Shown piece by piece: positions 1 to 64,000 of a stretch of DNA of 64,000 nucleotides. How positions within the stretch are numbered: position 1 is the first letter of the stretch; the number at the start of each line of letters is the position of its first letter. This DNA is from Megamerina dolium (lineage: Eukaryota; Arthropoda; Insecta; Diptera; Megamerinidae): assembly GCA_963854835.1 (NCBI GenBank), contig OY978528.1, positions 8,712,242 through 8,776,241 of the forward strand, read 5' to 3'. Both the position numbers and the translations under genes were made by a program. A model generated the notes under the pieces. The model had not been told where the DNA came from. It ran no database searches and worked only from the letters and a program-made list of their open reading frames with translations.

Positions 1-112
1 TTCATTTAGTTTTGGTAAACTGATTTATTGCAAGTTTACAAAAGGGCATTTTGTAGCGATAAAATCCACAATATCTATGCATCCGATTTTTTTGAAATTT
101 ATGATCTCGAAA

Positions 113-447
113 AAAAAAAAATATGTGGCACTTAAAGCCCCGAAGGTCTCATTGACAGAGCTTCTCTTCCATTACTGTTGTGCGTGTTAAATTTTGGACA
201 GTATTTGAAGGTCCCCTACATATTTTAGCCGGTTCCGAACGGCAGAGCTTTGTCACAGAGTTCTTTTAGAAGCTTTTTCATGGCAAGTTGTTACTGTCGG
301 AAGAATTGCCAATTGCTTGCCGACAGGTGGGTACCGTTCGAAAGAAAAATCTTTTCGATATTAAATTTGTTATGCATCAGCCGGGGATTGAACCTATAGA
401 TCGGAATGCCAACACACTAACCACTGAGTTACGGCACCCAAAGCTGT
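113..447 (-). repeat. tRNA-derived SINE (copy 1)
   Basis: On the minus strand it begins with a tRNA-like head (GGGTGCCGTAACTCAGTGG for the A-box region, then a B-box-like GGTTCAATCC). A family body with ATTGCCAATTCTTCC-type and TTAACACGCACAACAG-type blocks follows, then a run of T at the 3' end. An 11-bp direct repeat TGATCTCGAAA flanks it at 102-112 and 448-458, as expected for a target-site duplication. Relative to the copy at 5606 it has lost about 25 bp in the body, around the AAGGGTTCTGCC block. Confidence 0.85.
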
Positions 448-1118
448 TGATCTCGAAACAGCACCAAAAAAAGGCACATAGCATTTACCACCTGTTATTC
501 CTTCAGTTTTTTGAATCCACGTCTAGCACATTAGTCGAACTTTTCACTGCCAGGTATACTCTGGATGGCTGGAGATCCAGCAGAGCTCAATAATGTGCTG
601 TCGCATCGAACTTTGTAATTCCCTCCAGTCCTAACTTTCGCAGGTATTCCAGTTCACGTATATTCTGACGTATTTCCGACGTATTAGCTCCATGACCTCT
701 AATATCTAACTCAAAGTTGAGATTGGAAGACGCTACATAAATTTTTTAGACTAACAAAAAACTTTTCAATTTCTAATCTGGATGGCTAGAGACTCAGCAG
801 AGCTTAATAATGTGCTGTTGCATCGAACTTTTTAATTCCCTCCAGTCCTAACTTTCGCGGGTATTCTGACGTATTTCCGATGTATTAACTCCATGACCTC
901 TAATATCAAACTCGAAGTTGAGCTTAGAAGACACCACAGACGGACAAAAAAACCTTTCAATTTCTAATCTGTCCGAATGAATGCCTGCGCTAACTCCTAT
1001 ATTCGTTTGAAAATTACGGTAGAGGCTTTTCAATATTCACTTTTATAGATTGTGTTCCAAAGTCGATGTAAATTTCGATCAATTTTTTGCAGAACGCAAA
1101 GATGTGCAGCAAGGCTGT
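448..1118. repeat. Spacer with a two-copy tandem duplication
   Basis: Two head-to-tail copies of a roughly 200-bp unit start with CTGGATGGCT at 561-777 and 778-967. They share the core TAATTCCCTCCAGTCCTAAC and the block CTCCATGACCTCTAATATC. The second copy lacks about 13 bp after GGTATTC. No coding signal is visible; the short open frames here are chance. Confidence 0.7.
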
Positions 1119-1226
1119 GCAGAAAAATCTTTTCTATATTAAATTTTGTTTTGTTTCAGCCGGGGATTGAACCAACGACCTACAGGTCAGAAGGCCTAGT
1201 GCGTTGGCCTCTGAGTTACAGCACAA
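1119..1226 (-). repeat. SINE fragment (copy 2, tRNA head only)
   Basis: It carries the tRNA-like head and the adjoining TTTAATAT-type block of the same family as copy 1, read on the minus strand (GGTTCAATCCCCGGCTG next to an A-box-like stretch). The remaining body is absent, so this is a truncated or decayed copy. Confidence 0.65.
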
Positions 1227-1690
1227 CTCGACGCAACTCTCTTTCCAACTCTAAAAGAAACATATGGCTTCTTAATAGTATTTTTGCAAGGTTTGCGCAA
1301 AATGTAGATAAAATATTCATGGATCTTGAACATTAAATATTTTTTTTTTCAATCAAATTTCATACAATTTAAGCTTCTTTTTAATGCGTTCACGAAATTA
1401 TTGTTGCAGAAAAAAAGATTTGTTGAATTTGTGTAAACAAATCATATAAAATTTCAAAGCCTTTAATATCCTACATATTAAGTACATATTTTTAAAAGAT
1501 TATTTCATTTATTATGAAAATTTTAATAACAAATTCATTTTCATACGAAATGTGATTTTTGTTTTTTTGTTTTCCTCTAAGATTTAAGCTTTTATCGAAA
1601 TAAGTCCCTAAATCATCTAAGTACTTAAGTAATTTATTTATTATACACAATGTTTTTATAATAATTGTATTAAAAATTTAATTATGTTGT
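1227..1690. other. AT-rich spacer
   Basis: Poly-A/T runs and chance frames only. No gene, tRNA or transposon end is recognised. Confidence 0.5.
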
Positions 1691-1728
1691 TCTTTCTTTG
1701 TCTCATTTCTCTTTTCTTCAGGTAAGTT
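1691..1728 (+). promoter_or_regulatory. Candidate recursive splice site (zero-length exon)
   Basis: A long pyrimidine-rich tract (about 28 bases, interrupted by few purines) ends in TTCTTCAG at 1721 and is followed at once by GTAAGT at 1722-1727. A strong 3' splice site abutting a perfect 5' splice site is the consensus of Drosophila ratchet points in giant introns. No exon lies between them. This is a sequence-motif call only; it implies transcription of the plus strand across this position. Confidence 0.5.
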
Positions 1729-2054
1729 TAATATTTGTTTATGCCAATATGTGTAATCTTAATAGATATATGACTGGATGAATGCTACTTTAGAGGTAAT
1801 TCATAAGATACTATCATAAATTAATATAGTAAATAAGTTAAAGTAGGCTAAATAAATATTTTTTTAATGGAATTTTTAACTTAACAAAGTATTTTATCAT
1901 TGAGAGAAATTTGTTGCGTTGAAACGTTGCGTTGAAATCTTGCGATTACTCTTTTATGCTAATATGGTCACACTATTAGATCTATTGTATATTTGAAGTA
2001 TTTGCGCTACTCATAGCGGATGAGCTTGAGTATTTCTGAAACATTTTTGTAATA
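1729..2054. other. AT-rich spacer
   Basis: No gene or repeat recognised between the splice-like motif and the mariner insertion. Confidence 0.5.
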
Positions 2055-2056
2055 TA

Positions 2057-3356
2057 AAGGGTTATCCATTTTGCGGTTTCAAAAGTAAATGTAAATAAAA
2101 CACATATAAAATATTTTTTATCATGATATTTCTTTTTTATTATAAAGTTTGAACGTTGACATTATGTGTGAAATACTACATCATTTAAATGACCACCACG
2201 CGAATTGTTGCAAGCATCGATTCTTTTGAGGTAATTTTCGACCACTTTTTGACACATATTGGGCGGTATCTCAGCCATAACGTGACGAATGTTGGTTTTT
2301 AGGTGCTCAAGAGTTAAAGGTTTATCTGCATAAACACGGTCTTTCGTGTAGCCCCACAAAAAAAAAGTCAAGCGGTGTCAAATCGCATGATCTTGGTGGC
2401 CACTTGATATCGCCACGACGAGAAATTACGTGGCCAGAAAATTTCTCTTGCAATAAAGCCATATTCGCTCGAGTTGTGTGGCATGTGGCACCGTCTTGTT
2501 GAAACCACATATTCTCTAAGCCGTATTCTTCAATAGCAGGCAAAAAAAAAGTCGGTTATCATATGACCATAACGCTACGAATTGACGGTGACAGTCGTTC
2601 CATCGTCGTTTTCGAAGAAGTAAGGTCCAATCACACCTTCGGACCAAAGAGCGCACCAAGCAGTGACTTTTTGTGGATGTAGTGGCATCTCTTCAATTAT
2701 TTGAGGATTCTCAGAACCCCAAATACGACAATTTTGTTTGTTAACATACCCACCGAGTAAGAAATGTGCTTCGTCGCTGAAGAAAATTTTGTTCGAAAAA
2801 TCGCCGTCCATCGCCTGTTTTTCAAGCACCCATTCGACGTATTTACGACGTTGTGAATGGTCAGCTGGCTTCAGTTGTTGTATGAGCTGGATTTTATATG
2901 GATGTAGGTGTAGATCCAAATGCAAAATACGCCATAATGTGCCGTAAGACAGTCCTAATTCCTGAGAACGACGAGGAATCGACACATTCGGGTCTTCGGC
3001 AACACTTTCACTTACAGCAGCGATATTTTCGGTGGTACGAGCGAAACGATGATGCACAGGCCTTACAATATCTGTCCAGTCTCTTCATATTTCTTCATAA
3101 TTTTGCCAATTGCTTGCGTAGTTGGACGATTATGTAAACCATAATCTCCTCTTAAAGCACGATATGTGGCTGTGGCAGAATCACCATTTTTGTAGTAGGT
3201 TTTTACAATTTTAATGCGTTGTGCGATAGTTAAGCGATCCATTTTCGCAAATGTAAGACTTTAAACTGAAAAAGAAAGAAATTGTTTTAACAACTCAGTT
3301 TGACAGATGTCGAATTCTAGCCCTATACTTTTGAAACCACGAAATGGATAACCCTT
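2057..3356 (-). mobile_element. Complete but inactive DD41D (rosa-type) mariner element
   Basis: A 1300-bp element bounded by 31-bp terminal inverted repeats that begin AAGGGTTATCCATTT and finish with GGTTTCAAAAGTA; I count 2 mismatches between the ends. It is flanked by TA at 2055-2056 and 3357-3358, the canonical Tc1/mariner target duplication. The transposase lies on the minus strand. Counting between the second aspartate (QQDGATCH) and the third (LTPLDFF) gives 41 residues, so it falls in the DD41D group, known from tephritid flies as rosa. Confidence 0.92.
2162..3242 (-). pseudogene. DD41D mariner transposase pseudogene
   Basis: The ATG at 3242 opens MDRLTIAQRIKIVKTYYKNG, a helix-turn-helix N-terminus. 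The frame breaks near 3075 (a one-base shift) and resumes with RPVHHRFARTTENIAAVSES. The catalytic core shows FFSDEAHF (first D) and GVIGPYFFEND, then reaches an in-frame TAG at about 2575. It shifts again in a T9 run near 2545 before PAIEEYGL...QQDGATCHT (second D) and PRSCDLTPLD (third D). A last shift in the T-rich stretch near 2365 precedes FFLWGYTKDRVY and the C-terminus ending NDVVFHT. All three acidic residues survive, but at least three frameshifts and one stop make the gene non-functional. Breaks cluster in homopolymers, so some could be assembly errors. Confidence 0.9.
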
Positions 3357-3358
3357 TA

Positions 3359-4236
3359 CTGTCCACTTCTTCAATTGAAATTGCACCATTTTACCGACTA
3401 TAAGCCATGGTTTTCATTGACAATTTCTAATGTATATACGACAGTGACCTGTTTTGAAACAATATTGTATTCTTTGATACAAAAGTTAAATGAGATTTCA
3501 AAGAGTATTACTAACCATAAATAACATCAACTATTATCTTTTAACCCCGTTATGATTGTGATTAGCTTCTATGAATATATGTATGTTCTAATAATGTTTC
3601 TATTAGTATAATTTCATTTCAGAAAAAATAAATCAAATTTATTATAATTTCATTATTTATCAGATAAAACATAATGAAATCTATACTTAAGAAATCTTTA
3701 CGTTCATTGACTTTAATGCAAACATTTTATTTTTTTTTTTCTTTTCATTATTAACACAATAGATAAAATATTCTAAAAAAAAAAAACAAAAATCAACAAA
3801 AACAAAATCATCTTATTCATTAAGAATTTGACATTAAAAAAAAACTACTAAAAAAAAAACCAAAGAAATACTATATTAAATTATCTCAAGCAATTTTATA
3901 CATCTGTCTGTCTGTCACACCTCTTTCTCTGTTCACACTTATTTTTATACATTTTTATATTCCTGCCTTACTTATGGATACTAGTATGTTTTGCAATAAT
4001 TCAAAAGTCATTGTCAATGGGCAAGAAAAAAAAAATCATACAAGATCGCCAAGATACAATTAATTCTGATGGTCTTGTACCAAGTACAAACAGTTGATAG
4101 TTGTTAATAATATTTAATTTGAAAGTCATTGCGTGAAAAAATGTATTAAAAACTTTTTGTACACGCTCGCGTACCGAGTACTTGTAATAAATATAAGATT
4201 TAACTGATAAATGGCAATCATTTGTTGAAAATGTAA

Positions 4237-4273
<37 letters not shown>

Positions 4274-5005
4274 CGAAAGAAATATGTAATATATCATCAT
4301 TAGACTACGCAGACGCATTCTATCATGGCATAATAATAATGAATTGTTTGTAATCATTATAATTGCTATTTTGTCACTCTCTTTGTGATCGTTTCGTAAT
4401 AAAAAAAAATAAAAGCTCTTTAGATAATCGAAACGTGTACCCTATACGATTGCTATTCCGGAAAATATAATTAAAGAAACAAAAAGTCATCATATTCTAA
4501 TATTGTTCAGTAATTAATTTGATGCGATTAAGAATGGATTAAAAATAAATTATATTACCTTATTAACCTAATGGCGTTGAGGAATATTTGCCGAGTGGCT
4601 TTTTACAGAGCTAAACCCTGTAATGCAGCAACCGATTCAAAGCTTAACTCACCTTAGGGAATATAACCATGAAAGCACAGGGATAATAATCAAAACTCTT
4701 CTGCAAATCCATAGAAGAGTTCTCGGAGGAAGCTAAACTAAAGAAAATCCTTTTAAATAATACCAGTGGTCCAAAGTATTTCCAGAATCTGGATAATACT
4801 TGGACTCTACGTCCGCTACGATGCACATTTTCGCGCTACTCAAATGATCTGGCTGGCATATAACATTTCTCATGAACTCTCTTTAGATACCCAATACTTG
4901 GACATCATAACTACACTGAGCTATTCACTCTTCATCATCCCAGCAGACCTTAAGCCCATCTCTAGCCTATTTACACCTAGAGGCTAGAGGCTATCTTTGA
5001 TATTT
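3359..5005. other. AT-rich spacer, no gene seen
   Basis: Long A and T homopolymers (for example the T run at 4242-4268) with chance frames. The GC-richer stretch 4570-5000 may be old transposon sequence, but neither strand gives a recognisable protein. Confidence 0.5.
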
Positions 5006-5007
5006 AC

Positions 5008-5039
<32 letters not shown>

Positions 5040-5465
5040 GAGGGTTGTATTGCACTGCGGCCCTAGGTCTATTGTGCACCCTATCATGGACTAGAGTATT
5101 TCTCTAAGTCCAGCATCCATAAGAAAGTTTAGTATAGATCCTACCCTAATGGACTTCAGCAGATTTTCCAATATTATAAATTCCCCGAAGGTTTTCTTTC
5201 TTGTATGCATACTGCTGGGCACGTTCCCAACACATGTTTTGCAGTTTCATTCTCCTACCTGTAATGTCGGCAGGTTTCTTCCGAGAAGATTCCCAGTTTC
5301 GTTAAGTGATAATTCAGCAGCCTGCAGTGCCCTGAATAATCCCGTGATGATTCTTATATTATTCTTGTTTAAACTGATACATTCCTCAAGTCGTTTTAGG
5401 TTAGAGGTCCGTAAAAGTGTCTTGGATTGGGACAACTCAATTAGATCAATAAATCCCTCGTAAAT
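5006..5465 (-). mobile_element. I-like LINE 3' relic with (TAA)n tail
   Basis: Read on the minus strand, decayed frames give LKRLEECISLNKNNIRIITG, like the region after RNase H in I-like LINEs that reads NI.RIITGL.TGHC. Later come LLKSIRVGSILNFLMDAGL and TIDLGPQCNTTL. The strand ends in ten TAA units (plus-strand ATT repeat, 5006-5039). A (TAA)n tail is the hallmark of the I clade of non-LTR retrotransposons. The frame is broken and the upstream RT region is absent here. Confidence 0.6.
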
Positions 5466-5605
5466 TCTTTAGAAAACTCTGGAAAGACAAAACTTATGGT
5501 TAATATAGATCCATGGACACTGTCTTGGTATTTATAACTATTTACAGATACGCGTTGGTTATTTGTATCGGTATCGAAGAAATTTTTAACAACAATAAAT
5601 CGAGG

Positions 5606-5974
5606 GCTGGGTGCTGTAGCTCAGTGGTTATTGTGTTGGCCTTCTGATCTGCAGGTCGTAGGTTCGATCCACGGCTGAAGCATAACAAATTTAATATCGA
5701 AAAGATTTTTCTTTCGAATGGTACCAACCTGCCGGCAAGTAACTGGCAATTCTTCCGGCAGTAACAATTTGCCATGAAAAAGCTTCTAAAAGAACTCTGT
5801 GACAAAGCTCAGAAAAAGTGATGTCACAAGGGTTCTGCCATTCGGAACCGGCTAAAATAAGTAGGTCCCTTCAAATACTGTCCAAAATTTAACACGCACA
5901 ACAGTAATGGAAGATAAGCTCGGCCAAAGAGTTCTTCGGAGCTTTAAGTGTCACATATTAATTTTTTTTTTTTT
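5606..5974 (+). repeat. Full-length tRNA-derived SINE (copy 3, reference copy)
   Basis: The head carries a good Pol III A box, TAGCTCAGTGG (5617-5627), and a B box, GGTTCGATCC, about 40 bp later. A ~280-bp body follows, ending TCACATATTAA and then 13 T. The 9-bp direct repeat AAATCGAGG flanks it exactly at 5597-5605 and 5975-5983, so both ends and the orientation are certain. The 3' end is a T run rather than an A tail, probably the retained Pol III terminator. Confidence 0.93.
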
Positions 5975-6019
5975 AAATCGAGGACTTTTAATAGATCTCT
6001 ACTTATAGTTGCCTCGTCC

Positions 6020-6420
6020 CAAAGAAACCTGATTGGTATCATACTGAACAACAAGGCTATAAACTCGGTAACCATTCAATTAGAGGTGTAGAATATATTG
6101 AAAAACGTGGTAAGCAAGCTTCGGTACTGTTGTACTCACAGGAAACAGGTTACTGTTAGAAAATCGGGTATAAAATCGAGCGTCGTGTACTCGTCTCTGT
6201 ATACAGACATTCTTCTGCGGGTATTTTTATATGAAGTCGTTGTTTGGTGTAAATGTATACAGACGTAGTAGATTGTATAATGGAATCATTGTCTCGCGAA
6301 GACAGTTTTATACAGCTTATCTATGTATCACAGGAACACACTTAGAACCACCTTCACCACAAAGCCTTCAACAGACGTAGCACCATTGGTGTGAGTGTCG
6401 CACGTTACAAGAAGACACAC
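6020..6420 (+). mobile_element. LINE reverse-transcriptase C-terminal relic
   Basis: One plus frame reads LIGIILNNKAINSVTIQLEV, stop, NILKNVVSKLRYCCTHRKQV, then SSVVYSSLYTDILLRVFLYE and VVVW. It matches the LGVILD...LYGVVVWW thumb region of I/Jockey-type reverse transcriptases. A further block around 6330-6370 gives NTLRTTFTTKPS, like the LRTTPTKAL motif. Stops and frameshifts make it dead. It lies on the opposite strand to the LINE relic just upstream. Confidence 0.6.
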
Positions 6421-8566
6421 ATTGGCAGTTTTTTTTTTTTTTTAATTATCCTCACCGACCTGGATCCGGAGCATCCTGACCTTTTCTTCGTAGTTCAGGG
6501 TCCTTCAAGAAACGTTAGAGAGGCCCAATTCTCGTCATAAGTGAGTTTGCGCAAATAGACAGCAACCTCAAAGAAATTTGTGTTTTTTAAGAATTGACCC
6601 ATAACTCAAACCCTGCTATTTTATGGCAAAAATTTTGTAGTAAAATAATTCGAATATGGTGTCTACGCATTGCTGGTGTCAGATGGATTGAAGGACATGC
6701 TGAATACCTTAGTTCTTTTGCGAAATAATGTAATGGAAGGAATATACTGGAACGTTTCGTCATGTTTCAATATTTGAAATTCATACTTGAGAGTGTGATT
6801 ACCGCATAAGTAGCTGTGAACAATCACGAACTCGATTTGCTAAATCTATGGGACTGGTGAGTTCTTCAGCATGTCTAAAATCTGAAATATTACTCTAGAA
6901 AAAGTTTCAGAGGCTTTTTTTCGTTATATGTAACTTTTGTAATGTGTAATGAAGTGATTTAAAAACAAAAATATATTATAGCATTAGTGACTAAATCAAT
7001 TCTCATAAAAAAAGTATGAATGTTATATATCACCAGTCAATCAATATTAAAAAAAAAAAATACTTCTAAATTGTTCAATGATTTAAATTTATTAGATTAA
7101 AGTTAACAGAATTGCTTATAAAAATCCATAAATAAGTATTATGATTATGACAATACAACAACAACAAAAATTCGTTACCAATATATCTTAGCAATGAAAT
7201 ATATTTTTTAACCAGATTTATGTCATACTCGTATATAATCTTTTTAAATCATAGTATAAAAATTTTCAGCTAAGCAAAAAAAAAAAAAAAATATCACAAA
7301 AATACGACAATACTCTACGAACAATAACAAGAAAAAAAAAGCACACAAGACTAAGCTCATTGTAGGAGAAAACTTCAAAATTAAATTGAGGCGCCAACAA
7401 AAATATTTATTTATTGATTGAATTCAATGATTGGTGAAGGTTAAAATGATTTTAAATTGATTTTAAATTTATTTCGACTTTTTCTACTTATTATTCCTAT
7501 TATTATTGTTATTATTTCATTTATTAATTTAGATTTATTTATTATTAAATATTTATTATTTAAAGGAAACCATCGTATATTGTACAATCGATGATTGTCA
7601 TCTGTGATCTAATAAATTTAAACCAAAATATTGTCAAGTCAATTCAATAAAGAGAGCAAAAGAAATAGTATATATTTGGTTGTCGGAAAAGTCATGACAC
7701 ATTATTATTACTGAGTTCATTTAATTTTATATTTAACTGATTCCTATGGCATGGAATTGCCTGGACACTATTTGATAATCTTGTATTTGTAATCTTGATG
7801 AGGTGAATATAGTGAAATGAGGTGAATATAGTTTAAACTGTCATCTGTGAAAATCTATGACAGTTGACAGTTGTGTTGACACAAATGTAATGTCAAATTA
7901 TATGCGTCACGTCATCTATAGCAAAATACGTACAGACTTTTTGAACAACTTAATAGAAGAAGGGCAATAATTTTGAACAACAATAATGGTTTATTTAGTC
8001 AATACCTTTTTTTTTTTTGTTATTATTTTTATTTAAATTCATGAATACAATTGAAATTTATTTTCATTGATATAAATTACTTTTGACTTTTTTCATTGTT
8101 TTTTTTTTTTTATTTTTTTGTGTACTTTAGTTTACTTCTTTGAATTATGAATGAAATTGTAGCTCTTTGAATTCATAAATTAATATTGTCAATATGAAGA
8201 GGGTAATAAAAAAGAAATCATAAATAAATTTAAATGAACCAAAAATTTACCTACCAAAATAATATCATACAAAAAAAAAAAAGAAATTAAATATTCTCAA
8301 CTGCATAAGGTACTCGTTTATGATAGTCATACACGATATATAAAGCGATGATGCATATGGTATATTTGAAAAATTTTTTTAATGATGCTTTTATGATATT
8401 TGTCAAGGTCGAATGAATTACGAAAATAATTGAAAATTATATGAGCATTCCACTTCTTCAGAAAATTAATATTAAAATGATTTTCTTAGCAAACCAATAA
8501 AAGTGATTTGCAAGTTTATTGGAATATATTTCCTTTCGATTCTGTCACACAACATATATACATACA
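6421..8566. other. AT-rich spacer, no gene seen
   Basis: Poly-A/T tracts and TTATTA-rich stretches around 7490-7560. The moderately GC-rich part 6440-6760 may be transposon-derived but is not identifiable from translation. Confidence 0.5.
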
Positions 8567-8568
8567 TA

Positions 8569-8621
8569 CGAGGGCGGTCCCAGAACTAGTCCAACGTCGG
8601 GTACTTTTGGGACCGTCCTCG
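8569..8621. mobile_element. 53-bp mariner-derived miniature element
   Basis: It begins CGAGGGCGGTCCCAGAACTA and ends with the imperfect inverse ACTTTTGGGACCGTCCTCG. It lies between TA at 8567-8568 and TA at 8622-8623. The end resembles the ends of the DD34D mariner at 11975-13155 (GGCGGTCCCAGAACTA). It is almost nothing but the two inverted repeats, so it is an extreme internal-deletion derivative. Confidence 0.8.
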
Positions 8622-8623
8622 TA

Positions 8624-9169
8624 TATAATTGTAATATATGAGTTTTAAACGTTCGCTGCAGAATTAGAAAGCAGAGAAACAAAATAAACTATGCCTTATT
8701 TCCAACACAAACCATCGTCAACTCGTTGATATCGATCTACCACAAATCCCTGCGACGACACCTGACGTTCTTAACAATGAGACGATCCAAACAGAAATTC
8801 TTCAAAAAATGACTTCAACTTCAAAAGGACTTCAAAAGCACTTGAAACCACATAGCTGAAGAGTCGCTAGAGCAATGAAATGTATGAACGACTTTCATCA
8901 ATTAATCTGTCACAAGATTTTCCCCAAAATATGCCTACCTCTTATTTCCTATCCCTTAGGTAAATCCTTATAATTTCATATAAAACCTAAATTTTGTCAG
9001 GGAGCCGACAAAGGGATAGAAATTGTTGATTAGTATATTTTTGAGAAAATATTGGAGCAGAATAATTAATATTTCGAAGTTCTTTGTCGATTTTAACTCA
9101 GCTCTCCGCTTTCGTAGGGGAGCCTCCCTAAGCGGAAATATAGGAATTAAGCATGATGAGGAAAAATGT
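8624..9169. other. Spacer, no gene seen
   Basis: No recognisable coding or repeat signal. The border with the following LINE fragment is uncertain by some tens of bases. Confidence 0.4.
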
Positions 9170-9670
9170 TGGGTAGCAAAAGTACTCTACAAGTCCTTCA
9201 TTATTCCTGTCCGAACATACGAAGCAGAAGCCTGGACAATTTCCACCACGGATGAGAGGATGCTTGGTTTCATCGAGAAAAAAGTTGTGCGCAGGATCTT
9301 CGGACCTATTTGCGTTGATGACGAGTACCGCATAAGATACAACGATGAGCTCTATGAGTTGCACGCTGACATTGACATAGTCAAGCGAATCAAAATCCAG
9401 CAATACGCTGGCTAAGAAATGTCAAGCGAATGGAAGAAGACGCTCCAGCGAAGAGGGTATTTAATTCGACAGCCGCTGGAGAAAGCAGAAGAAGACGAAG
9501 ACCAAACCTCTGTTGGAAGGTCCAAATGTTGGGTAACCTGGAGGCGTTTAAAATATCCAAGCGAAAAACAGAGAAGACTGGCACCGCATTAAATGTTCGG
9601 TCTAAATCCATCATCGGCTGTAATGGCCACATAAGAAGAAGAAAAAGAAGCGAAAGTAAAATATATGGTG
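9170..9670 (+). mobile_element. LINE 3' fragment (RTE-like family Y, copy 1)
   Basis: The plus frame gives AKVLYKSFIIPVRTYEAEAW, TISTTDERMLGFIEKKVVRR, then IFGPICVDDEYRIRYNDELY. This is the region after the RT domain of endonuclease/RT-type LINEs. It continues through MEEDAPAKRVFNSTAAGE and an RRRRRPNLCWK tail motif with small frameshifts. It closes on TGGCCACATAAGAAGAAG, the same 3' end as the copy at 35220-35576. The 5' end is truncated and the clade label is tentative. Confidence 0.75.
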
Positions 9671-9777
9671 GTGACTCATATATTTTACGCCTTTGTGCAA
9701 TGAATTTTTAAAAAGCGTCAAACAATCCCATATTAAAAAATAATATTATATCCAAAGGAACAGAGTAGTTACGTTAT

Positions 9778-10248
9778 AGCCTAGACAGACGGCAGCCTAA
9801 TTCCGGATTATCGAGTTAATTCTCAAAATAAAAGAGGATTAGGGCAATTTGCGATGGCAAAACTGCTGAAAATTTTCTATTGTGAATTTTTCTCGATCTA
9901 ACTTACAAAACAATAGGTGTGTTCGTTTATAAAAAATCTTCAACAATTGTTAACAGTTTTCAACATGAAAAGTGTTGGCGAACAAATGAATCCAGCTGTC
10001 AATTACGAACTGTGAATGTCAATTTACAAGTTTCTGAGAGTTTTCAATTTACGTACTTCTTGTAGATTTTCTCATATCGAGAGTGACAGATGACAGAAAT
10101 TGATAGTGATAGTAATGTAAGTGAGCAGACCTAATAAAACAGCAGTCAGCCGTTTAGTTAATTCGCAATACTGACGTCTGTCAGATTAATATTTTATTCG
10201 TATTAAGTGCGCGGGTAATCCGGATTAACGCTGCCATCTGTCTAGGCT
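9778..10248. mobile_element. Non-autonomous TIR element (MITE-like, ~470 bp)
   Basis: The ends are inverted copies: the left starts AGCCTAGACAGACGGCAGC and the right, reversed, starts AGCCTAGACAGATGGCAGC. Both continue to CCGGATTA over about 33 bp. There is no coding potential inside. TTATA occurs at 9774-9778 and 10250-10254, a possible short target duplication, but the spacing is off by two bases. The superfamily is not assigned. Confidence 0.75.
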
Positions 10249-10254
10249 CTTATA

Positions 10255-11972
10255 TGAATTTTGGGTCGCATACACCCTTAGATTTCTTTTTAACCTAAAA
10301 CACATCGATTTTCGATTATTTTTGAGGTTATGTTTCGCAGTTTTTTGAGGAAAACTCAGGCTAACTACTCAAGTTCGTCGATAATCGTCCCTCAAAAGAA
10401 TGGAGATAGCGAGTAAGTCATCGATATTACCACTATAAAATCGTTTCTAAGCATTTTACTGCATGTTTCAACTTTCATTATTGTGCTTAGAAACCAAATG
10501 CGTCTTAATTGAGTCAAATAAATCCCAGATTCAGTGATTTCAAATAAAAAAAAAAACAAAATTCGAAACACGTAAATTTATTTCGTCTGATGGACAAGAG
10601 CTTAATTTTCTTTTTGAAGCAAAAATTCATGAGGAAAAATTACTTCTATGGAAACTTATTGATGTGTAAATTATTACTCGAGAGACCATTCAAGGAAGCT
10701 GCATTAGAAATTTGAGATTTGTCGAATTAAAGATATTCAAAGCGTTGATAAGTTAGCCTTTTAAATTAGATCTTTCGCTACTAATATTCTGTGAAAATCA
10801 TTTTTTTTTTTTATAAAAAATTTAATTACTCACAATTTTTGCAATATATTCTTCAAAGCTTCAATGTTCACACAGTAGTCGGCATATTTTTAATTTATAT
10901 TTAAATTATTGCTTGTTTCACCTATATACAATTTTAATGGAATCTATAAAGATATTTTTGCTTTGTAGGTACTCGTAAAATATATGCCTAATTACAAAGA
11001 AAAAAAAATATATATTATTACAATCCATTTTTTTTTTGCATTTAATTTAAATTTATTACACGCACTTTATTTTTATTTGAGAGCTCTTACAAGTACTATT
11101 TACGAACTACACCTCATCATATAAAAATATTTATATATGTATATACAAGTTTATACTGTTGTGAATAGAGTCCTATATTCTGGTATTCATATGCAGATAT
11201 ATTTTTAACCTTTTTGTTTACTACTTCATATAGTTCAATGATCTGTTTTCTCTTCTGTTTTATGATGTTAATTTTTTTTGATGTGCTAAAAGCAAAAAAA
11301 AAACACACAGCACACAAAACAATGTTTAAATAATAACAACTAGGTATTGTTTGTAAAGGAAATATTGCTTTTTAAGAAATGAGGTTTATTCCAGTGCTAA
11401 AAAAAAAAAGAATTATATATGTATACTACATATAGAATATTGGATAGATGAGAATGGTTAAATTTGTGTAGTATTCATATGATATATTTTATGTTAAAAT
11501 TATCTAGTTCTTTTGTAAATATTATTATGTATATTATGTGTTTGTGAAAGGTATGCTTTATGTATACCAATAAAAAAAAAAGTAATTAAAATTAAACATT
11601 AATAGGCTTTGGTTTTCTTTTTGGAGCAATTTACGCGAAATATAAAAGCAAATAAAAGCCTTAGTGTATGATAGTGTTCAGAAACATTAATGAAATACAC
11701 AAAAAAAAAAAAAAAAAAATTCATATAATTCAGTGTAGTAATTATCTATTGTTTTCCAATTGGTTTTTTTTTTTTTGCAATAAAACTCATTTCGTTTTGT
11801 GACCCAGAACGTGAGGGATCATTTTTGCATTATAAATACAATATATAGAACTAGTGCATATGTACTATTGCTTAGATAATTTCACCACAAAACTGGAGTT
11901 ACTACATATATCTACAAATTATTGCAAAAATCAGAAAATCACAAAACTCAATGAACAAAATTCACATAGACA
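10255..11972. other. AT-rich spacer, no gene seen
   Basis: Mainly A/T homopolymers; open frames such as the one at 11117-11317 are low-complexity chance frames. Confidence 0.5.
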
Positions 11973-11974
11973 TA

Positions 11975-13155
11975 GGCGGTCCCAGAACTACCCGACCTAA
12001 CAAAGAAAACACAACAAATTTGGAAAAATTTTTCTTTATTTCTCAACATAATCTCCTTTTTTGCTCTATACACTTTTCCCAGCGATATTCTATAGCTTCG
12101 ATACCATGTTTATAGTATGAATTATCTAGCTCATTAAAATAGCTCTCTACCGCAGATTCCACATCTTCATTTGGAAATAGAAAATAATCCGAAGGAGCTA
12201 AATCTGGCGAATAAGTTGCGTGTTGAAGCAATTCGAACTTAAACTCATTGATTTTGACCATCGCAATAGCAGATGTGAGAACTGGTGCATTATCTTGATG
12301 AAACAACACATTCTTTTTCGCCAAATTCGGTCTTTTTTCTTTAATCTCATCACTTCAACGGTGCAACGAATTAGTATAATACTCGCCGTCGATTGTTTTT
12401 CCTTTTTAAAGATAATCAATAAAAATTATTCCCCGCGCATCCCAAAAAACAGACGCCATAACCATGACTGTCTTCGCCTTCCTTTGACACGATTCTCCTC
12501 TTTCAGTCCACTGTTTTGACTGCTACTTTGTCTCAGGTATTAAGTGGTGGACCTATGTTTTATCCATGGTTACGAATCGATGCAAAAACTCGGCTTTATT
12601 ACTGTGAAACATCGTCAAACACTCTATACAAACATCTTCACGACGTTGTTTTTGTTCTATTGTGAGCAAACGCGGCACCTGGCACGCAATATACCATGTA
12701 TAGCACTTTTTCAAATGACTGTAATTTTATCTAGCTAATGCACCTTCAGCCGGCGATCATCCAATACCATTTTGAGGATTTTCTTAACCATTTCTGGCGT
12801 GGCCACCTCAATTGGTCGACCACTAAGATGTTCGTCTTGGCAGCTCGTTTAACACGCAATATTTTATGGTCGTAAACGAAGGCGCAGTCTACCCCAGAGT
12901 AGAATCTAGTTCAGATTTAATATTCCTTGGACTGAGACCTTTGAAATGAAAATATTGAAATACATAATGGTGACCAATTTTTTCCATTCTTACAAATTCA
13001 CTTTCGATGGCTCCACAAAAAAAATATTGAACAACGTTGCGCCTTGAAACTTAAAACATATGTTTTATAAGATTGCCACTTTTCACTAAAGTAATTTTTT
13101 TCAAACTACTGCCGTCATCTATATGTCAGGTCGGGTAGTTCTGGAACCGCACTCG
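11975..13155 (-). mobile_element. Decayed DD34D mariner element
   Basis: The left end GGCGGTCCCAGAACTACCCG pairs with the reversed right end, which contains GCGGTTCCAGAACTACCCG. TA flanks both sides (11973-11974 and 13156-13157). The left terminus has lost about three bases relative to the right. Length is about 1.18 kb, slightly short of a typical 1.3-kb mariner, which fits the internal deletions seen in the transposase. Confidence 0.9.
12043..12987 (-). pseudogene. Mariner (DD34D) transposase pseudogene
   Basis: The ATG at 12987 starts MEKIGHHYVFQYFHFKGLSP, then NIKSELDSTLG, an in-frame stop, TAPSFTTIKY and SGRPIEVATPEMVKKILKMV; this is the mariner DNA-binding half. The middle is broken by several frameshifts. 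The C-terminal catalytic part is open (12324-12043): HQDNAP to SPDLAPSDYFLF gives 34 residues between the second and third D, the mariner signature. After FLFPN about 14 residues usual for the family appear to be missing. Inactive. Confidence 0.88.
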
Positions 13156-13157
13156 TA

Positions 13158-16100
13158 TTATTCATAATATTTCTTAGAACTTTCATTTTCAATGTATCAC
13201 TTCCAAATTAGTCGTATAATATTTATATATTTTTGCTAAATATATTTCTCATAATATTTTAATTAATTTTATTCAAATTACTTATTCATTTTTACTATTT
13301 CATCTGCTAGCTCAGCAACATATATACTACATATTTTCTCATTGCTCCATTATTTTTTTGTAAATAAACCATTAAACTTGACCTTGATCTATCAAAAAAA
13401 ATTTAATTTGTCGCATGAGAATTTCACAGCGTATTATTCTACATATTAAATCTCCCTTTTTATGGGAATAAAACATACAGAGCCCATCTACATAATTTGC
13501 CAAATTTAAAATCAATTAAGAAATCTATGTGATAATTTCAAAACACTCTCATAGAATATAATTTCTCATGCCATTAACGCTATTTGCCTCCTACTTACGC
13601 ATCATAATTGATTTGGTCTCCCTTTCTGGCTGTTGCTAAAGTAGTGACATCAAATATGTTTACAAGTGAGACTCCTCATGCCATTAGGAATACATCAAAT
13701 GGGTGTTAAGTAATTTAGATTGTTGAAAAATAAAAAGCCGAAAAAGACTGTAATTTGTTGTATTGTTTTTACTTGACAATGTTCAACCACTCTATGGTCA
13801 ACTATATAATTACGAATTGCGGCAATCTTGTGAACTTTCTTTGCGGCTTATGTTACGCCACGCATATACACATAGTATGTAGCTTGTGAAATATATACCT
13901 TATGTAAATAGTATAATAGTATAACGAAAAAATGTACAAAGAGAGAAGATAATAAACGCCTTAAGATAGAATATTTGATTTGATTGAAAGTTATACAATA
14001 TTGACAGATGTCAAGAAAATTGACAAATATTGTGTAAGAAATTGAAATTAGGTCACCACAATCAATCGATACATGTGAGTATATATTTAAAATATTAGTT
14101 TATGCAAAATTTCATATTATCGAATAGATTAATATCACTCTTGTAATCCAAGAAGATGAAGAAAAAAAAAAAAAACAAAAACAAATAGAGCAAAATTATA
14201 TACAATGAAAATGTGGAAATTTTCCAAAATCTAAACAAACATAAATAAATGTCAATTGTATGGTCTTGATAAACATCATTTCTCACGCTTCAACTAATTT
14301 CATCTACCTCTTCTTCTTATTCAATTAATAACGAATGCAAATATAGCAAAAAAAAAACACACACATTTTTAATGAATTTTTATTGTTATATGAAATTCTA
14401 AATTGTTTTAGCCAGTTTTCGCATTAGCAATTTGCATATACATAAGACCGCTACTCATCAATAAGTACATAATTAATGAAACAGATCCTAATGTAGGAGT
14501 TGAGCATTTGTTATTGCCGTTGTCATTGTGCTGTTTTGTCATTTTTCAATTTATTCAACATATTGAACATTTTATAATCAGTTTTTGATTGTTGTTGTTG
14601 TTGTTATGTTTTAATCAACTCTTTTTTTTTTTTTTTTTTTTTTTTGGGGTCCATTCTTTCATTGATTTAAATCAATTAGTAACAGTATTTTTATACAAAC
14701 AATATTATTCAGCGATAAAATGTCACGAACATTTTTCCATATTGTATTTTATATATTTTTATTCTTTTTTAATTAGTTTCTAATATAAATATATTCACAT
14801 GTGTATTGGATACAAGAATGTCACTAAAATTTCTTCAGAATTAAGTTGAACAATAAAAATTGAATCCCAGTATTGTCACATGATTTTTAATTAAAAAGGA
14901 AAACATAGCAAGAAATAATAAAAAAAAAAATATTGAAAAATACTGCTCTATGTGCTCTATAAATTTTGAATTCGAATAATGTCATAGGTTCAGACACGAA
15001 ATGTACAAAACTAAATATATTTAATATTAAAAATCATTAAACCAAATCCCCAATCATAAAGTCCAAATTAAAAAACAGCAATTGAGACTTGATAAAACTT
15101 GGAAAACGTCGAATTTTCACTTATAAAAAAAAAAAATCATAATAAGGTCGTTCCGCGAAAGTCTTATATATGAAAGATGTGTCTTTATGTGACGTCATAG
15201 AGTTCACAGGGTTCAGTGGCTCACACACTAATCTTTTCTCCATTAGATCAACAATTTTCTATAGGAAATATGAAATTTTGTGTACTCTGCCTATGAGCAA
15301 TTAAAAATTCTATCGAAGGTATAAATTTTCCATGAAAAAGTATTTAATAGAACTCACCGACAAACCATAGAAATATGTAGTTACTTTAGAAAATGTCTGC
15401 CATTAGTAATCAGCTCATATAATTATATACTTTTCAATGTTGCCAAATTTGACACATATAGCCATGTTGGAAAAGCTGCTCAGCCATGTTTCTTTGCAGC
15501 TTATAAAATCCACTGTATATTTATTGAAGTATTCCTTAAAATTTTTAGAAAACTTGGCGCTTAAAATATCAGTAAAGTTGTTACAAATAATCACACAAAT
15601 TCATACTTACTATGGGAAAATAGTTTGAAAGCCATTGAAAATGCGTAAATATTAATATGGCAGCGTTGCCAGAATGATAATAGTCATTCGATGATTTGAT
15701 GATTTCAATGGCGAATTTGTTGAAGCTAATTTCTTTGCTAGTCAAACCTGCTAATCTTTGAAAAGCTCAATCGACTGCTATTTTCCTATTGTGCCAAAAC
15801 GTGTTTCCTTTAATATGGATTAGAAGTAATGATTACGAAAAAATTTTGATGTTTAAAATTCGTCTTGAAAAGAATTCTTTGAGAGAGTTTTAAATTTCCT
15901 ATTTTTTTGTTTTTCTACTAAATTCTATTGTACTGAATATGAAATTAATATTTTTTAGCCACTAAGCGTGCGTGGTGATGTATCTCTGGTTTCATTCCCA
16001 TATATTTTACTAAAAATTTGTTTCTAAATCTGTAGAAATAAAATGTTGGATGGCAAAAAGTCTCAATATGGAATTTTTTTTCGCAATATTTATTAAACAG

Positions 16101-17366
16101 CCATAAATGAAAAGAAATAACATTATAAGAGTGCTTGTTTCAACAACTAAATCACAAGCTTACAGAAAATATAGTTCAAACTAGCAATTTTTCATTCACT
16201 CATTTTTTTGTGAAAACTGGAGAAATTACCAGTTTTTAATTAAAATTTTTATTCATCTCGGAAACTAGTTTTAGTTACAAAATTTCAAGTTCTATTTTGA
16301 ACTACACCTTCATTCATACTCCTATATTAACTATCATTGCCTACATATCTTTAAAATGTTCTGGCAACCATGCTATGGTGTATGATTACTCGTTCAAACA
16401 TGTTTGCTCGTTGCATCAACACAGTTCGATGATCCCGCTTGTTGATTAGTTGTAGTGTTACCAGTAAACAAAATTTGAAATTCCTCAAAACTCTATTTAA
16501 AGTAATTACATTAACACCAAAATCATATTTCTATAAAAAACGATAATACGTTATTAAATAATTTATTATCCACATCTGATTCATAATCATCAAAACAGTT
16601 TTTGAAATATTTTCGTAAATTATTCTTTTATTTGTTTGCTCAGTTAGTTTCGTTAACTTTACGGTGTCTTAATATACCACAAACTTATGCAAATGACGAA
16701 GCGAATTGGCAACCCTACTTGTGTATCGTTTGCTAATTTATTATATACTCTTACTTACTCTCTTAGCAAATCTCTTTTTGTTTTTATTCATTTAATTTGC
16801 ACAATACTTAGCTCTTAATGTTTGAAAATGATTCTCTTTTATTGATATTTTGCATTACTCTTTCCCTATAAAGAGTTGTGATCTTTTTAGCAAACTTTAC
16901 TTGTTGCTCTTGGTATTGTTGGTATTGCCGCTGCTGTTGTTATTGTTGCTTCAATTTTAATACTTCACCTCTAAACAAGTTCTTAAGTTCCAGCATTTTA
17001 TTGTTTTCTGTTTTTTTTTTTTTTTGTTCTTGTTGTTATTGTCATTGGTGTTGCAAAAACACATACATGCGCTCGCCTAGCTCCATACAATTACGTACGT
17101 GAATGCTCCACTAGTTCTTTTACAAGCTCAAGTTGCAAGTTGAGTAGAGAGATGAATTCTTTTCGATTTTGTTGTTGTTTGGAATGTTTTTATTTCATAT
17201 TTTTTATGCATGTGAATGTATTTATATTTATTTGCACAAGAGTTTGTTTTGTTTTCAATGCTATTGTCGTTATTATTGTAGTTCCTGTTGTTGTTGTGTT
17301 GTTGTTACTGGTGCAGCCTGTTGTTGATGCTGCTGCTGCTGCTACTAGCTGTTGCACGATCATGTA
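13158..17366. other. AT-rich spacer, no gene seen
   Basis: About 4.2 kb of low-GC DNA with homopolymers (T23 at 14623-14645), a TTG/TGC-rich patch at 16900-16950 and TTG/CTG repeats at 17280-17345. No transposon ends or coding exons recognised. Confidence 0.5.
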
Positions 17367-17372
17367 ACTTAC

Positions 17373-17447
17373 CTCCTCCACTGTTGCTAGCAAAGAATTC
17401 AGTAAGATTTTGCACGTCTTTTAAATTGGTTGGCTTGGTTTGGTTTG
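17373..17447 (-). CDS. Speculative first coding exon ending in a consensus donor
   Basis: On the minus strand an ATG with an in-frame stop just upstream opens MKPNQTKPTNLKDVQNLTEF, then FASNSGG. The frame runs into GGAGGAG|GTAAGT, a perfect 5' splice site near 17373. No downstream exon or protein family is recognised, and an 8-base donor match is expected by chance about once per 65 kb per strand. Offered only as a candidate. Confidence 0.15.
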
Positions 17448-18021
17448 GTTTCATTTACTTTCATTCCGTTTGGTAATGATTTTAAAGTCAAATTGTGTGT
17501 GTTTTTGTTTTGTTGATGCAAATAAATGCTTGAAAAAGAATAAGAAGAAACATACAAGAAATAATAATTAAAACTTATTTTTGCCTTATCAAATTTAAAC
17601 TCAGTTACGCAAGAAAAATCCTAATATCTACTACAGAAAACAACAATAAAAGTTATTATTTAATTTTGATCATATTTAATTTCATTCAGCTGATGTGATT
17701 TTTGTGGGTGCACCTAGTGAAATAAATAATTTTTATTTGACATAAACTTGTTATAGTCATTATAATAAAACAATAACTACATACAGGAAAAAGTATTAAT
17801 AAACACACCCTTTTAACATACAAAAAACAACAAAAAATAGTGTACTTTTATTTTTTCCCTTAATTACAATCTGTAATATAATTGAAATTTTTTTCATCAT
17901 ATAAAATTAAGGAATTTTGTTTTTTTCTTTGCTTTTTTTCGTTTTATTTTTTATTTTTTTATTACATTTTCTTTTTTAAATTGAATTTTTATTATCAAAA
18001 ACGAATATCGTATATCATCTC
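17448..18021. other. AT-rich spacer
   Basis: Nothing recognised. T-rich stretch at 17882-18000. Confidence 0.4.
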
Positions 18022-18139
18022 TCAGTTGGTCACACCATTCGTCTTGTGTACATTGTTTTCAGTGTAAAATCAGTGCATTTCAAACTGTATTCATAAATGT
18101 TTCGTTTGCGTATGGCAGCCGCTTTGAATATCAAACAAG
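18022..18139 (+). CDS. Speculative plus-strand first exon with initiator
   Basis: TCAGTT at 18022-18027 matches the arthropod initiator. About 75 bp later ATAAATG starts a 43-nt frame, MFRLRMAAALNIKQ plus one base (18097-18139), which stops at CAAG|GTAAAT, a fair 5' splice site. The reading is short, basic and unknown to me. A strong acceptor-like CCCTCTTTCAG ends near 19320 and is phase-compatible, but it gives only a short tail. It could be an alternative first exon of the plus-strand gene suggested by the recursive splice sites, or chance. Confidence 0.2.
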
Positions 18140-21100
18140 GTAAATAAACAAAGTTTTGCACATAATAACAAGTGATATTCATTTAATTTAAACTAATAAA
18201 AATTATCATTATAACATTAATAATCAATTCGTAAATTAAATCAATCTCTTTATTTATAAAGGAGTTATCAGGTAGGAATTAAAGAATAAAAGTGCTATAA
18301 TTGTTAAAAAACTCTTAGTAGTGATTTTCAATACATTCACTCGGAAGATTAAAAAACAAAAAATTCGGGAGTTGCCACTTGTTTTTCATTCACAGTGTGC
18401 GGCTTTGATTTAAATCTGAGAAGTTAGGGAAAAAAGCTGTGAAAATCAACTGAAATCAAAACAGCAAGAGGGGTGGAAATTAAATCATGTAAAAAGGGCT
18501 CATATATATAAATTTTTATGGTGTCGAAACCTGAAGCCCTTACTTCAGACATCAATCCTTAAGCTCTTCAATTTGTATAAATTTCTATAGATTAAAGCTT
18601 CTTCGAGCGTCGTTTTTGACATTAATTTGCTAAAGGAAAATATTGGGACGTTTTAGAATATAATTTTCATAGTAACTGTGGCAAAAAAGTAAACATGGTA
18701 AGCTTTCAATAAAATTATTCAACTAAATCAACGAATATAAAAGGTGATAAAAGTGTAGAGCGCAAATTCTAAATATATCCAAAGCATCACCACAAACCTT
18801 TAGTTCTTTCCAAAAAAAAAAAAAAAAAATGGGGCTGTTTCACGCCCACTTGGCACTTTTTTTTTATGTATAACTTTGTATTTGTGAAATCAATGATTTA
18901 AAATTTTGAACCGAGTTATATTTTTATGACATTTGACAATAATCTTACGTTTATTTGAAATTTCTTGATTTAGGGTAAAAGTAACTGTATTTTTTTCAGG
19001 ACAGTATTTGGTTATGACGCGGAATTTGCTTCAGATTTCCAACAAGAAATTCTAATTTCAATTATAGACGTATATATTTCAGAAAGTTAAAAAACGTTAT
19101 TTTTTTGGCAATCAGCTAAAAGCTGACTTAAACTAATGAAATAATTGAAGCAGCAGCTTTAATGAAATACAAATAATCAAATAAAAATACTTGAACAAAA
19201 TTTTGAACTTGATATAGTCAATATATTCTATCTTATTCTCTATAAAATTCTTTCTCACATTATAATATTAATTCTGACCATTTCTGATTGCGAATGAAAC
19301 ATTATGCATTTCCCTCTTTCAGCAAAATGCTATGGCTCACTCAGTGTTATTAAATTAAAAGCTTCTATATAAATATTTTATATTTTATTTGGTCAATATA
19401 TTCTCTTTTGCTTGTTATAATCTCATGTTTTTACTTTATAGCATTCATTTGTATTATTCTTTCTGTTAGAATTATCTTATAGTTTCGCATGGCTGCAAAT
19501 AAATTTTTCAAGTTCGTTATACTGTTGTTGCGATATGGATATATGAATTTTTTTATGATTTATTAGTTTTTTCAGATTTTTTTTTGTTGAAATAAATTCT
19601 TGTATAAGAAAAATACCTTATTCTTCTTCAAAGTTATTATATTCTTGATTTAGTTTTTTAAATTACATTGACATTTGTATATAAAAAATTGCTAATTGTT
19701 AAAAAATTGAACCTTTACATTATTCTGAGAGATTTTTTTTATGTTTCCTTGTAGTAATTTCTATGAGTCATTCTTTATATTGGCTCTCCTTACTATTCCC
19801 CCAAAAAAAAATTAGTACGCGCCGCAAAAAATATATGCCTAAGATGGCAACCCCGTCTATATAAATATTATTTTCATTTCATTAAAAAAGTATAAAACTG
19901 AAAATGCAGCTTTACTCTTGTTTTTGTTTTAATTACATATTTAAATACAATTTTTGTTAATTAACAAAGTGTGGAAATTTTCACATTCAATAGCTGTTTA
20001 GTTCGTAACGTATAGTTAAAAGTGGTTCTTCTAGTCACGTTGGATAATCAGTTCTTAAACAAGAAATATATATTTAAGAATGCCAATGTGGATGAGCTGA
20101 AGGAATGTATAATTGAATATACTTTGAACATAAGGTTACCCTCCACTCTTGTCGGTGGACTACCGAGAGTGACTTATATACAATATAAAAAGCAAAAGCA
20201 AAAAAAAAGGAAAATCTGCAATGGAGACAAATGACCTTAACAACGTACTCGTACTATATCTACAGGTACATACAGAGCAGATGTGATTTGTGCAATGATG
20301 CTATACAAAAGTGATGGTTAAAAACTCTAAAATACAATATCGTACATGATACTATATAGTACATATATTTAGTATGCAAATATCAATTAGTCATACAAAT
20401 ATTTGTAATTAATATGTATGTCAATATATGTGAATGTAGATATGGAAAATAAAATTACATACATAAGTATGTATTGTATTTTGTGTATGGCGACATAATC
20501 TATGAATTAGTCACACTATATTTGGTCTAGTAGATTTTATTGCATTGCATTGGTATTCAGAACTACTACAATAATGCCAATAATTTTAAGCTTAAGTCTT
20601 AAACTAATGGTAAAAATCCAAATAAAAGTAAAAATTCTGTAAAAATCAATAAAATTTTAGATTCAATATTCAAATAAAAAAAAAATGTAGAAAATAAACA
20701 AAATTCTTTTTGGTTTTTAACATTCTAAAGACTTTAAAGCAACACATGCCAATGACAACGACTATTCGGTCTTTAACTCAAGAGTATAGGGCGATTTTAT
20801 TGGCAATTGCAACATATGAGTGAACATATTTACATAATACCTACATATACATACATAAGCTATCTACAATGTCATATACAATTATTGTATATATGTGCAT
20901 ATTTATTTTAGAATGTATTCTACAAAAAAAAAAAAAAAAAAAGAATACAATAAAAATATGTAGCATGAAGTCATTGTTAATTGTTAAAATTTTTATCATT
21001 ATCATTCAAAAGGTGTTCTATGCATTTGAACAAAATATTTTTCATGAAAGTGTCAATATGTACATACAATGAATATCTTAATTTTATGCTCCAGTGTTCA

Positions 21101-21559
21101 GAATTAGTTACGTGAGCTACGAATATATTTATTGGTATTTTTTTGCATTGCAACAACACCCAAGTTCTTTTTAAAATAAAAATAAGTAAAAAAGAAAAAA
21201 AACCAAAAAACCCCAGAATACCTCCATAAATGAAGGTGATTTTAGTTTGTTTGATAAGTTTATAGAAAATGATTTCATGGCATAAAATATAATTAATTTT
21301 CAAGTTTTTTCAATATTTGAGAGATTCCAACAGTTATTTTCAAAAGAGCATGAAACGAAAAATACTATTATCCTTCAATATTTATACAATTATACAGTTA
21401 CTTTTACAAATAATATCATATAGAAGTTGTGTAGTATTTATATTTTCAAATTTCATACAAATTTCCTATACAAACGTGTCGTTTTTACTAAACCAGATAC
21501 CACTGTTTTTCAATAAATCTTACTAAAACTTTGTGAATTTTATTTTTATATCAAAATAG
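18140..21559. other. AT-rich spacer, no gene seen
   Basis: About 3.4 kb of low-complexity AT-rich DNA. The open frames at 20022-20234 and 20977-21303 have no recognisable family and look like chance. Confidence 0.5.
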
Positions 21560-22740
21560 AACTGCTATGAAATTTTTAAGTCATTCTTTTAATATACAAA
21601 CATAGTTGCCAAACAAAAGTTGCATTTTTTAAACGAAAATTGGCATATTTATACGAAATATACCATTATTTTGCAATGTAAACTTCTGAAACTTTCTGAA
21701 ATTCGATGTTTTTTATCCAAATGGAACTTTGCTAAAAAAATGTAAGTCTTTGCATTTATGTAAAAATATAATTTCCATACAAAAGTTGTATTTTTAAAAT
21801 GAAAGTTAAGAAATTTATATATAAAGTATCATTATTTGTGATCAGTATTATTCTGAAAATTTGAAAAATTAATTTTTCCAATAAAATACACATCCACACA
21901 AAATTTTACTATATTTTCTTCATAAATAATCACAAATTCCATACATGGTGTTTATTTTTAATTTAATAAAATGAAAGATATAATTCATTTTTTATTACAT
22001 CATTTTGAAAATATGCAAATTTTCAAAATAAACATCCATATTTTCCATATTTTAAGCCTATCCATTTAAAAATAAACAAAGTTCCCATGCAAAATTATAA
22101 CTTTTAACACAAAAATCGAAAAATTTTGTATGGGAGGTACAATTAATTTTCATTGCATCTTTTTGGAAATTTCTAAAATTTAAATTTTTCATCAATATGA
22201 AACTATACACAAAGTTTTTAAGTTTTTCCTTAATAAATAAGTCTAGTCGCCATATAAAAGTTGCATTTTTTAAACGAAAACCGAGCGAATTTGTATATAA
22301 ACTACATTTATTTGCTTATAAATGATTCTAAAATTTTGTAAAATTGGATTTTTTTCACAAAAATTAATTACTTAATTAATTACATTCTATTTATATATAA
22401 ATATAGTTGTTATAAAAAAATTGCATTTTTTAAATCATCATTTTGAAAATTCGAGCATATCATTTTTATATCAAAATAATAATTCTTATAAAATTTTAAG
22501 CTATTTAGTTTACAAATAAATATAATCTTCATATGAAATTTGTAAATTGTTGTTTAAAAAATACAAATTTTATATGGCAGCTATGTTTATTTGTGAATGG
22601 AATGACTTCAAATTTTGTGTAATATTCTATTTTGTTGGAAAAATAAAATATGTAAAGTTGCAGGATGATATATTAAAAAATAATGGTACCTTCCATACAA
22701 ATTTTAGGTTTTTTATTTAAAAAACGATTTTTATAACCGC
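21560..22740. repeat. Degenerate ~160-bp tandem satellite, block 1
   Basis: A motif like CCATACAAAAGTTGCATTTT recurs at about 21604, 21773, 21940, 22084, 22248 and 22407, spaced 144-169 bp. It is followed by AAACGAAAA-type sequence, a TTTGTAT-type inverse and a CATTCTGAAAATTT-like block. Units are strongly diverged. The same family recurs at 59290-60560. Confidence 0.65.
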
Positions 22741-23160
22741 TATATTCAATTTTTTTTTTTTAGATTGTAATTCAAATCAATTAATAATTCTCACTCTATA
22801 TGATAATTAACAATTAAATAAGTGTTACAGTGCAATAAGCTATATACATTTAATTACTTTATTAGCTTCATGCAATTGATAAAGCAAGAAAAACTAATTA
22901 CGATTATGGCCAACAAAGAGTGGCAATAATTAAAAGCTAAACTAGAATCAAATTAGAAATAAAAACAAGAAATAGAAATATGTAGGATATTGTGCATATA
23001 TTTTTTTTTCTATTAGCAATTGCTATAAAAAAAAAAAGAGATACTAATATCTATGTACGATATGTGTATGTAAAAATAATAACAACATACATAACAGTTC
23101 ACTATACCAACAAATGACTTAATAATTCAATGTGAGATACATGCTTCAGATATCTACACA
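22741..23160. other. AT-rich spacer
   Basis: Nothing recognised. Confidence 0.4.
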
Positions 23161-23462
23161 AAGATACTCAGAAGATGCATAGAGATACTGTGAGGTATAC
23201 TAAGTATGTACGCGTACATACAACTTGACCATGTCGGATGCCCCGCAATTGACGGTCAATGGCATAACGTAACATTGTACATACATGTACATATGTACAT
23301 ACATGTACATATGTACATACATATGTACGAGTATAGTATGTACATTCAATAAAACTGTAAAAATTGTATAGAAACACATTACATACTCGTACGTTGTAGC
23401 AGCAGCAGCAGCACATAAACTAAATTAGCTCCATAACGAAGATATGCTGAAAATGAATAGCA

Positions 23463-23493
<31 letters not shown>

Positions 23494-23639
23494 AAAACAT
23501 AAATGATATTCGTAATAATAAAAATAAATAAATTCACAATCTGTGTGGAGATGTATGTAAAGAAAAACCAATCTTGATCTAGATCAGGAAGGAAATCAAG
23601 AGTCGTTATAATTGATTAACTGCGTATGGGGCACATGAA

Positions 23640-23685
23640 CACCAAACACCAAACACCAAACACCAAACACCAAACACCAAACACA
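23640..23685. repeat. Heptamer tandem repeat (CACCAAA)6
   Basis: Six uninterrupted copies of a 7-bp unit. Confidence 0.9.
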
Positions 23686-23781
23686 CTGAATCAACTGAAC
23701 CACCCATAAGCGTGCATGCATGCATGTGTCTGAGTGTGATCCATGAAGATGATAGAGCGAGAACTTATTATGTCGATGATC

Positions 23782-23830
<49 letters not shown>
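23782..23830. repeat. (ATG)16 trinucleotide repeat
   Basis: About 48 bp of perfect ATG/CAT repeat. Confidence 0.92.
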
Positions 23831-24163
23831 GGGAGAAGGCAAACAAAAATCGGGAGAATTAAAAAAATACGCATATGCGTATGCGCTGTAGATAGAATGC
23901 CAAAAGCATTAAAACAAACAAGAACGCACATTCAGATTGATACTCGCTGATGTACACGCATACAGGAAGAGTTCAAGCATCGACTCTTGAAGCATGTAAG
24001 AACAAGAATCACGCTTCGCAACATATTATATGTATATGCTTTGTGTGTGTGTGTGTAGCTAGAATTGTCAGCCTCCTGGCTTCATCCTGCAAATGGCTAG
24101 TTATTAGTGCTGTTTGTCTAGCGATCTGTCGGACGTTCGATGGTACGTTGGTTAGTTGGTTGG

Positions 24164-24188
24164 TCGATCGATCGATCGATCGATCGAT
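24164..24188. repeat. (TCGA)6 self-complementary repeat
   Basis: Six tandem copies of a tetranucleotide that is its own reverse complement, so the tract can form a hairpin on either strand. Confidence 0.9.
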
Positions 24189-25269
24189 GGTCAATCAGTT
24201 GTTTACCGCTTAGGTGGTTCATTGGCTTCTTTTGCCAGCTAACTAACTAGCTGACTGAATGGATGACTACTTTATCTTCATTCTTTTCTACTTCTTATGT
24301 ACATATGTATGTATGTGTGTGTACAAACAACTAGTATTCGAAAAAGAGCACGCAGCAAATGCATGCGCAGACGCACATGGACCAACCACACCAAACCAAA
24401 CCGAAATGAACGATCGAAAGATCAAACCAGACCAGATTAGATCATACGGTTATAAATACTCATGCACGCATGCATTCATACTTGTAGTGTATTTGCACAA
24501 TGTACGAGTATATATTGATCAGACCAGAAAGGGAAAACAACCGTTATAATGGAAAATTACGGTACATTTTTTTTGTATTACAACACTGCACTGCGTATGC
24601 AGCATATGTACGAGTATGTACAATGATTTCTAAGAGTCTTGTTGGCAATATCGAATCGCATCGTAGTTTAGCCAACAAAGAAATAATAAACAACAACAAC
24701 AACAACAACGACAAAATCAAAAATAATGTTTAACGATTAAATTGATAATCATAAACATGTTTAACATGCTGCTGTTATTGTTGTTGCTGCTGTTGTTGTT
24801 GCTGTTGTTGTTGTTGTTGTTGCTAGTGTTGATACAACTATGAGTTCTTTGATAATGATGCTCATATTTAATCTTAATCATGATCATGATTAGCAGCATG
24901 ATCAAACAGCATGAGTAGTTGCAAGGTGCAACATGCTTACATATATACATACACACACACGAGTATATGGCTATGTACATTTGTATTAGTTTATATATGT
25001 ACACCTGTAATACATATTTGGCTTCATCATATACGAGTTTGTTGCTATAAACGTGGCAGAGTTATGTTATTTAGTAATATTTTATCATAACACTTGTAAT
25101 TACCTATAGTTCTATGTATGTACGATTATAAATTGCAAAAAAATTTATATGAAATTTATTGAATATACAATATTTTCGATAAAGTCATGATTAAATATTA
25201 ACCTTTTGTACTCTTTTAGAATATTTTTTTTTTTTGTGGTTTCTAGTTCAAAGGTAAACTGTTATGAAA

Positions 25270-25470
25270 AGTTAACTAAATGGCTAATCATTGGTTAACC
25301 ATAAGTCATTAGTTAGCCATTAGTTAGCCATTAGTTAACCATAAGTCATTAGTTAGCCACTAGTTAGCCATTAGTTAACCATACACCATTAGTTAACTAA
25401 ACAGCTAACCATTGTTATATTCAATAGTTAACCATTGGTTAAGTAAATGGTTTTAATCATTGATTAACAT
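25270..25470. repeat. GTTAAC-rich minisatellite
   Basis: An ~11-bp unit varying between CATTAGTTAGC and CATTAGTTAAC, with interspersed ACCATAAGT units, recurs over about 200 bp. Many units contain the palindrome GTTAAC or near-palindrome, in both orientations (TTAGTTAAC and GTTAACCAT). Confidence 0.8.
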
Positions 25471-25799
25471 CTTTCAGAAAGCTTGTTGTATTTTTTTTTT
25501 TAATTTTTACACTATTTTTTGTATTATTACCTTTCACATCACTCAAACTAAAAATTTCTAGATCCCTGAAAGTCTTCAGATCTACCTTTTTTTCACCTGT
25601 TCTAACAAAAAGTCGCCATAATCCAACATCTGATAAAATTTTAAATCTAAAATATTTTCTCAATGAATCTTTTTCATTTACAAAATGTTTACTGTCATTT
25701 TTCTTTTCTCTAACCACCTTTTTTCTTGTAGAGCTTCGAAGTAAAGTTTCATGAAATTTGTTCACGTCAAAGCCAATACTTAACAATTTGGGTTATTTT
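25471..25799. other. Spacer, possible LINE 3' flank
   Basis: The minus frame 25457-25786 is open but lysine-rich and unrecognised; it may include the decayed 3' end of the LINE above it or be chance. Confidence 0.35.
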
Positions 25800-26450
25800 T
25801 GTAGATATAGACTGTTGATCTTGTTGTTGAAGTGGCTGCTTATATCCGAGATTTCGACAATACTTTGAAGAAAAGGTGAGCGGATTCTGACTCTTGCACA
25901 AACCGGGACATTCGCATAAGTAATCCTGACAGCTGTGACAGACAGAATTGAAGGGAAGATTCAGTCTCTCTGCATGTTCCCCTACCTTCTAATGACCTGT
26001 CAGAACCACAGTGATGCGTGTGATGTTTGGACGGGAACAATTAAGCAGTTGATTCGTCTTTTGAATGTTATACCTTGGCCATGTCTGTCTGGACACAGTA
26101 CAAGTTGTCAGCCGATACCATCTGTGTTCCGCAATGTAACAGTAGTGAGAAGCTATGGTGCTTTTTATATTACTGAACGGAATAGCTACAGTTTCCGCCA
26201 GTGAAATATTCAATGCAGAACCTGCTCTAGTCAATGCGTCTGCTCCTTTGTTCCCCTCAATGTTCCTATGACCTGGAACCCAAACAAGAGTTACTTGGAG
26301 CCGTTGGCTAAGTTCTGCGAGTTGTTGTCTGCATTGTAAGACCAGTTTTGAAGATATTGTATCAGAATCTAGAGCTTTGATAGCAGCTTGACAGTCTGTA
26401 AAGATAGCCATCTTTGACCATGAGACTCGTATCACTTGAAAGAGATGTAC
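25800..26450 (-). mobile_element. I/LOA-like LINE fragment with RNase H domain
   Basis: The minus frame reads MAIFTDCQAAIKALDS (RNase H acidic residue in FTD), then VTLVWVPGHRNIEGNKGADA, a classic RNase H C-terminal block with the final aspartate. RQTWPRYN and NITRITVVLTGH follow, the usual C-terminal LINE region. After a stop, VGEHAERLNLPFN and CECPGLCK continue in another frame. The RT domain is missing and the 5' end abuts another LINE at about 26455. Non-functional. Confidence 0.8.
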
Positions 26451-26454
26451 ATGC

Positions 26455-26905
26455 CCTCCAGCGGGTGCCGAATTAAATACCCTCTTCGTTGGAACATCTT
26501 CTTCCATTCGCTCGACATGACCTAGCCAGCGCTGCCGCTGGATTTTGATTCGCCTGACTATGTCAATGTCAGCGTACAGTGATACAACTTATCGAAAGGT
26601 ATCGATCGAAAAGGTACAACTCGAACCATTCCGATACTCGCCATCAACGCAAATAGGCCCGAAGATCCTGCGCAGAACTTTTCTCTCGAAAACTCCAAGC
26701 ATCCTCTCATCCGTGGTGGAAACTGTCCAGGCTTCTGCGTCATATGTTAGGGTAGGAATAATGAGGGACTTGTAGAGTGTGATTTTCGATCTTCGAGAGA
26801 GGGCTCGACTACTCAATTGCTTACTTAGCCCAAAGTAACAACTGTTAGCAAGAGTTATCATACGCATGATCTCCAGGCTGATGTCATGGAGGATCTGAGA
26901 CAATT
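26455..26905 (-). mobile_element. LINE fragment (family Y, copy 2) fused to RNase H LINE
   Basis: The minus frame gives DISLEIMRMITLANSCYFGL, SRRSKITLYKSLIIPTLTYD, AEAWTVSTTDERMLGVFERK and RIFGPICVDGEYR, then in another frame MEEDVPTKRVFNSAPAGG. This is the same family as the copies at 9170, 29209 and 35220. The sequence stops being LINE-Y near 26455 and passes directly into RNase H LINE sequence on the same strand, without the usual Y-family 3' end. Confidence 0.78.
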
Positions 26906-27192
26906 TAGAAGGAGATTGATGATTTTCGTACCGCATCTGCAACAATTATAGAGTAATCATGCTGAAAATTGGTACATATAATTATAATTACTAAGTAATG
27001 AATTTAATTGAAACCATGTCCATCTCTCTTACTGCACTTACAGTCAAAATATTTTGACCAATTTCTAGCAACATAATTTATATTGATTTTACGACATACT
27101 TGGGATTATTTATATAGCATATGATTTAAAAATTATTACATACAAATAATTTCTTGTATAAATATCTGTAGTTAACTTGTAACTTGTGTATT

Positions 27193-27194
<2 letters not shown>

Positions 27195-27233
<39 letters not shown>

Positions 27234-27238
27234 TTAAT
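27195..27238. repeat. (TA)22 dinucleotide repeat
   Basis: Uninterrupted TA tract. Confidence 0.92.
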
Positions 27239-27526
27239 ATCAGTCAATATATTATATTAACCTGCCACATAAATTTCAAACCAATGAAAAAAAAAAACAA
27301 AAAAAAAAATTGTAGAAAAATTTCTACACTTTGTTGTTTTAGCTTGTTCTTACTTATACACAATATTTATTCAACCAATCCGTCCATGACCTTCTTCTTT
27401 GTTGGCAAACATGATAATGATTTTCTTCTATGATATTTTTGTAATAGATCTTTTATATAGGTAGACATATACACTAGTTGCATAGATTTGTACCATCATT
27501 AATATAAAAAGGCGATGACAGCGACA

Positions 27527-27577
27527 ACGACGACGACGACGACGACGACGACGCCAACGACGACGACGACGATGACG
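27527..27577. repeat. (CGA)n trinucleotide repeat
   Basis: About 50 bp of ACG/CGA with two interruptions; unusually GC-rich for this window. Confidence 0.85.
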
Positions 27578-29208
27578 TCGAACAACGACAACTTCTTTTG
27601 GCACGACTTTGAACTTGGCGCATTTAACTTGGCTTATATATATATATATACGGTATATATCTACTAATACTTGCATATACATACATATATTAGTTTTTCC
27701 ATTGCCAATGCATTCACTGTCTTTCATCTCCTTCATTATGTAGCTTATGTTATATTTGTGTTATAGCACTAAATTCGCCAGACGACAAATTATGTTTTCA
27801 TGATGCTTACACTCAGTGTAGTATAATACAAAATCGCCCATAACATTGCTACAGTCATCACTCTCAAATAACATTAGGCTAAGCGTATATGTATGTTACC
27901 ATGGTATATTGGCAACCATAACATATGAAATGCAACAGGAATATTAACCAAACCAAGCGGCCAACTATCGACTGATCGACCGATCAGTATGACCAAGAAT
28001 TAGAAATTATATGTTTTGTGACTCAATGAGAATATTTCTATATATATATATTGTTGTTGTTGTAATTTAAATTTTTTGTAATGTAACCACAAGCTATAAG
28101 TTTTGGCCAATATGTGTGTGTGGTTGCTATTATCATATTGTTGCTGTTTGGTTTTGTTTCACAATCCCTACGAGCATTCATACATTTATGTATGAATATT
28201 ATGTTGATTTAAATTGCTCTCAGACTGGGTATAAATATGTATAAGCCCATAACTTATGTATGTTACCCAATGGGATAATATTTCGGCTATACTCAAATGT
28301 GAAAGATTTCACTTGGAACCGAATTAATGCTACTAAATGAATATTTATATCGTTTTCTGATGGAAAACTCCTTCATTTTCTACTTGGATCTATCTATTTG
28401 CTTATTTTATTCTAATTCATACCCTCGATGACTTCAATGATTAATACTCGACAGTGTTTCTAGGTCGTCATTATTTTCTATCAATACTTTTCTTACTTAC
28501 TTACTTCATTGGTTACAAATCTATACGACTCGTACATGTGTAATTCTCTTTCTCTTACATGTCTTCGAGGTAAAAATTTCTAATTTCTAACAATTTCTAA
28601 CAATCAAAAGTAAAATGATTATCACTTCAGTGGCATCATTTGTTCAATGGCAATTGAATCGATCGAATCCGATCGTGTTGTAAATAATACTACAGAAATG
28701 ATTCTATTGTCCTACATATTTGAAATATAATTTTTCATTCAGTTGCTTTCGCAAATTATCGCAATTTTTCTTATTTTTTTTTATTTTTAGAATTTTTTTT
28801 TTTATTTTGATTGTGCGATGTAAGTGGAATTCCACGTCACTGTACCATCAGCAATAAAACAAAAAAAAAAAAACAAAAAAAAAAGGGACGCCAAAATGTG
28901 TTATGTACACAGCTAAAGTGTAAGAATTTAAAATTTGGCAACATAATTTCATTTGCCAAATTAGTCGCTTATAAATGATAACGATTACTTTTTTTTTCTA
29001 ATTGTGCAATTCGAAGACAGAAGTTATATTAGATAGCTCCAAGCAAAAATAAAATGATAATATCTAGTGGAAGAAAAACACATTTTTATGCGTATTTATG
29101 GTCGCTAAAGTGTCTTTCAATTTTGAATAGAAAAAAAAAAATATTATGAAAATTGGAAAAGTCATTAAAACCACCAAAATCACCTCGAGAGTGGTAAAAT
29201 ATGTCTGA

Positions 29209-29487
29209 CAATTACTCTTTCGAGGTGGTAAAGAACTTGGTCTATCTTGGAACCTCAAGCATCAACAACTGTAATGACGTCAGCCTGGAGATCATGCGTA
29301 GCGTAACTCTCCCCAACAGGTGTTACTTTGGGTTGAGAAGCAATTGAGTAATCGAGCCCTCTCTCGAAGATCGAAAATCACACTCTACAAGTTCCTCATT
29401 ATTCCTGTCCCAACATATGGCGCAAAAGCCTGGACAATTTCCATCACGGATGAGAGGATGCTTGGAGTTTTCGAGAGGAAAGGGGAT
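29209..29487 (+). mobile_element. LINE fragment (family Y, copy 3)
   Basis: Plus frames give YSFEVVKNLVYLGTSSINNC and DVSLEIMRSVTLPNRCYFGL. The nucleotide block TCACGGATGAGAGGATGCTT is shared with copies 1 and 2. It is truncated at both ends, frameshifted, and stops abruptly at GAGAGGAAA before AT-rich DNA. Confidence 0.75.
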
Positions 29488-29830
29488 TAAATGTATGATC
29501 AAGTTCTATTAATTCTCATTCTAAAATATTTTTGCGAAAAATTATTTATCTTCTATCTCAAACTCTTGAATGAATTACCCTACAAAATTATCGATCTTAT
29601 AGAATTCGCTTCCAGAGTGCCTCTACAGGGGTAAAATGTAAAATGTACCGACTCCCATTTATTTCTAGTACTTAACATTTTTTCGGAGCATACTAACTAT
29701 TTCTACTCAATATGGATGCCATTCTTCAAATCGATCTTAAAAGTATCTGAAAATCAACAAAAACGCCCCTAGAGCAGTGAAATGTATGATTTACTCCAAT
29801 CGTTTGTCTATTCCAACATTTCTCCTAAGT
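29488..29830. other. Spacer, no gene seen
   Basis: Nothing recognised. Confidence 0.4.
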
Positions 29831-30330
29831 GTTTTTTTTTTTTCTTTTAAAACACCACTGGGGAGCATAGAGAGTGGCGACCTAACAAGGACTGCGATTG
29901 ACTGGAACCCCCAAGGTAGTCGTAGACGAGGAAGACCAGCGAACACCTGGGGACGACTATTAGGGTTGGAAACCTGTGCCATGCGTCTTAGATGGAATGA
30001 AGTGAAGAGACTGGCATAAAATAGACCCGAACTGAAGAAATTCGTAGTGGCCCTATATTCAAGCCTGGAAACCTAGGAATATGGATGGATGGATGGGGAG
30101 CATAAAGCTTCTACAAGACAATTCCAAGTATTCCTATCTTTAGCTGCTAATTTTGTGTCGTCCCATGTGGTGTTGCAAGTCATAAGTTCCTTTCGTCTGC
30201 ATGTATTCTTCGGTCGCCCACGTTTTCTGTTCCCTTGCGGGTTTCACACCAAAGTCTTTCGCATGATGCTGCTACCTGGTTTTTCGCACACCATTTTCAT
30301 TTTCTTCGCTTTAATTGGCAGAGTATAGGT
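29831..30330 (-). mobile_element. RTE-like LINE 3' end, split by a nested LINE
   Basis: On the minus strand 30320 down to 30095 encodes NPQGNRKRGRPKNTC, then TTWDDTKLAAKDRNTWNCLV and EALCSP, the C-terminus typical of RTE/BovB-like LINEs. The frame continues on the far side of the insertion at 29860-29831 as VVF, a stop, and an A-rich tail. The interruption is the plus-strand LINE 29870-30094. Confidence 0.75.
29870..30094 (+). mobile_element. Nested 5'-truncated LINE with GGAT-type tail
   Basis: The plus frame reads SGDLTRTAIDWNPQGSRRRG, RPANTWGRL and WNEVKRLA, stop: the same kind of RTE-like C-terminus as the LINE it sits in. The 3' end is a short GGAT repeat (ATATGGATGGATGGAT). The 10-bp repeat GGGGAGCATA at 29860-29869 and 30095-30104 is its target-site duplication. 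Confidence 0.85.
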
Positions 30331-32732
30331 TCTTCGCAAGTGATTTTACTTTACTCACTCTACAAAATTGATGATTTCAATTCAAACAATGACAATGATC
30401 AATTTTATAAATATGTATTTCGAAATTTCTCTACAAATTTGTTCAGCTGAAGACTAATTTTGGCATCTATCTTTCAATGAAATTTGTTTGCAGTGCTTAT
30501 TAAACGGAAATAATAAAAAATTTCGAATATCAACTATCATCTCACATCTCAAATAACAGTTGTATCTATTGCAAATGCTATTATTCTTTGAAAATTCCCT
30601 CAATTTGTTGGAAAATGTAGATATTTTTTCATTTATTTTTTACCATTTTATATATAATTTTAATTGTAATTTTCATGTATCACAAAATAAATATTGCTGC
30701 ATTTAGCAACAAGTAATTTAGCATTTAATATACAGCTGTAAATTTATCAGCATGTATGTACCTATATAAAAACCTGTAGGACATATATACTCATACAATG
30801 TTTGAATATTTCTCTCAATGGCAGCTTTAGAGTTATGACAGAATAGGGCGCCAATTTACATATAAAATTTTATTCGATGTTTGCACTTTTGTCCTGCAAT
30901 ATTAGATTATATTCATAGATATGATATAGAACACTGCAAGAATCCAATCTCAGCCAGTATACTCGAAGCAAAGTGAGCAAAATCGATTATTATAGGCGGC
31001 CCTCTTTGTTAACCCATCTGACAAGTATCACTCACCCCCAATATTGAAGCAGAGCTACATACAAATTATTTGAAGCTGTAATAACAATGAAAAATAAAAT
31101 AGGAAATATTCAAAAAACTATATTATTGAAAGCACAAAAAAATCAGGCCCTCTTTATTCATAATCCGGCCCTCTGACATTTACAATATAATAATTTGCTA
31201 GTGCATGTGATAGCTTGTAGGCATTTTTATAATATGCTTGTCATAAATAACAGCATTAAAAGTGGCTATAAATGTATTTAGTAGTAGAAATAAAAATAAA
31301 CAAAAAACAATATAAAATATATAAATACTTACATATATACATACGATATAACCGCTAGAACACGTTGAACCAGAATTCCTTTTAAACCATAGACAAGCAT
31401 CAATATATGTTTATAAGAAGTAATAATGATCATTAGGTGAGTATTGCTCTTAGTGTACATCAAATATGCATTTCTGTAGGTCTATGTATGTGTGGAGTAT
31501 GCATGTACGACCAGAAGCACCACTTACCACAAGTTAGTGGCCATTAGTATGAATAGTTGAAGACTACATAGAAGCATGTTTCAATATATGGGAAGAATTT
31601 GAAAGCTAAAACAATAGTCGAATGAGAAGTAAATATGAGAGAACATTTTCGAAAATTGCACTATAATTTTCAAATGTTCAAAATTCTTTTTTTTTTAAGT
31701 TTAAGTTTTAAGACTGAGAAGAGATCTTTGTTTGAATTCTTTATGTACTACAATCACCTACCAAGTAGACTTGATCATGAGAACTTGATATTCTTTGAAT
31801 CATTAATTGTTAATATTATTGTTGTTGTTGCAGTTTTGATTCCTAATTTCATAATTCTATCACCGATTATTATAATGATCATGATAATAATAATCCTGAG
31901 TTATATTGCCACCCACAATGGCCTTTTGATTGATCAAAATTAGAGCCGCGAACAATTTTCGATACAGACGATGAGGTTTTCGGAGTTTTCGAGACAAAAA
32001 TCTGTTCAACTCAAGAATGATTATCGCTTAAATCGAAACATATTTTAGTAATCATTATATCAAATAAACAAATAAATACATGGCATAACTCAAAAGCTAA
32101 AATATATTTAAAAATAACTCTTGCAGGTTGACCGAAATTCGCCAGACTGTCAGATTCTGTCAGATTCTTTCAAAAACTTTTCGCCGATCTACCTATTTCA
32201 TGTTTAGACCAGTATTTTTAATGAATGGAATCTAAAAATCATGAAAACAGCCCAGAAATCACACAAGACTGACTCTGAAAATTGGCGGTAGACCTACCGG
32301 TATACCTGCGGGGCTCTCGTTGACCTCGTTGATCCATCAATTTAATCCTTGCGATACTGCACCGTCCTGAAGGCCGTATAAGATTGAGTTTATTTTCTTT
32401 TACATTTGTTTATTTTTTCTTACAATCACTGATCATCTTAGAAGAATTGACAGAGCTCACACGGACCTGAAGTGCAACGACGCATGTTTTTCACGGTGCA
32501 TGCCGATATGTCTCTCACACCACTATTTGTCGCTGATACAGCAAATCATCTTGAGTATAGCGACGACTTTTGTTAAGAATACTATCGCCATGCTCTCGGT
32601 GAAAAAAGAATCTCAGAGGAAGAAGAAGACTCAACACTTAAAATGATCCCAGCAGCGCATGAATAAGCGATTCCGAAATACAAGAGGGCATTGTGAGCTC
32701 TTTGCAAATTTGTGATAGTAATATCAAGATAA
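30331..32732. other. AT-rich spacer, no gene seen
   Basis: The frame at 31635-31943 is isoleucine-rich and looks like chance. The stretch 32280-32660 is less AT-rich and may be old transposon sequence, but I could not place it. Confidence 0.5.
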
Positions 32733-32911
32733 AAAGAGCTCTGTGACAAATCTAAGTTGAAGTGATGTCACAAGGGTTCTGCCGTTCGGAATCGGCTAAT
32801 ATAAGTAGGTCCCTACTAATGTTGTCCAAATTTAACACGCACAACAGTATTGGAAGAGAAGTTCGGCGGTACCACAATGGGCCTTTCTGGTGTGTCCTCT
32901 CAGAGAGAGGG
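32733..32911 (+). repeat. SINE 3' part, B-type tail
   Basis: It matches the family body from CTCTGTGACAAA through TTAACACGCACAACAG. It then diverges into GGTACCACAATGGGCCTTTC and a CCTCTCAGAGAGAGG block instead of the A-type end seen at 5606-5974. The tRNA head is missing. Confidence 0.75.
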
Positions 32912-34352
32912 CTGTAGCAAATCAGCAATGCTTGTAGATCTTTCTCTTCTCTCTCTTATTTTACTAAAAATTTCGCTATATTTCCAGATGCCGAAGTTCT
33001 TGTATTTTGTCTGAAATACATTCAGCTAACAGAGAGAGAGAGAGAGAAAAAATTGTGTTCATAGTAACTCTAATAGATCATGCATAATCTGCACAATTAA
33101 TACTGCCACCGTCACTATATCCTCCTAATAGTTTTTCTTCTATCTTCCTTATGCCCCTTTATTATTAGTCAGAAAGTCAGCCAGCCAGTCAGCAAACCTA
33201 ACAACCAAGCAACCACCTTCATTAGCATATATGGTTGTTAAAAAGTCTTCTTCTTCTTCTTCTTCTTCTTCTTCTTCTTGAAGTTTTGCATGAAAATGTA
33301 TTACTACTGTTGTTGTTGTTGTTGTATATGATGTCAATACTATTACTGTATTGTTGTTGGTCGTTTACTTCTGTTCCCATCTTCGAACTGGTTTGCTTCT
33401 AAGCGAATTGTAGTGTGTAGCATACAAATGCATACAAACATACATGCCACATGTATGTATGTGCGTATATACACTGATAACAACAAATGTAAAAGCAGCA
33501 GCAACAACAATCACCAACCACATATTACTGTATTGCTGTATGTATGTTGTTGCTGCTGCCACTGCTGCACCTTCTTACACATATATATTTAGTACATAGT
33601 ATTGTCCATTTTTAGTGTTGGCAACCAAAGAGGCACATAGAAACTCCAACTTGAAAAGCAACTAAAAAGAACAACAACAAATCTCGCCAAGGAAACATCA
33701 CTGACAATTGCTTACTTTGGCTTTTGTATGCTTGCAATTGTTTTGCCAATAATCCAAACCCAAACAAAATCATCTATATCATTTTGCACTAAAGCATCAC
33801 ATTATTCCTGTAGTATATAGTATACGAGTACCTACACAACACTATATATGTATACATTTGGGTGTGTGAAAATTCAAAACAGTAGATACTTCTTTGTGGA
33901 GGTTGTTTACTGACTGTCACACTGAACGAAATATGTTGGTATGATTGTGTTCATAGAAAATATCTAAAAGTCTCTAATCACAAAATAAATCATCCAAGAT
34001 GAGTATATTCAACAAAGCATTATGAGAGTTTATAATTTTTATTTAGAGCCTCTGTGTGTTCTTTTGTGAAAAACCCGCTAAAACCCGTTAAAAACCGTGA
34101 AATACTCAGAGTTTTAGATATTGAACCCTTTTCAAAATTTTATTCATTTTCAGCGGTACTAATCTAATCAACTTTTGGATCTAACGTATTAAGCTTAAGC
34201 TAGAAAATTGTCAAGACACACCTTGCTATATCCTTAAAAGAATTTTTAGAGAACTACTAAGGCCTCTACTTCTCCGAGGTTAAGTTTATTTAAGTATTCA
34301 GACCGCGCTCTATGAGAAAACACACTAAGGGCAGAAAGGCACGCTTTAATAC
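32912..34352. other. Spacer with microsatellites
   Basis: (AG)n at 33028-33050, (TTC)11 at 33246-33279, TTG near 33310, and CAG/CAA patches near 33495. No gene seen; small frames are repeat translations. Confidence 0.55.
33246..33279. repeat. (TTC)11 repeat
   Basis: Perfect TTC/GAA tract of about 34 bp. Confidence 0.9.
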
Positions 34353-34671
34353 CAGCGAGCTTCACGTTCAGTACTATTGTGAGTATTAGATTTGGACAGC
34401 TTTCGAAATTTTCTACTTACAATAGATGGTTCTGAATGGCAGAACTCTTGTGAAATCACTTTTCTTGAGCTAAATCTGTCTTTCAGAAGCTCTTCCATGG
34501 CAAATTGTTATTGCCGAAAGAATTGCCAATTACTTGCCGAAAGGTAGGCACCATTAAAAATAGAAATAATTTCGATATTAAAAATGACACCCCACATGGG
34601 GATTGAACCCACGACCTACGACTCAGAACGCCAACGCACCTCAGAATGCAAGCACTAACCTACGGCACCAA
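34353..34671 (-). repeat. tRNA-derived SINE (copy 5)
   Basis: Minus-strand copy with the tRNA-like head (GTGGGTTCAATCCCC B-box region) and the family body. It carries a short duplication-like insertion inside the A-box half (CTCAGAATGCAAGCACTAAC). The 3' T run is not evident. Confidence 0.75.
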
Positions 34672-34876
34672 GATAGCACATGCCTATTCTATCCATGCTT
34701 AAACAAAAAAATACCTGTTCTTTGTAATATTTTTTTCAAAGCCTTCATTCTAATTATATATTAAAGTGTCAGTTAGATTCGATAAAATGGCATCTTTTCG
34801 GAGAAAAAAATTAAAAATATCTAGGATGGGCGAACTATGAGTCCTATTTATTGTAACTATCACACACAAAAATATT

Positions 34877-34999
34877 GGAAGTAGTATTGGAAGAGAAGCT
34901 CGGTGGTATCATATCACAATGGGCCTTTCTGGCCCAAGTGTATCCTCTCAGAGAGAGAGAGAGAGAGAGAGGGCAGCTACATAACCTAACCTAACCCAA
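34877..34999 (+). repeat. SINE 3' end, B-type tail with (GA)n and CCTAA units
   Basis: Starts at GTATTGGAAGAGAAGCTCGG, passes through CACAATGGGCCTTTCTGG, and ends in (GA)11 and ACCTAACCTAACCC. Only the last third of the SINE is present; it is followed directly by another headless copy. Confidence 0.7.
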
Positions 35000-35011
35000 C
35001 TATCATACAAT

Positions 35012-35684
35012 TCCCGACTGAAGCATAAATTTAATATCGAAAAATGGTTTCTTTCGAACGGTGCCCACCTCTCGACAAGCAATTGGCAATTCTTTCGGCA
35101 GTAACAATTTGCCATGGAAAAGCACCTAAAAGAACTCTGTGACAAAGCTCAGAAAAATTGATGTCACAAGGGTTCTGCCGTTCGGAACCGGCGAATATAA
35201 GTAGGTCCCTTCTAATACTTACTTACTTACTTATGTGGCCATAACAACCGAATATCGATTTAGGCCGAATATAACATGCTTCGCCAGCCATGTCTATTCT
35301 TGCTGGCGCCAGTTAGCAATCCCAACCGCCGTTAGGTTCTCCAGTCTTTACACCGGAGTTTAGATCTTTCTCTTCTGTGTCGTCCTCCAGCGGGTTCCGA
35401 ATATAAAACCTTCTTAGCTGGATCGTATTCTTCCATTCACTCGACATGACCTAGCTAGCACAACCGCTGGATTGTGATGCGTTTTACTATGTCAATATCG
35501 GCATAGAGCTCGTACAGCTCATGGTTGTACCTTATTCGGTACTCGTCACCAACACATATAGGTTCACAGATCTTGCGTCCCTTCTAATACTGTCTCAAAA
35601 TTTAACACGCACATCGGAGCTGAAAGAGAAGCTCAGCCAAAGGGCCCATCGGAGCTTATAAATGCCACATATAATTTTTTTTTT
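35012..35684 (+). repeat. SINE (A-type end) interrupted by a LINE
   Basis: Family body from CCGACTGAAGCATAAAT to TCCCTTCTAATACT (35012-35219). It resumes at 35592 with GTCTCAAAATTTAACACGC and ends CACATATAA plus T10 at about 35684. The tRNA head is missing. The middle 357 bp are a foreign LINE fragment. Confidence 0.88.
35220..35576 (-). mobile_element. 5'-truncated LINE (family Y, copy 4) inside a SINE
   Basis: The minus strand matches the 3' part of family Y (the region encoding KRIKIQ, then FxSxPAG) and ends TGGCCACATAAGTAAGTAAG, so the tail is an AAGT repeat. It is flanked by an exact 15-bp duplication, GTCCCTTCTAATACT, at 35205-35219 and 35577-35591. Ends, orientation and relative age (younger than the SINE) are therefore clear. 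Confidence 0.93.
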
Positions 35685-37225
35685 ATCATACAAAGTGTCA
35701 AAATTTGTCTAAACTTTAAACGGGGAAATTACTTTATAGCAAATGGGCACATCCACTATTTATTGTAGCTCCCATACAAAATCGAGCATTTCAAATATTT
35801 TTAAAGCGCTACAACTTACGAAGTCTTTTGGCTAGGCCAGCCCGCATTTGACACGTAAATCAACATTTTAAGAGCATAAAATGTATGGCAAAGCTTTGCA
35901 ATTAAGCTCTTTTAGAAGCTCTTTTTTCATAGTAAACATGAACTATATTAAGAATTTGAAATTCATTATCATCCATCACTATTTTAGATAACATTTTTAA
36001 CAGTGTATCCAAGTGCACCTAACTTCCTTTCTAGTAATATCTTATTATTTTTGCTTTTCGACAATTGTATTCCACACAACTAGATATGATTACTTGCAGA
36101 AAGGCTATAGAAAATATAGCATCAAATGCAAAACGATGAGGAGAAAAGATGAAATGAACAAGAAGTACGGAAGAAAACTAGTAAGAATTACTTTACAATT
36201 GCTTAAACCCCAAAACTGAAAATAAATAAATATTTATTGTCAAACAATAAACAAAAGATGAAGCTGAAGAATATACAGAATACAGAAAAGTAAGAACAAG
36301 GAACGACCACAAGCTTCCGGGGGACTCTTTATATGTATGGTATAGTCATCTTGTATGTACTTGCTTTATGCTTGGTTTATAGAAGTTGTTGCAGTTGAAC
36401 TATATTGGATTAATTTATTTTGTTGTTGTTATATATGATCAATTGTTGTTGCTATTATTATTATTATTATTATTATTGTACAATATTATTTACTGCTGCT
36501 ACTGCAGCTCTTTTTAGTTCTACTCAGTTGCTTGCACATGCCATTGGCTGGGTCAATCAAAACATGCAAATATTCAAATCAATGCAGCTGTTTGAAGTAC
36601 AAGTATGCACACTTGTATGTGTATTTATGTATTTATGTGCCTGTTTGCATTCTTGAAAAAGAATAATTGAATATAATAATAAAGGAAGGGAATGCAATAC
36701 AAAATACAAAAAAGCAGATGCATGTCATTACCCACCCACCCCAACTCATTCACGATACCGCGAGTCAGTAAACTCTCGATACCGAAAGCCAACAAACATA
36801 CCATATTATTGAACAGCTGCCTACAATATCTGCATAAGTAAACACTCACACTTTAAACATATTTACATCTTCTATCTACACTTGCATGCATGCTGCATGC
36901 ATAGGTAATTGATGCCTAACGAGAGAGAATATTCAAAACAAAAAATTAACAAATAAAAATAGAATAAAAAAATTAGAGAAAAATGCTTCAGCAAGTTGAG
37001 AATCTATAAAGCATGAAACTGACAGTTGTATTATAATGACTACCATAGGGTTAAATGAAGAATGTTGGTCAAAAATATTGGAGGCAATTTTAGCGAAGCT
37101 TAGATACTCTGCATCAGGAGAAATAGTCAAAATGATTAAATAAACTTTATATATTTCTGAGTAAAGTCCACATACATTCGAAAATGGACTTTTGTCTGAG
37201 AGGTAGACGTGGTTTTCACGTTCAG
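35685..37225. other. Spacer, no gene seen
   Basis: Includes (TAT)n at 36450-36477 and a GCATGCATGCTGCATGCATA inverted-repeat stretch near 36885-36903. Small frames are chance. Confidence 0.5.
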
Positions 37226-37304
37226 TGATTAGTTCAGTTTCTCCAGGAAGGTCTCTTATGCATCGGTAGCCTGGATGAGTCGACTATCCCTTGTGGAAGT
37301 AAAG

Positions 37305-38463
37305 AGAACCTTCCCCCCACTTGATGTTTTCATTCGTGGAGAGGCCACGAAGGACATCTATAAGTTGATCCACAACGGACACTGGTATGGCCCCATTCCA
37401 GCTCTGGACAGCAGGCTCTGGGTACAGGCGTGAACTTTTTAGCTCTGTCTATACCCTAGGACTCCAGACCGTTTACGATCGTACTAGAAAAGTGGTATAA
37501 AATAGATCTACCTGCGGCTAGCTCCTGGTCAGACCCTGAGGCTGAGTCCAGTGGACTTTGCTGCTGCATTTTTACTGATGGCTCCAGGACTGAAGAAAGT
37601 TCTGGTTTGGGAGTCTTCGTGGAGACTGACGTAACTCAACTTTGCCCTTGGTATGTATACATCTGTATTTCAGGCAGAGGTGTATGCAATACAGAAGGCA
37701 ATAGATTATATCGTGAACAAGAAGCTGAAAGGCAAGTCTATTTGTGTCTGCAGTGACAGTCAGGCTGCGCTGCTGGTCTTGGACAACCCTATCAGCACTT
37801 CCAAGATAGTGGAGTTCTGCAAATCAAGGCGAAATTATGTCAGAAGACATAATAGTTTATCGCTGATGTGGATCCCTGGCCACGTGGGAATCGTAGGCAA
37901 TGAGACCTCTGATGCATTAGCAAGAGAAGGCTCTGCGGTTGATTTAATCTGCCCTGAGGCTGCCTTGTCACTACCCGGTGGAGCCATCAGGGCCACGGTC
38001 AACACCAGAGTTAATCTAGTCCATAAGTCGATCTGGCAGACCGAGAGTTGCTGCAGATGGACGAAATCCATGTTACCTAATATATCGGGTAAATGGTCTC
38101 ATTTCCTCCTATCTCTAGGTAGAGGTGATTGCAGAATACTACCCGGCTTGGTAACAGGCCACTCTCTATGGACAAAGGTAGGACCAGGAGGCAGTGCACT
38201 TTGCCCAGCCTGTGAAGATGAAGATGAGACGGCGTACCACATTTTATGTGTCTGCTTTGCTTTCGCTCGAATCAGGTTTGAGGTCTGAGAGCCGGAACTC
38301 TTGGATCTTTAGCACCACAGGATCTACTCCGATATCTTCGGAGAACGGGTAGATTTAAAACACAATAAAATGGAACTTCGAGCGCAGTAAAATGGACCAA
38401 TAAATGTCTGAGTGCTGCGCACGATTTCTTATTGTTCGAAAAAACAAAAAAAAAAAAACAAAA
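37305..38463 (+). mobile_element. 5'-truncated LINE with RNase H and poly(A) tail
   Basis: Sense strand plus. The 5' border is unclear (37230-37310). The element contains an RNase H domain, a C-terminal cysteine/histidine cluster, and an A-rich tail at about 38441-38463. It is unlike family Y. RNase H together with poly(A) suggests LOA/I/R1-type lineages. Confidence 0.8.
37565..38340 (+). pseudogene. RNase H/C-terminal part of LINE ORF2, frameshifted
   Basis: The first acidic site is in FTDGSRTEESSGLGVFVE (about 37570). A one-base shift near 37650 leads into SVFQAEVYAIQKAIDYIV (catalytic E), CSDSQAALLVLD (D) and LMWIPGHVGIVGNETSDALA (final D). This gives all four RNase H acidic positions. 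Downstream, LPGLVTGHSLWTK and CPACEDEDETAYHILCVC form the C-terminal Cys/His cluster. After FEV a stop at about 38286 is due to another shift; GTLGSLAPQDLLRYLRR continues in a different frame. The enzyme would have removed RNA from RNA-DNA hybrids during retrotransposition. It is dead here. Confidence 0.82.
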
Positions 38464-38975
38464 GCTCAGTTAAGATTCCTAGGTGCTATCAGCATTTATA
38501 AATGTTTGCTAATAGAATCTTCTTTAGAGTATTAAAAAATTTAAATGAATCATACTTTATAGCAATAGCGGCAATAGCGTCCATTGAACTTGCATTTAAA
38601 CCATATATACATACTCGTACAGTGTATAACTGCTGATGTAAATTGCACAAGCACTTACATGTAAGGGCAAAGGGGTGTAGAATGAATCTAAGCTACCAAC
38701 AAACGAGTAAGACTGTTTGTGAGACAACACTGGCGATTTACTTGAACTTGAATACAATTTAGAATCAAACAATCTCGTCAAACTGCCTAACCGGCCTAAC
38801 AGTCAGCCAACCAGCCAGCCAGCCAGTTTTGTAATAGCAGTTAGACAATAATAATAGTCATAATAAAAATAATAATAATAGCAATAACAACAACCACAAC
38901 AACAACAATATCAATGAAGATGAGTACCTACTGTTGAGGCCCACAGTGGATACAAGCATATTTTCACATTTTAGT

Positions 38976-38996
38976 ACACACACACACACACACACA
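38976..38996. repeat. (CA)10 repeat
   Basis: Perfect CA tract. Confidence 0.9.
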
Positions 38997-39743
38997 TACG
39001 AGTATTTGCCCACCACATATTGAACCTAATGGCTTCGAGTAATAATAGCAATAATAACAACAATAACAACAACAACAACAACAAGATCAATGATTACATC
39101 CTTATAGTTGCACCATTAGAAGCTTAAAAGGAAGTAATGATGCAGAAAAAAGACTAAAGAGAAAAAAGTAAAATATGTTTAAAAGCAACAACAACAATAA
39201 TAGTAATAATAATAGATACCTAATAACAACAACAACAACAACAACGATGATGCTGTTGTCTTCTTGTCTTTTACTCTTCCTCTTCTACTTTTGAATAAAT
39301 GATTTGCCGTAGAGTTGTTGTAACAGTGTGCGTTTGCCTATGAGATTAGAGAGTATCCAACGATGTACGACAGCGTAAGATTCGCGTTGTTAAAATCTAC
39401 ACATACATATAGTTTTTTTTTATTTTTTATTAACTACTACATGGCCAATAGCACTATAAAATGTGTATACAAATACACACACACACACACACATGTGTGT
39501 ACATGGGCAAAGTACCTATGCGCAAAAATAAAATATAACAAAATTCATCCAACAACATGGTTATTTGATTATTGGTTCATTCGTTGGCAACCCTCTTGTT
39601 GTTGTTGTTAGCATTTGTGTACTGTCTTTCTTCTATGCGTCTGTCTACTCATGCTCATCATGAGCATCATCAGCATGTATGTAATTATCCAAGGACGCTT
39701 GGAGTTTAAGTAACGAAACGACCTTGAAATTGACGCTTCAACT

Positions 39744-39788
39744 AAGCAAGCAAGCAACCAACCAACCAACCAACCAACCAACCAACCA
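39744..39788. repeat. (AACC)n / AAGC tetranucleotide repeat
   Basis: AAGC units grading into about nine AACC units. Confidence 0.9.
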
Positions 39789-40628
39789 GCCAAACTACCA
39801 ACCTTGCTGCCAACACAAAAATTCCTCGTATGCGAGGAGTGCAGGAGTGTGTAGTTGTAGTTTAAGATATGAATATGGCTCACATCAGTTCATCCGCCCT
39901 ACCTATCACCTATTTATAGGCTAGGTACCTACATAAATTTTATTTCTTTCTCCAAAAGGGAAAATATGTATAAATATGTATGGATGATTAGTTGAGAATA
40001 TGTTCTAGGTAGTTAGATGGTTGGCATATTTTGTCTCATCTTCTTCTTCTTCTTTTATTTATTATCATTATTATTTCATTGCACTCATCATACTACTTTG
40101 TAAAGGATGAGAGCGGGGGCATATATGTTTTTATAAAAGTACGACAACAAAAATGAAGTTGTTTCTTATCTTAGGAATGTTGTCATTGTTGTTGGAATTT
40201 TTACATTTATTTCCCCTGTTTTAGTTTTTTTTTTTTTTTTTTGTTTTCATTGCTATTAGTATTCCTTTCGTATTTGCCATTAGGCTGCAATCAATTATAT
40301 ACAATTTTTACATCGCATCATCAACAATATCTAGGTATGTACATAGAGCGATTGTAATATTATATATAAGAAATATTATGATGAAAATACGAGTACATTG
40401 CAAAAATGTCATTACATCTTTCAAGATTGTAGTAGTCAATAGTTGAAGTTCTGAAGACTTAGTGGTTAACTGGTTACTGGAGTTACTTATTTATGTACAT
40501 TATTTGAAATTAGCACTTTTGATTTGATTGAGAATAAATATAAATATATTGTAAATATAATTTTAACAGCTAAAATATATATTTACTTCTCATATATGGC
40601 TTTTAAGGGATATTTAGTGACTAAGCGT

Positions 40629-42660
40629 AAATTACTGTGCCCTGTCAATTAACCGAGAAAGTGTTCACCTTGAAAATTTGGATTCACAACACTTTCTTAA
40701 TAGTTCTGAGACATGACTCTTTGATAATAGTCTGCAGACAGATTTCGCTTGTATGCAATGTCATTGGGCTTCTCTTTTAGCAAAATAGTCAGCACTCACG
40801 TTTGTTTTCATGTTCCTCATGCTTGGTAATCCGTCATAATGATACGGTATTGTGTTTGCCGACAATGGCAAATAAATCGGTATGAAATATGGTTGGGTGC
40901 ACACCCATGGGCGGGGCCCTTTTGGCACCAAAGCAAGATTATCTTAGTTAAATCCTGCAATGGCAGACATCATTTTGTCCTAAATCGTAGAGTCGGTATG
41001 GCTCAGGAGATGTGGCTCTGTGATAGACCGCAGAAAGGTTTCGGTTCTAATAAAGATCATTGTGCTCCTCTTTTACCAAGACAGTCAACATTTGCGTTTT
41101 TTCATGTCCCTCATGCCTGGAAATCTGCCACAGTGATACGGTGTTGTGTTCGCCAACAATGGCAAATAGTTCTGTCTGAAATATGGTTGGGTGCACACCC
41201 ATGGGCAGACATCTTTTTTCCCTAGATTGTCGAGTCGATATGGTTCTTTGATAGTCTGCAAAAAGATTTCGGTTCTAATAAATCTCATTGGGCTCGTCTT
41301 TTAGCAAGACAGTTAGCACTCACGCTTTTAAATTACAGTGCCCTGTTAATTAACTTGTGAGAAATTTGGATTCACAACACTTTCTTAATAGTTCTGAGAC
41401 ATGACTCTTTGATAATAGTCTGCAGACAGATTTCGCTTGTATGCAATGTCATTGGGCTTCTCTTTTAGCGAAATAGTCAGCACTCACGCTTGTTTTCATG
41501 TTCCTCATGCTTGGTAATCCGTCATAATGATACGGTGTTGTGTTTGCCGACAATGGCAAAAAAAATCGGTCTGAAATATGGTTGGGTGCACACCCATGGG
41601 CAGCGCCCTTTTGGCACCAAAGCAAGATTATCTTAGTTAAATCCTGCAATGGCAGACATCATTTTGTCCTAAATCGTAGAGTCGGTATGGCTCAGGAGAT
41701 GTGGCTCTGTGATAGACCGCAGAAAGGTTTCTGTTCTAATAAAGAGCATTGTGCTCCTCTTTTACCAAGACAGTCAACATTCGCGTTTTTTCATGTCCCT
41801 CATGCCTGGAAATCCGCCACAGTGATACGGTGTTGTGTTCGCCAACAATGGCAAATAGTTCTGTGTGAAATATGGTTGGGTGCACACCCATGGGCAGACA
41901 TCTTTTTTCCCTAGATTGTCGAGTCGATATGGCTCTTTGATAGTCTGCAAAAAGATTTCGGTTCTAATAAATCTCATTGTGCTCGTCTTTTAGCAAGACA
42001 GTTAGCACTCACGCTTTTAAATTACAGTGCCCTGTTAATTAACTTGTGAGAAATTTGGATTCACAACACTTTCTTAATAGTTCTGAGACACGACTCTTTG
42101 ATAATAATCTGCAGATAGATTTCGCTTGTATGCAATGTCATTGGGCTTCTCTTTTAGCAAAATAGTCAGCACGCACGCTTGTTTTCATGTTCCTCATGCC
42201 TGGAAATCCGCCACAGTGATACGGTGTTGTGTTCGCCAACAATGGCAAATAGTTCTGTCTGAAATATGGTTGGGTGCACACCCATGGGCAGCGCCCTTTT
42301 GGCACCAAAGCAAGATTATCTTAGTTAAATCCTGCAATGGCAGACATCATTTTGTCCTAAATCGTAGAGTCGGTATGGCTCAGGAGATGTGGCTCTGTGA
42401 TAGACCGCAGAAAGGTTTCGGTTCTAATAAAGATCATTGTGCTCCTCTTTTACCAAGACAGTTAGCACTCACGCTTTTATTTCATGTCCCTCATGCTCGG
42501 AAATCCGCCACAGTAATACGGTGTTGTGTATGCCGGCAATGCCAAATAGTTCTGTCTGAAATATGGTTCGATGCACACCCATGGGCAGCGCCCTTTGGCA
42601 CCAAAGTAAGAATATCTTACCTAAACGCTATAATGGCAGACATACTTTTGCCCGAGATCG
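40629..42660. repeat. 690-bp higher-order tandem array
   Basis: The block GGTTGGGTGCACACCCATGG and its surroundings recur six times. The associated TAC.GGT.TTGTGT motif falls at about 40839, 41133, 41528, 41823, 42218 and 42511, with alternating spacings of about 294 and 395 bp. This makes a two-part 690-bp unit repeated nearly three times, with the last monomer diverging. The units keep long open frames on both strands (up to 210 codons on plus, 42126-42758), which recur only because the sequence repeats. No protein family recognised. Confidence 0.88.
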
Positions 42661-42940
42661 TCGAGTCGATCTCCTCTTTTTACAAATTAACAGCATTTTT
42701 TGCAGAAATACACGTAGCCCACCTGTCGGCGAACAACTTAGAGTTCTTTCAACAGTAGAAATTTACCGCGAAATTACTGCTGACAGTCAATGATCTGTGG
42801 CATGTTTTGGAAAAATTTATTGATCTACGATGTGCCTTTTAAAATCGATAATATTTAACTCCCTCTCACCCTAATAATAAAATCTTAGTTTTTTTTTGAA
42901 ATTCTTTGAAACATTTCTGCACTTAACGAATTAATATATA
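42661..42940. other. Spacer
   Basis: Nothing recognised. Confidence 0.4.
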
Positions 42941-43254
42941 CCGAGCATCTCTTCCAATACTGTTGTGCGTGTGGTCAATTTTATACAGTATTAAAAGGGA
43001 CCCATTTATATTAACCGGTACCGAACAGCAGAAACCATTGTGACATCATTTTTTCTGAGCTTTATCGCATTCGTCTTTTTCAAGACAAATTGTTACTGCC
43101 GGGAGAATTACCAATTAGTACTTGTGGACCGACATGAGTGCCGTTCGAAAGAAAAATGTTTTCGATATTAAGGTTGTGCTTGAGCCGGGGCTTGAATTCA
43201 CGACTTGCAGATCAGAAAGCCAAAGAGTAGCTAAACAGTGAGCTACGGCACCCA
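42941..43254 (-). repeat. tRNA-derived SINE (copy 7)
   Basis: Minus-strand copy: GTGGGTGCCGTAGCTCACTG head, GTGAATTCAAGCCCC in place of the B box, and the family body through TTGACCACACGCACAACAG. The 3' T-run end is missing and the B box is mutated. Confidence 0.78.
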
Positions 43255-44149
43255 CTGTAGGCTTCTTACAGTTTAGAATTATAGTCTTCTCTCAGAAATT
43301 ATTAAATGAAATTTTGAAAAATAAAAATTTTGAAATGTTTGAAAAATAATACAAACAAATATTTCAATTATCATAAAGACCTGAAAATCATAATTAAGTA
43401 ATTAGATTAAAAACATATTTACAATATTTCTTTTTCCACCCACATATTGAACAACCTTGATTAATTTCAAAGGCGAGGTTATGTATAATATATGCAAAGC
43501 TTCTTTCCAATGTCTCGCTTATTGATGTATCTTAGGTGCTTACTCTCGTACTTTGTGCATTTCAATCCAACATTTTTGTGATTATTCAACAAGAATTATA
43601 TAATCTATTTAATGTTGAACAAATGTCTAAAACATTAAACAAATGGTTATTATTTATTATTTCTGTCTTTCTTGGTTTTTTTTTTCTCACTTTTGTTTTT
43701 GTTTTACTCTCTACAACTTACTTGCTCTAGTATAGAAAGTAAAGTGTTACATAATTTGACCCGCATAATTTTATTAACAAAAAAAAAAAAATAAGAAAAA
43801 AAAAACATGGAGGAAGAAGAAGAAAAATCACCAAAACGCGATTAAAAGCCCACAGGGGCTAATTGTTATTGTTATTGAAATGACTCTGTAAACAAATGTG
43901 ATTGAGTCCAGGGTGAGACAGACCATCATTATTAGCGTCAAAGAAAATTGTATACAAACGCGTACAATATTATTTATAAATATTGTAAGATATATAATTA
44001 ATTCAATACTACAAACATCTTGTGTGATTTTGAAAAAATTTTTTATTTTTTTTTAAAATTCGCTTTGAATGTTGGGCTTTTAATTTTTGATATAAACCAG
44101 GCGCCCTGGCCCAAAATCTCATACAGGGAAGTAATAACGAAGCAGAATT
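43255..44149. other. AT-rich spacer, no gene seen
   Basis: The frame 43536-43730 predicts a hydrophobic tail but has no recognisable family and sits in T-rich DNA. Confidence 0.45.
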
Positions 44150-44180
44150 TCGAATTCAAATATTTATTTTCAATTTATTT

Positions 44181-45094
44181 CGACTGTACAGGGATGTTAC
44201 TTATCGATATATTTTTACTTAAATGCCACAAATTTTTATACTAAATTTATAAAGAATAAGAAAATTGTTGTTATGAAAATATTTTTCAATTTTTGAAACA
44301 TTTTGGGTTTCGAGGTCACCTAAGCTCTTCTTATAATTTTATATCAGTTTCTTTCATCCAACTAAAAGATGACAATTGACAATAAAGGAATATTCTAATG
44401 TATTTATTTATTTTAACGAATTAATTCTAATATCTATTGTCATATTAATTATTATATTACTATTTTATTCTCTACTCGACTGTGCAGGGATGTTACTTAT
44501 CGATATATTTTCACTTAAATGCCAAAAAAAGTTTATACTAAATTTATAAAGAATAAGAAAATTGTTGTTATGAGAATATTTTTCAATTTTTGAAACATTT
44601 TGGGTTTCGAGGTCACCTAAGCTCTTCTTATAATTTTATATCAGTTTCTTTCATCCAACTAAAAGATGACAATTGACAATAAAAGAACCTTCTAATGTAT
44701 TTAGAAGGTTTGCTTTTAGGTGTTTTTACGTATTAATTCTAATATCTATTTTCATATTAATTATTATATTAGTTTTTTGTTCTCTTCTCGACTCTACAGG
44801 GATGTTACTTATCGATATATTTTTACTTAAATGCCCAAAATTTATACAAAATTTTGTAAAGAATAGGAAAATTGTTGTTATGGAAATAATTTTCTATTTT
44901 TGAAACATTTTGGGTATCTAGGTTGCCCAAGCTCTTCTTGACCCTTGATATTAGTTTCTTTAAGCAAACCTGTCTAGATGACAATTGACAATTAAGGACC
45001 CTTCTAATGTATTTATTTCCTTTAACGAATTCATTTTAATATCTATTTTCATATTAATTATTATATTAAAATTTTATTCTCTTTTCTTTTGCAG
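44181..45094 (+). repeat. ~300-bp tandem repeat (3 units) ending at a splice-like site
   Basis: Units start at CAGGGATGTTACTTATCGAT near 44188, 44485 and 44797 (spacing about 297 and 312 bp). They share CATTTTGGGTTTCGAGGTCA and GATGACAATTGACAAT blocks. Each ends in a pyrimidine-rich stretch and YAG. The last unit's end is the CAG of the recursive splice-like motif at 45094. Confidence 0.85.
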
Positions 45095-45100
45095 GTATGT
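45071..45100 (+). promoter_or_regulatory. Candidate recursive splice site 2
   Basis: A pyrimidine tract (ATTCTCTTTTCTTTT) ends in GCAG at 45094 and abuts GTATGT at 45095-45100. The 3' site is strong and the 5' site is good but not the ideal GTAAGT. It is on the same strand as the site at 1721, which supports a long plus-strand intron. Confidence 0.4.
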
Positions 45101-46668
45101 ACGAACATAAATAAAGCAACATGTATAAAAAATATCTATGAGTGTGTAGTAATTAGGTAAGTTAAATATTGATTAGTAAAATAGACCCGATGGAGTTGCT
45201 TAATGAAATTAAATATATTTTCAAAAATTCGATTTACTAACAACAATATAAAAACTAAAATTCCACAAATTCCATTTACAAATTAATTAAGCATAAGAGT
45301 AATCACAAAAAAAAAAAAAAAAAAATTTAATACAATTAAAATTGAACAATTTTCATGAATTAAAATAACTTTACACTTTCTCCTCATGAGATACGAATCG
45401 CTCCAATGTGTGATAGAAATATAGATAATAATATATTCGAGCGACTACTTTAATCATCATCATTAAGCTATCATTAAGTAATTAGTTTAATCAAAATATA
45501 ATTCTTTATTTTTTTTTTCTCTTGAATTTCATGCTTTCTCAGTGGCAATATTCTACATTTTTTTGTTTTTGATTAAATAATCGTTAATAATAATTATGAT
45601 TAGGTATTTTACATGATCAGCGATCATTAAAAATCGACAACAATTTGTATTAGATTTAATAAATAACAGGTTTTCTTCTTTTTTTATTTTTTTGAATTGA
45701 TTAAATTTAATCACAAACATTGAAATCTATTGTATCATTAAATATTAACTAACAGTTCAGTAGCAATTCTGATTTAATAAAGTAATTATTGTAAATTATG
45801 TTAGTGCCCATTTCAGTTCAACTGTTAAATACAGAACTTCAATAAATATTTAACTGTATGCAATTAATTGTAAGTGATTTTAATTCAAATTCCTATAAAA
45901 TTGTAGAAAAGAATAGATTAGCATTTTGCTAGTAAGGAATTTCTTTAATAACTTTAAAATTTATTACTAACAGTATATCGATTTGTAGGCATCATCAATT
46001 GAATAGGCTACCAGTATCAGTAAATTAAAAATATGTTCGTATTAGAAAAAAATTGTTTATATTGTTAGAGAGATTATGAGGTTGTTGCTGTTGAGAGCCT
46101 CATTTGCACATAACTAATTTTGAACCAATACAAAACCCTTTGTAGGAACACTAAAAAGTGTTTGGATTACCAGAAAATTGTGACAGTAATTACTTGATCC
46201 CAAAAGATGTTCACACATATAGTCTCATGGGTCTCTAGTGGTGCCAGAACGAGTAGACCCGGGTGCGAATTGTAGTGCTTTTTAAATTCTCGATTTTCAT
46301 TTAGAAGTTTAGTAATTCAGTTTCACTCAAAGGTGCTCAGAGAACTCAAGGGATCCTAAGTAGTAGTGTTCAACGAGATCTCTAAAGTGCTAATCCTTAC
46401 ACAACAGATATTTCTCAGTAAATCCCTAAAAATATGTTAATTTTTCTAGCACAATTTTCACCAGAGTATTTTTTTTTTTTTTTGTTTTCTTTAAAAATAT
46501 CCTAAATATTGCCCGAGAGCTCTATAAAGCTCGATGTAGAGGAATATTTATTTTCTGTTTAAGTTTTTGGATAGTATTGACTACGAGTTCCCTCACAGAT
46601 ATTGTACAATATTACATAAGATTTTCGAAATAAAACCAATAAATTGATATAATAGAAAAATAATATGA
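45101..46668. other. AT-rich spacer, no gene seen
   Basis: Homopolymers and AT-rich DNA up to the poly(A) signal of the peptide-precursor gene. Confidence 0.5.
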
Positions 46669-46674
46669 TTTATT
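46669..46674 (-). terminator. Poly(A) signal of the repetitive secreted-protein gene
   Basis: AATAAA on the minus strand, about 96 bp after the stop codon, followed by T/A-rich sequence. It gives a 3' UTR of roughly 110-130 nt. Confidence 0.6.
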
Positions 46675-46769
46675 CCGTAAAAAAAATTTATAACATCTTT
46701 AAAGTTTCAACAATTTTAACAATGTGACCTCCTACCAGAAGTTTGGAGCGGTTAATCGTACTAAATGAT

Positions 46770-48446
46770 TTATCCTTTGAGGTTCTTTAAAATGATCACT
46801 GGCGATTTTGGAGCTAAGACAGATCGCTTCTTGATCACTTTAATAATTTGTGCAGGGCGATTGTGTGTGTTCAGCGAACGTCCTTTGCGGCCCTTTAAAA
46901 TTACTACAGGCGATTTTGGAGCTAAGACGGATCTCTTCTTGATCACTTTTATGACTTGCACAGGTTGCTTCATTGTAGTCAATGAACGCCCTTTGCGACC
47001 TTTAAGAATGACCACTGGCGATTTTGGACTCAAGACGGATCTCTTCTTGATCACTTTTATGACTTGCACAGGTTGCTTTAATGTAGTCAATGAACGTCCT
47101 TTGCGACCCTTTACAAGAACTACTGGCGATTTTGGACCTAAGACGGATCTCTTCTTAATGACTTTTATGACTTGCACAGGTTGCTTCAATGTAGTTAATG
47201 AACGTCCTTTGCGGCCTTTAAGAATGACCACTGGCGATTTTGGACTCAAGACGGATCTCTTCTTAATGACTTTTATGACTTGCACAGGTTGCTTCAATGT
47301 AGTCAATGAACGTCCTTTGCGACCTTTAAGAATGACCACTGGCGATTTTGGACTCAAGACGGATCTCTTCTTAATGACTTTTATAACTTGCACAGGTTGC
47401 TTCAATGTAGTCAATGAACGTCCTTTGCGACCTTTTAGAATAACCACTGGTGATTTTGGACTCAAGACGGATCTCTTCTTTATCACTTTAATGATTTGAG
47501 GAGCGCTTTTGAGTGTGTTCAATGAGCGTCCTTTGCGACCCTTTACAATAACTACTGGTGATTTAGGACTCAAGACGGACCTCTTCTTGATCACTTTTAT
47601 GACTTGGACAGGTTGCTTCAATGTAGTCAATGAACGTCCTTTGCGGCCTTTAAGAATGACCACTGGCGATTTTGGACTCAAGACGGATCTCTTCTTGATC
47701 ACTTTAATGATTTGAGGAGCGCTTTTGAGTGTGTTCAATGAGCGTCCTTTGCGACTCTTTACAATAACTACTTGTGATTTAGGACTCAAGACGGACCTCT
47801 TCTTGATCACTTTTATGACTTGGACAGGTTGCTTCAATGTAGTCAATGAACGTCCTTTGCGACCTTTAAGAATGACCACTGGCGATTTTGGACTCAAGAC
47901 GGATCTCTTCTTGATCACTTTAATGATTTGAGGAGCGCTTTTGAGTGTGTTCAATGAACGTCCTTTGCGGCCCTTTACAAGAACTACTGGCGATTTTGGA
48001 CCCAAGACGGATCTCTTTTTAATCACTTTTATGACTTGCACAGGCTGCTTCATTGTAGTCAATGAACGTCCTTTGCGACCTTTAAGAATGACGACTGGCG
48101 ATTTTGGACTCAAGACGGATCTCTTCTTAATGACTTTTATGACTTGCACAGGTTGCTTCAATGTAGTTAATGAACGTCCTTTGCGGCCTTTAAGAATGAC
48201 CACTGGCGATTTGGAGCTCAAGACGGATCTCTTCTTGATCACTTTTATGACTTGCACAGGTTGCTTCATTGTATTTAGTGAACGTCCTTTGCGACTCTTT
48301 ACAATGACCACTGGTGTTTTTGGACTTAAGACGGACCTCTTTTTGATCACTTTTATGACTGTTGCAGGGCCTTTTAGTGTGTTCAACGAACGTCCTTTGC
48401 GGTTCTTGGTAAGAACAATAGGTGTTTTTACTAATGGAATTGCACG
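46770..48446 (-). repeat. 108-bp coding tandem repeat
   Basis: The exon-2 array is built of in-frame 108-bp units that are highly similar at the nucleotide level. Two variants of the second half occur: TLKQPVQVIKVI and TLKSAPQIIKVI. They alternate strictly over 47498-48000, giving an exact 216-bp period (GAGGAGCGCTTTTGAGTGTG on plus at about 47498, 47714 and 47930). The last unit ends KNLKG at the stop. Confidence 0.95.
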
Positions 48447-48777
48447 AATCTTACGACCGGTATTATCCTTTACAGATTTCGTTGTCAGAAGGGTCTTGGT
48501 AGTCCTGGCGGTGCCATCTTTTGAGGGTGCATTAAGCACGGTTGGCTTAGCTTTGTCCACAATTGTCGCCCCTGCTTTTAACGTTTTGTCATCCTGCGTT
48601 GGTTTTTGACCAGCTTTTATTGGAACATCCGCGGCTGTTGCTACTATGCTCAATAGTAGTAACCCTATTCAAAAAAGGATTATGCAAATTTGATTTCAAT
48701 ATCTTCATAATTTTAAGATAATGAACAAATATCAGTTTCAATATTTTACCTGCGGTGAGTACGATTGTTAACTTCAT
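46770..48777 (-). CDS. Secreted, lysine-rich 36-residue-repeat protein; putative multi-peptide precursor
   Basis: Two exons: 48777-48750 (28 nt) and 48664-46770, joined across an 85-bp intron (GTAAAAT...GAATAG). The spliced frame encodes 640 residues. The N-terminus MKLTIVLTAGLLLLSIVATA is a textbook signal peptide; the ATG and hydrophobic core are joined only by splicing. A K/T/D-containing spacer (about residues 21-82) and a degenerate unit follow. From residue 117 there are 14 full units plus 20 residues of a 36-residue repeat. Each unit has two 18-residue halves, typified by SVLSPKSPVVILKGRKGR and SLTTLKQPVQVIKVIKKR. The typical unit has ten Lys/Arg and no acidic residue; the protein has no cysteine. 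IKKR and GRKGR fit convertase/furin-type cleavage, and G-R-K could yield an amidated end (inference). No family recognised. Alternatives are cationic antimicrobial peptides, neuropeptide-like or seminal peptides, or a structural secretion. Confidence 0.88.
48665..48749 (-). other. 85-bp intron of the repetitive secreted-protein gene
   Basis: Starts GTAAAATATT after GCAG and ends TTTTTTGAATAG before GGTTACTACT. The size is typical for small fly introns. It splits a glycine codon within the signal peptide (phase 1). Confidence 0.8.
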
Positions 48778-48829
48778 TCTTCTGGAGGTTGTAAAACTGT
48801 TTTACATCTTCTCAAAGGATTTACATCGG

Positions 48830-48837
48830 TTTATATA
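48830..48837 (-). promoter_or_regulatory. TATA box of the repetitive secreted-protein gene
   Basis: TATATAAA on the minus strand, 53 bp before the ATG. Transcription would start near 48805 with a ~30-nt 5' UTR. A strong TATA box and short UTR are common in highly expressed, tissue- or stimulus-specific secreted-protein genes. Confidence 0.65.
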
Positions 48838-49324
48838 CACAATTCGAAACTCAGAAACAAGCTCACATTAGGCGGAAAGAAAATGAAAGTGTTTTTCGAG
48901 TTGAATGTTTGTTGTTCTGATTTGTTTGTTGAACTTTGCATTCATCTAAAAATATCAAACATATTGAATATAAATGAGGTGTGTATGCCTTGTTGATGGG
49001 ATTTGGGTGCAATTCAAATTTGACGCAATCTGATGCAAATTTAACCAGTTTGCATGTCATCATTGTCTGGTAATAATTAAATTTGAATTAAATAATTCTT
49101 TATCGTAATTTTATTTTAATTTTTTAATGAAGCAGGAAAACAAATTGAATAAATTTATCGAAAAAAAAAATTATATAATAGAATAATATGTATAGCAGCA
49201 TATGTAAGTATTTTCCATTGAGACCTAGGCTTTATATACCAAGATATTTTAAACTCATTACGCTTCGTCTGGTCGTGTTTAAAGCTGAAACTCAGTTTAT
49301 CTGATTATATTTATTAAATAATAG
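48838..49324. other. Upstream region of the precursor gene
   Basis: Likely holds the promoter-proximal control region. No transcription-factor site can be named with confidence. Confidence 0.4.
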
Positions 49325-50040
49325 ATGAGCTTAAAAATGGATGAAATAGGATGAAAACTACGACGACTCGCCCTTACGAAAGCATGTTTTCAAATGATTG
49401 ATTTCATAGTTTTGGCATGCAAGCATAATGCTACCGAGGTGAAATTTTGTACTCTCGATTATATCTACCAATTAATGAAAAATTAAAAAAAAAAGAGATG
49501 TAATTGGCTGAAAATTAGACTGACCTCCCATACAAAGGTATGCTTTCAAATGAGTGATTTTGCACAAACACATAAAGTTAACAGGTTAAAACTCAATAAA
49601 TACAATTATATCTGCTAACAAATGATCAAATTAAAAAATAAACGTAATGAGGTGAAAATTACCCAGACCTCCCATACAAAAATATGTTTTCAAATAATTA
49701 ATTTCACACTTTTCAAGCAAACAAACAATGTTATAGAGCTGAAATTAAGCATGTGCGATTATATTTGCTAGTTAATATACCATCTTGAGAATGAATGGAA
49801 TCGGATGAAAACTACGTCTACCTCCCATACAAATGTCTGCTTTCGAATGCGTCTTTTCACACATTGTGTACAAAAAATACAAAGCTATAACAAAACAAAG
49901 ACCTGGCATGTGTGATTTTATATGATAATGAATCAAAGGGTTAATGAAAAGTTCAATTCGAATGAAAATTACGTCTATCTCTCATACAAAAGTATGTTTT
50001 CAAATCATGAAATTTCAAATTTAAGTCTTTTAAGCTCAAA
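49325..50040. repeat. Degenerate ~150-bp tandem repeat (5 units)
   Basis: The motif CTCCCATACAAA..TATG followed by TTTTCAAATG recurs at about 49373, 49527, 49670, 49825 and 49978, spaced 143-155 bp. GATGAAAACTACG-like and GATTATATCTGCTA-like blocks lie between. The CCATACAAA core resembles the satellite at 21.6 and 59.3 kb, but the rest differs. Confidence 0.7.
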
Positions 50041-51603
50041 ACTTTCAACAAATTTATATATTTCTTTTAGACAATAGTCACCATCTGACTGTCAATTCGA
50101 TTGCTTGTGATACTATGCCAGTAAATTCACTTTGTATTCAAACGACTTGAGTTTTTAATTAATCCAATTGCAATGTGAACATATGTAAATGTCTCCAAAT
50201 ATGGTTCACATCATCTATATTCAGCAACAATTTATCTTACAGCCAACAATGCTATCTATCTAACATTCTATTTAAATGTCTATGCAAAAAGCAATGATCA
50301 TATTTCAAATACAATTCATAGTTGAATGTCCATTTCCGTATCTACAAGTACGATATGTATCTATGTTTGTATGTATGAGTGTATATGTGTATAGGTTAGT
50401 ATGAGCATAGAAGTTTCTAGCTATAACTTGTTACCATAATGTCATTCATCAATGGGAACACCTTTATTCCGAGGTATCCCCTTACTCGAGTATTCAAATT
50501 ATCCTTCTCTTTTTAGCTACACCTTGCAAATTGTTTGTGTTTGAAAATAATTCTTACTTTTCAGAGAAAACTTGGTTGCTTTGTAATAAAAAGAATAGAA
50601 AAAAAAAACCATAAAAATTATAATCAAATATATATGCTTTCATGACTTGGCCTGGTCAATCAAAGCAATACTCATACGTACTACCTACAATGCATTCAAT
50701 CTATTTACCACACCTTTTACCATAAAAATCAATATATTGTTGAGTGCATTATATGCTGTAGATTGTATTGTGGGAAATGTGTATGCGTATGCATTTTTAT
50801 TCTCCTCTTCTCTTCTTCTTCTTTATTTTCACACATTTATTTCATTACTTATACGACGATAATAACCATAATATAACACCAACTAACAATAAAATAAGCA
50901 ACAAATGATCGAATGCAAATAGTACACACACAATACGTACATTTCTAACAATTATCATCAAATAAGTAATTTTAAATGCTTTTACCACATTTGGTTTGCA
51001 TTTATACCATGTTATGGTAGTTACCAACTATTGCTATGTACGTGCAGCATATTCAAGTTGCCAGCATATCACACATTGTATTCCACATAGTCATCATGCT
51101 ATTGCATTGACTCTATTGCATTTGTTATTGTTTCATTGCGTCATAAATTAACAGCAGGGCGCCAAAAGGCCCATATTCACATGTGAAACGTTAATTCGTA
51201 GCGTCTAATGATGTTATAAATAATTTATTGCCGTTGTTGTATGTATTTTTTGGTAAAATAAAGCATAAATTTAATATTTATATGCGTGTGTGTGTGTGTA
51301 TGTTTGAATATGTGTGGGCTAACACGCCTACTAACACTCATTGAGACGTATATAATTGACAGACAATGCAATTAAATAAATAAAATATTATTTAAAAATA
51401 ATTTAAAATTTGCTAATTTTCTGATGAAATTTCTATTGAAATTGGTTTTAATTTTTTTTTGTCTCTAGCTGGGCATTCAAAAGTAAAAATATCTAATTTT
51501 TTTAAGTGCTTTCGGATTTGATTTAAAAAAAAAACACATAAAATTTAGAGAAATGTATGAAATCTTTATTTGAGTCAATAGAACGATCTATATAATTCAA
51601 TGT
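50041..51603. other. AT-rich spacer, no gene seen
   Basis: Includes a short GT repeat near 51285-51300. No gene recognised. Confidence 0.5.
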
Positions 51604-51695
51604 TTAAAGATGATTTCATGTAAATATTGACCGCGGCTGCACCTCAAATAGTTCATACGCTGGGTCCAATTTCTGGGCATACTCTCTCCAACATA

Positions 51696-52882
51696 TCAGC
51701 CGGTATCGCACGAATAAATTCTTCTATATTGCATTTCCAGAGCGTCAACCGTTGCGAGCTTGTCCCTATAGACATGACCCTTAACATAGCCCCACAAAAA
51801 ATAGTCCAAAGGCGTTAAATCGCACGATCTAGGCAGCCAATTGACCGGCCCCAAATGTGAAACAAACTGTTCACCGAACTCGCCTCTCAATTGGGCCATT
51901 GTTTCGCATGCTGTGTGACAAGTGGCAACGTCTTGTCGAAACCTCGTGTCAGCCAAGTCCAGCTCTTCCATTTTGGGCAAAAAAAAAAAAAAAAGTCATT
52001 CACAGCAACATGCCTGTCTTCGTCGTCTTTGAAAAAGTACGGTCCAATGATGCTACCGGCCCATAATCCACACCGAACAGTGCATTTTTCGGGATGCATT
52101 GGCTGTTCTTGCAATGCTTCTGGCTGTGCTCGTCACACCAAATACGGCAATTTTGATTTTTCATCTATCCATTCAACTGAAGTGAACTGAACACAATTTT
52201 GGATCTTCATCGAACTTTACCAGCTCCGCTGTGGTAGGTCATGTGGCTTCAATTTTTGCACCAACTGTATTTTAAAAGGTTTTACTCCCAAATCCTTCCG
52301 CAAAATTTTCCTCGTACTGGAGTAGGTTAGGTCCTCTCTCTGAGAGGATACAACTGGGTCAGAAAGGCCCATTGTGATACCATCGCGCTTCTCTTCCAAT
52401 ACTGTTGTGCGTGTTAAATTTGGACAGCATTAGAAGGGACCTAATCACAGAGCTCCTTTTTAAAAAGCATTTTTGGCAAATTGTTACTGTCGGAAAAATT
52501 GCCAATTCTTACCGGCAGGAGGGTACCGTTTGAAAGAAAAATCTTTTCGATATTAAATGTTGTTATGCTTCAGCCCACTATCTACAGATCAGAAGGCCAA
52601 AGCACTAACCACTGAGCTACGGCACCCACAGAGACCCAATTGCTGCGAACGGCACCGAATCGATCATTCACGGTCATCAACAACACTGGCGGATACAGCT
52701 GCGATATTCTGCTCTGTCCGCACTCTACGTATGCGTGTTGATGGTTTAATGTCCAATAGTGGAAATTTGGTGCGAAATTTAATCAGAAGATTCCGAATAG
52801 CCTCCTCAGAAGGTCCCCCAAACTGACCATGACAGTAACATGTTACACGAAAACAGCTGAGCTGCCAAAACAATGCTGCCAA
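51696..52882 (-). pseudogene. DD41D mariner transposase pseudogene 2
   Basis: Blocks in order: QFGGPSEEAIRNLLIKFRTK and RRVRTEQNIAAVSASVVDDR (N-terminal), a stop, SIRCRSQQLGL, then the SINE, then SSTRKILRKDLGVKPFKIQL. Next come QEQPMHPEKCTVRCGLWAGS, IIGPYFFKDDEDRHVAVN, a shift in a long A/T run, and MPKMEELDLADTRFRQDVAT with CHT (second D). PRSCDLTPLDYFLWGYVKGH closes it (third D, 41 residues on). The segment with the first catalytic aspartate is deleted or scrambled, and the C-terminus stops early. Confidence 0.85.
52322..52630 (-). repeat. tRNA-derived SINE (copy 8, B-type tail) inside a mariner
   Basis: The minus strand runs from GGGTGCCGTAGCTCAGTGG (A box intact) through the body to TTAACACGCACAACAG and the B-type end (CACAATGGGCCTTTCTGACC, CCTCTCAGAGAGAGGACCTA). 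It has lost part of the B-box region and of the body. It interrupts the mariner frame between SQQLGL and YSSTRKIL. No clear target duplication. Confidence 0.85.
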
Positions 52883-52910
52883 AAAGAAAGTTGTTAAAAA
52901 ATCACCTTGT

Positions 52911-54399
52911 ACAACTGCGAAAAAATAAGTAAAACCGAACTGTCTCTAAATAAAAGAAATACCCAAAAATCGACGACGTCAACCAAATGACGACTTACCA
53001 ATAATTATACAATTCTTCGGAAAGAGAAATGTACCAATATTAAAAATTAATATTTTTCACAAAACTTGGTTCTTTTGAGATTTAGCTGTTTTTTTTTTTT
53101 TTTTTCATCGAAAGCGACCTGCTTAAGTTATCAGATCTGAAATAGATTAGCTCCTCCCTCCACGAGTATCGTATAGCAGCTAACCAGAAGTGATCTCGAA
53201 GATTATATAATTGTCAAAGTCAAAGAATTCTCGACTAAAGATACTTCAAGGGTTGGGAACTAAGAAATTGCCGAATTAATTGCCAATGTTGTCATATACA
53301 AGTTGATCCCAAACTTAAAACCTTAAAATAAAAATATGTGAAATTTGCTTCTCAAGCAAGGGAAATGTGACAGCTAACCAATATCAGAAATAAAAAAATC
53401 ATAACATTGAGAAAAGGTATCAAAAATAAGTGTATAGTCAAAAAAATGGACTTGTAAAATCGGCAATTTCTTAGTTGCCAAAGCAATATTATACTGCCTA
53501 AATTTTGGTTTATTTACTTATTTTTTTGGCTTATTTACTAAATCAATTTTTGTATGTTTTATTTTTAAGAAGTTAATTTTTTCAATTTAAAACAATAACT
53601 TAAAACGCAAAAATAAAACAGTATAATTAGAAAACTTTCACATCATTCTTTTAGCCAACACTTTATATCCACCTCCAAAAAAAATTACAAAAACATGACA
53701 TTATTCACTTTAAAATCGCAAGAAAAAAGAGGGGAAAAAAAAGAAGAGTAGAGTACAAGATTTTTAATTTGCAATTTGTTTTATTTATTTTTTATTTTTT
53801 TTTTATATTTTTTTTATTAGTGCTTAATCAGAATTCCAAATGGTTCGCGCTTTAAAACAAACGATGTAAATAAAAGAGGAGATAAAAAAAAAAACAACAG
53901 TAACATTATTGTATGTTCAGATAAAAATTACAAAATTTAGGTTAATCGACATTTAACACGTTTACTGCATTTGGGCCTTTTTACGGTAACAAAATACATT
54001 TTTGTTTTTTTTTTTTTGTTTGTTTCTTTGTTGGTGTTTTAAAGATTACCGATAAGAATATAACATTGTTCTTTCTTTTGCTTTATAATAAAATAGTGAA
54101 GAAGAAGAAGAAGAAAAAAAACAAATTTAATTAAATTGTTAACCAAGAATTAACATTGTTGTTAATTTTTGTGTTGTTTCTTTGAACAGCAATTACATTG
54201 CAAAGCATAAAATCATCTGCTGTCAAATATTTTGCGCTTCTCTATTTTCTTACCTTTAAGTTGGTTTTATTAAAAAAAAAAAAATTATAAAAACGTGATT
54301 TTACAAAAATATATTTTTTTTTTATGTTTAACATGATCTTGTAATTTGTTACTTTTAAGGTATATTGGCACACCAAAAGGGCAATAATATTTTTGAGAA
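52911..54399. other. AT-rich spacer, no gene seen
   Basis: Homopolymers and AT-rich DNA. One A-rich frame (54242-54502) is chance. Confidence 0.5.
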
Positions 54400-55290
54400 A
54401 AATGACTTCCATTTGCCTTTCAGCATGACTTGAGACGATCTGGCCACTCAGCGATCGCGAAACGCACTTCATGCATGGGGAAATTGTCCACTGCATAGAC
54501 AAGGGCGCGATTTAACGACGCAATATTTGTGTGTCGAGAGGAGCAAGTCATGCCTTCTAATATGGAGCACAACTTGTAATCTAATGGATTGAGTTCTGGA
54601 CTACCAGCTGGCCAATCATCCGTTGATATGAAGTCCGGAATGTTGTTTTTTAGACACAGTTGAGTCGTTTTTGCCTTGTGAGCTAGAGCAGAGGCCACTT
54701 TAGATCCTCGGGATGAATTGAGATGCTTCTCTGGATGATCGAGCATACACACGATCATTGTGTTTATTGAACGATTCTTCTACGGTGAAGATTTTCTCGT
54801 CAGTAAACAGAATTTGTCTGTGAGCGTACCGGCTGCGTAACGCTTTCGATTTTCATTTGCGTTTTCCCTCCAATGCGGCCGTGAGCAAGTGTCCAGTGTG
54901 TCGCTTGTACGCGCTGAGTCCCAAATCTTCATGAACATGGATTTTTATGAAATTTATATTTCCCGCGATAAGATTTTCTGTTTTCGCAGCGGTTTTCGAT
55001 CGATTCGTTTCAACATCGATTTCGGAGTTCACGCAATGCGCGGACGGCCAGATCTTTGACGGTCTCGTACTCCACCAGCATCCTCAAACAACCTCACAGC
55101 ACGATAGTGCATTTTAGTAGGCCAATTACAACAATACGACTTTCGATGTCGCTCCATTCCGTGATTGCATACATTTGATGCCAAAAACTTTTTACGTGGC
55201 AATGAAGCATAAATGTCAACTGTCAAATTGCAGCCGACATGAAATGGATGCGTCCAATATTGCATTGGTAATGAATGCGTTTAATTGTGT
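54400..55290 (-). mobile_element. Decayed maT-like (DD37D) Tc1/mariner element
   Basis: Minus-strand transposase remnant without recognisable inverted repeats, so the borders are approximate. Family assignment rests on the catalytic C-terminus spacing. Confidence 0.7.
54420..55265 (-). pseudogene. maT-like transposase pseudogene
   Basis: N-terminal part: HYRAVRLFEDAGGVRDRQRS, then GRPRIA. The middle, in broken frames, includes a block like FTVEESFNKHNDRVYARSSR. The C-terminal part reads ALAHKAKTTQLCLKNNIPDF, ISTDDWPAGSPELNPLDY and EWPDRLKSC. From the position of the second aspartate (replaced by A in ASALAHKAK) to the third (PLDY) there are 37 residues, the DD37D spacing. About 70-80 residues between the first and second catalytic positions are missing. 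Inactive. Confidence 0.8.
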
Positions 55291-56249
55291 ATCAATATTT
55301 ATGAATTGACTATGTAGAATGAGGACCTTTTAATCCTTTACCAATCTAAATAGATCAAATTCATATAGATAAACATTCTAATGGCTCAGTTTATCTAATC
55401 TGATGAGTAATAATATAAATTTATTTGCTTTGTACGTACTCTAATATTTATTAGTAATACAAAAAGTATTTTTATTACTAAAAAAAAGCATTTTTATAAA
55501 TTTATTTTTTACTATAAAATTTCGTTTATTATTCATTGTTGGCCATTCTCTTCATTCACAAATGCTCCGTAACTCATCGAACTCCATGAATAAATGTCCA
55601 TAAATATTATTTAATTGTATCGTAAGTAATAAAATAACAATTATATAAATAAAAATTATATGACAAATAAAATAATAAAATTATTATTGTATTTATTGAT
55701 TTCATATTGACTGACATAGATATTAATTGAAGATAAATTCATTTATAAATATATTTAATATTTTTTTTTTATCACTTTAAAACTGTGAATATCATACAAT
55801 AATTTGTGTATTCTTTATTTTTATTATTTATTATTATTTGTATTTAATTTTCAGATTTAGTTATTATTATTAAGTGCTAATTTAATCTGTAACTTTAATA
55901 AATTCAATTAAGCTTAATTTAAAATATCTTTATTAAGCATTTGCTTTGAAAATCTAATGAATATAAGATTTGAAGGAAGAATTAGTAGTTGATATTTGCT
56001 GAGCTTCTATTTTTTTTTTTTTTTTTTTTGTCTCCTTTAAACTCCTAATTGGAGCATAGGGCCTCCACAAGGCTTCGTATACATTCAATTTTTTTTTTCA
56101 ATTGCTACCATTGAGATATGCTACCTGGCAATTTTTTACGATAATTTAAAATTATAACTCGATAATTATCCACTAAGAACATCATTATCTTCCATACAAA
56201 GTCACTACCCTCAGCATCTTAATAATGTCGTTATATTCTCATTGAAATG
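55291..56249. other. AT-rich spacer, no gene seen
   Basis: Very AT-rich, with T23 near 56010-56030. No gene or repeat family recognised. Confidence 0.5.
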
Positions 56250-56251
56250 TA

Positions 56252-57451
56252 AGGTCGAGTAAAAAGAAATCCATTATTTGTGCATTAAATTGAAAGTTTT
56301 ATTTAGAATAGTTAGAATGATCCGATTTAGATCAAATAAGCACCGTTTTGTTCGATAACTTGTTGCCATTTTGAAGGTAATTTCATAATGCCACTCTCAT
56401 AGAAACCCACGTCCGTCTATTAGCAAAAAACTGGGACAGTCGATTTTCACAAGCTTTTCTTGAGGCGAATTTTTCACCAGCAAAATCATTCGCCAAAGAC
56501 AGGAACAGGTAGTAATCACTTGGTGACAGGTCCAGACTATAAGGTGAATGCATAAGAACCACCACTATCGATGTGTTTGGCCTGACGTTGTCCTATGGTC
56601 CAATTGTTGACAGTACAGGTCCGAATTAAGGCCGAATTGGCCGTAGGGGAGCATCTCATAGTAGATAATTCCCTGCCGCCAATCTCACCAAACACATAGC
56701 AAAACCTTCGTGACCGTCAACCCTGGCTTAGCCACCGTTTGCGCCGGCCCACCACGATTCGACCACGACCGTTTTCGCTTGACGTTGTCGCAAGTGACCC
56801 ACTTTTCATTACCAGTAACAATCCGCTTCAGAAATGGATCGATTTTGTTGCGATTTAGCAGCGATTCGTAGATGAAAATTCGGTCCATGAGGTTTTTTCT
56901 TGCGTCAACTCGTGTGGCATCCAAAAATTGAACTTCTTTTTGTATGCAGCTTTATTTAAATGGTTCCAAATGGTTTTTTGTGCAATATTTAGCTCCTGAC
57001 CAATAGAAACAGTGCTTACATGACGGTCAGATTCGACAATTTCCATTATTTTATCGATATTTTCGACAATTGGCTTTCCAGAGCGTGGTGCATCTTTGAG
57101 ATCAAAATTACCAGAACGGAATCAACGAAACCACAATTGCACCTGATTGGCTGTTACAGTATCAGGACCATAAACACTATACACATTTTCAGCGCTCTGG
57201 CTTGCGTTTTTGCCTTTATCGAAGAAAAACTGTAAACTATGGCATATTTTCTCTTTACTGGTGTCCATCTTTGATGCGTGCTCAAATAATACTGAGTTAA
57301 GCAATTACAAAACTACCTGAAAAGTTTATTTAGTACGAAATCCTATCTTTCTAACGCCATCTAGCGTAACCCAATCGCACTTATACAACGCAAGATACAA
57401 ATTACTAAAGCCATGTATTGGAAAAATAATGGATTTCTTTTTACTATACCT
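56252..57451 (-). mobile_element. 1.2-kb mariner element with TIRs, inactive
   Basis: The left end AGGTCGAGTAAAAAGAAATC and the reversed right end AGGTATAGTAAAAAGAAATC continue to CCATTATTT, with 2 mismatches in about 28 bp. TA lies at 56250-56251; the matching right dinucleotide is CA, so one base has mutated. The transposase is on the minus strand. Confidence 0.9.
56341..57272 (-). pseudogene. Mariner transposase pseudogene (DD34D type, internal deletions)
   Basis: N-terminus: MDTSKEKICHSLQFFFDKGK, NASQSAENVYSVYGPDTVTA, then NQVQLWFR and a stop or shift. Next come MEIVESDRHVSTVSIGQELN, FLKRIVTGNEKWVTCDNVKR (the first catalytic D is changed to N in TGNEKW) and DNVRPNTSIV (second D). SPYSLDLSPSDYYLF carries the third D. 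Only 24 residues separate the second and third D, so about 10 residues are deleted; another ~20 are missing just before the second D. Inactive. Confidence 0.85.
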
Positions 57452-57453
57452 CA

Positions 57454-59289
57454 TATATATATATATATATTTTTTTTTTTATTTTTATTTTTATTTTTAT
57501 ATTTTTTTTTTCACTAATTTTATTTATAATATTCTTTTATCGATTATATTTTTTTTAATATTATTTTTTATATTTTTGGCTACATTAATTGCTAAAATTA
57601 GATTAACAGCAATAAAAGAGGAACTCAAAAAACAATAAAAAAAAAGAAGAAACGAATCGCTTGCACAGCACACATCAATGGTAATAATTTCTTGCGTGAT
57701 CTTGTCTTTCGTGTCTGTTCATCATTAACAACTCTTCAGTCAATTTAGCAGACAATATGACGTGTATTTATATAGCGTACACTCTCTGATAGAAAATAAC
57801 AATAACTTAATAGTTATAGTTATAAATATAAAGCTATATGCTATATAAATGTTTATAGCCTAAAGGAATTATAATTCTTGCAAAAATATTAACAATAATA
57901 CTACAATAATTTCTAAATTGTAATAATAAAGCAAAAGCTATATGTATACTATATAGAGAGATATATTGATAAGTATGCTTACAATAATGATCATACATAT
58001 GTATTGATCATGATGAAATGTTTAATATTTCGACATTTGAATAGGCGGTACAATTTTTTTGCTTTTTCTTTTCATCAACTAAAGAATAACACTTTCACAC
58101 TGTGCTTATGCTTCTATTTGTAGATATCAAGCATTAACTTAATATCTAAAGTTTACTATAACAGCAAGAAATGAAAGGAACTGCTAGAAGGAGAAAAAAA
58201 AAATATATATATATATATACAAATTCCTAGACAATAAATTTTTTCATATACTCATACATAAAAATTTCAGAAAATTCAAATTCAAGTGAAATTTCTTATT
58301 TCTTTTTGATTTTATTTAAATATACTTTTGTGTTCATTTTATGGAAATTCAAATAGGGGCAAACAACGTAGCAACCAACTAACAACCAAATATTCAAATG
58401 TGCAGACATTTTAGTCAACCAATAATGTCTACCAGTGTGTATAGCAATTGCTTCAATATATGTAGTAAGTGCTTGAACAGAGTCAGTCAGAGTCTATGTT
58501 CAGTTGCTTCTGATAAGAATCTGCTCTAAATTGTTCACATTTGTATGTTATATATAGTTTTAATTCATTTCTCTATTTCTCTTGCTGGATAAAAAGATGT
58601 AATTTTTCACAGTTCATAGATTTTTTTTTTTTTTTGCTTACGTTTTTTAGCAACCATTAAGAAAGTAAGAATATTGTTAACAAGACATTGAAGAGATTTA
58701 TTGTGTTGGAGAATGTAATCAAGATGAATTTTTTTTTTTTTTTTTCTTATTGCTTTTTAAAAGCAAAAGGAAAGCCATTCTGTTTTATTTTTCTGTTTGT
58801 TGGCTTTTCTATAATTTTTTTTTGAATAAATTGTCAGCATTTTTGGTATATAATTTTTTTTTTTTTTGTAACCTTTTATTACATTTGTATTTCTATCCTG
58901 AAAATATGTAGTGATTTTGTCCAACATTATAGTCAACTATAACTTTCATGACATTCCATAGCTAATATACAACAATATCAGATACAAAACTGGTAAAGAA
59001 TTATATACAGTGGCGAGAAGTAAAATTTTTTTCTGAAAAATTTGTATTTAGTAAAAATTTATTTATTATTGAATTTATCAATTTGAAATAATACACAGAA
59101 AAGTTGTAAATTTTGCAAGAAGACACTTCTATACAACAGAAAGTTTTTTTTTTGAAATGAGTAATGTTATGAAACTGAAATATACACATTATTTCTCCAC
59201 CAAAAAAAAAAAAAAATAATAATTGAATCAAGCAAAATTGTTTGTAAACATTTGATTCCCAATAATTTTGCTTGCCATATAAAATTTTC
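57454..59289. other. AT-rich spacer, no gene seen
   Basis: TA repeats near 57454-57470 and 58203-58219 and long T runs (for example 58729-58745). No gene seen. Confidence 0.5.
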
Positions 59290-60560
59290 ATTTTTTAATT
59301 AAAAATCTACAAATTTGTATGGAAGGTAGTATTATTTTTTATTAGATCATTCTGAAATTTTTCATATCTAATTTCTTTACATAAATTGAACTCTGAACAA
59401 AATTGGAAGTAATTCGATTTATAAATGGTATTAGCACCCATACAAAAGTTGCAGTTTCCTAACATAAATCGATAAATTTCGAGGAAAGATACAATTACAC
59501 AATATTTTAAAAATGTGGAAATCTTAGTTTCTCATAAAAAAATGCTACTTCTGACAAAAGCTAAAGGCCATCGATCCACAAATAACCATGGTCTTCTTAC
59601 AAAATGTTAATTTCTTCAATAAAAATCGACAAAATAATGTGATATATAATATGTTTTTTTTTCAATGAATCCTACTTAAATCTTCAGAAATCTTCTAAAA
59701 CACTCCTCACCGCAAAATAAAAAAAATTATTTGTTCATTAATAAAAATACACCCCATACAAAAAAAATTGCATTATTTAAATTACAATCCAAAAAATTTG
59801 TATGAAAGCTATAATTATTTTTCAGTGAATCATTCTGAAAATTTATGTATTTTATTTAACTATTAAAATAATATCATATGTAAAGTTTAATGTGATATGA
59901 TTAATAAATCAACATATCTCCCATATAAAATTGCTATTTTTTTAAACAAAAATCAATAAAATTGTATGCCAGGCAACATTATTTTTCAATGCATCATTCT
60001 AAAACTTTGGAAATTTTATTTATTTATCAAAATACTATGTTAAACAAAATTCAAAATCATTTTGTTCATAAATATAAATAGTTTCCATACAAAAATTGCA
60101 TTTTTCAAAATCAATTTGTATGGCAGCCAACAGTATTTTTCAATGCATCATTCTAAAACTTTGAGAATTTTATTTATTCATCAAAATACTATTTCATTTC
60201 AAATTTAAAATCATTTTGTTAATAAATATAAATAGTTCCCATACAAAAATTGCATTTTTTTAAATCAAAATCAACCAATTTGTATGGCAAGCTATTTGAG
60301 AGTTTAAGCTATTAATTTATTCAGCAAAATAATACTCTTTATAATATTAAAAGTGATGCCATTCATACATAAAAATAGTCACCATTCATAAATTGCATTT
60401 AAATTAAGCAATTTATATGAAAGTTACCAGTATTTTTCAATATATCATTCTAAAAATTTGTGAATCTTGTTTTTCGACTAAAATAGTATCTTATGCTAAA
60501 TTTGATGTTATTCGGTTCATAAATCAACATAGCTTTCATACATAATTTGGAATTTTTTTA
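59290..60560. repeat. Degenerate ~155-bp tandem satellite, block 2
   Basis: CCCATACAAAAATTGCATTT-type motifs recur at about 59449, 59596, 59752, 59930, 60086, 60237, 60381 and 60534, spaced 144-178 bp. Each unit carries an internal inverted repeat, CATACAAA ... TTTGTATG, then TTTTTCAATGCATCATTCTA and a T/A-rich linker. Same family and same orientation as 21560-22740, but somewhat better preserved. Confidence 0.75.
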
Positions 60561-62118
60561 TTTTTTTTGCAATTCATCGGTCTTAAACTTTTAGTAGAGT
60601 AGAGCATGTAGAAATGAGACTTAGAGATGTATCTATAAATAAAGAATCTTCAGTTTCAGTACAACTTCAACAGTCACTTTGACTTTTAAAAATTTCTGCA
60701 AAAAATCTAAAATAAAATCTATTAAAAATAATGTTAGATATTAAAATTTGTAAATTTTCTTATTAGAAGCTTTCGGATATATTGTATATACACATGTATT
60801 TCAATGAGATTGTAACACTGTACAGCAATCTTCCTTTCCAATGACCCTCTCTAAAGCGAATGTTTTTGGCTGGAGGAAAAAATCATAAATAAAATTACTA
60901 CATAGAGAATCTTAACTGAACTCAATGTCATTTATGTACTCGAATTACAAAGAATATAATTTAAAAAAAACTGAAATGCTAAATATGTTGGCCAAAAAGT
61001 ACTCAAATATTCAAGCTACATGTACATGTTGCATACAATATATTTTTAGATAATGCTGCTCATTGCATGAGCATAAGAGCCATTTTGGCTCATTGAAATA
61101 AATATGAAAATTTTCTTAGTAACTTTCATTTGCAATCATTTTGGTGTAATACATTCTTGCCATTGCCAAATTTATAATCCCCTTCATTCACTGTGAATAG
61201 CGCATGCTTGTACTATTTGGAAGCATTAAGTTAAAAAAATTTACTAACTAATGTTCATTAAAAAAAAAATATTGTTCGTGCATCTCTGCATTATGCTTTG
61301 TACTAGTGCTCGTTCATATCTGCAAGATATATGTATGCACATTGTAATGCGATCGCTAAAATGCTCACATGACCCACATTTGATATTGTGTATCATTTTC
61401 ATTGCCATTATTATTATTATTGTTGTTGTTGTGTATACTATATATATATATTATTGGCGGCGATTTTGTCTGTTTTTTTGATTTTGTTGTTGTTTTTTTT
61501 TTTTGTGTTTTTTTTTTGAAAGACTTTTCTTTACACTCACGCTTCCTTGTTGCAGCACAGCTTGAATGTTTTTGATATGTTTTCGTTTGCCATTTTTTTT
61601 TTCTCTCCCTCTTTTTCTCTCTAATGTTCATTAATTTTAATTCTTTATTTGTTGTTGTTGTTGTTGTTCTTCTTACTACAGATGCTTCTTCTTCTTCTCC
61701 TCTTCTTCAACATTTACTTTTGCATTATTTTTTAATGATTTTTCATGTTGTCGTTGTTGTTGTTGTTGGTGTTGTGGCAACAACTTCACGTGTAGCACTT
61801 TTACCAGACTTACACTGCCACACGATTGTTGCCATACATCCCGGTCGACGATTTTCGATAGTTACACACACACATACAACATATTCTTCATTGTCATTAA
61901 TTGTTGTTGTTGTTGCACACATATGTACGATTGTTAGTGTCTATGGTCTATGATGATCTCTTGTCTCCTCTTCTTCACGATCGCATGATGGCATGATGGA
62001 GGAGCCATGTGGCGCACAAAAATGAATTTTCTACTGTTACACTTTTAATTTTATTTGTATAATCATTTTGATTCAAAAGCCTGCTGGATGTGTGTTGTAT
62101 GTATGCATATGTGTGTGT

Positions 62119-62119
<1 letters not shown>
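60561..62119. other. AT-rich spacer with TTG/TTC/GT microsatellites
   Basis: TTG repeats near 61417, 61652, 61756 and 61900, and TTC near 61690. The frame 61624-61953 (poly-Val) is a repeat translation. No gene seen. Confidence 0.55.
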
Positions 62120-62150
<31 letters not shown>

Positions 62151-63895
62151 TATTCGAAGGGGGAATCTTTCTTAGATACCGTCCACCATAGACGGCATGT
62201 ACGATTCATACTGTCCGCTAAAGGTACACCTCATTCGGGACCACGCCCAGTCAGTAATATCTTACTATGCTGGACTTGCGAACCAGTACGCCTACGTACT
62301 AAACCCTTAACTCCGACCTCTATAGCTTGTTTGTGTCCTGCGGGACCGCCGTTAAGCACTACTTCGCAGGACTAAGCTGAGCTAATATGCCTCTTCAAAC
62401 ATCCCGTACATGGCGTTCACACAGCTGCAGTTATATTTCTCCGCTGCCACTCCTTCTTCCTGAGCTCCTTGAGAGCTATTGCAGCCCATTCTTTCATCTT
62501 AAACCACACTAAACTCGATCGCAGCATATGGCTCACAATGTTATCAGGTGTTATCCTTTCATTTATTATCTTCTCTATGGTCATTCTCTGCGTCTCAAAT
62601 CTTAGGCAGAAGAAAAAGATATGCTGAGCGTTTTCGCCAACAGTGTTGCAGAATGAACATTCTGTCGCGTCATCATGACCGAATCTGTGGAGGTACTCTC
62701 TGAAACAACCATGGCCCGTCAAAAACTGCGTAAGGTAGTAGTCTGTCTCTCCGTGTCCTCTTTCGACCCAAGCTTGCACGTTTCTGATGAGCCTGTGGGT
62801 CCACCTCCCTTTTCCTGCGGCGTCCCATTGACTTTGCCATTCATCTAGGCTCGTCTGTCTCTCCTCTTTCCGTTCGGTTGCCGTTAACCGTCTATTCAGG
62901 CTTTTGGTTCTGCTATATACTCTGCCCAACTCCGAGGCCATTATGTCCGGCGGCATAATGCCGGATATAATACCGGCACCTTCTTGTGACACTGTCCTAA
63001 ATGCACATGCAACTCTAATAGCGCTTAACCTGAAAACTATCTTCGCCTTCTTCGAGTATGTCTTTTGCCGCAGAGCTGCCCCCCATATAGGCGCCGCGTA
63101 CATCAATATTGATTGACTGACTTTAGCCAGGAGCGCTCTCCTACTCTGGCTGGGGCCACCAATGTTGGCCATGATTCTCGTCAGAGCCGCTGTCATTGTT
63201 GCCGCCTTCCCGCAGGCTTTTTCGATATGCGCCTTGAAGTTGAGCCTCGTATCAATCATTACACCTAGATATCTCAACGAAGGTTGCGTTGTAATGTTGT
63301 AGCCGTCAATGTTTAGGGTGATTTTTTCGAGTTTTTTCCTGCTCGTGATAAGTACAGCCTCTGTTTTCTGTACCGCAAGCTGGAGCTTTGTCGTCGTGAG
63401 CCAATCCTTAATTTTCGAAGCTGTCTCTCTGCAGATGCTCTGAACTTGGGAGAGCTCCTTCGCAACGATCGTCACGGCAATGTCGTCCGCGTAGCCAATT
63501 ATCTGGGCTTCTTTTGGCAATGGAAGGTTTAACACCCCATCGTACAGCACGTTCCACAGTAGCGGGCCAAGTACAGATCCCTGCGGCACTCCACCCGTCA
63601 CCACGTAGCTTTTGGGCCCTTCGTCCGTGTCATACAACAGTAGTCTGTCAGACAGATAACTATTTATTATTCGCATTAGGTACGCTGGCGTTCCCTTTGC
63701 CTCCAATGCCCTCATAATAAGATGCCAGTTTGCCGAGTTGAAGGCATTTTGTACGTCTAGTGTCACTACTGCACAATATTTTTTATCGCCATGCATCCAT
63801 CTAGTGCCTTCTATGGCCTTGCCAGCAATGTCCGTCAATTTTCTAATTGCGTCTATGGTCGACCGATGTCTCCTGAAACCAAATTGGTTCTCGGA

Positions 63896-63898
<3 letters not shown>
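62120..63898 (-). mobile_element. 5'-truncated R1-clade LINE with poly(A) tail, inside a (TG)n tract
   Basis: Minus-strand element of about 1.78 kb. The 5' end is cut inside the RT domain exactly at a (CA)16 tract. The 3' end is a ~267-nt UTR followed by A30 (plus-strand T at 62121-62149). The other flank is (GT)5 (62111-62120), so microsatellite of the same kind lies on both sides. Confidence 0.88.
62417..63898 (-). CDS. R1-clade reverse transcriptase (C-terminal part of ORF2), frame intact
   Basis: About 494 codons are open from LSENQFGFRRHRST at the truncation to NITAAV, stop; the apparent start further up is a translation of the CA repeat. RT motifs in order: YCAVVTLDVQNAFNSANW (catalytic D), GGVPQGSVLGPLLWNVLYD, GYADDIAVTI (YADD active site), KTEAVLITSR and LRYLGVMIDTRLNF. 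The C-terminal zinc-knuckle-like motif ECSFCNTVGENAQHIFFFC has C-X2-C-X8-H-X4-C spacing as in R1 elements. No stop or frameshift is seen, unlike all other elements in the window, so it is a recent copy. It lacks ORF1, the endonuclease and the start of the RT, and cannot act alone. Confidence 0.9.

Positions 63899-63930
<32 letters not shown>
63899..63930. repeat. (TG)16 repeat flanking the R1-type LINE
   Basis: Perfect 32-bp TG tract abutting the truncated 5' end of the LINE. The remaining 70 bp to the window end show no feature. Confidence 0.95.
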
Positions 63931-63932
<2 letters not shown>

Positions 63933-64000
63933 AAAGTGCGATCGCACATAGTACATTTTCATATTTTAGATGATCACACGAAGGGGGCCACTGTATGTGA

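Follow-up and report, generated by a model that had tools for sequence, protein, structure and literature searches.

Is the long, strongly basic repeat protein encoded on the minus strand of this stretch of the Megamerina dolium genome a precursor that is cut into many short peptides, or a material secreted as one chain, and does it belong to any known family? The stretch analysed, here called the window, is 64,000 nt long. The coordinates given for the gene in an earlier description (46770–48777, minus strand) were found to be exact, and all gene features named below lie on the same strand. From its sequence, the locus looks like a real, selected and secreted gene that is so far unrecognised.

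Gene model and repeat architecture

A TATA-type box, TATATAAA, was read from the sequence at 48830–48837, and an Inr-like ACAGTT at 48795–48800 is the probable transcription start, which would leave a very short 5′ UTR. ACAGTT was assigned by comparison with the general Inr consensus; its spacing from TATATAAA is 35–39 nt, which is slightly long. Coding exon 1 (48750–48777) begins with the ATG at 48777, is 28 nt in length and contributes nine codons plus one nucleotide to the spliced translation, so that codon 10 (Gly) is split by the intron. The predicted GT-AG intron (48665–48749) has a length of 85 bp, is of phase 1 and lies within the signal peptide. Coding exon 2, delimited by the open reading frame and the spliced translation, spans 1895 nt (46770–48664) including the TAA stop codon at 46770–46772, and an AATAAA polyadenylation signal (46669–46674) follows about 100 nt 3′ of the stop. 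The TATA box, 28-nt exon, 85-bp intron, stop and AATAAA named in the original prediction were all confirmed.

The predicted spliced CDS is in frame and encodes 640 aa. Without splicing, the frame from the ATG closes at 62 aa, which bears out the claim that the signal peptide is restored solely by splicing: MKLTIVLTAGLLLLSIVATA, recognised by eye, is whole only in the spliced product. Its second half is encoded at 48633–48664 and ends at aa 20, with the cleavage point also judged by eye. Both secretion and a cationic repeat, as proposed before, are supported at this level.

The putative mature chain has 620 aa and a computed pI of about 12. It contains 118 Lys, 49 Arg and 6 Asp, lacks Glu, Cys, Phe, Tyr and Trp, and consists of 19.0% K, 14.7% V and 24.4% S + T + P. 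An N-terminal linker of 63 residues (aa 21–83; 48444–48632) holds all six Asp, and its C-terminal RKIR abuts the repeats. The label ‘acid-free’ is therefore correct for the repeat region and incorrect for the whole chain, which has six Asp (no Glu) at aa 22–76. The linker is followed by a diverged 36-aa unit, termed unit 0 (aa 84–119; 48336–48443), which departs from the consensus at 14 of 36 positions and keeps RKGR, KKR and all other basic positions, ten in total. Units 1–14 (46824–48335) are fourteen 36-aa units, each pairing an 18-aa A half-unit with an 18-aa B half-unit, and the chain closes with a partial A half-unit of 17 aa (46773–46823), in which Gly is followed by the stop. Tandem Repeats Finder reported a period of 108 bp and 14.7 copies. 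The 14.5 units counted previously need correction, as the protein register comprises 15 full 36-aa units, the diverged unit 0 included, and the 17-aa tail.

The 36-mer is itself a doubled 18-mer, with SVLSPKSPVVILKGRKGR as half-unit A and SLTTLKQPVQVIKVIKKR as half-unit B. When the consensus was compared with itself, offset 18 scored 56 vs 17 at the next best offset, and the A and B consensus sequences are identical at 7 of 18 positions (shuffle p = 0.0002 for the score and 0.001 for the identity). At the DNA level the likeness of A and B is weaker (22/54, codon-shuffle p 0.015). The array thus reads as 31 consecutive half-units, of which 15 are of type B and 16 of type A, the last A copy being one residue short at its end. 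A candidate diverged half-unit in the linker, just before unit 0, has a weak type-A likeness (shuffle p 0.012), and other linker offsets score at least as high. A further repeat relic in the 3′ UTR was not supported, its alignment score being matched by 152 of 1942 random stretches of the window. Searches of the window with tblastn, using the N-terminus and the unit as queries, gave no match beyond the gene itself with an E-value better than 0.16.

Selection, boundary motifs and predicted structure

In the coding frame, the 15 full units have a mean pairwise dN/dS of 0.19, and both other sense frames give values above 1. Since array units exchange sequence and are hence non-independent, the 0.19 is a description and not a test. 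Given this low value, the encoded protein appears to be under selection. The antisense frames gave 1.15, 2.31 and 0.39, the last of which shares codon positions with the coding frame.

The net charge is exactly +5 in 30/30 full half-units, and a Lys-to-Asn change in the final full unit is compensated by an adjacent Gln-to-Arg change. The 17-aa tail is less charged, with three Lys. Variable columns make up 1/10 of the basic positions and 18/26 of the others (Fisher p 0.0023), or 1/10 and 13/26 when unit 0 is excluded (p 0.054). With +5 throughout the full half-units and near-constant basic columns, the charge is very tightly held.

A basic motif is present at every half-unit boundary. All 31 RxxR/KKR motifs end on the 18-residue register (residues 83 to 623), starting with RKIR, which closes the linker right at the repeat start, and the residue that follows is Ser in 30 cases and Ala in one. 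RKGR or RKIR is kept at 16/16 sites preceding another half-unit. KKR contains all 15 Lys-Arg pairs of the chain, and an Arg-Lys pair is also present within RKGR. In the final copy (...KNLKG) the stop replaces the P1 Arg at position 18; it is the only copy without the motif Arg, and this terminal Gly is a single event. As in multi-peptide precursors, the signal peptide (judged by eye) is followed by repeats that are each bounded by a basic motif. In part of an article on insect neuropeptide precursors (PMC7179676), cleavage is described both at KKR and at single Arg.

The protein contains no canonical R-x-[KR]-R furin site and no acidic spacers between the repeats. RKGR, with Gly at P2, and KKR, with Ile at P4, are both weak furin sites. 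In addition, conservation of the inner Lys residues is about equal to that of the boundary motifs, so that the pattern is explicable by charge selection alone. These observations bear on the proposal that some 15 pairs of peptides are released at IKKR and GRKGR: the count holds, with 16 A and 15 B half-units and every motif on register, but the true repeat is 18 aa long, canonical furin sites are lacking and the inner Lys are about equally conserved. Release of peptides from the repeat precursor is plausible on this basis.

Structure prediction did not yield a fold. AlphaFold2 models were computed for four units with a 12-row alignment built from four-unit stretches of the window itself (mean pLDDT 31.7) and for another four-unit stretch without an alignment (mean pLDDT 36.2); all residues of both models are below 50. 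The aligned model shows a short strand per half-unit, which the single-sequence model does not reproduce. Such an absence of a predicted fold would be expected for unstructured peptides and equally for any disordered repeat. The hydrophobic moments of A and B were not above those of shuffled sequences (smallest shuffle fraction 0.20), and classical amphipathic antimicrobial peptides are therefore not indicated.

Relatives and interpretation of the repeat chain

No homologue was found at E 1 or better in a large protein collection among the 7990/7996 most word-sharing candidates, which were the ones scored. Flies are represented in this collection, as the R1-type reverse transcriptase used as a control matched fly proteins; taken alone, this one mobile element would point to a source among the cyclorrhaphan flies, perhaps close to Tephritidae. 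None of 122 pattern-matching stretches in prokaryote genome contigs and none of 22 in viral contigs was confirmed; fly genes are not expected in either. A 155-aa piece had no match in NCBIfam, and a literature text search with five 7-residue repeat pieces, whose scope leaves out figures and most subscription papers, returned no papers.

Several database matches were rejected. With a 627-aa query, Pfam UspB reached E 2.1e-07 and 31.3 bits (cut-off 28.6) and GlnR reached E 3.9e-05, below its cut-off; in both cases 0 stretches pass alone, and both matches are absent with a 191-aa query. We interpret the PDB match to Hax3 (E 5.4e-12, 47.8 bits, query residues 207–587) as an accumulation of small scores between repeat arrays that are unrelated to each other. 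Pfam Conotoxin (E 0.093, below cut-off, residues 1–36) was taken as a match to the signal peptide.

Among fly precursors, tandem Drosocin of D. neotestacea offers a parallel: according to part of PMC5078906, species of the subgenus Drosophila have a secreted precursor in which tandem copies are parted by furin-like sites, e.g. RVVR. The ERPPY and PRPT motifs of Drosocin are absent here. Tandem Drosocin has far fewer copies than the present array. Baramicin A is another fly precedent for a tandem peptide precursor, described in part of PMC8423362 as a polypeptide in which related tandem peptides stand between basic sites; its canonical RXRR sites and its VxRPxRTV and RPDGR motifs are absent from our protein. 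Insect neuropeptide precursors, as far as covered by the text cited above, share the KKR and single-Arg sites and C-terminal amidation, for which a possible C-terminal Gly exists here, but differ in that no known peptide motif was recognised in the present chain, which has 31 half-unit copies without acidic spacers.

The closest parallel in gene plan was found in the salivary glue genes of Drosophila. Parts of PMC10835880 give a first coding exon of 28 bp for Sgs1 in all species studied there, a phase-1 intron of 50–71 bp and an exon 2 of 1758–5861 bp with a long repeat. What defines the Sgs1-3-7-8-Eig71Ee family is an IRXC[L/V]C motif combined with a phase-1 intron that interrupts codon 10 (PMC10835880; also PMC6352337 and PMC9409817); larval expression in the salivary gland at the third instar is a further trait of these glue genes. 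According to PMC10835880, the 28-bp exon 1 is constant in Sgs1, Sgs3x and Sgs7-8 and varies from 19 to 31 bp in Sgs3e and Sgs3b. The present gene shares with this family the 28-bp exon 1 and a short codon-10 phase-1 intron inside the signal peptide, and with its repeat-bearing members a long exon 2 of internal repeats and a disordered product. It differs from Sgs1 in its longer intron (85 bp vs 50–71 bp) and from the mucin-like Pro/Ser/Thr repeats of Sgs proteins in its Lys/Val/Ile-rich, polycationic repeats. As there is no Cys in the 640 aa, the C-terminal IRXC[L/V]C is absent and the gene is by definition not a member of Sgs1-3-7-8-Eig71Ee. The C-terminal PCXXXXK motif of Sgs4-Sgs5-Sgs5bis is lacking for the same reason, and the new glue (ng) genes are set apart by a length below 180 aa, compared to 640 aa here, and by stretches of three or more Thr, whereas no TTT occurs in this protein. 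The first five residues presumably resemble those of Sgs3. The likeness to the glue family is one of gene plan, and we regard the exon/intron match to Sgs1-type genes as a lead, not as proof of descent. The original statement that no family was recognised thus stands for the protein, but not for the gene plan, which matches published Sgs1-type glue genes.

Based on these results, we favour a secreted concatemer that would be cleaved into cationic peptides at both kinds of boundary and that is built on a two-exon, glue-type gene plan, over an uncut polycationic secretory material, and give the former about an even chance of being right. A proprotein convertase of the secretory pathway would cut after KKR and RKGR, and a carboxypeptidase would then trim the basic ends. 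The trimmed A peptide would end in Gly (...KGRKG), which would make amidation possible; in the last copy this Gly terminus is already encoded. Processing would yield up to 16 A peptides, with 9 different sequences and a length of 17 aa prior to any amidation, and 15 B peptides of 15 aa (6 sequences), for example SVLSPKSPVVILKGRK-NH2 or SLTTLKQPVQVIKVI. Our guess from charge and composition is that they would bind anionic surfaces outside the cell, most simply microbial membranes or mucins. If cleaved, the chain would represent a fly precursor with many copies of cationic peptides, for which no family was found.

Less probable, but a serious competitor, is an uncut polycationic secretory material of about 68 kDa with an Sgs1-type plan, for example a glue, cement or protective coat protein from the larval salivary gland or an accessory gland, whose +5 per 18 residues would bind acidic mucins, chitin and surfaces and whose V/I-rich patches would associate as strands. 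The 28-bp exon 1, the codon-10 phase-1 intron and the repetitive 1895-bp exon 2 agree with Drosophila Sgs1, and glue genes of similar plan yield long disordered, repeat-bearing secretory proteins; however, without Cys the chain has neither the IRXC[L/V]C nor the PCXXXXK glue motif, and its repeat is not Pro/Ser/Thr mucin-like. A calliphorid is described in part of PMC9880899 as making no Sgs glue, so that a glue role outside the drosophilids is unsupported. The exact +5 in 30/30 full half-units, with the K-to-N change offset by Q-to-R, and the near-constant basic columns (1/10 vs 18/26 varying, p 0.0023, or 0.054 without unit 0) speak for a selected polycation, yet 31 evenly spaced boundary motifs, each followed by a small residue, are not needed in a plain polycation. 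The short strand per half-unit would suit such a material, but it is seen in one model, with pLDDT below 50 throughout, and the single-sequence model is without the regular strands. If uncut, the protein would represent a polycationic equivalent of the mucin-like glue proteins in which the charge per 18 residues is exactly held.

Two further readings are weaker. Cutting at KKR alone, with RKGR left uncut, would give about 15 peptides of 33–36 residues and a tail, in keeping with the confinement of all 15 Lys-Arg pairs to KKR and with a DNA-level repeat of 36 aa; we consider it unlikely, as RKGR/RKIR is kept at 16/16 sites, each followed by Ser or Ala, and the end of the chain coincides with the RKGR register. 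That the frame is non-functional, either a chance open minisatellite or a decayed relic, would fit surroundings rich in repeats and transposons and the lack of a homologue in the searches run, but is highly improbable in view of a coding-frame dN/dS of 0.19, compared with values above 1 in the other sense frames, 632 codons without a frameshift, a phase-matched intron that restores the signal peptide, and the TATA box, stop and AATAAA in place.

Under the preferred reading of a cleaved concatemer, we tentatively suggest, while holding it doubtful, an undescribed fly peptide family of up to 31 short cationic peptides in two alternating types, one Gly-ended for amidation and one free, which would have grown tandemly from an 18-residue ancestor behind the secretion module of a glue gene, such that a glue-type gene turned into a concatemer or the reverse. 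Because the 28-bp exon and the codon-10 intron are shared with glue genes, a single secretion module may have been combined with repeat payloads of very different kinds.

Genomic surroundings

The window has a G + C content of 32.6%; no tRNA and no Rfam family at the gathering threshold were found in it. Neighbouring frames were searched against Pfam at E 0.01 with 198 stop-to-stop ORFs, hand-trimmed from 242 listed, which themselves came from 427. Matches were obtained to 6 and 12 Pfam families, each in one member: besides families of transposon type (transposases, reverse transcriptase, RNase H, HTH), there were a PT repeat of low complexity (E 2.5e-06) and some weak matches to other families. 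No host genes suitable for synteny were recognised among these 198 ORFs. A weak match to glycoprotein hormone (E 0.0011) was set aside; it probably stems from a Cys-rich ORF on the strand opposite to the transposase-like frame at 2575–3084.

Upstream of the TATA box, two TGTTTGTT sites (48906–48913 and 48923–48930) were observed, which we take to be forkhead-like. As many within 400 bp upstream occur in 0.6% of windows, or 4.2% for TGTTTGY, figures that are statistically weak, with six patterns tried and the two broadest forkhead forms not enriched. Diverged direct repeats of about 69–79% identity lie at 49276–50008, roughly 0.5–1.2 kb upstream of the gene. A 312-bp repeat is present in about two copies at 44411–45015, and part of it recurs just before, around 44180. 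In addition, long imperfect tandem repeats, whose open frames share peptide stretches, extend over 40830–42760; these are absent from the tandem repeat listing, which has a maximum period of 500.

Fragments resembling mariner/Tc1-type transposases were recognised by eye at 2575–3084 and 54420–54779. The frame of an R1-type non-LTR reverse transcriptase was found at 62417–63958, with a (GT)n run (63898–63930) at its upstream end. Its best named relative is R1 of Zeugodacus cucurbitae (69% over 86% of the query), second best among the best 120 of 1084 matches, which also include Drosophila nasuta and Hermetia illucens.
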